From the NCBI GenBank assembly GCA_902551855.1, contig CACDER010000009.1, forward strand, positions 1 to 36,451: 36,451 bases of DNA, in the 5' to 3' direction. This document shows positions 1-36,451 of this stretch, piece by piece (the first letter of the stretch is position 1; each line of letters starts with the position of its first letter). A program made the position numbers and the translations under genes. The notes below the pieces were generated by a model. That model made no database searches, was not told the origin of the DNA, and was given only the letters and a program-made list of their open reading frames with translations. The DNA comes from an uncultured Cryomorphaceae bacterium. GTDB taxonomy: Bacteria; Bacteroidota; Bacteroidia; Flavobacteriales; UBA7430.

Positions 1-70
1 TAAATAAGATCAGTTGAAACTGAAAATTCATAATTAAATTTTGAAGGAAATATTAAGAAATATATTATCG

Positions 71-934
71 CTAAATATGTTTCTCAGCCTTGTATGAGGA
101 ACGAACTAAAGGTCCACTTTCTACATAATTAATTCCTTTTTCAATAGCAAAATTTTTTAGTTCTTGGAAAACTTTTGGTTCAATGAATTTTTGGACTGGT
201 AAGTGTTTTTTTGAGGGTTGAAGATATTGGCCAATTGTCAGCACATCAAGACCAACTGAAACTAGATCATCAATTGTATCATGAATTTCTTCAATTTTTT
301 CTCCCAATCCTAACATGATTCCAGTTTTTGTTCTGATTTTATTAATTTTTAAATATTCTAAAACTTTTAAAGATCTGTCATACTTGGCTTGGATTCTGAC
401 GGTTCTTGTTAATCTACTGACAGTTTCAATATTATGAGATACAACTTCAGGTGCAACATCAATCAATCTGTCAACTTGTGAATAAATACCCTTAAAATCA
501 GGGATTAAAGTTTCCATAGTTGTACCACTAGATACTCTTCTAATAGCTTTTACGGTTTCAGCCCATATAATTGAACCACCATCTTTTAGATCATCCCTAT
601 CAACAGAAGTAAGAACAGCATGTTTAACTTGCATTAATTTGACTGATCTAGCAACTCTTTCTGGTTCAGTCCAATCAACTGGTTTTGGTCTTCCAGTTTT
701 AACGGAACAAAAACCACAAGATCTTGTGCAAATATTACCTAAAATCATAAATGTAGCTGTACCTGCCCCCCAACATTCACCCATATTTGGACAATGTCCA
801 CTTTCACAAATTGTATGTAACTTATAATTTGATACTAGAGATCTGACTTTTTTATAATTACTACCAGTTGGAAGTTTAACTCTTAGCCATTTTGGTTTTA
901 TAGAATATGTATTTTGAGTAAGATTTTTATTCAT
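71..934 (-). CDS. lipA: Lipoyl synthase
   Basis: This radical-SAM enzyme inserts two sulfur atoms into protein-bound octanoyl groups, making the lipoyl cofactor of 2-oxoacid dehydrogenases and the glycine cleavage system. Both iron-sulfur sites are visible. The auxiliary cluster cysteines are C43, C48 and C54 ([12 protein letters not shown]). The radical-SAM CxxxCxxC is C69, C73 and C76 (CTRSCGFC). The C-terminal RSSY motif (278-281), which supplies the serine ligand of the auxiliary cluster, is also present. The 287-residue length is normal for the family. The gene stands alone on the minus strand; the only feature to its left is a 70-bp non-coding edge. A weak TAnnTTTG match on the minus strand at 951-958 could be its -7 element. 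I am very sure of the identity. Confidence 0.97.
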
Positions 935-1022
935 ATATTTTATTATTATACAAAAATAATGAATAATTGAAATAAATTTTATATTAAAAATTTTTATTTT
1001 AATTTTATTTTCAAATTTTTAT

Positions 1023-1148
1023 TTAGCTATTTGAACTATTTTTTTCAAAGTCTATTTGAGAAACACCTGGACAATTTGCAGTTACGCAGCAAGATTGAAC
1101 TATGATTGAGAGAAATAAAATTGAAAGAATTATAATTATTTTTTTCAT
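1023..1148 (-). CDS. Small 41-residue lipoprotein
   Basis: This short reading frame starts at ATG (1148) and ends at TAA (1023-1025). The product begins MKK, continues with a hydrophobic stretch of about 15 residues, and reaches a lipobox-like VQSC with the lipidated cysteine expected at residue 20. The mature part would be only about 22 residues (start CCVTANCPGVSQ) and contains three cysteines. The basic start, hydrophobic core and lipobox together are hard to explain by chance. It is probably anchored in an inner or outer membrane. Its function is unknown, and it lies between divergent ung and co-directional lipA. Such tiny lipoproteins are often missed by gene finders. Confidence rests on the signal peptide alone. 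Confidence 0.6.
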   Translation of the reverse strand: MKKIIIILSILFLSIIVQSCCVTANCPGVSQIDFEKNSSNS

Positions 1149-1217
1149 TGAACTTTTATTTGAATCCAAAAATACATTTTTTTTTTTAAGTTTAAAACAA
1201 TTAAAAATTATATTAAA

Positions 1218-1886
1218 ATGATAAATTATTTAAATCCCTCGTGGAAAAAAATTTTATCAGAAGAATTTCAAAAATCATACTTTAAAAAATTGATATTAAA
1301 TCTCAAAGATGAAAATATCAATTTTAATATTTTACCTGAAGAAGAAAATTATTTTAAAGCTTTTAATTTAACTCCTTTTGAAAAAATAAAAGTTGTAATA
1401 TTAGGGCAAGACCCTTATTACAAAAAAAAATTGGCTAATGGTTTGAGCTTTGCTGTGGAAGATAAGGATCATTTTCCTAAATCCCTCAAAAATATAATTA
1501 AAGAATTAAAATCAGATTTAAAATATTACAAACCTGATGAAATTGAAATAAAAAATTGGGTTAAACAAGGTGTATTTTTACTTAATTCAATTCTTACTGT
1601 GAGAGAAAATGAACCTGGTTCTCATAAAAATATTGGTTGGGAAAAATTTACTGATAGCGTAATTAGATTAATATCAACAAAAAAAAAGAATATTGTTTTT
1701 ATTTTGTGGGGAAAGTATGCTGAATCAAAACAGAGATTTATTGATACATCAAAGCATAAAATTATTATTTCTAGTCATCCATCACCACTTTCAGCTAATA
1801 AGGGATTTTTTGGTTCAAAACCTTTCTCAAAATGTAATGATTACTTATATTTGAAAGGAAAGAAACCTGTAAATTGGTTAGTTTAA
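1218..1886 (+). CDS. ung: Uracil-DNA glycosylase (family 1)
   Basis: Removes uracil from DNA as the first step of base excision repair. The catalytic water-activating motif GQDPYY lies at residues 63-68 (D65 catalytic). The leucine-loop motif HPSPLS is near the C-terminus, followed by the usual GFFGSKPFS stretch. The 222-residue length is typical. One oddity: family-1 enzymes normally read GQDPYHG here, whereas this one has Y in place of H and a lysine run in place of the glycine-rich turn. The gene is followed 13 bp later by rmuC and then rlmB on the same strand, so a short operon is likely. Confidence 0.95.
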   Translation: MINYLNPSWKKILSEEFQKSYFKKLILNLKDENINFNILPEEENYFKAFNLTPFEKIKVVILGQDPYYKKKLANGLSFAVEDKDHFPKSLKNIIKELKSDLKYYKPDEIEIKNWVKQGVFLLNSILTVRENEPGSHKNIGWEKFTDSVIRLISTKKKNIVFILWGKYAESKQRFIDTSKHKIIISSHPSPLSANKGFFGSKPFSKCNDYLYLKGKKPVNWLV

Positions 1887-1899
1887 ATAATAGTTTTAT

Positions 1900-3171
1900 A
1901 TGGAAAATATTGAAATAATTTTATATCTATTTTTTGGTGTATTCATATTACTAATATACTTTAAATACTTTCAAAATGGTAAAATTAGTACCAAACACGA
2001 AGACCTAATTAAACCATTTAAAGATATAATTCAAAATCTTGAAAATGAGAGAATAATTAAAGAAAATGAAATAAATGAGTTAAATAGAAAATTATCAATA
2101 TCAAATACTAAAATATTAAATTTAGAGGAAAGAATTATTTTAAATGATAATCTAATTAAGGACACTCAAAATAAATTTAAAATTGAATTCCAAAATATGG
2201 CAAACGAAATATTAGAAAAAAATTCAGTTAAAATAACGGAACAAAATAAAACTAATTTGGGGCTAATTTTAAAACCATTCAAGGAAAAAATTGAAGATTT
2301 TAAAAAAAATATTGAAATAAAAAGTAAAAATGATAATGACTACAGAATAGCATTAACTGAACAGATTAAAATGTTAAATGATGCTAATATTAAAATAAGT
2401 AATGATGCTAATAATCTTGCTAATGCACTAAAGGGTGATTCCAAGATTCAAGGAGACTGGGGAGAACTTCAGCTTGAAGTTTTGCTTGAAAAAAATGGAT
2501 TAATTAAAGGAATACACTTTATTATGCAAAAATCAATCAAAGACTTTGAAGGAAAAGATAAAAGACCTGATTGCATTGTTAACTTACCTGATAAGAAAAA
2601 TTTAATAATTGATTCTAAAGTTTCTCTAAAGTCATACGAAAAGTATATAAATTCAAATGATCAAAATGAAAAAAAAATATTTTCTGAAAAACATCTTTTA
2701 AGTATTAAAAATCACATCAAAGAATTATCTGAAAAAAATTACACTAATCTATATAATATCAATACACCAGATTATGTTTTAATGTTTATTCCAATTGAAA
2801 CAGCTCTTTCCTCAGCTGTTAAAGAAAATAAAAATATTTTTAATTATGCTTTTGATAAAAATATTGTTTTAATGACTCCATCTACTTTAATTGCCACCTT
2901 AAGAACAATCTCATTTATATGGAGAAATGAAAATCAAAAACAAAATGCATTAAAAATAGCTACTGAAGCAGGAAGACTTTATGATAAATTTGTTGGTTTT
3001 AAAACTGACTTAAATAGTATTGAAATTAATATTGATAGAATTAAAAAAAGTTATGATGCTGCCTACAATAAACTTGATGGTAAAGGAGGTTTAATATCAA
3101 AAACAGAAATCTTAAAAAAACTTGGTGCAAAGACCAACAAAAGCTTATCATCTGACTCATCTTTTGATTGA
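1900..3171 (+). CDS. rmuC: DNA recombination protein RmuC homologue
   Basis: RmuC-family proteins carry a PD-(D/E)XK nuclease-like core and limit inversions and rearrangements between short repeats; the exact biochemistry is unsettled. The product is 423 residues. It has one N-terminal membrane segment (about residues 5-22), a long lysine/glutamate-rich coiled coil (about 30-180), then the conserved core beginning QGDWGELQLEVLLEKNG. The core includes RPDCIVNLPDKKNLIIDSKVSL, with the D and DSK nuclease-like residues. The membrane anchor plus coiled coil is the usual RmuC layout. It lies 13 bp after ung and 16 bp before rlmB, consistent with co-transcription. Confidence 0.92.
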   Translation: MENIEIILYLFFGVFILLIYFKYFQNGKISTKHEDLIKPFKDIIQNLENERIIKENEINELNRKLSISNTKILNLEERIILNDNLIKDTQNKFKIEFQNMANEILEKNSVKITEQNKTNLGLILKPFKEKIEDFKKNIEIKSKNDNDYRIALTEQIKMLNDANIKISNDANNLANALKGDSKIQGDWGELQLEVLLEKNGLIKGIHFIMQKSIKDFEGKDKRPDCIVNLPDKKNLIIDSKVSLKSYEKYINSNDQNEKKIFSEKHLLSIKNHIKELSEKNYTNLYNINTPDYVLMFIPIETALSSAVKENKNIFNYAFDKNIVLMTPSTLIATLRTISFIWRNENQKQNALKIATEAGRLYDKFVGFKTDLNSIEINIDRIKKSYDAAYNKLDGKGGLISKTEILKKLGAKTNKSLSSDSSFD

Positions 3172-3187
3172 ATCTAAAAAAATTTAA

Positions 3188-3937
3188 ATGAAATCCATAC
3201 AAAATAAATTAAAAATTTTTGGACTACAACCAATAATAGAGGCTATAAAATCAGGTAAAGAATTTGATAAAATTTTTATTAAAAAAGGATTACAAGGGCA
3301 ATTATCATCAGATCTGAAATATTTAATTAAAAAAAATAATATTCCTTGTAAATTTGTTCCCCTGGAAAAAATTAACCGACTCACCAAAAAAAATCATCAA
3401 GGAGTATTTGGATTTATTTCTCCAATTAATTTTCATAAAGTTGGTGAAATAATAATGAAAACATTTGAAGATGGTAAAATTCCAATTCTTCTTATGTTAG
3501 ATAGAATAACAGATGTAAGAAATTTTGGAGCTATCACAAGAAGTGCTGATAACTTCGGAGTAGATGCAATTATTATCAATAAATTTGGTAGTGCTCAAAT
3601 TAATTCAGATGCAATAAAGACATCAGCAGGTGCAATTTATAAAGTTCCTATTTGTCGTGAAGATAATCTTGTAAATTGTATTTCATATTTAAAAAAAAGC
3701 GGATTAGTTGCGATATCTTGTTCTGAAAAAGAAAGTAAGAGTATAACTGATGTTAACTTAAAAAATCCAATTTTGATAATTTTAGGTTCAGAAAAAAATG
3801 GAATTTCTAGTGATATTTTGAAAGCATCTGATGAGAAAATTAAAATTCCAACTTATGGTAAAATAGACTCTTTGAATGTTTCTGTAGCCTGTGGAATTTC
3901 TCTATATGAAATTTCAAGACAAAGATCACTAACTTGA
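3188..3937 (+). CDS. rlmB: 23S rRNA (guanosine-2'-O-)-methyltransferase, TrmH/SpoU family (RlmB-like)
   Basis: A SPOUT-class methyltransferase that uses S-adenosylmethionine for 2'-O-methylation, most likely of G2251 in the 23S rRNA P-loop. An N-terminal substrate-binding domain (about 1-85) is followed by the trefoil-knot catalytic domain. Its three diagnostic motifs are DRITDVRNFGAITRSA, ILGSEKNGIS and DSLNVSVACGISLYE. The 249-residue length matches the family. It is the last gene of the ung-rmuC-rlmB run. Its 3' end overlaps the convergent nitric oxide synthase gene by 9 bp (3929-3937). The rlmB name is favoured over other TrmH-type enzymes by the N-terminal domain and length but is not proven. 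Confidence 0.9.
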   Translation: MKSIQNKLKIFGLQPIIEAIKSGKEFDKIFIKKGLQGQLSSDLKYLIKKNNIPCKFVPLEKINRLTKKNHQGVFGFISPINFHKVGEIIMKTFEDGKIPILLMLDRITDVRNFGAITRSADNFGVDAIIINKFGSAQINSDAIKTSAGAIYKVPICREDNLVNCISYLKKSGLVAISCSEKESKSITDVNLKNPILIILGSEKNGISSDILKASDEKIKIPTYGKIDSLNVSVACGISLYEISRQRSLT

Positions 3938-5014
3938 ATTATCTCTGCTATCCTCATCATAGAAATAATTAGGACTTAATACTTCATTTTCATATTCATT
4001 ATGGAATACATCTAAAGTCGATGAAGATAATGGAGGAATAATCCATGACCATTCGGCATTCACTTTTCTTGCTTCATTTTTTTCTTGTGACAAAAATTTC
4101 AAAAACTGTTTTGATGCACTATGGTGATCAATAATTTTAACTCCATCTCTTTTAAAGGAATATAAGATAGCATAATTTAACTCAATTAAAGATTTATCTT
4201 TCCATAAACTACCTCTTTCAAAATCTTTTTCTCCAATTACTTTTGCAACTTCTTGTAACTTATTATATCTATTTTCATCAGATAAATTTCTTGCTCCTAT
4301 TTCAGTTAACATATACCAACCATTAAATGGAGCTGCATGAAATTCCAAACCCCCAATTTCAAGAGTCATATTGGATATTATTGGTGTTGAATACCACTGA
4401 AGATTAAGGTTTTTAAATTTTGGAAATTTTGGATGTGAAATCTTAATAATTTTAATTATGTTTTTTGGAATTTCTCTGAACTCAGGAGGATTATTTCCAA
4501 TCTTAATAACTATAGGCAAAATATCAAATTCAGTCTTTTTTGGTCTCCACCCTAACTTCAGACATAGTTCAGTAAAATTAATATTTTTTGGATCTCCGAT
4601 AATACTTCCATTTATGTTTTTATAACCTGCATATCCTATAAGTTGTGCATTATATATTTTTAAATTTAATTTTCTACTAAATATAGAAATTGTTGACTTA
4701 ATGTTCCCATTATCAGTTGCAAATTCTATATGATCAAATAATGCTGAATAAATATCATTAATTTCTGATAATTTTCTGCAATCAATTATTTTGAGAGAAT
4801 TCCAAAATAATCTTCCTATACATCTATTTGAATTTCTCCATGCTACTTTTGCACCATAACTTAATTCAAATTCATTTAATTCATAAGTGCCAGTTTTAAA
4901 TATTGATTCTTTTACATCATTCCATCTTTTTTGAAATTCACCAGATTTATCTAATTCTTTATAACAAAGACTTAAATATGATTTAGCTTTAACTAGGATA
5001 TAATTTTTTTTCAT
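3929..5014 (-). CDS. nos: Nitric oxide synthase oxygenase (bacterial NOS)
   Basis: Heme enzyme converting L-arginine to citrulline and nitric oxide. Bacterial forms lack the fused reductase and borrow electrons from other flavoproteins. The product is 361 residues, close to the roughly 360 of Bacillus NOS, and looks complete. The heme-thiolate motif is WRNSNRCIGR (59-68, proximal ligand C65). The arginine-binding glutamate is E238 in GWYMLTEIG. DHHSASKQF (296-304) and the pterin-side EWSWIIPPLS (321-330) are also present. No reductase or heme-acquisition gene is adjacent. The gene is convergent with rlmB and divergent from the DUF1573 gene, so it is probably monocistronic. Base composition resembles its neighbours, so recent transfer is not obvious. 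Confidence 0.95.
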   Translation of the reverse strand: MKKNYILVKAKSYLSLCYKELDKSGEFQKRWNDVKESIFKTGTYELNEFELSYGAKVAWRNSNRCIGRLFWNSLKIIDCRKLSEINDIYSALFDHIEFATDNGNIKSTISIFSRKLNLKIYNAQLIGYAGYKNINGSIIGDPKNINFTELCLKLGWRPKKTEFDILPIVIKIGNNPPEFREIPKNIIKIIKISHPKFPKFKNLNLQWYSTPIISNMTLEIGGLEFHAAPFNGWYMLTEIGARNLSDENRYNKLQEVAKVIGEKDFERGSLWKDKSLIELNYAILYSFKRDGVKIIDHHSASKQFLKFLSQEKNEARKVNAEWSWIIPPLSSSTLDVFHNEYENEVLSPNYFYDEDSRDNSS

Positions 5015-5080
5015 AAGAGTAATTCAAGATAAAATTATTTAAAATTAACAAATACTTAACAAAATTATTTTAAATGATTT

Positions 5081-5111
5081 TTGGCTTATTAATCAGATTA
5101 ATTTAGATTTG
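5081..5111 (+). promoter_or_regulatory. Bacteroidota-type promoter for the DUF1573 gene
   Basis: TTG at 5081-5083 (within TTTTTG) is separated by 20 bp from TAGATTTG at 5104-5111. This matches the Bacteroidota housekeeping pattern TTTG-N19-23-TAnnTTTG. It lies about 20 bp upstream of the start codon at 5131, which implies a very short leader and no Shine-Dalgarno site. It is the best-formed promoter I could read in the window. Confidence 0.6.
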
Positions 5112-5130
5112 TAAAAATAATCGTAAAATT

Positions 5131-5574
5131 ATGAAAATGAAAAAAATATTTTTACTAAATGCCATTTTTATTTTAATGGTTTTTTTTGGTGCTCAAGCTC
5201 AAGAAATAAATTTTGAAAAAGAAATTCATAACTTTGGTGAGTTTGATCAATACGGAAATGGAACCTATGAATTTAAATTCACAAATTCAGGAAGCGCACC
5301 TTTAATTATATCAAATGCAAAAGGTAGTTGTGGTTGTACAGTACCTGTTTGGCCTAAAGAACCAATTTTACCTGGAGATTCTAATGTTATAAAAGTAAAA
5401 TATGATACAAAAAGAGTAGGTGCATTTAATAAGAGTGTTACAATTAGTTCTAATGCAATTACAAATCCAACTAAGGTAATAAGAATTAAAGGTAAAACAC
5501 TATTAAAAAATAAAGATGAAAATACACCTTTAAAAAAAAATAGTTCTTCTATCCCCACCTCAAAACCGTATTAA
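5131..5574 (+). CDS. DUF1573-domain exported protein
   Basis: The 147-residue product has a Sec signal peptide (MKMKK, hydrophobic core, cleavage likely after AQAQ near residue 24). It carries one DUF1573 domain: residues 25-125, with the hallmark FGEFDQYG, TNSGSAPLIISNAKGSCGCT and LPGDSNVIKVKYDTKRVGAFNKSVTISSNA. These are Ig-like beta-sandwich domains, very common in Bacteroidota exported proteins. The biochemical role is unknown. The tail after residue 125 is lysine/serine rich and probably disordered. The gene has its own promoter and intrinsic terminator, so it is a single-gene unit. The second ATG (5137) is an equally plausible start. Confidence 0.9.
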   Translation: MKMKKIFLLNAIFILMVFFGAQAQEINFEKEIHNFGEFDQYGNGTYEFKFTNSGSAPLIISNAKGSCGCTVPVWPKEPILPGDSNVIKVKYDTKRVGAFNKSVTISSNAITNPTKVIRIKGKTLLKNKDENTPLKKNSSSIPTSKPY

Positions 5575-5597
5575 ATAATATTTATCTTATTAATTTT

Positions 5598-5634
5598 GTC
5601 TCGCTATAAAATTATAACATAGCGGACTTTTTTT
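5598..5634 (+). terminator. Intrinsic terminator after the DUF1573 gene
   Basis: A hairpin has left arm GTCTCGCTAT (5598-5607) and right arm ATAGCGGAC (5619-5627). It has an 11-nt AT loop and one bulged base. Seven T residues follow at 5628-5634. It lies 24 bp past the DUF1573 stop and 19 bp before the aminotransferase start, so it separates the two units. Confidence 0.85.
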
Positions 5635-5653
5635 CTAAATTAAATTTTGCATA

Positions 5654-6859
5654 ATGCCTAAAATATCTCATAAGGGTAATTTAATGCCTGAGTCACCTAT
5701 CAGGAAACTTGCTCCCTATGCTGAAAAAGCTAAAAATAATGGAATTGAGGTTATACATTTAAACATTGGTCAACCAGATATAAAAACCCCAAAAGTTGCA
5801 ATTCAAGCTGTAAAAAAATTTAACAATAAAATTTTATCTTACAGTCATTCCGCGGGAAATCTATCATTTAGAAAAAAATTAAGCTCATATTATCAGAAAA
5901 AAAATATCAAAGTTAATTATGATGATATATTAATCACAACAGGTGGATCAGAAGCTCTTAGTATCACTCTAAACTGCATAGCTGACAATGGTGATGAAAT
6001 TATTATTCCTGAGCCTTTTTATGCAAATTATAATGGATTTTCAATTTCATCTGGTTTAAAAATTATTCCAATTTCTTCAGATATTAAAAATGGATTTGCA
6101 TTGCCAAAAATTTCTGAATTTGAAAAAAAAATCACAAGCAATACTAAAGCTATTTTAGTCTGTAATCCAGGAAATCCAACAGGTTATCTTTATAGTCATG
6201 AAGAATTAGATGAGTTAAAAAAAATTGTTCTTAAACATGATTTATTTTTAATTTCAGATGAGGTATATAGGGAATTTACATACGATTCAAAAAAACATCA
6301 TTCAATTTTGCAACTTGATGAATTGTCAGAAAATACTATAATGATTGATTCCGTTTCAAAAAGATATAGTATGTGTGGTGCAAGAATTGGTTCAATAGTC
6401 TCTAAAAATAAAAAAATTATTTCTACTGCTCTGAAATTTTCTCAGTCTAGGCTTAGTCCTCCTAGTTTTGGGCAAATTGCTGCAGAAGCTGCCTTAGATG
6501 TTACAGATAACTATTTAACTGATGTTGTTATAGAATATGAAAATAGAAGAAATTTATTGATAAGTGAACTAAACAAAATTGATGATATAATTTGCCCAAA
6601 ACCACAAGGAGCTTTTTATTGTATTGCTGAATTACCTGTCAATGATTCAGAGGATTTTGCTAAATGGTTACTTGAAAGTTTTCAAATAAATAATAAAACA
6701 TTAATGATTGCCCCAGCTGAAGGTTTTTATTCTACAAAAGGATTTGGTAAAAATCAAATTAGAATAGCATATGTTCTTAATGAAAATGAATTAAAAGATG
6801 CTATTTTAATTCTGAAAAATGGACTTAATGAGTATAAAAAAATTACTAAAAATGAGTAA
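5654..6859 (+). CDS. Pyridoxal-phosphate-dependent aminotransferase (class I, aspartate aminotransferase-like)
   Basis: Fold-type I aminotransferase of 401 residues. The PLP Schiff-base lysine is K236 in SVSKRYSMCGARIG. The PLP-binding residues are in CNPGNPTG (N171) and SDEVYREF (D202, Y205). A substrate-carboxylate arginine lies in NQIRIAYVL near the C-terminus. The N-terminal SPIRKLAPYAEKAKNNGIEV and NIGQPDIKTP are typical of AspC-type enzymes. The likely reaction is aspartate/2-oxoglutarate transamination, but the exact amino acid cannot be set from sequence. The stop codon overlaps the nth start by 8 bp, so the two are translationally linked. An intrinsic terminator sits just upstream, so its promoter must be very close to the start codon. 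Confidence 0.9.
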   Translation: MPKISHKGNLMPESPIRKLAPYAEKAKNNGIEVIHLNIGQPDIKTPKVAIQAVKKFNNKILSYSHSAGNLSFRKKLSSYYQKKNIKVNYDDILITTGGSEALSITLNCIADNGDEIIIPEPFYANYNGFSISSGLKIIPISSDIKNGFALPKISEFEKKITSNTKAILVCNPGNPTGYLYSHEELDELKKIVLKHDLFLISDEVYREFTYDSKKHHSILQLDELSENTIMIDSVSKRYSMCGARIGSIVSKNKKIISTALKFSQSRLSPPSFGQIAAEAALDVTDNYLTDVVIEYENRRNLLISELNKIDDIICPKPQGAFYCIAELPVNDSEDFAKWLLESFQINNKTLMIAPAEGFYSTKGFGKNQIRIAYVLNENELKDAILILKNGLNEYKKITKNE

Positions 6860-7481
6860 AAAAAAAAAAGCAATAGAAATAATTAGAATTTTAAATAATT
6901 TATATCCTAACCCAGTTCCTCCTCTTAATCATTTTGACCCATTTTCTTTATTAGTTGCAGTATTACTATCAGCAAGATGTACAGATGAAAGAGTCAATCA
7001 AGTAACTCCAAAATTATTTTTAAAAGGTAAAAATGTAAATGAAATGAGTAAACTTGAAATTGAAGAAATTAGAGAAATTATTCGACCCTGTGGATTATCT
7101 CCAACAAAAGCAAAAAATATAAAAAATCTTTCAAAGATAATTCTAAATAAATTTAACGGTGTTATTCCAAAAAATATAACTGAATTGGAAAAGTTACCTG
7201 GTGTTGGACACAAAACAGCCTCTGTTGTAATGTCTCAAGCATTTAATATTCCAACTTTTCCTGTAGATACCCATATTCATAGATTAGCATACAGATGGAA
7301 ACTCAGTACAGGTAAGAGTGTTGAGAAAACTGAATTAGATTTAAAAAAAATTTTTCCAATTAAATATTGGAACAAGCTTCATTTACAAATTATATTTTAT
7401 GGAAGAGAATTTTGTAAAGCTAGACCTCACATTATTGAAAATTGTCAGATATGTAGAAAATTTGGCAGAAAAACTATATAG
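6852..7481 (+). CDS. nth: Endonuclease III (DNA glycosylase/AP lyase)
   Basis: Base excision repair enzyme removing oxidised pyrimidines and cutting abasic sites. The helix-hairpin-helix LPGVGHKTASVV contains the catalytic lysine, and the catalytic aspartate is in VDTHIHRLAYRW. I place the start at ATG 6852 (MSKKKKAIEII). An upstream in-frame ATG at 6819 would add 11 residues without family support and lie deep inside the aminotransferase gene. The product is 209 residues, the normal size. The C-terminal iron-sulfur loop is unusual. Only three cysteines are visible (REFC, then NCQIC), spaced C-x9-C-x2-C, with no fourth one, so the usual C-x6-C-x2-C-x5-C [4Fe-4S] site is not intact. Confidence 0.93.
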   Translation: MSKKKKAIEIIRILNNLYPNPVPPLNHFDPFSLLVAVLLSARCTDERVNQVTPKLFLKGKNVNEMSKLEIEEIREIIRPCGLSPTKAKNIKNLSKIILNKFNGVIPKNITELEKLPGVGHKTASVVMSQAFNIPTFPVDTHIHRLAYRWKLSTGKSVEKTELDLKKIFPIKYWNKLHLQIIFYGREFCKARPHIIENCQICRKFGRKTI

Positions 7482-7491
7482 AATTTAAAAT

Positions 7492-9111
7492 TTAATAATC
7501 TTGGTCATTTGAAAGATAATATAAAGTATCAGTACTGATCAATTTAATCTGATAGCCTTTCCCCTGATTCATGTATCCTAAATTATTAAAATCATAATAT
7601 GGAAGATATACTTTTCCTAAATCATCCTTGACAATAATTAAATTATTATTCATGTCTTGAAAAATAAGCTCAACATTTTCAGGAGCTTCTCTTAAATAAG
7701 GTACTATATTCCAACCTTGATCTAAATAGATTGGATAAATCTCCGGTTGGATTTGCTCTCCATTAATTGAAATAATTACAGAGTTATTTAATTTAATAAA
7801 ATATCCCTGTGAATTACTCATAGATAAGTCAAAATTATATTGAGGTGAAAAAATATTTCCAAAATTATTTTTAATAATTATGATATTACTTTCATAATTT
7901 TGAAAAATATCTGACATTAAATTAGAATTGGGATTAATAAATGATGAGAAAATATTCCAGCCTTGATTTAAACTGATATATTGAGTATCAGATGAAAAAT
8001 ATTCACATGAATAATTATCTACTATTGCAGTTGAATCAAAATTAATAGCTGTTGAATCAATACAACCAAAATTTTCACATTTACCAATAAATAAAGAATC
8101 ATATAAACCATCATATCCAATATCTTCAGGAGCATTTCTATAATTTTCGGAAATAAAATTAAGTATACTTGGTGCATCAAAAAAGTCATTCATATAATTT
8201 TTTTGCCATGTTAAAACATGAATATTTTTTAAAACGTTGGGGTATGGACTTAGTATCCATCTAAACTCACCCCCATCATCATCATCAATTGAACAAGCTA
8301 AATTTCTTAAAGATTCAATAATTTCAATACTAACACATGGATGATATAAAAATACAACACCTCCGTGCTCAAGATTATGGAGGTATCTTTGTGGTGGAAG
8401 AAACTCATACTCTCCCCATTTTGCCCACATTGGTCTGTGAGGACCACAAGAGGGTGGAGTATTTTCATAACAAATACCGTTCGGGAAGTCTATATGATTT
8501 TGTGCAGAACATATATCATCTAATATAATTCCATTATTCAAATATTCATTCGGTGAACCATTACAAGTATAGTCTACTATATCATTATATGTATCTAAAC
8601 AATTATACTGACAAGAATAATTTTCAATAGTTGCGCTTTGATTATAATTAAGAGCAGTTGAATCTGTACATCCAGAAATATAGCCCTGGCAGTTTAATAA
8701 TATATTGTCTATATTGGAACAATTAAATGCATTGTTACCAATATGAATATTATCTATTAGTCCAACACTATTAGCTTGATAAAATTGAATTATTTCACAA
8801 CAGGAACTTAATAAATTGTTACCCTGAATATAAATAGACGATACGTTATATAAATTTGATAGCGGGGACAAACTACTAATATTAGTATTCAATATATATA
8901 ATCCACCATGTACTGTTATTAAAGAATTTAAAGGATCTAAGTTATAGACATTCTCTGAATTTATGAATAAACTACCAAAAAATATTTCACAGCCATCTAA
9001 ACTATCTAATTGAGTTTGATAGTAAATTACTGATTGAGAATTGTCTCCACACTGTGAAAAAACATTGAAATAGGTTGAAAATGTAAGTATAACAAAAAAA
9101 AAAAATATCAT
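7492..9111 (-). CDS. Secreted modular protein with DUF3105 domain and GCTDSTA repeats
   Basis: The 539-residue product begins with a hydrophobic signal peptide ending near FSQC (residues 1-20). Residues 21-130 resemble a short leucine-rich/receptor-L-like region (SLFINSENVYNLDPLNSL, GLYILNTNISSLSPLSNL). Two copies of a GC(T/I)DSTA-N-C motif occur at 148-168 and 349-370. These are common in secreted marine Flavobacteria proteins. Between them lies a DUF3105-like domain (about 215-325) with CGPHRP and HNLEHGGVVFLYH. The C-terminal third is two tandem repeats of about 60 residues (about 380-441 and 462-524), each running from QGWNI to an IKN/VKD-x-x-G block to GYFIKL or GYQIKL. I see no standard type IX sorting tail. 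Function is unknown. Confidence 0.8.
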   Translation of the reverse strand: MIFFFFVILTFSTYFNVFSQCGDNSQSVIYYQTQLDSLDGCEIFFGSLFINSENVYNLDPLNSLITVHGGLYILNTNISSLSPLSNLYNVSSIYIQGNNLLSSCCEIIQFYQANSVGLIDNIHIGNNAFNCSNIDNILLNCQGYISGCTDSTALNYNQSATIENYSCQYNCLDTYNDIVDYTCNGSPNEYLNNGIILDDICSAQNHIDFPNGICYENTPPSCGPHRPMWAKWGEYEFLPPQRYLHNLEHGGVVFLYHPCVSIEIIESLRNLACSIDDDDGGEFRWILSPYPNVLKNIHVLTWQKNYMNDFFDAPSILNFISENYRNAPEDIGYDGLYDSLFIGKCENFGCIDSTAINFDSTAIVDNYSCEYFSSDTQYISLNQGWNIFSSFINPNSNLMSDIFQNYESNIIIIKNNFGNIFSPQYNFDLSMSNSQGYFIKLNNSVIISINGEQIQPEIYPIYLDQGWNIVPYLREAPENVELIFQDMNNNLIIVKDDLGKVYLPYYDFNNLGYMNQGKGYQIKLISTDTLYYLSNDQDY

Positions 9112-9142
9112 ACTTTAAAATTAAGAAAATTTATTAAAAAAA

Positions 9143-9460
9143 CTATGCTTCAGCTTTTGGTCCTCCAAAATTAACGGGAAGTTTACTCTTACCTATATCT
9201 TTAATTTGACCAAAATTTTCTTCGTACTTTTTAACATTTTCCATTAATGTAGCTAAAAGTCTTTTACAATTCTGAGGAGCTAAAATAACTCTTGATCTAA
9301 CTTTCGCTTTTGCCATTCCTGGCATTATATTTATAAAATCAACTACAAACTCAGTGGATGAGTGGTTGACAATTGATAAATTAGAGTATATCCCAGAAGA
9401 TGAATCATCTGAGAGTTCAATATTAATTTGTTTTTTATCCTTATTGTTCATAATTATCAT
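9143..9460 (-). CDS. DUF3467-domain protein
   Basis: A small protein of 105 residues (102 if the ATG at 9451, MNNKDKKQ, is used, which I slightly favour). It matches the DUF3467 pattern: [37 protein letters not shown] and [29 protein letters not shown]. The family is typical of Bacteroidota and of unknown function. The start overlaps the 3' end of rpoC by 11-20 bp, so translation is coupled to the polymerase gene. That placement suggests, but does not show, a link to transcription or translation. No signal peptide or membrane segment is visible, so it is probably cytoplasmic. Confidence 0.88.
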
Positions 9461-12400
9461 CTTCAGTAACTTGTTCTTGTAATTCTATATTTAATTCTTT
9501 ATTTAATTCTATCAAATCTAATTTATTTCCAACATTAATAGTACTATATTTTTTCAAACCAGTACCAGCAGGAATTTTGTGTCCAACAATAACATTCTCT
9601 TTTAATCCTTCTAAATTATCAATCTTTCCATTGACAGCAGCTTCATTTAGAACTTTGGTTGTTTCTTGGAAAGATGCAGCAGATAAAAAGCTTTTTGTTT
9701 GAAGAGAAGCTCTAGTTATTCCCTGAAGTATTGAAGTAGACGTAGCAGGAATTGCATCTCTAGACTCAATTAATTTAAGATCTTTTCTTTTAAGAAGTGA
9801 ATTTTCATCTCTTAATTTTCTAAGAGGAACTATCTGACCTGTTTTTAGATTTTCGGAATCACCTTGATCAATGATATACATTTTTCCATATATTTTTTCA
9901 TTTTCTTCATTGAAATCATTTTTATGAATGAGATTACCCTCTAAAAATTTGGTATCTCCAGCATCATTGATTTGAACTTTCCTCATCATTTGTCTTACTA
10001 CAACTTCAAAATGTTTATCATTTATCTTTACTCCTTGTAATCTGTAAACTTCTTGCATTTCATTTACTAAATATTGTTGAACAGCTGTAGGGCCTTTAAT
10101 TGAAAGCATTGTTTTCGGAGTAATTGCACCATCTGAAAGAGAAGTTCCTGCTTTTACAAAATCATTTTCTTGAACTAAAATTTGTTTAGATAATGATACT
10201 AAATATTTTCTAACATCACCTGATCTTGTAGTTATTATGATTTCTCTATTTCCTCTTTTAATTTTACCATAAGAAACTATTCCGTCAACTTCAGCTACAA
10301 CGGCTGGATTTGAAGGATTTCTTGCTTCAAATAATTCAGTAACTCTAGGAAGACCCCCTGTAATATCTCCAGCTTTAGCTGTTTTTCTTGGTAATTTTGC
10401 TAAAATTGACCCTGTTTTAATTTTATCACCCTCTTGAACAACAATATGAGCACCAACTGGAAGGGTATAAGATTTAGAATCAATTTTTTTCGATGAAGAA
10501 TTAACCAAAATAGTAGGAATCATTTTTTTATCCCTGGACTCAGAAATAACTTTTTCTTGAAAACCTGTCTGTTCGTCAATCTCAATCCTAAAAGTAGTTC
10601 CTTGTAATAAATTTTCAAACTCAATTTTTCCAGAAATTTCTGATATTATAACCGCGTTATATGGATCCCATTCACAAATTATCTCGTCTTTTTTTATCGA
10701 ATCACCATCCTTAAAGTAAATGTATGAACCGTATGGAATGTTATTGGTTGCAAGCGTCATTCCGGTTCTTTTATCAATAAGTTTCATTTCAGCTGTTCTT
10801 CCAATAACTATTGTTACTTTTTTATTATCCTCATCAAAGCCTTCAACAGTTCTAAGTTCTTCAATTTCTAGGAGTCCATCACTTTTAGCTACTATCTTTG
10901 ACTCTTCAGATGTATTTGAAGCAGTTCCACCAACATGGAATGTTCTCAAAGTTAGTTGAGTTCCAGGTTCACCAATTGATTGGGCAGCAATTACTCCAAC
11001 AGTATCACCTTCACTTGCCATTCTATTATTTGCTAAGTTTCTACCATAGCATTTTGCACATATACCTTTCTTGGTCTCACAAGTTAGAGCAGATCTAATT
11101 TCTATCATTTCGATTGAGGCATTTTCAATTTCCTCTGCTAGTTCCTCATTAATTTCTTCACCAGAATTTACTATTACATTGCCAGTTTTTGGATGAATTA
11201 CATCGTGAAGTGATGTTCTTCCGAGAATTCGCTCTGATAAAGTTTCTACTATCTCTTCATTTTTCTTCAAAGCTGTGCATTGAAGTCCCCTTAAAGTTCC
11301 ACAATCATCCTCTAGTACAATAACATCCTGGGCTACATCAACTAATCTTCTAGTTAAGTATCCAGCATCAGCAGTTTTTAAAGCAGTGTCTGCAAGACCT
11401 TTTCTAGCTCCATGGGTAGAAATAAAATATTCTAGAATAGATAGACCTTCTTTAAAATTCGACGTGATTGGATTTTCTATAATTGCTCCTCCTGAAGAAC
11501 CAGATTTTTGAGGTTTAGCCATGAGACCTCTCATTCCTGATAATTGTCTTATCTGTTCTTTTGATCCCCTCGCTCCTGAATCTAACATCATATAAACTGA
11601 ATTGAATCCTTGTTGATCATTGATGAGCCTATTCATAGCAAATTCTGTAAGTTCAGAATTAGTTTTCGTCCAAACGTCAATAACCTGATTATATCTTTCA
11701 TTGTTCGTTATAAGTCCCATATTATAGCTATCAGTAATGGATGAAACCTGTTCTTTTGCATTATCAATCATTTCATTTTTTTGCTTTGGAACAATAATAT
11801 CACCTAATGAAAATGATAATCCACCTTTAAAAGCCATGTTATATCCTAAAACTTTAATCTCATCTAAAAAATTAGCAGTTGTAGGTATATCTGTTTCTTT
11901 TAAAATTTTACCTATAATATTTCTCAATGCTTTTTTAGTCAAAGTTTCGTTAATAAATCCAACTGATTCAGGTACTACATCATTGAATAAGACTCTTCCG
12001 ATAGTAGTCTCAATAATTTTATTTTTAAGTAGATTATTCTCTTTAACCTTTGTTTTTACTTTAATTATTGCATTAATTGAAGCTTTTTTCTCATTATATG
12101 CAATTCTTACTTCATCAGGAGAATAGAAAACTAAATTTTCACCTTTAACAGGAAATTTTTTTGTACTTTTTCTTGGTTTAGTCATATAATATAAACCAAG
12201 AACCATATCCTGAGATGGAACTGTAATTGGAGCTCCATTAGCAGGATTCAATATGTTATGTGAACCTAGCATCAAAAGTTGAGCTTCAAGAATAGCTGCT
12301 GGTGTTAATGGTAAATGGACTGCCATTTGATCACCATCAAAATCAGCATTAAAAGCAGTACATGATAATGGATGTAATTGAATTGCTTTACCTTCAATAA

Positions 12401-13772
12401 ACTTAGGTTGAAAAGCTTGGATTCCTAATCTGTGAAGAGTAGGAGCTCTATTTAATAAAACAGGGTGACCTTTAATGACATTTTCAAGTATATCCCATAT
12501 TACCGGATCTTTTTTATCAATTATTTTTTTGGCAGATTTAACAGTTTTTACAATACCCCTTTCAATCAATTTTCTAACTATAAATGGTTTATATAATTCA
12601 GCTGCCATATTTTTAGGTAAACCACATTCATGAAGTTTAAGATTAGGACCTACAACAATTACCGATCTTGCAGAGTAATCTACTCTTTTCCCAAGTAAAT
12701 TTTGACGAAATCTACCTTGTTTACCTTTTAATGAATCAGAAAGAGATTTAAGTGCTCTGTTAGATTCAGTTTTCACAGCTGAAGCTTTTCTAGTATTATC
12801 TAGTAATGAATCAACTGACTCTTGAAGCATTCTTTTTTCATTTCTTAGGATAACTTCTGGAGCTTTGATTTCAATTAGTCTCTTCAACCTATTATTTCTT
12901 ATTATTACTCTTCTGTATAAATCATTTAAATCAGATGTTGCAAATCTACCTCCATCAAGAGGTACTAGAGGTCTTAATTCTGGTGGAATTACAGGTATAA
13001 CTTTAAGTATCATCCATTCAGGTTTATTTTCCATCCTAGTATTCGCATCTCTAAATGCTTCTACAACAGCTAATCTTTTCAAAGCTTCAGTTTTTCTTTG
13101 TTGTGATGTTTCTACATTAGCAGTATGTCTTAAATTATAGGATAAATCATCTAAATTTAGTCTGGATAGAAGGGACTCAAGGGCATCAGCTCCCATTTTA
13201 GCAATAAATTTATTTGGATCATTATCATCTAAAAATTGATTTTCTCTAGGTAATCTCTCTAGAGCATCCATATATTCTTCCTCAGTTAAAAATTGAAGAT
13301 ATTCTAGAGGATTCCCCTCATTATCAACTGCCGAGGCAGGTTGAACTACAACATACCTTTCATAATAAATTATCATATCTAATTTTTTTGTTGGGAGTCC
13401 CAACAAATAACCTATCTTATTAGGTAAAGATCTAAAATACCATATATGAGCAACAGGAACTACAAGATTAATATGCCCCATTCTCTCTCTTCTCACTTTT
13501 TTTTCAATAACTTCCACTCCACATCTATCGCATACAATTCCTCGATATCTAATTCTTTTATATTTACCACAGTGACATTCGTAATCTTTAACTGGTCCAA
13601 AAATTCTTTCACAAAATAAGCCTTCCCGTTCAGGTTTAAAAGTTCTGTAGTTTATTGTTTCAGGTTTTAACACCTCTCCACTTGATTGTTCAAGGACATA
13701 TTCAGGGGAAGCTAAACCTATGCTTATGGTTTCAAAACTTTTCTGTTGCAATTTATTATCTTTATTTCTCAT
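9441..13772 (-). CDS. rpoC: DNA-directed RNA polymerase subunit beta'
   Basis: Largest core subunit of RNA polymerase, 1443 residues. The N-terminal zinc ribbon is C66, C68, C81 and C84. The catalytic magnesium motif [12 protein letters not shown] is at about residues 474-485. The second zinc site uses [15 protein letters not shown] and AKC (about 815-905). The bridge/trigger region is seen in [18 protein letters not shown]. The start ATG at 13772 gives [20 protein letters not shown], the expected N-terminus. It follows rpoB by 42 bp and its end overlaps the DUF3467 gene. Nothing suggests truncation. Confidence 0.98.
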
Positions 13773-13814
13773 AGTGATTTTAATTCAAAATTGAATGATT
13801 TTTAAAAAAATAGT

Positions 13815-16800
13815 TTATTTTAAACTTAACTTAAGTCCAAGACCTTTTAATTCATGAAGTAATACATTAAAAGACTCAGGAATTCCAGGTTCTAACATCT
13901 CTTTACCTTTAACAATTGATTCATAGGTTTTAGCTCTTCCATTAACATCATCTGATTTTACAGTTAAAACTTCTCTCAAAATATTTGATGCCCCATATGC
14001 TTCAAGTGCCCAAACTTCCATTTCACCAAATCTTTGACCACCGAATTGAGCCTTTCCACCCAGTGGCTGCTGAGTTATTAACGAATAAGGACCTATAGAT
14101 CTAGAATGCATTTTATCGTCCACCATATGACCTAATTTAAGCATGTAAATAACACCAACTGTGGCTGGCTGATCAAACTTTTCTCCGGTTCCACCATCAA
14201 ATAAATAAGTATGACCATATTCTGGTATTTTAGCTTTTTTAGTAAGTTCACTAATTTCTTCTAGGCTTGCACCATCAAAAATTGGAGTAGCAAACTTTTT
14301 TCCAAGCTTACTTCCTACCCAGCCAAGTACAGTTTCGTAAATTTGACCAATATTCATTCTTGACGGGACACCAAGAGGGTTTAAAACAATATCAACAGTT
14401 GATCCATCTTCCATAAATGGCATATCTTCATCTCTAACGATTCTGGCAACAATTCCTTTGTTACCATGCCGACCAGCCATTTTATCACCAACTTTGAGTT
14501 TTCTTTTCTTTATGATGTAAACTTTAGCTAATTTTAATATTCCAGCAGGTAATTCATCTCCAACTGAAAGCATAAACTTTTCTCTTCTTAATGAACCTTT
14601 CAGGTCGTTTAATTTAATATTATAATTATGAATTAAATCGTTAATAAGATGATTTAATTCTTTATCAGTTGTCCAATTAACAGTTTTTAATGATGAAAAA
14701 TCATCGATTGATGTTAAAAGTTTTTGAGTAAATTTTTTACCTTTTGAAATCAGTATTTCACCAATATCATTTTCAACTCCTTGTGATGTTTTCCCAGAAA
14801 CTAAACTAAATAACTTATCAATAAGTTTTGATTTGAGATCTGAATACTTTTTCTTGAAATCAGCCTCTAAACTTGAGATTAACTTCTTATCTGCTAATCT
14901 TGTTTTTTTATCTTTAATAGCTTTAGCAAAGAGTTTTTTATCTAATACAACTCCATTGAGAGATGGAGAAGCTTTTAGTGATGCATCCTTGACATCTCCG
15001 GCTTTATCTCCAAAAATTGCTCTTAATAATTTTTCTTCCGGAGATGGATCTGATTCTCCCTTGGGTGTAATTTTTCCAATTAAAATATCACCAGGTTTAA
15101 CATGAGCTCCAACTCTAATAATTCCATTTTCATCTAAATCTTTTGTTGCTTCTTCAGATACATTAGGGATATCTGGAGTTAGTTCTTCTGAACCCAATTT
15201 TGTTTCTCTTACATCCAGAGAATATTCGTCAATGTGAATTGAAGTAAAAACATCGTCTCGGACAACTTTTTGTGATATAACAATCGCATCCTCAAAGTTG
15301 TAACCTTTCCAAGGCATAAATGCAACTCTCAAATTTTTACCTAAAGCTAACTCTCCATTTTGAGTAGCATAGCCCTCTGTTAAAACTTGGCCTTTAATGA
15401 CTTTATCACCAACCTTAACAATAGGTCTAATATTTAGACACGTTCCTTGATTTGTTTTTTGAAACTTTGTTAGATTGTAAGTAACAGAATCTTCCTCAAA
15501 TGAAACAATACGCTCATTGTCAGTTCTATCATAATTAATTACAATTTTCTTTGAATCAACATACTCAACTATACCTTTTCCCTGAGCATTCACTAAAACT
15601 CTTGAATCAGAGGCTACAGAAGACTCTAATCCTGTACCTACAATTGGGGATTCTGGATTCATCAATGGAACTGCTTGACGCATCATGTTAGATCCCATTA
15701 GGGCTCTATTTGCATCATCGTGTTCAAGAAAAGGAATTAATGAGGCAGAAATAGATGAAATTTGATTAGGAGCTACATCCATATAATTTACTTTTTCAGG
15801 TTCAATTACTGGAAAATCACCATTATCTCTTGCTTTAATTAAATTTGATGTAAAGTTACCACTTTCATCAACAGGGGCATTTGCTTGTGCAATAACTTTT
15901 TCTTGTTCCTCTTCGGCACTTAAATAAACCGGCGGATCATCTAAACTAACTTTTCCTTTTTTAACATGACGATATGGGGTTTCAATAAATCCCATTTTAT
16001 TCACTTTAGCAAAAACACAAAGTGATGAAATTAATCCAATATTTGGTCCTTCTGGAGTTTCAATTGGACACAATCTACCATAATGAGTGTAATGTACATC
16101 TCTAACCTCAAAGCCTGCTCTTTCTCTTGAAAGACCTCCAGGTCCCAATGCTGATAATCTTCTCTTATGAGTAATTTCAGCTAGTGGATTAGTTTGATCC
16201 ATGAACTGAGATAATTGATTAGTACCAAAGAATGTATTAATTACTGATGATAATGTTTTAGCATTGATTAAATCAATTGGAGTAAAAACCTCATTATCTC
16301 TGACATTCATTCTTTCTCTTATAGTTCTCGCCATTCTTGACAGACCAATTCCAAATTGGTTATTTAATTGTTCTCCAACGGTTCTTACTCTTCTGTTACT
16401 TAAGTGATCTATATCGTCAACTTCAGCTTTTGAATTTACTAGCTCAATCAAATATTTAATAATCAGAATAATATCAACTTTTGTTAAAGTAGCTTGATCT
16501 AAACCTATATCTAAATCTAATTTTTTATTTATTCTGTATCTTCCAACTTCGCCTAGACTGTATCTAGTTTCTGAAAAAAACAACTTATCAATTATTCCTC
16601 TTGCAGTTTCTTCATCTGGTGGATCAGCATTTCTTAATTGTCTATATATATGTTCTACTGCTTCTTTTTCCGAATTGGTTGGATCTTTTTGTAATGTATT
16701 ATGAATAATTTTATATTCTGAAGATTCGTTTGTTTCTTTATGAAGTAATATACTCTTTACTCCTGCCTGCATTATAGTATCAATATGATTTTTTTCAATA

Positions 16801-17627
16801 ATTACATCTCTATCGAGTAAAACTTCATTTCTTTCAATAGAAACAACTTCTCCAGTATCTTCATCGACAAAATCTTCAAACCATGTTTTCAATACTCTAG
16901 CTACTAATCTTCTTCCTAAAACTCTCTTTAAGCCAGCTTTACTAACTCTAACTTCGTCTGCAAGATCAAAAATTTCAAGTATATCTTTGTCACTTTCATA
17001 TCCAATAGCCCTTAATAAAGTGGTCACAGGTAGCTTCTTTTTTCTATCAATATATGCATACATTACTGAATTGATATCAGTTGCAAATTCTATCCAAGAG
17101 CCTTTAAATGGAATAACTCTTGCAGAATATAATTTTGTTCCGTTTGCATGATAACTCTGTCCAAAAAAAACACCTGGAGATCTATGAAGCTGAGAAACAC
17201 ATACTCTTTCAGCACCATTAATAATAAAAGTACCTCTTTTAGTCATATATGGAATTGTTCCTAAATAAACATCTTGAATAATAGTTTCAAAGTCCTCATG
17301 TTCAGGATCAGTACAATAAAGTTTTAATCTTGCTTTCAAAGGAACACTAAAAGTCAAGCCTCTTTCAATACATTCATCAACACTATATCTAGGAGGATCA
17401 ACAAAATAGTCTAAAAATTCTAAAACAAAATTATTTCTTGTATCAGAAATAGGAAAATTTTCACTAAAGACCTTAAATAAGCCTTCATTTTCTCTGTCTT
17501 CAGATTTAGTTTCTAACTGAAAAAAATCTTTAAATGATTTAAGTTGAATATCTAAGAAATCCGGATAATCAAATTTTGATTTAATAGATTTAAAACTTAA
17601 TCTTGTAATTTGTTTATTTATAGCCAA
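13815..17627 (-). CDS. rpoB: DNA-directed RNA polymerase subunit beta
   Basis: Second-largest RNA polymerase subunit, about 1270 residues. The rifampicin region is intact and wild-type-like ([25 protein letters not shown]). The C-terminal [15 protein letters not shown] and [24 protein letters not shown] are present. There is no in-frame ATG near the N-terminus. The frame extends back to a TTG at 17657, but that lies in the T-run of the hairpin between rplL and rpoB and would add a hydrophobic segment that does not fit. The TTG at 17627 gives [17 protein letters not shown], which aligns with usual Bacteroidota RpoB starts just before [12 protein letters not shown], so I use it. The identity is certain; the start is the uncertain part. 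Confidence 0.97.
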
Positions 17628-17655
17628 CTGAATAAAATTTAAAAAAAGAATTAAC

Positions 17656-17686
17656 AAAAAGCACTGAATAAAATTTTATTCAGTGC
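17656..17686 (-). terminator. rplL-rpoB intercistronic hairpin with T-run (candidate attenuator)
   Basis: A perfect 26-bp palindrome spans 17661-17686 (half-site GCACTGAATAAAA). On the minus strand, the direction of transcription, it is followed directly by TTTTTG (17660-17655). It sits in the 82-bp gap between the rplL stop and the rpoB start. The T-run is on the minus-strand side only, so it is directional. A short U-tract suggests partial termination, which would lower RNA polymerase output relative to ribosomal proteins. Enterobacteria have an attenuator and processing site in the same gap. The effect here is inferred. Confidence 0.7.
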
Positions 17687-17709
17687 ATGTATTATTTTAC
17701 TGAGAATTA

Positions 17710-18090
17710 TTATTTGAGCTCAACTTCTGCTCCAGCTCCCTCTAATTGAGATTTTAGTGCTTCAGCTTCATCTTTTGCAATAGATTCTTTGAGAGTAGCA
17801 GGTGCACTATCAACAAGTTCTTTTGCTTCTTTTAATCCTTTACCAGTTAACTCTTTAACCAATTTTACAACAGCTAATTTTGAACCGCCTGGAGCTTTTA
17901 AAATAACATCAAATTCTGTTTTTTCTTCACTACCTCCGGCGTCTCCTCCTGGAGCAGCATTTCCTGAAACAGCAACTTGAGCTGCAGCTGGTTCAATTCC
18001 ATATTCATCTTTTAATATAGAAGCTAACTCATTAACTTCTTTAACTGTTAAATTCACTAATTTTTCAGCGAAATCTTTTAAATCTGCCAT
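17710..18090 (-). CDS. rplL: Large ribosomal subunit protein bL12 (L7/L12)
   Basis: Stalk protein that recruits translation GTPases. The product is 126 residues. It has an N-terminal dimerisation helix ([31 protein letters not shown]), an alanine/glycine-rich hinge (about 38-55), and the C-terminal factor-binding domain ([38 protein letters not shown]). Length and layout are standard. It is 53 bp downstream of rplJ, and the palindromic hairpin before rpoB follows its stop. Confidence 0.98.
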
Positions 18091-18143
18091 AGTTTTTATT
18101 TTTATTGTTGTTTAATTTATTTGAAAGTGAGTGCGTACAATTT

Positions 18144-18671
18144 TTATTCTTTTTTATTTTCAAGGGTTTTTAAAATACCTGCTAGTTTATTTGAAGCAGA
18201 ATTAATACTTGATATTATATTTTTCATTGGTGATTGGAGTATTAAAACTATATCACCTATCAATTCTTCTTTAGACTTAAGATTTTCTAAAATAGCTAAT
18301 TGGTCCTGGTCATAGTATGCTTCATCAATCTGAGCACCTTTAAATGAGGGTTTTTCTGAGGACTTATTTTTACTTAAAAATTCCTTAATCACTTTAGCAG
18401 GGGCATTAGATGTATCAGATATCATAACTGAGGTATTTCCCTTCAAGACAGATGAAATATCATCGAAGTTCTTTTCACAAGATTCCATTGCTTGTTTTAG
18501 CAAAGTGTTCTTAACAACCTGTAGAGTAACACCCTTAGTGAAACAAAGTTTTCTTAGTTTGAAAGTTTCTTCTGAATTCATACCAGAAATATCAGTGAGA
18601 TAAACATTTTTGCTGTGATTGAGCATTTCTTTAAGTTTATCTATAGCTATTTTTTTTTCGTTTTTAGTCAT
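18144..18671 (-). CDS. rplJ: Large ribosomal subunit protein uL10
   Basis: Base of the ribosomal stalk that binds 23S rRNA and several L7/L12 dimers. The product is 175 residues. The N-terminal rRNA-binding domain is recognisable (YLTDISGMNSEETFKLRKLC, VVKNTLLKQAME), as is the C-terminal helix that carries L12 dimers (NIISSINSASNKLAGILKTLENKKE). It is 17 bp after rplA, too little room for the long L10-binding leader seen in other bacteria. Any L10 autoregulation must therefore use sequence inside rplA or elsewhere. Confidence 0.97.
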   Translation of the reverse strand: MTKNEKKIAIDKLKEMLNHSKNVYLTDISGMNSEETFKLRKLCFTKGVTLQVVKNTLLKQAMESCEKNFDDISSVLKGNTSVMISDTSNAPAKVIKEFLSKNKSSEKPSFKGAQIDEAYYDQDQLAILENLKSKEELIGDIVLILQSPMKNIISSINSASNKLAGILKTLENKKE

Positions 18672-18688
18672 AAGTTAAAAATTAAAAT

Positions 18689-19378
18689 CTATAGAGATTT
18701 TGAATCAATTTTAAATCCGTTACCCATGGTACTAGACATAGTTATACTTTTCACGTATGTTCCTTTTGCAGACGATGGCTTGAGTTTGATAACTGATTGT
18801 ATAAGTTCAGATGCATTTTCAGCGATTTTTTCATGATCAAATGAAACTTTAGCTATTGCTGCGTGAATTATACCATATTTATCAACTTTAAAGTCTATTT
18901 TTCCAGCTTTTACATCTTTGACTGCTTTTGCTACATCCATTGTAACAGTTCCAGTTTTTGGATTTGGCATCAAACCTCTAGGACCTAAAATTTTACCCAA
19001 AGGACCTAGTTTTCCCATGCAACTTGGCATAGTAATAATAACATCAACTTCCGTCCAACCAGATTTAATTTTTTGAATATATTCATCTAATCCTACAAAA
19101 TCTGATCCAGCATCTGTAGCTTCCTTTTCTTTGTCTGGAGTACAAATTGTTAACACTTTGATTTTTTTTCCTGTACCGTTGGGTAGAGTAACAACTCCTC
19201 TTACCATTTGATTAGCTTTTCTAGGATCAACACCAAGTCTAATTGCAATATCTATACTCTCATCAAATTTAGAATTGGAATTCTTTTTTATCAAACTAGA
19301 TGCCTCAGATAAGTTGTAAAATTTATCTAAATCAAGTTTGTTTCGCTTTTCTATTTGTTTTTTTGTTAATTTAGTCAT
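18689..19378 (-). CDS. rplA: Large ribosomal subunit protein uL1
   Basis: L1-stalk protein that helps move deacylated tRNA out of the E site. The product is 229 residues. Signature regions are [31 protein letters not shown] and [25 protein letters not shown], the conserved RNA-binding loop. It is 12 bp downstream of rplK, the universal gene order. Nothing unusual was seen. Confidence 0.98.
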
Positions 19379-19390
19379 ATAAATCTATGT

Positions 19391-19831
19391 TTATGATTTA
19401 GGAAAGTCTCCAGTGACTGTTATACCCATACTTCTAGCAGTTCCAGCTACCATTTTCATAGCAGAGTTTATAGTAAAGCAATTTAAATCTACCATTTTGT
19501 CCTCAGCAATTGTTTTAATTTGATCCCAAGTTACTTTACCAACTTTTTTTCTGTTTGATTCAGAAGATCCTTTCTTAACTTTAGATAATTCCAAGAGCTG
19601 CACTGCAGCAGGTGGGGTCTTAATTACAAAATCAAAGGATTTATCTACGTAAACTGTTATAGATACAGGAAGGACTTTCCCTTGTTTGTCTTGGGTTCGA
19701 GCATTGAATTGTTTGCAAAATTCCATAATGTTAACACCTTTTGCACCTAAAGCTGGGCCAACAGGTGGAGAAGGGTTTGCTGATCCACCACGTACCTGTA
19801 ATTTAATTAAACCTACTATTTCTTTTGCCAT
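19391..19831 (-). CDS. rplK: Large ribosomal subunit protein uL11
   Basis: Protein of the GTPase-associated centre. The product is 146 residues. The N-terminal domain shows [41 protein letters not shown], with the proline-rich segment linked to thiostrepton and factor response. The C-terminal rRNA-binding domain ends in TARSMGITV. It is 20 bp after nusG. Confidence 0.98.
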
Positions 19832-19851
19832 CTTAAAATTAGTTAACTGTT

Positions 19852-20403
19852 TTATTCTTTTTCAACTTGTAAAAAATTTAACTCCAAAGGGGTTTTTCTA
19901 CCAAATATTTTTACCATGACGAGTAATTTCCTCTTTTCTTCATTAATTTCTTCTATCAGACCACTAAATCCATTAAAAGGACCATCTATAACTTTCACAG
20001 GTTCACCAGCAACATAGGGCACACTCATTAATTCATCAGCCTCAGACAACTCATCTACTTTACCTAGCATTCTGTTAACTTCAGAAAGTCTTAATGGTAA
20101 CGGATCTCCTCCTTTCGTAGCACCAAGAAATCCAATTACTCCAGTAATTGACTTTATAGCATGAACAACTTCACCTATTAAGTCTGCTTCAATCATTATG
20201 TATCCAGGAAAAAAATTTCTTTCTTTTGTGACTTTTTTCCCATTCCTGATCTTGTAAACTTTCTCAGTTGGAACTAGTACTTGAGAAACATAATTCTCCA
20301 TTCTAAGCTCTTCTATTTCTCTTTCAATGTATGTCTTGACCTTAGATTCTTTTCCTGATATTGCCCTCACAACATACCATTTTTTTTTTGCTTCAACTTT
20401 CAT
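19852..20403 (-). CDS. nusG: Transcription termination/antitermination factor NusG
   Basis: Binds the RNA polymerase clamp and couples transcription to translation or Rho. The product is 183 residues. The NGN domain begins [21 protein letters not shown] and contains [12 protein letters not shown]. The KOW domain near the C-terminus reads [22 protein letters not shown]. There is no extra inserted domain. It is 13 bp after secE and 20 bp before rplK. Confidence 0.98.
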
Positions 20404-20416
20404 AGAATATGGTTAG

Positions 20417-20599
20417 TTAAAATAAGTTATAAAATTCACCCAATATTTTATCAAATCCTAAATCCATTAAACTAATTATTAGAGCAATAATTATTGAAGA
20501 TATTGCAACTAATAAGGTACTGGATTGTAATTGAGAAAGACTAGGCCAGGTTACTTTAGTAATTAATTCATTATATGAGTCTAAAATATATTTCTTCAT
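20417..20599 (-). CDS. secE: Preprotein translocase subunit SecE
   Basis: Essential clamp of the SecYEG channel. The product is a 60-residue single-membrane-span form. An amphipathic surface helix (SYNELITKVTWPSLSQLQ, with the conserved VTWPS) is followed by one transmembrane helix (about 28-50). The short form is normal outside enterobacteria. It lies between tRNA-Trp and nusG, the conserved place for secE. Confidence 0.95.
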   Translation of the reverse strand: MKKYILDSYNELITKVTWPSLSQLQSSTLLVAISSIIIALIISLMDLGFDKILGEFYNLF

Positions 20600-20613
20600 A
20601 CACTATTTTTTTG

Positions 20614-20684
20614 CACGGGTAGAGAGATTCGAACTCCCATCGACGGTTTTGGAGACCGGAATGCTACCATTGCACCATACCCGT
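20614..20684 (-). tRNA. trnW: tRNA-Trp (CCA anticodon)
   Basis: On the minus strand a full cloverleaf can be drawn. The acceptor arm is ACGGGTA/TACCCGT. The D-stem is GTGC/GCAT. The anticodon loop CTCCAAA carries CCA. The T-arm is GGGAG-TTCGAAT-CTCTC, and the discriminator is G. The outermost anticodon-stem pair is a C/T mismatch. The 3' CCA is not encoded. It lies between tuf and secE, its usual conserved place. Confidence 0.95.
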
Positions 20685-20704
20685 GTGGGAAATTTCAAAT
20701 AATC

Positions 20705-21889
20705 TTATAAAATCTCTGTTACTTGTCCTGCACCAACTGTTCTTCCTCCTTCTCTTATTGCAAATCTTAAACCTTTATTCAAAGCAACAGTGTTTATCAA
20801 GTTAACTGTTATAGTTAAGTTATCACCAGGCATTACCATTTCAGTTCCCTCTGGTAATACTATTTCACCAGTCACATCAGTTGTTCTTATATAAAATTGA
20901 GGTCTATATTTATTATGAAAAGGAGTATGTCTTCCTCCTTCCTCTTTTTTTAACACATATACCTCAGCTTTAAATTTATCATGAGGAGTAACTGAGCTAG
21001 GTTTACATATAACCATACCTCTTTTGATATCTGTTTTTTCTATACCACGAAGTAATAAACCAACATTATCTCCAGCTTCACCTCTGTCAAGAATTTTTCT
21101 AAACATTTCTACACCAGTTATTGTTGAAGATAAATTTTCAGCTCCCATTCCAAGAATATCAACAGTATCTCCACTATTTGCAACTCCTAGTTCAATTCTA
21201 CCAGTAGCAACAGTTCCTCTACCAGTGATAGAAAATACATCTTCGACCGGCATCAGAAAATCTTTTTCGACATCTCTAACTGGCATCTCGATCCACTCAT
21301 CAACATTTTTCATAAGCTCTTTAACAGTGTCAACCCATTTACCCTCACCATTTAAAGCACCTAGTGCTGAACCTTGAACAACAGGAGTATTGTCTCCATC
21401 AAATTCATAGAAAGATAAAAGGTCTCTAATTTCCATATCGACAAGTTCGAGTAATTCTTCATCATCCACCATATCAACTTTATTCATGAAAACAACAATT
21501 CTAGGAACACCAACCTGTCTTGCTAAAAGTATATGTTCTCGAGTCTGTGGCATTGGACCGTCAGTGGCAGCAACTACTAGTATTGCTCCATCCATTTGTG
21601 CCGCACCAGTTACCATATTTTTGACATAATCTGCGTGGCCAGGACAATCGACATGTGCATAATGACGGTTTTGAGTCTCATATTCAACATGAGAAGTATT
21701 AATTGTAATACCTCTCTCTTTTTCTTCGGGTGCATTGTCTATTGCATCAAAGTCTTTTTTAGCTGCCAATCCATCAGTAGCAAGTACAGTAGTAATTGCA
21801 GCAGTTAGTGTAGTTTTTCCATGATCAACATGACCAATAGTACCTATATTTAGGTGGGGTTTACCTCTTTGAAAAGTTTCTTTTGCCAT
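20705..21889 (-). CDS. tuf: Elongation factor Tu
   Basis: GTPase that delivers aminoacyl-tRNA to the ribosome, 394 residues. The G motifs are GHVDHGKT (19-26), DCPGH (81-85), NKVDMVDD and SALGA. Domain 2 and 3 sequences are intact, ending [14 protein letters not shown]. It lies between tRNA-Gly (55 bp upstream) and tRNA-Trp (20 bp downstream). It is thus co-transcribed with tRNAs that must be cut out of the precursor, as in the tRNA-tufB units of other bacteria. It is the only tuf in this window. Confidence 0.99.
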
Positions 21890-21944
21890 AATTTTTAATT
21901 TAAATTAAATACTAAATTAATATATATCTGAAATCAGATACTTG

Positions 21945-22017
21945 AGCGAGAGACGAGAATCGAACTCGCAACCCTCAGCTTGGAAGGCTGACGCTCTACC
22001 AATTGAGCTACTCTCGC
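21945..22017 (-). tRNA. trnG: tRNA-Gly (TCC anticodon)
   Basis: Minus-strand cloverleaf. The acceptor arm is GCGAGAG/CTCTCGC, the D-stem GCTC/GAGC, the anticodon arm TCAGC-CTTCCAA-GCTGA, and the T-arm GCGAG-TTCGATT-CTCGT. It is 73 nt with no encoded CCA. It is third in the Thr-Tyr-Gly tRNA run upstream of tuf. Confidence 0.97.
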
Positions 22018-22031
22018 TTTTATATTTTAAG

Positions 22032-22113
22032 TGGTGGGAGAAGGATTCGAACCTTCGAAGGCTAGGCCAGCAGATTTACAGTCTGCCCTCGTTGACCGCT
22101 TGAGTATCCCACC
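22032..22113 (-). tRNA. trnY: tRNA-Tyr (GTA anticodon)
   Basis: Minus-strand class II tRNA of 82 nt with a long variable arm. The acceptor is GGTGGGA/TCCCACC, the anticodon loop is CTGTAAA (GTA), the T-arm is GAAGG-TTCGAAT-CCTTC, and the discriminator is A. CCA is not encoded. It lies 14 bp before tRNA-Gly. Confidence 0.97.
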
Positions 22114-22145
22114 CCAACAATTTTTCACAAAATAAAGAACAACAG

Positions 22146-22219
22146 AGCCGATGGAGGGGCTCGAACCCACGACCTGCTGATTACAAATCAGCTGCTCTAG
22201 CCAGCTGAGCTACATCGGC
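22146..22219 (-). tRNA. trnT: tRNA-Thr (TGT anticodon)
   Basis: Minus-strand 74-nt cloverleaf. The acceptor is GCCGATG/CATCGGC, the D-stem GCTC/GAGC, the anticodon arm CTGAT-TTGTAAT-CAG with TGT, and the T-arm GTGGG-TTCGAGC-CCCTC. CCA is not encoded. It is the first gene of the tRNA-tuf-ribosomal-polymerase run, about 47 bp from the candidate promoter. Confidence 0.97.
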
Positions 22220-22265
22220 AATGTCATCTCACTCTTAACCAAAAAACCTTCTGAAAAAGAGACTG

Positions 22266-22273
22266 CAAATTTA
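22266..22273 (-). promoter_or_regulatory. Candidate -7 element of the tRNA-tuf promoter
   Basis: The minus strand reads TAAATTTG at 22273-22266, an exact TAnnTTTG match. It lies in the 175-bp gap 22220-22394 between xerC and tRNA-Thr, the only sizeable gap upstream of the 13-kb cluster. I could not find a well-spaced TTTG -33 element. Transcription would start near 22259, about 40 bp before tRNA-Thr. The rest of the gap is AT-rich and shows no gene and no clear xerC terminator. Confidence 0.45.
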
Positions 22274-22394
22274 TAAAACTAATGAACATGAAAAAATAAT
22301 ATTCAATTTTTTTTTAAATGATTTATTTCAATAGAAGGAAAAAAATAAAAAAGTTAATTTAAATTATAGGAAATAATTTGTTAAAATTAGAGAA

Positions 22395-23282
22395 TTATTC
22401 TGAACCACGTGGATGAGATAAGTTATAAATTTTCTTTAAATTTTCATAGGATGTATGAGTATAAATTTGAGTTGAATTAAGACTGGAGTGTCCTAATATT
22501 TCTTTTATTGCCATAAGATCAGCTCCCTCGTTGAGCAGGTGAGTGGCAAATGCATGTCTAAGAGTGTGTGGACTTTTTTTTGTTATGGTAGAAACTTTAC
22601 TAATGTATGATTTTACAATTCTATAGACCAATTTAGGGTATAACTTTTTGCCATTGTGATTCAAAAATAAATATTTAGAATTATTTTTAAAACAATTGTC
22701 TCTAACGCTGATAAATTTTTTTAAATCAGTTAAGTGACTATCTAATAATGGAATTAACCTTTGTTTATCTCTTTTTCCAGTAACTTTAATATATTTTTGA
22801 TAAAAACTTATATCATTAACTTCTAAGTTAATTAGCTCTGATAACCTGATTCCAGTGTAATAAAACATTTGTAATATGGTTTTATCTCTTTCTCCAACAT
22901 AACCTTCAAGAAAAAAATTATTATCAAAAAGTATATTTAGATCCTCTTTACTGGCAAATTCTGGAATCTTTTTTTTTGTCTTCAAAGAAATAATATTTTT
23001 GGTAGGATTATCATTAAAAAAGTTATTATTATTTTGAAATCTATAATATCTTCTTAAAACAGAGAGTTTTCTGTTAACAGAGTTTTTATCGTAACCTTTA
23101 GAAACTAAATGAGAAATCCAAGCTTTAATATTTGCGGCTTTAACATCTTTTAATGTTAAGTCTAGGTTAAGTGATAAAAATTTTTCAAACTGATTTAAAT
23201 CTGAAACATACGATTTAACGGTAAGTGGAGAATATCTCTTTACTGAATCAATATATTCAATAAATTTGGAAATGTAATTCAT
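22395..23282 (-). CDS. xerC: Tyrosine recombinase XerC/XerD family
   Basis: The 295-residue product has an N-terminal SAM-like core-binding domain (about 1-85) and a catalytic domain. The catalytic residues are R146 (YYTGIRLSEL), K170 (TGKRDKQR), H239 and R242 (SPHTLRHAFATHLL), H265 (LGHSS) and nucleophile Y274 (STQIYTH). It most likely resolves chromosome dimers at dif. It lies 26 bp after rpsU, an arrangement shared by many Bacteroidota. That points to a housekeeping Xer protein rather than a phage or transposon integrase. XerC versus XerD cannot be decided here. Confidence 0.9.
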   Translation of the reverse strand: MNYISKFIEYIDSVKRYSPLTVKSYVSDLNQFEKFLSLNLDLTLKDVKAANIKAWISHLVSKGYDKNSVNRKLSVLRRYYRFQNNNNFFNDNPTKNIISLKTKKKIPEFASKEDLNILFDNNFFLEGYVGERDKTILQMFYYTGIRLSELINLEVNDISFYQKYIKVTGKRDKQRLIPLLDSHLTDLKKFISVRDNCFKNNSKYLFLNHNGKKLYPKLVYRIVKSYISKVSTITKKSPHTLRHAFATHLLNEGADLMAIKEILGHSSLNSTQIYTHTSYENLKKIYNLSHPRGSE

Positions 23283-23308
23283 TCTTAAATCGAAGAAGGA
23301 TGAGAAAT

Positions 23309-23497
23309 TTACTCAGCTTGCTTGAGTTGTTGAACGTATGCTGCTTTGATGAGTTGCTGTCTTCTTCTAACTGATGGTTTTACAAATTCTTTTCTTGCTC
23401 TCAAATCTTTCATAGCGCCAGTTTTATCAAACTTACGCTTAAATCTTTTGAGAGCTCTTTCAATTGCTTCTCCGTCTTTAACAGGGATTATGATCAT
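23309..23497 (-). CDS. rpsU: Small ribosomal subunit protein bS21
   Basis: A 62-residue, strongly basic protein (MIIIPVKDGEAIERALKRFKRKFDKTG, then a C-terminal RRRQQLIKAAY tail). bS21 sits beside the 3' end of 16S rRNA. In Bacteroidota it takes part in hiding the anti-Shine-Dalgarno sequence, which fits the lack of such sites throughout this window. No purine-rich SD site is visible before the ATG here (TTTTAATAAT). It is co-directional with xerC, 26 bp downstream. Confidence 0.97.
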   Translation of the reverse strand: MIIIPVKDGEAIERALKRFKRKFDKTGAMKDLRARKEFVKPSVRRRQQLIKAAYVQQLKQAE

Positions 23498-23516
23498 ATT
23501 ATTAAAATTAATTCTG

Positions 23517-23549
23517 CAAATATAATAAAAATAACAATATTTAAAACAA
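23517..23549 (-). promoter_or_regulatory. Bacteroidota-type promoter for rpsU
   Basis: On the minus strand TTG (23549-23547) is followed 22 bp later by TATATTTG (23524-23517), fitting TTTG-N19-23-TAnnTTTG. Transcription would begin near 23510, leaving a leader of only about 13 nt before the rpsU ATG at 23497. Confidence 0.5.
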
Positions 23550-23556
23550 CTTAAAT

Positions 23557-24693
23557 TTATTTTAATATTTGCTTAGAAATTACTAACAACTGAATCTGAG
23601 AAGTACCCTCACCAATAGTTGTTAACTTAGAATCTCTATAAAATTTTTCAACAGGAAAATCTTTAATATATCCATAACCTCCAAAAATTTGCACTGCAAG
23701 ATTTGATATATCTACCGAAACCTCAGATGAATAATACTTTGCCATTGAACTTTCTTTAGTAACGTTTAAAAATCTATCAATCTTATCTACTGCTTTGTAA
23801 ATTAGTAATTCTGATGCCATAATTTTACTGTACATATCTGCTAAAATAAATGCTATAGATTGATGATTGGATATAGGTATTTTAAATTGTATTCTTTCCT
23901 TAGAATACTTTAAAGAATTTTGATAAGCACCTTTTGATATACCAAGTGCCAGGGCAGCAATTGAAATTCTTCCTCCATCTAGAATTTTCATAGATTGAAT
24001 AAAGCCCTCTCCAATTTTTCCAAGTAAATTTTCTTGAGGTATTCTACAATTATCAAAAATAATTTCAGAAGTCTCTGATGCTCTCATTCCTAGTTTATCC
24101 TCTTTTTTCCCTGAAAAAAAACCTTTAGTACCTTTCTCAACAACAAAAGCAGACATGTCACTTGAATTATTTTTGTTCCCAGTTCTTGCTATTACAACTA
24201 TAACTGAAGCAGAAATACCATGAGTTATAAAATTTTTTGATCCATTTAAAATCCAATCATTACCAACTTTAACTGCTTTAGTTTTCATATTACCAGAATC
24301 AGATCCTGTATTTTGTTCAGTTAAAGCCCAAGCACCCATTTGTTGACCTGAACATAGTTTGGGTAGCCATTTTTTTTTCTGATATTCATTTCCAAACTTA
24401 TATATATGAGCTAGACAAAGTGAATTATGAGCTGCAACAGATAAACCTATTGAAGGATCTATTTTAGAGATCTCTTCAATTATTTTAACATATTCTTTAT
24501 AAGTTAGTTCCGATCCACCATATTTTTCAGGAATTAACACTCCCATTATCCCCATTTTTCCTAAAATTTTAAATAAATCTACAGGGAAATACTGTTTATC
24601 ATCCCATTCTTTATAAAATGGTAAAATATGTTTTTTAACAAGATCCTTTACTGACCTTTGAATACTTTTTTGAGTATCAGAATATTTTATCAT
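23557..24693 (-). CDS. Acyl-CoA dehydrogenase
   Basis: FAD enzyme for the alpha,beta-oxidation step of acyl-CoAs. The 378-residue product has the three-domain family layout. The flavin/substrate motif is ALTEQNTGSDSGNMKTKA. The C-terminal QIFGGYGYIKDFPVEKFYRDSKLTTIGEGTSQIQ carries the catalytic-base glutamate (EGTSQIQ). Substrate could be a short-chain, branched-chain or glutaryl-type acyl-CoA; the sequence does not settle it. Its start follows the stop of the symporter gene with no gap, so the two are probably co-transcribed. Confidence 0.93.
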   Translation of the reverse strand: MIKYSDTQKSIQRSVKDLVKKHILPFYKEWDDKQYFPVDLFKILGKMGIMGVLIPEKYGGSELTYKEYVKIIEEISKIDPSIGLSVAAHNSLCLAHIYKFGNEYQKKKWLPKLCSGQQMGAWALTEQNTGSDSGNMKTKAVKVGNDWILNGSKNFITHGISASVIVVIARTGNKNNSSDMSAFVVEKGTKGFFSGKKEDKLGMRASETSEIIFDNCRIPQENLLGKIGEGFIQSMKILDGGRISIAALALGISKGAYQNSLKYSKERIQFKIPISNHQSIAFILADMYSKIMASELLIYKAVDKIDRFLNVTKESSMAKYYSSEVSVDISNLAVQIFGGYGYIKDFPVEKFYRDSKLTTIGEGTSQIQLLVISKQILK

Positions 24694-26172
24694 TTATTTT
24701 ACTTTTTTAACTTTATCTGAATTTAATTTCTCTGAATACATTTCTAGATCTTTTTTAACTTCATTGGTTAAAAAATATAGACCTAGAATATTTGGGAAAG
24801 CCATTGCTAAAATCATCATATCTGAAAAATCAATTACTGAACCTAAACTAACTGAAGATCCAATAACTACAAACGATAAAAATAACAATTTATAGGAAAT
24901 ATCTACAAATTTTGAGTTTCCAAATAAATATGTCCATGATTTTAATCCATAATATGACCAAGATATCATTGATGAAAAAGCGAATAAAAAAATTGCTACA
25001 ACTAATAACAATGGAAACCATGAAATAACTGATTCAAAAGCTGAAGAAGTCAATTGAGCTCCTTCTAAATCAAATCCTGAATGTCTGCCAGTAATAATAA
25101 TAACAAAGGCAGTCATAGTACAAATTACAACTGTATCGATAAATGGTTCTAAGAGAGCAACAATTCCCTCTTTTACTGGTTCATCAGTTTTTACTGCTGA
25201 ATGAGCTATGGCAGCAGAACCTATTCCAGCCTCATTTGAAAAAGCTGACCTTTTAAATCCTTGAATTAAAACTCCAATAATTCCCCCTTTTGTGGCATCA
25301 TTTGAAAAAGCAGATGTTACTATTAAATTTAAAACATCAAAGATTTTGTTATAATTTAGTATTATTATAAATAAGGACGCTCCTACATATAAAACAGCCA
25401 TAAATGGTACAATTTTTTCTGTTATCTTAGCTATTGACTTTATACCTCCTATAATAACTAAGCCTACAATAAAAGAAAGTATCAAACCAAAATAAAATCC
25501 ATTTCCAGGCATTATTTGGAATTGACCTTCAATTTGAGCATAAGCTTGATTTGCTTGAAACATACATCCTCCTCCAAATGATCCACCTATACATAATATG
25601 GCAAATAAAGCTCCTATAAACTTACCAAATTTTTCAAAATTCCTTGATTTAAATGTCTCACTTAAATAATACATAGGACCACCTGAAACCTCGCCTTTGT
25701 CATTTATTTTTCTATACTTTACTCCAAGAGTACATTCAACAAATTTAGAGGACATTCCCAGAAATCCTGCAATTATCATCCAAAATGTTGCACCCGGTCC
25801 ACCAACAGAAATTGCTACTGCAACACCTGCTATATTTCCTAATCCAACTGTCGCAGATAAAGCCGTTGTAAGTGCTTGAAAATGAGACACTTCACCATCA
25901 TCATTTGGACTATCATACTTACCTCTAACCAAATCTATTGCATGCTTAAAATAAAAAATATTTACGAATTTCATTTTTAAAGTAAAAAAAACTGCACCAC
26001 TTATTAACCATATTACTACAATTGGAATTCCCATCGAAAAAGGTTCCCAAAATATTATTTTTGACATTATTTCAACAATTGGGTCAAAAACTGAGTTAAT
26101 GGATTTGGATAAATTATTTTCTGCAAACGTAAAATTATGAGAGAATAATAAAATATATTTAATTTTTTTCAT
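24694..26172 (-). CDS. Sodium:alanine/glycine symporter (AGCS family)
   Basis: Inner-membrane amino-acid:cation symporter of 492 residues with about 10-11 predicted membrane spans. AGCS signatures are [53 protein letters not shown] and [26 protein letters not shown]. Alanine or glycine with Na+ is the usual substrate in the family but cannot be proven here. The N-terminal 20 residues are hydrophobic and could be a signal-like extension. The gene is immediately followed by the acyl-CoA dehydrogenase and is 10 bp after the channel-like gene. Confidence 0.92.
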
Positions 26173-26182
26173 TGGGTAATAT

Positions 26183-26917
26183 TTAAACTAATGAAGAAAT
26201 GTAATTTGCACCTATAATACTCAAGTTCATTACTTCATCTGAACCCATTTTCTTTAATTTTGATTCAGAATTAAGATTATCTGCTACACTAACAACTTTT
26301 ATATTATTATTTAATTTTTTTACCAAAAAAATATTATCAATGTTTAAATTATCTTTTTTATAAAGAGTTAAAAAAACTTTAGCAGTATTAACATTTATCT
26401 TAGTTAATAAGTCCTCATCTATTTTTTTATTGATGGTAATTAATTTATTTTGATTTTTATCGTTATCCATTTCAATAAAATTATTTTCATGATTCTCATT
26501 AACCATAACTATAAAATTACTCTCATTTTTAATTTTAGATACTACTTCAGTTACTAAATTTTTATCACCACATATAATCACATGACTTGATATATTAGCT
26601 AATAATTTTTCCACCTTATTTTTTTTTAATGATTTACTTAAATTTCTGTCTATAAAATATGCAGTTACAATTGATATAGCATAGGTATATATACAAATAT
26701 TAAAAATTATTAATATTGACACAAAAATTCTGCCAATTGAGCTTAAGGGTTGAACTAAACTTAAACCAACTGTCGAAAAAATTACAATTGTTTCATAAAG
26801 TGCATCAAAAATTGAATAATCTTCAATTATTATGAAACCTAAAATTCCAGTAAAAAAAATTAAACTTAATAAGATTAAAGCTATACCTAATCTCTTGTAA
26901 AAAATTTCACTGTTCAT
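26183..26917 (-). CDS. Potassium-channel-like protein with degenerate filter and TrkA-N-like domain
   Basis: The 244-residue product starts with two membrane helices (about 10-32 and 65-90) flanking a pore-loop-like segment, the 2TM potassium-channel layout. The selectivity filter position reads [13 protein letters not shown] (48-60). Potassium channels need TVGYG or TVGFG. The cytoplasmic part (110-244) resembles an RCK/TrkA-N domain, but its nucleotide motif is reduced to HVIICGDKN (112-120) and there is no TrkA-C domain. Related Bacteroidota proteins are about 100 residues longer. It may be a decayed channel, a subunit, or a protein that no longer conducts K+. It lies 10 bp upstream of the symporter gene. 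Confidence 0.7.
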
Positions 26918-26969
26918 ATTTATATATTATAATATCAATTATATTGACATAAAATTAATATTTAAATAT

Positions 26970-26995
26970 AAAAAAAAGCCTCTAAAAAGAGACTT
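26970..26995 (-). terminator. Intrinsic terminator after rpmB
   Basis: On the minus strand AAGTCTC, a six-base loop and GAGGCTT (26995-26976) form a 7-bp stem with one G-U pair, followed by at least six T (26975-26970). It lies 10 bp past the rpmB stop. The opposite strand has no T-run after the stem, so it is directional. Confidence 0.85.
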
Positions 26996-27004
26996 AAAAA
27001 ATTA

Positions 27005-27244
27005 TTATTTTAAATTCTTGATATTTAAGTTATAATCTTTAATAACCTTTGACAATCCCTTTTTATTGATTGTTTTGAGAATTGAGGTAGATATTTTTAG
27101 TGTAACCTGTTTTTTTAACTCAGGTATATAAAATTTCTTTTTAATCAAATTAATTGAAAAGGTTCTTTTAGTCTTTTTATTAGAGTGAGAAACATTGTTG
27201 CCAACTAAAGCTTTTTTGTTTGAAATTGAACATATTCTTGACAT
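27005..27244 (-). CDS. rpmB: Large ribosomal subunit protein bL28
   Basis: A basic 79-residue protein starting at ATG 27244 (MSRICSISNKKALVGNNVSHSNKKTKRTF), which is the expected bL28 N-terminus. An upstream in-frame ATG at 27265 would add seven hydrophobic residues without family support. The conserved GNNVSHSNKKTKR stretch is clear. A terminator directly follows. bL33 often follows bL28 in Bacteroidota but does not here. Confidence 0.95.
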   Translation of the reverse strand: MSRICSISNKKALVGNNVSHSNKKTKRTFSINLIKKKFYIPELKKQVTLKISTSILKTINKKGLSKVIKDYNLNIKNLK

Positions 27245-27305
27245 AATAAAAAATTTTAAAAACAAAATTAATTTTTTTATTCAAAACTAAAAAATATTTA
27301 CAAAA

Positions 27306-28550
27306 TTATTTGGAATTTCTCAAATGAAGTAACAAATCAAAAAAAATTGAATTAGCAGTTCTTTGAATATTTGAAACTCTATTTTTACCAAATTTATATT
27401 TATAAGTTAAACAAGACTTAGGTGTTGCAATTCCAGCCCAAACTAACCCTACAGGTTTATCAGTCCCATCAGATTCTGGGCCTGCAATCCCAGATACAGA
27501 TATAGAATAATCAGTTTTAAAGATTTTTTTTGAATTTACTGCCATTTGATTAACTACTCTTTCACTTACCGCTCCATATTTTAGAATTATTTTTGGATCG
27601 ACATTTAAAATATTAGTTTTGATTTCGTTGTTGTAGGCTATAACTGTACCTTTAAAAAATTCTGAGCTTCCAGGAATTTTTGTGAATAAGTGTGATAAAT
27701 AACCTCCAGTACAACTTTCAGCCAAAGAGATGGTTAATTTTTTTTTAATTAATATTCTTGAAATACTTTCTTCAATTGTAGTTTGATCCTCCCCAAAAAT
27801 ATATTGTGGAATTATTCCATATAATTTTTTTACATGATAATCTATAATATTTTTGATATTTTCATTGTTATCTCCGCTTATACTTAATCTTAATCTAACT
27901 CTATTATAAGATGGCAAAAATGCTAACTTTACCTTTTTATCTAAATTATCCATCCATTCTTCTAGTATTTCTACTAAATTAGTCTCTGGTAAACCAAATG
28001 TATTTATAGTTTTATTAATAACATTAATTGGCTTAAAAAAAAGTTTCAATTTCTTTATTACATAATTTTCCATCATCATTTTCATTTCAGAGGGAACTCC
28101 AGGAAGAGCAATGACATGATTATTATTATTTTCAAACCACATTCCTGAAGCAGTTCCAATTTTATTTAATATTACTTTACATTTTTTTGGAAGATATGCT
28201 TGATGAAAATTTAGTTCATTTGGAACTTTATTTCTTTTTTTAAAAAGTTTAATTATATGATCTAATATTTTTTCATTTTTAACCAGACTATCATTAAAAA
28301 ATTTACATAAAACTTTTTTTGTCAAATCATCGTGTGTGGGTCCTAGTCCACCAGTAGTTATTATTATATTGGATTCCTTCAAACACAAATTTAATGTATT
28401 TATTATATCATTTTCTGAATCAGAAATTGATATAATTTTTTTAACTTCTAATCCTACATTATTAATTTCTTTTGCAATCCATGATGAATTAGTATCTTGA
28501 ACTTGTCCTATAATTAACTCATCACCAATTGTTAAAATTGATATACTCAT
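27306..28550 (-). CDS. cinA: CinA family protein (NMN deamidase domain)
   Basis: The 414-residue two-domain protein has an N-terminal MoaB/MogA-like domain (ILTIGDELIIGQVQDTNSSWIA, TTGGLGPTHDDLTKK). The C-terminal CinA domain (about 255-414; SLAESCTGGYLSHLFTKIPGSSEFFKGTVIAYNNEIK, VSGIAGPESDGTDKPVGLVW) carries pyridine-nucleotide amidohydrolase activity in related proteins. It probably recycles NMN to nicotinic acid mononucleotide, a housekeeping NAD-repair role. The name from competence induction is historical. It lies before rpmB on the same strand and is divergent from the nucleoside phosphorylase. Confidence 0.93.
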   Translation of the reverse strand: MSISILTIGDELIIGQVQDTNSSWIAKEINNVGLEVKKIISISDSENDIINTLNLCLKESNIIITTGGLGPTHDDLTKKVLCKFFNDSLVKNEKILDHIIKLFKKRNKVPNELNFHQAYLPKKCKVILNKIGTASGMWFENNNNHVIALPGVPSEMKMMMENYVIKKLKLFFKPINVINKTINTFGLPETNLVEILEEWMDNLDKKVKLAFLPSYNRVRLRLSISGDNNENIKNIIDYHVKKLYGIIPQYIFGEDQTTIEESISRILIKKKLTISLAESCTGGYLSHLFTKIPGSSEFFKGTVIAYNNEIKTNILNVDPKIILKYGAVSERVVNQMAVNSKKIFKTDYSISVSGIAGPESDGTDKPVGLVWAGIATPKSCLTYKYKFGKNRVSNIQRTANSIFFDLLLHLRNSK

Positions 28551-28606
28551 TCTTTTATTTTATTCCTTTAATATCATAAATTTATATTAAAAAAAAAAAT
28601 TAATGT

Positions 28607-29473
28607 ATGTTAAAAAAATCATCAGAAATTATTTTTAATAAAGATTTATCAATATACCATCTAGGACTAAATACAGAAGATTTTGCTGATAATATCATCC
28701 TAGTTGGTGATCCAAAAAGAGTTTCTTTTGTCTCTAAATACTTTGATAAAATTGAAATTCAAAAATCTAAAAGAGAATTCACAACTAATACTGGGTATAT
28801 TGGTAAAAAAAGAATTAGCGTTATATCATCTGGAATTGGTGTTGATAATGTAGATATAGTTATAAATGAACTTAATATTTTAAATTCAAAAAAGTCAGGT
28901 TTTGAAAATACAAAAAGAAAGTTAAATTTTATTAAACTCGGGACTTGTGGATCAATATCTAAAAAAATTGATGTTAATGAGATTATTTTTTCTAAATATT
29001 GTATTGGTTCAGAAGGTATTATTTATTACTATAATTTTGATAATTCTATTTTAGAGAAAAAATTAATTGATAAATTTATTCATTTTACAAAATGGGATTC
29101 AAAATTAGCTTTACCTTACGCTATCAAAGCATCGGAAAAGTTATGGAAAAGTCTTTACAGTAATAATTTCAGAAAGGGTATAACTTTAACTACGAATAGT
29201 TTTTATGGTGGTCAAGGCAGAGAATTTAATATAAAACTTCAACATAAAAATATCATAAAAAATTTATCTGATTTAACATATAAAAAATTAAAAGTTTTAA
29301 ATTTCGAAATGGAATCATCTGGAATTTATAGCTTGAGTAAAATATTTAATCATAATGCAATTAGTATAAACGTTGTACTTGCAAATAGGGTTACAAATAA
29401 ATTTTCCAATTGTCCTGATAAAGCGGTTGATAATATGATAAAATCAATCCTTGGTAAAATTGAAAAAATTTAA
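28607..29473 (+). CDS. Nucleoside phosphorylase (uridine phosphorylase-like)
   Basis: PNP/UDP family enzyme splitting nucleosides with phosphate to the free base and ribose-1-phosphate. The 288-residue product has the phosphate-binding VGDPKR (33-38), SSGIGVDNVDIVINEL, LGTCGSI, and the ribose-binding glutamate in NFEMESSGIYSL. The order and the TTNSFYGGQGREF segment favour uridine phosphorylase-like members over hexameric PNP, but the base is not certain. An in-frame choice between ATG 28607 and a nearby out-of-frame ATG at 28603 is settled by the reading frame. It converges on cmk with a 5-bp gap. Confidence 0.85.
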   Translation: MLKKSSEIIFNKDLSIYHLGLNTEDFADNIILVGDPKRVSFVSKYFDKIEIQKSKREFTTNTGYIGKKRISVISSGIGVDNVDIVINELNILNSKKSGFENTKRKLNFIKLGTCGSISKKIDVNEIIFSKYCIGSEGIIYYYNFDNSILEKKLIDKFIHFTKWDSKLALPYAIKASEKLWKSLYSNNFRKGITLTTNSFYGGQGREFNIKLQHKNIIKNLSDLTYKKLKVLNFEMESSGIYSLSKIFNHNAISINVVLANRVTNKFSNCPDKAVDNMIKSILGKIEKI

Positions 29474-29481
29474 TTTTTTCA
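29461..29481. terminator. Possible bidirectional AT-rich terminator between phosphorylase gene and cmk
   Basis: A perfect inverted repeat TGAAAAAAT (29461-29469), loop TTA, ATTTTTTCA (29473-29481) spans both stop codons of two convergent genes. Each strand ends in a T-run inside the stem. The stem has only two G-C pairs, so it would be weak, and A/T runs are common in this genome. Confidence 0.35.
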
Positions 29482-30156
29482 AACTATCATCTTATAAAAT
29501 TTAAGTGCTAATTCAAGTTGATCAGATTTTGATAAATTTGTGTTATCTATGTATATTGAATCAGTTGTCCTTATTAATGGAGAATTTTCTCGATTCTCAT
29601 CTGTAATATCTCTTTTTTTAATATTTTGCTCAACTTTGTTAAAAGTAGTTTTCTTATCTTTACTCTTCAATTCATTAAATCTTCTTCGAATCCTTTCATT
29701 TAACGAAGCATCAATAAAAAACTTCAACTCTGCATCAGGTAAAACAACTGATCCAATATCTCTTCCATCAATAACAAATCCCTTGTCTTTTGACAATAAT
29801 TGTTGTTGTTTAACTAATTTATGTCTAACTTCCTTGATTTTACTTATGTTACTTACATGATTTGAAACTTCCATACTTCTGATATCTATAGTAACATTTT
29901 TTCCATTTAAAATAATTTCTGACAAATTAGACTTAAAATAAACTTCAATGTTAATATTTTCTAAAATATTAATAAGTGAATTAACCTTAACATAATTATT
30001 TTCAATTAAATTATTTTGAATAGAAAATAATGTAACTGCTCTATACATAGCCCCAGTATCAATATATTTGTAACCTAATTTAATAGCTAAGGATTTAGCC
30101 AAAGTGCTTTTCCCAGACGAAGAGTATCCATCAACTGCAATATTAATTATTCTCAT
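29479..30156 (-). CDS. cmk: Cytidylate kinase
   Basis: Phosphorylates CMP and dCMP for nucleic-acid synthesis. The 225-residue product has a P-loop (GYSSSGKST, 10-18), the family motif YIDTGAMYRAV, and DGRDIGSVVLPDAELKFFIDASLNERIRRR. The length is normal. It starts 1 bp after the porQ stop, so it is co-transcribed and probably translationally coupled with porQ. That porQ-cmk pairing is seen in many Bacteroidota. Confidence 0.96.
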   Translation of the reverse strand: MRIINIAVDGYSSSGKSTLAKSLAIKLGYKYIDTGAMYRAVTLFSIQNNLIENNYVKVNSLINILENINIEVYFKSNLSEIILNGKNVTIDIRSMEVSNHVSNISKIKEVRHKLVKQQQLLSKDKGFVIDGRDIGSVVLPDAELKFFIDASLNERIRRRFNELKSKDKKTTFNKVEQNIKKRDITDENRENSPLIRTTDSIYIDNTNLSKSDQLELALKFYKMIV

Positions 30157-30157
30157 A

Positions 30158-31192
30158 CTAATTTTTATTTACTAAATTTGAAACTAAAGAAATTGTACTT
30201 ACTGGACCAAATGCATGATATATTACTCTTGCAAAGTTGAACTGAAATTTTTTAATTTTTAATAAAAATCCATAAGACAAGCCAACACCTCTATTATATA
30301 AGTCTAATCCAAGCTCTTGACTTAACCTAAAATTATATCCAACTCTAAAATTAAAATTATCTGAAAATAGAATTTCTGAACCAATATTAATATGAGATAT
30401 AATCTCATTTCTTATATTTATTGAATTATTATTATAATCATTCAAAATTGAGTTTTCATTTGAATCTAAATTTCTTTCGTAAAAAAGATTCCAATCTTCA
30501 ATATGATTTAGTAATATACTAATTCTAAATGGAGCATTTTCCAATCTTGAAGTTAATCCCATTTTTAACTCAAAAGGCATATTTTCCCTTTTATCATAAC
30601 TTTTAATTTGAGAACCTAAATTTTTCATTAATAATGAATATAAAATCCTGTTTTTCTTTATTTCATATGTAAATGAAAAATCAGCCAAAAATCCATATGA
30701 ATTTACGTTATAAAAATTTGAGTAAATTAACTTTAAACTGGAACCCAAACTATATTTTCTTTTTCTAAGTAATAAAGTTGACGCTGAAAATAAATATTCT
30801 CCAGCTGAAAATTCTCCAATTATATTACCAAATTGATCAGTCTCATCAAATTTACCATAATTAATATATTTCAAAGCAAGTGTAATATTTTCTGTTTTAT
30901 CAGACTTTAAACCATATATAATTGAACCAAAATCTATATCAGCAAAATAATTTGTATAATTAATTGAAAATTGATTATTCATTTTTTTATTGTTCAAAGA
31001 TGGAAGACTGTACGACAAATTAACATCATCATCAAAAATGTTGAGTAAAACATTTCCTTGTGACAACAATCTTGCTGAAGAGGATAGATTGACAAACTCA
31101 TAAGTATTATCTCCTCCAATTTGACAAAGAACTGAATTTGAAAAATATATTGAAAAATAAATCATTAAAAAAAACAAAAATTTTGCATTCAT
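30158..31192 (-). CDS. porQ: Type IX secretion system protein PorQ
   Basis: An outer-membrane-linked protein of the type IX secretion attachment complex, which anchors secreted proteins at the cell surface together with PorU, PorV and PorZ. The 344-residue product has a signal peptide (about 1-24, ending VLCQ) and the family N-terminus GGDNTYEFVNLSSSARLLSQGN. A series of beta strands follows (for example NQFSINYTNYFADIDFGSIIYG), consistent with a beta-barrel. It lies 1 bp upstream of cmk. Its presence implies a working type IX system elsewhere in the genome. It is divergent from the dipeptidyl peptidase gene. Confidence 0.9.
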   Translation of the reverse strand: MNAKFLFFLMIYFSIYFSNSVLCQIGGDNTYEFVNLSSSARLLSQGNVLLNIFDDDVNLSYSLPSLNNKKMNNQFSINYTNYFADIDFGSIIYGLKSDKTENITLALKYINYGKFDETDQFGNIIGEFSAGEYLFSASTLLLRKRKYSLGSSLKLIYSNFYNVNSYGFLADFSFTYEIKKNRILYSLLMKNLGSQIKSYDKRENMPFELKMGLTSRLENAPFRISILLNHIEDWNLFYERNLDSNENSILNDYNNNSINIRNEIISHINIGSEILFSDNFNFRVGYNFRLSQELGLDLYNRGVGLSYGFLLKIKKFQFNFARVIYHAFGPVSTISLVSNLVNKN

Positions 31193-31260
31193 ATTGGCTA
31201 ATTTAATAATCTAAAGTTTAAGATATTAAAAATGTTAATTCAATTTTAAAAAAACATTAT

Positions 31261-31268
31261 TAGATTTG
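31261..31268 (+). promoter_or_regulatory. Possible -7 element for the dipeptidyl peptidase gene
   Basis: TAGATTTG at 31261-31268 matches TAnnTTTG and is identical to the -7 element before the DUF1573 gene. It lies 22 bp before the start codon at 31291. No well-spaced TTTG was found upstream, and such matches arise easily in AT-rich DNA. Confidence 0.35.
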
Positions 31269-31290
31269 TTAAATTATAATATACTTCAAA

Positions 31291-33395
31291 ATGAAAAAAA
31301 TAATAATGATACTAGTTTTCTCATCTAATTTATGTTTAGCTCAGAATTCAAATTTAAATTTTGAAGATGCTATTTTGGGAAATAAAAATTTTTATAAAGA
31401 TAATTTATACAATATTCAATGGATTAAAAACAGTAATGAATTTAGCTATGTGAAAAATAATATTTTAATTGTTGAAGATTCAAATATTCAACAAAAACGA
31501 ATAACATTAGAAAAAATCAATAAAATTCTAGAAGCTGATACACTAAATAGTTTCAATTATATAAAATGGATCAACTCTTCGAATTTCATCTTTCAAATTG
31601 ATTTAAATATCTATAAATATAATTTTGAAAATGATCATATTTTAAAAATGTTTTCTTTACCTGATAATTCTTCAAATATTGAATATAGTCATGACCTTTC
31701 AAAAGTAGCTTTTACAATAAATAATAATTTATTCATTTTAGATTCTAAAAATAAATTAACACAAATAAGTTTTGATAATAATGAAAATATTGTAAATGGT
31801 CAGATTGTCCATAGAAATGAATTTGGTATTGATAAAGGTATTTTTTGGTCAAACAATGATAAATATGTTGCTTATTATAAGAAAGATGAAAGAATGGTGA
31901 GTAATTATCCAATTATAAATTCTAATTCTAGAATAGCTAGTATTAGAAAAATAAAATATCCTATGGCAGGAATGTCTAGTCACGAAGTAAAATTGTTTGT
32001 ATACGACATTTCCAAGAAAAAAAGTACAATGATGAGAACTGGAGAACCAAATGATAAATATTTAACAAATATTTGTTGGGGACCAAACAATAAAAATATT
32101 TTTATTGCGGTTTTAAATAGAGATCAAAATCATTTAAAATTAAATAGTTTCAATATAAATGATGGAAAATTAAATTTCACATTATTTGAGGAAAAAAATA
32201 AAAATTATGTTCAACCATTAAATCCTATGATTTTTATCAATAATAGTGAATTTTTGTGGAGATCTGAAAGAGATGGTTTTGATCACTATTACAGATATAA
32301 TACAAATGGAAAAATAATTAATCAAGTTACATTTGGAAATTTTGTCGTAAAAGACTTTATTTCCATTGTCGATGATTCCTTATTTTTTACTGGGTCTCAT
32401 AATAACGGACTTGATACTAGATTTTATAAAAGCAGTCTGTTTAATTCTGAATCTGAAATTATCACTAAAATTGAAGGAGTACATAAGATTTATCCCAATT
32501 CTATGGGGACCTTGTATATTGATTCTTACAGTAGTGCAAATAATCCAGGAACAATAAATTTGATTAATAGTTCCGGTAAAAATTTAAAAACAATACATCA
32601 AAGGGATAATCCATTTTCTGATATAATTATGGGTAATATTGAAATTGATAGTTTTAAATTAGAAAATGGCATTGTTATAAATACTAGAATAATCAAACCT
32701 TATAATTATAATGATTCTATAGCTTATCCATTATTACTTTATGTTTATAATGGACCTAATGTTCAATTAATAGAAAATGATTTTTTAGCTTCATCTAGTT
32801 TATGGATGCACTATCTTGCTAACCAGGGGTATATTATTCTAACAATTGATGGGAGAGGGTCAGAAAATCGAGGTTTAGATTTTGAACAAATAATATTTAG
32901 AAATCTTGGAGAAATTGAAATGAAAGATCAAATAAGAGGGCTTCAAAATTTTATATCAAAAGAAAATGTTGATAAAAACAGGATAGCAGTCTATGGATGG
33001 AGCTATGGAGGATACATGGCCACAAATCTACTATGCACCTATCCTGATTTTTTTAGTTGTGGAGTAGCTGGAGGTCCAGTTATTGATTGGAAATATTACG
33101 AAGTAATGTACACTGAAAGGTATATGGATACACCAGAAATAAATCCAGATGGCTACAAAAAATCCAGTATTTTAAATAAGATTCATAACCTTAGTGACCC
33201 ACTATTAGTCATACATGGTACAGATGATGATGTAGTAGTTTTACAACACTCATTGAAATTTTCCCAAAAATGTATTGAAAATAAAAAGAGTTTAATTACT
33301 TTCAGTATCCTGGACATGATCACCATGTTAGAGGGAAGGATAGATTACATTTAATGAATAAAATCATAAATTTCATATTAGAAAATAATCTTTAA
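31291..33395 (+). CDS. Dipeptidyl peptidase IV-like serine peptidase (S9B), frameshifted near the 3' end
   Basis: An exported prolyl-type exopeptidase. It has a signal peptide (about 1-17, ending CLAQ), an N-terminal beta-propeller (DPPIV_N; about 60-410), and a C-terminal alpha/beta-hydrolase with nucleophile S571 in GWSYGGYMA. The acid D646 is in HGTDDDVV. The open frame stops at 33354 (687 residues) and its last 20 residues do not fit the family. From about 33300 the -1 frame reads YPGHDHHVRGKDRLHLMNKI and stops at 33393-33395. That contains the expected catalytic histidine and final helix. One missing T in the TTT at 33300-33302 explains it. The intact protein would be 701 residues. Without correction the enzyme lacks its histidine. 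Confidence 0.85.
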
Positions 33396-33781
33396 TTTGA
33401 ATTATATATTTCGTTCCCCATTATAATTAAACCCTGAATTTCAGGATATTTAGGTAAATTATTTCCAACTAAACCCAATAATGAAGGAGAATTTTCGAAA
33501 AATAATTTTTTAATAAATCTATTAATATCAAAATCATTCAAAAGAGTCCCAAAAAACTTATTCCATGTTTGATCGCTAATGATTAATTTCGTGACAATAC
33601 AAACATATGTATTATTTATCTTTCTAGTTTGAAAGTAATAATCTCTTTTGTCAATTCCAGATATAATATTTTCAATTATGATAGTATTAGACTCACCAAA
33701 CTGATCATCTTTTTTCAAGAAGTTAACTCCAACATTATTAAACTTATTTATTGAGTTTGTAAGTAAAAATTTATTTTTCAT
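33392..33781 (-). CDS. Unrecognised 129-residue protein
   Basis: I do not recognise this protein. It is soluble-looking, with no signal peptide or membrane segment. It is rich in asparagine, phenylalanine and isoleucine, with a central IIENIISGIDKRDYYFQTRKINNTYVCIVTKLIISDQ and a C-terminal LGLVGNNLPKYPEIQGLIIMGNEIYN. Codon use matches its neighbours. The ATG at 33781 lies 53 bp downstream of the WYL regulator on the same strand, so the two may form an operon. Its end overlaps the frame-corrected end of the peptidase gene by 4 bp. I judge it a real gene from its length in AT-rich sequence and its position, not from homology. Confidence 0.6.
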   Translation of the reverse strand: MKNKFLLTNSINKFNNVGVNFLKKDDQFGESNTIIIENIISGIDKRDYYFQTRKINNTYVCIVTKLIISDQTWNKFFGTLLNDFDINRFIKKLFFENSPSLLGLVGNNLPKYPEIQGLIIMGNEIYNSN

Positions 33782-33798
33782 GATATTTTATATTATTT

Positions 33799-33838
33799 AT
33801 TGTCAAATAAAATTTAATACTGTGACAATTAATGTCAC
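33799..33838. repeat. Clustered TGACA/TGTCA inverted repeats beside the WYL regulator gene
   Basis: GTGACA (33822-33827), five bases, TGTCAC (33833-33838) form a perfect 6-bp inverted repeat. A third half-site TTGTCA (about 33800-33805) lies 16 bp away. They overlap the stop codon of the WYL regulator and fill the gap before the 129-residue gene on the minus strand. They could be an operator or a small hairpin. There is no following T-run on either strand, so a terminator is unlikely. Confidence 0.35.
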
Positions 33839-34728
33839 TTATTTAATAAACTCTTAAAATTCAAAAGTTCCTCTTTTAAAATTTTAGGACTATTAATTTT
33901 TACTCCATCTGGAAAAGAAAATAAAAATCTAAGTAAATTCTCCGAAAAATAAACTTTACCTGAAAATTTATAGGAATCTTTTTTTCCCTTAATTATAGAT
34001 TTGGTTTCTGGATAAAATTGAATCAAATATGAATAAGCTTTTCTATTTAAAGTTAACTCAATATCATATAACACATTTCCTTTGTAACCAAAAGAATCAA
34101 TAGGATTAACAGTAACATTGCTTGAAAATTTTTGTAATCTATCTAAAATTTCAACATTTCCAATTCTGTTGATGTTAAATATTCTTGTATCTGAGGGTGC
34201 ATTATTGACATCAATCCCAATAACTCCAGTATAGTTTGATGTAAATGCAATTGGTTCAAATATTCGATTTGAATTAGAATTAGAATTTAAAGAAGAGTAA
34301 TTTACTAATTTTACTTGTAGATTATTCTTTATTGAATTAGATAATTTTTCAATTTTTAAACCATTATCTGCATTAAGAATATTTTTTCCAATTTGGCCTT
34401 GCTCACTCATCATATACAATTTTTTCAAAATATTTTGAGTCAGATTGTTATTTACTGAAATTGTATTTAAAGACTCTCTAATTAAAATAGACTCTTCTGA
34501 ATTAAAAGTAAATTCAAATTCATTTCCAACATCAGTATGAATAAAATAATTATTATTTAAATCAACATCAATCATAAAGCCCAAATCTTCCAACAAATTT
34601 AAATAACGGTATACAGTTCTTTTTGAAATATTTAAAATCTTTGAAATTTCTATTGGTGATCTTTTCTTTATTCCTTTTAATAAACTAATTAACTTAAAAA
34701 TTCTTAAAATTTTTCTTTGCTCAATCAT
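33835..34728 (-). CDS. HTH and WYL-domain transcriptional regulator
   Basis: The 297-residue product has an N-terminal helix-turn-helix (about 1-60; IFKLISLLKGIKKRSPIEISKILNISKRTVYRYLNLLEDLGF) of the HTH_11/DeoR-like type. A C-terminal ligand-sensing region typical of WYL regulators follows (about 150-297; NRIFEPIAFTSNYTGVIGID, RIFNINRIGNVEIL, then the C-terminal extension). WYL domains bind nucleic acids or nucleotides and often control stress, repair or defence genes. No such genes lie next to it here. It is divergent from the M1 peptidase gene (48 bp gap) and co-directional with the 129-residue gene. The target is unknown. Confidence 0.8.
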   Translation of the reverse strand: MIEQRKILRIFKLISLLKGIKKRSPIEISKILNISKRTVYRYLNLLEDLGFMIDVDLNNNYFIHTDVGNEFEFTFNSEESILIRESLNTISVNNNLTQNILKKLYMMSEQGQIGKNILNADNGLKIEKLSNSIKNNLQVKLVNYSSLNSNSNSNRIFEPIAFTSNYTGVIGIDVNNAPSDTRIFNINRIGNVEILDRLQKFSSNVTVNPIDSFGYKGNVLYDIELTLNRKAYSYLIQFYPETKSIIKGKKDSYKFSGKVYFSENLLRFLFSFPDGVKINSPKILKEELLNFKSLLNK

Positions 34729-34776
34729 GCTTAAATAAATAAATTATTATATAAATTTACCCAAAATTAAACAATA

Positions 34777-36451
34777 ATGAATAAGCTATATATAATTATA
34801 ATTTCATCTTTTGTAACATTAAATTTATCATCTCAAAATTATTGGCAACAAAAAGCAATTTATGAAATGAATATTGATTTTAATGTCAAAAATCATCAAT
34901 TTTCTGGAAATCAAAAATTAAAATATTATAATTTATCTCCTGATACACTTCAAAATATTTTTTACCACTTATACCTAAATGCCTTTCAACCCGGGAGTAT
35001 GATGGACAAAAGAAGCATGTCAATATTAGACCCTGATAAAAGAGTTCAAGACAGGATATCAAAATTGAGTCCCAATGAAATTGGATTTCAAAAGATACTA
35101 AACATTTTTCAAAATGGAACTCCCCTAAGCTATCAGGTTAATGGGACCATACTTGAAGTTATTTTAAATGATCCAATATATCCCAATGATTCAGCAATTT
35201 TTGATATGAATTTTTTAACCCAAGTTCCAATTCAAATAAGAAGAACTGGGAGGGATAACTCTGAAGGAATTGATTATTCAATGTCACAATGGTATCCTAA
35301 AATTTGCGAATATGACGAAAATGGATGGAACTCAAATCCATATATTTCGAGAGAATTTCACGGAGTATGGGGCGATTTTAATGTAAATATTAAAATCGAT
35401 GCTGATTATACTATTGCAGCTACTGGAAAACTTACTAACCCTGAAGAGATAGGACATGGTTATAAAAATATCAATACAAAAAAAAAACCAATAAATTTAA
35501 CTTGGAAGTTTCAAGCTAATAATGTTCATGATTTCGTTTGGGCTGCTGATAGAGATTATAATCACAAAATTATTCATAATGATAATGGTCCCAATTTCCA
35601 CCTATTTTATCAAAAAAATGATAAAACAAAAGAATGGGAAAATCTTGAACCGTATTTAATTAAAACTTTTGAATATGCAAATAAAAATTATGGAAAATAT
35701 CCTTATGATCACTATTCAATAATCCAAGGAGGCGATGGAGGAATGGAATATCCAATGGCTACTTTAATAACTGGAAATAGAAATCTAAGAAGTCTTGTTG
35801 GTGTTTGCGTACACGAAATAATGCATAGTTGGTACCAAGGACTAATGGCGACAAACGAAGCTCTTTATGCTTGGATGGATGAAGGGTTTACATCTTATGC
35901 ATCAAATATTATTGAAAGAATTTTATTTAATGAGGATAGTTTATTTCAACATAAAGATTCCTATGATAGATATTTAAAAATAGCTAAAAGTAATTATGAA
36001 GAATCATTAATCACTCATGCAGACCATTTTAATACTAATTTAGCTTATTATTCAGCTGCATATTGGAAAGGAGTAGTATTTATAGACCAATTAAATAGAA
36101 TAATTGGAGAAGAAAGTTTAAATTCATCTCTTAAAAGATATTATAATGAATGGTCTTTCAAACATCCTAATCCTATCAATTTCAAGAGAATTCTGGAAAA
36201 AGAAAGTGAATTAGAATTAGATTGGTATTTTGAATACTTCGTAAATACAATAAAAAAAATTGATTATGGAATTTCTCAAATATTAAATTACCAAAACAAA
36301 TGTAAATTAGTATTAGAAAAGGGAGAAATGCCATTTCCCTTAGAGTTCCAAATTAAACTTAAAAATGGAAAAATATTTGATTATTATATTCCTATATCAC
36401 TAATGAGAGGAAATAAAGAAGTAAATGAAAATGTCATTATTTTAGATGATT
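34777..36451 (+). CDS. M1-family zinc aminopeptidase (3' end cut by the window edge)
   Basis: The reading frame is open from ATG 34777 to the right edge (558 full codons) without a stop, so the gene is partial. The start gives a signal peptide (MNKLYIIIISSFVTLNLSSQ). The exopeptidase motif GGMEYP is at about 321-326. The zinc motif HEIMH (H346, H350) is followed by the third ligand E369 in WMDEGFTSYA, a correct HEXXH-x18-E. The N-terminal beta-domain precedes it (HLYLNAF, SQWYPKICEYDENGW). The product is exported, likely periplasmic or surface-bound, and takes part in peptide breakdown. It is close to two other exported-protein genes (DPPIV-like and porQ) but not in one operon with them. Confidence 0.92.
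   Translation, partial: MNKLYIIIISSFVTLNLSSQNYWQQKAIYEMNIDFNVKNHQFSGNQKLKYYNLSPDTLQNIFYHLYLNAFQPGSMMDKRSMSILDPDKRVQDRISKLSPNEIGFQKILNIFQNGTPLSYQVNGTILEVILNDPIYPNDSAIFDMNFLTQVPIQIRRTGRDNSEGIDYSMSQWYPKICEYDENGWNSNPYISREFHGVWGDFNVNIKIDADYTIAATGKLTNPEEIGHGYKNINTKKKPINLTWKFQANNVHDFVWAADRDYNHKIIHNDNGPNFHLFYQKNDKTKEWENLEPYLIKTFEYANKNYGKYPYDHYSIIQGGDGGMEYPMATLITGNRNLRSLVGVCVHEIMHSWYQGLMATNEALYAWMDEGFTSYASNIIERILFNEDSLFQHKDSYDRYLKIAKSNYEESLITHADHFNTNLAYYSAAYWKGVVFIDQLNRIIGEESLNSSLKRYYNEWSFKHPNPINFKRILEKESELELDWYFEYFVNTIKKIDYGISQILNYQNKCKLVLEKGEMPFPLEFQIKLKNGKIFDYYIPISLMRGNKEVNENVIILDD

Follow-up and report, generated by a model that had tools for sequence, protein, structure and literature searches.

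A stand-alone nitric oxide synthase (NOS) gene, which very probably encodes a functional single-domain enzyme of the bacterial type, was found in the genome of an uncultured Cryomorphaceae bacterium (assembly GCA_902551855.1). It lies within a stretch of 36,451 nucleotides (contig CACDER010000009.1), the whole of which was analysed here and is referred to as the window. The assignment is based on a full-length domain, intact heme, substrate and pterin-side residues, selection and synteny in the sequence as well as on a predicted fold, and from these we infer catalysis. The gene is a well-supported new occurrence of a known enzyme; the enzyme itself is ordinary and does not represent a novel type of system. 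The range of single-domain NOS now takes in an uncultured family of Flavobacteriales-like bacteria with small genomes (assemblies of 1.1–1.8 Mb); among the open-licence papers listed in literature searches, none reports a single-domain NOS in Flavobacteriales.

The gene, its product and the predicted fold

The open reading frame runs uninterrupted from ATG to stop (Table 1), and the plus strand over the same interval contains many stops. Pfam profile PF02898 is matched over positions 2–360 of 362 (E 3.9e-151; 503.5 bits with a cut-off of 22.7) and is the sole domain found in the protein, which is devoid of a reductase, calmodulin or globin domain, and an NCBIfam search assigned no family to it. 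In the PDB sequence search, the best match was Geobacillus NOS 2flq (E 1.2e-121), followed by B. subtilis NOS and then by mammalian NOS. This search gave 81 distinct matches with E < 0.001; among the best 60 of these 81, 59 were named NOS and one (4imx) "subunit A", an entry titled endothelial NOS in another listing.

Table 1. Features of the NOS locus (window positions; the coordinates of the three codon segments were computed from the frame of the open reading frame)
Feature	Position	Strand	Basis
NOS oxygenase, single domain, 361 aa	3929..5014	-	PF02898; PDB 2flq; AlphaFold2 model vs B. subtilis NOS
Codons 59-65, W59 (proximal Trp) to C65 (predicted heme ligand)	4818..4838	-	W59, C65 invariant in 28/28 rows
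Codon E238, predicted substrate-guanidinium glutamate	4299..4301	-	invariant in 28/28 rows
Codons 322-330, WSWIIPPLS pterin-side segment	4023..4049	-	W324, P327 invariant in 28/28 rows
116-base divergent intergenic stretch, NOS / DUF1573 gene	5015..5130	.	nearly identical to sister genome G001
rlmB, tail-to-tail neighbour, 9-base overlap with NOS 3' end	3188..3937	+	TIGR00186 198.9 bits (cut-off 160.15)

Besides W59, C65, E238, W324 and P327, the residues R60, Q124, P211, Y234 and N243 are identical in all aligned NOS rows, while W233, R242 and W322 are identical in 27 of the 28. E238 is located within a WYMxTEI segment and W324 on the pterin side, as expected of a single-domain NOS; beyond the heme cysteine, its tryptophan and the substrate glutamate, the roles of single residues are presumed. 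The N-terminal Cys-X4-Cys zinc site is absent, the cysteines of the protein being at positions 17, 65, 79 and 151. A preliminary description of the window had read the gene as a full-length NOS oxygenase with C65, E238 and the WSWIIPPLS segment. All of these lie at the positions given there, and profile coverage, conserved residues, phylogeny and predicted fold agree with that reading. Bacterial NOS have an isoleucine near the substrate where mammalian NOS have a valine (PMC9500659). By our reading of the alignment, I213 of the window protein would correspond to this bacterial isoleucine, which is I218 in B. subtilis NOS (number taken from the title of a PDB entry).

AlphaFold2, run as a monomer with an alignment of 30 rows, yielded a model with a mean pLDDT of 87.3 and a pTM of 0.86. 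Its confidence is lower near residues 61–70, 231–240, 261–270 and 321–340, probably owing to the missing heme, pterin and dimer partner. The predicted model was aligned to B. subtilis NOS 4d3i with a TM of 0.92 by Foldseek, and to B. subtilis NOS 4lwa with a Z of 43.5 and an rmsd of 1.9 over 355 residues by VIA-align 2. Only NOS chains were named among the matches listed in the structure searches, and the model matches the NOS fold.

Between the two genomes of the window's genus, the dN/dS ratio of NOS (Nei-Gojobori) was 0.166, with seven neighbouring genes ranging from 0.017 to 0.236; four other pairs gave 0.037–0.117, synonymous sites being nearly saturated in three of them. Judged by these ratios, the gene is under purifying selection. 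This bears on the possibility that a NOS-fold heme protein no longer makes NO and is either a decaying relict or a binder of heme, arginine or NO only. Such a protein would fit with the lack of a partner, sensor or globin linked to NOS, with the long branch formed by the window's genus in the NOS tree and with L236, which is found in this genus two residues before E238 at a position where 10 of 12 relatives carry glycine. However, other NOS rows differ at position 236 as well (L, E, A, N), all checked catalytic residues are kept, the frame is intact and selection is purifying, so that we consider a protein without NO production improbable.

Gene neighbourhood

NOS is arranged tail-to-tail with rlmB, the gene of a 23S rRNA methyltransferase, in all ten family loci, with rmuC and ung preceding and lipA beyond. 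On the side opposite rlmB, the window's genus carries a DUF1573 gene, a PLP aminotransferase gene and nth (endonuclease III). The NOS promoter presumably lies in the intergenic stretch that separates NOS from the DUF1573 gene; a promoter and terminator scan gave no excess of matches relative to shuffled sequences. In the eight loci outside the window's genus (L093–L100), a UbiD-family decarboxylase gene (612 aa; TIGR00148 249.1 bits with a cut-off of 244.85) is situated upstream on the same strand and is possibly co-transcribed with NOS. In L099 the contig ends within this gene, and in L096 the gene is present as three pieces. Beyond it follow either dnaJ, grpE and further genes or the genes of citrate synthase and enolase; of these, dnaJ, grpE and citrate synthase were named by eye from the sequence.

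It had been stated in the preliminary description that neither a reductase nor an NO-sensing gene is adjacent to NOS, which holds for rlmB and the DUF1573, PLP aminotransferase and endonuclease III genes. The intact copy beside housekeeping genes that was noted there turned out to be a syntenic gene of the whole family and not a lone copy. No obvious redox partner was seen among the NOS neighbours in the window and the family loci. A dedicated reductase nearby was rejected because neither the window nor the other family loci have one next to NOS, and the conserved upstream neighbour was rejected as a NOS partner because it is the UbiD-family decarboxylase and does not stand beside NOS in the window's genus.

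The neighbourhood also allows one to judge whether this NOS might be devoted to a special pathway and provide NO for natural-product nitration. Such enzymes exist in other bacteria, namely TxtD and RufN of actinomycete clusters (PMC9500659), which are likened here to the window protein by description only, as bacterial NOS oxygenases. In contrast to them, the window gene has no biosynthetic cluster with a nitrating P450 beside it, and since NOS is flanked by housekeeping genes in the window and the family loci, none of which shows a biosynthetic cluster next to NOS, a role of this kind is highly unlikely.

Several further observations were made at these loci. A BrxC-family (monothiol bacilliredoxin) gene lies beside lipA in eight of the ten family loci (L093:4678-4998 and corresponding positions), those of the window's genus not included. 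In L013, from a metagenome-assembled genome (MAG) labelled as Flavobacteriales, NOS is followed on the same strand by an apparent ferrochelatase gene (L013:9926-12445; named by eye), and a link to heme supply would be in keeping with a heme enzyme. Within the window, a DUF3105 protein is encoded by one frame of 539 aa (7492-9111) that in the sister genome G001 is split into pieces of 328 and 100 aa, and the frames of the aminotransferase and of endonuclease III have 41 bases in common (6819-6859), where the start of nth may lie further downstream.

Distribution and phylogeny

The window genome (assembly of 1.13 Mb in 79 contigs, 79.6% complete) belongs to a family of which 12 genomes were available, several of them incomplete (range 59–98%), and NOS was detected in 10 of the 12, that is in 2/2, 3/3, 0/1, 2/2 and 3/4 genomes of the genera g1 to g5. 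None of the other 383 genomes sampled from the order contained NOS (395 sampled, 12 of which represent the family), and in the phylum sample it was present in 11 of 395 genomes, the window genome counted; a match of genome G031 to the NOS profile (18.8 bits) lies under the cut-off and is left out of the NOS counts. The two family genomes without NOS also show no rlmB orthologue, with rlmB-like matches of only 28–35%, which suggests that the region of rlmB and NOS may have failed to assemble in them; the best rlmB matches in eight other-family genomes are 48–54%. NOS is present in all ten family genomes in which the locus is visible. The search of related genomes for the gene and its neighbours, proposed in the preliminary description, therefore places NOS at one chromosomal site across the family, and relatives labelled as Flavobacteriales support the Bacteroidota host presumed there.

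In a NOS tree of 46 rows, the family sequences form one group with those of two MAGs labelled as Flavobacteriales (L012 and L013; support 100/100), and the sister of this group (support 96/91) consists of NOS from Bacilli and haloarchaea and of two Bacteroidota NOS. L012 and L013 separate the window's genus from the other family members, so that the family alone is not one clade in this tree. The suspicion that the protein might turn out to be a non-NOS heme homologue was not borne out, as it groups with true NOS near the Bacilli type. The tree had also been proposed to distinguish vertical from transferred origin. When 20 single-domain Bacteroidota rows were constrained to one clade, leaving out the Bacteroidota rows L104, L106, L108 and L109, this shared origin was not rejected (p-AU 0.14). 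The distribution points to a gain of NOS by transfer, which the tree itself does not show.

Within the family, the NOS tree and a tree of LipA, Ung, RmuC and RlmB (eight family genomes) have four of five splits in common and disagree in the placement of G006. This comparison was made without the window's genus; when its two rows are included the comparison is unstable, with only three common splits and weak support where the long branch attaches. The third-position GC of NOS is 0.144, and that of 11 other window genes 0.108–0.189. On this sequence evidence, NOS is inherited vertically in the family at a conserved site, and an older transfer into the family's ancestor may have preceded this. 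That the gene is a recent acquisition or an assembly contaminant and not a resident of the lineage, to which its absence from the other sampled genomes of the order and its presence on 14 of 72,556 plasmid records might point, is hardly credible given the identical site in every family locus, the inconspicuous third-position GC and the splits shared with the neighbour-gene tree.

One of the plasmid records, pC052_E of Nostoc sp. C052 (L112; typed conjugative), carries NOS between two SDR oxidoreductase genes. NOS is also contained in the unannotated Staphylococcus phage records OR845001.1 and OR850403.1, where it probably represents host DNA within the record.

Pterin supply, electron transfer and possible role

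GTP cyclohydrolase I is encoded in 10 of the 12 family genomes. In all 11 folE loci drawn from these 10 genomes, out of 12 folE matches in all, a PTPS gene with a C-x5-HGH motif adjoins folE on the same strand. The pair of the window genome is located at L144:6773-7772 (contig C10), and its PTPS scores 107.3 bits with PF01242 and 81.2 with TIGR00039, below the cut-off of 125.5. We take the spacing in C-x5-HGH as a sign of a biopterin-type PTPS. According to PMC2229834, PTPS carries out the second reaction on the way to biopterin in animals, fungi and some bacteria and retains an active-site cysteine. Going by these genes, the PTPS-FolE pair could supply biopterin to NOS. An aromatic amino acid hydroxylase, another usual biopterin user, is present in 3 of the 12 family genomes, 2 of which are among the 10 that carry NOS. 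It was not found in G002 and G006, which are 96–98% complete and have both NOS and the PTPS-FolE pair, suggesting that in some members the chief user of biopterin may be NOS. No sepiapterin reductase was identified.

As to electron carriers, nine of the 12 family genomes, including that of the window, encode flavodoxin, and 11 encode PF00175 oxidoreductases, among them NqrF and a PaaE-like protein that is below its NCBIfam cut-off. In the window genome, an apparent very long frame that begins like PaaE was rejected, as it results from unread bases. Holden (2014) is said to describe the identification of partners. No H-NOX (PF07700) and no PF00042 globin was found in the 12 family genomes; PF01152 occurs in two of them, in one case with internal stops.

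We hypothesize that the protein would act as a homodimeric heme-thiolate enzyme. L-Arginine would be oxidised first to N-hydroxyarginine and then to citrulline and NO, the second electron coming from a tetrahydropterin. Shared cellular carriers, most likely an FldA-type flavodoxin and a cellular reductase, would pass electrons from NAD(P)H to the enzyme in place of a dedicated reductase. The pterin could be tetrahydrobiopterin made via the PTPS-FolE pair, or tetrahydrofolate as in Bacillus; if the enzyme is active, the natural pterin of the family NOS may be biopterin rather than folate. The most likely role, weakly suggested by analogy, would be low-level intracellular NO production for protection against oxidative stress or for the tuning of aerobic respiration, functions that have been put forward for NOS of Bacillus and Staphylococcus. 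The NOS of Staphylococcus aureus is linked in parts of PMC10580903 to oxidative stress resistance and to the modulation of aerobic respiration. An active enzyme would mean that small-genome bacteria pay for arginine-derived NO, which raises the question of what use NO has there. Only tentatively, and as a rather unlikely scenario, do we put forward that this small-genome Flavobacteriales-like family runs a fixed-site Bacillus-type NOS on PTPS-FolE biopterin and general flavodoxin, neither sensing NO by H-NOX nor removing it by a haemoglobin-type protein. If true, this would be an NO physiology not yet described in reduced-genome bacteria.

Comparison with known NOS

Most bacterial NOS consist of the oxygenase domain only (PMC9500659), so the window NOS, being without a reductase domain, shows the usual state. 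It resembles the NOS of Bacillus subtilis (4d3i, 4lwa, 1m7v) and Geobacillus (2flq) in its single oxygenase domain, in having the same fold from end to end at 46–49% identity in structure alignments, in the apparent bacterial isoleucine near the substrate and in the lack of Cys-X4-Cys. It differs from them by a host of another phylum whose genome has a PTPS-FolE pair, by other gene neighbours and by Asn215, a position at which Asp prevails in the Bacillus rows. The single-domain NOS from Cyclobacteriaceae (L079, L085) and from further Bacteroidota (L061, L101, L102, L103) are 43–49% identical to it but belong to other tree branches and have other neighbours. NOS has also been found in freshwater verrucomicrobial MAGs, according to a section of PMC5673642.

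The type II NOS of Spirosoma linguale and Synechococcus share the NOS oxygenase domain with the window protein, and Spirosoma is likewise a member of the Bacteroidota. Unlike the window protein, they combine the oxygenase with globin and reductase domains in one polypeptide (PMC6104048, PMC7400543); the combination of globin and flavin reductase that defines type II is absent from the window NOS. The Bacteroidota NOS named in these papers is that of S. linguale, whose sequence was also used in PMC4648414, as far as an excerpt of that paper indicates. An apparent fusion of an MscS channel with NOS (L107) was rejected, as its frame runs across unread bases. A Spirosoma-like multidomain NOS with the order globin-NOS-flavodoxin-FAD was observed in L104, from genome G614 of the same class.
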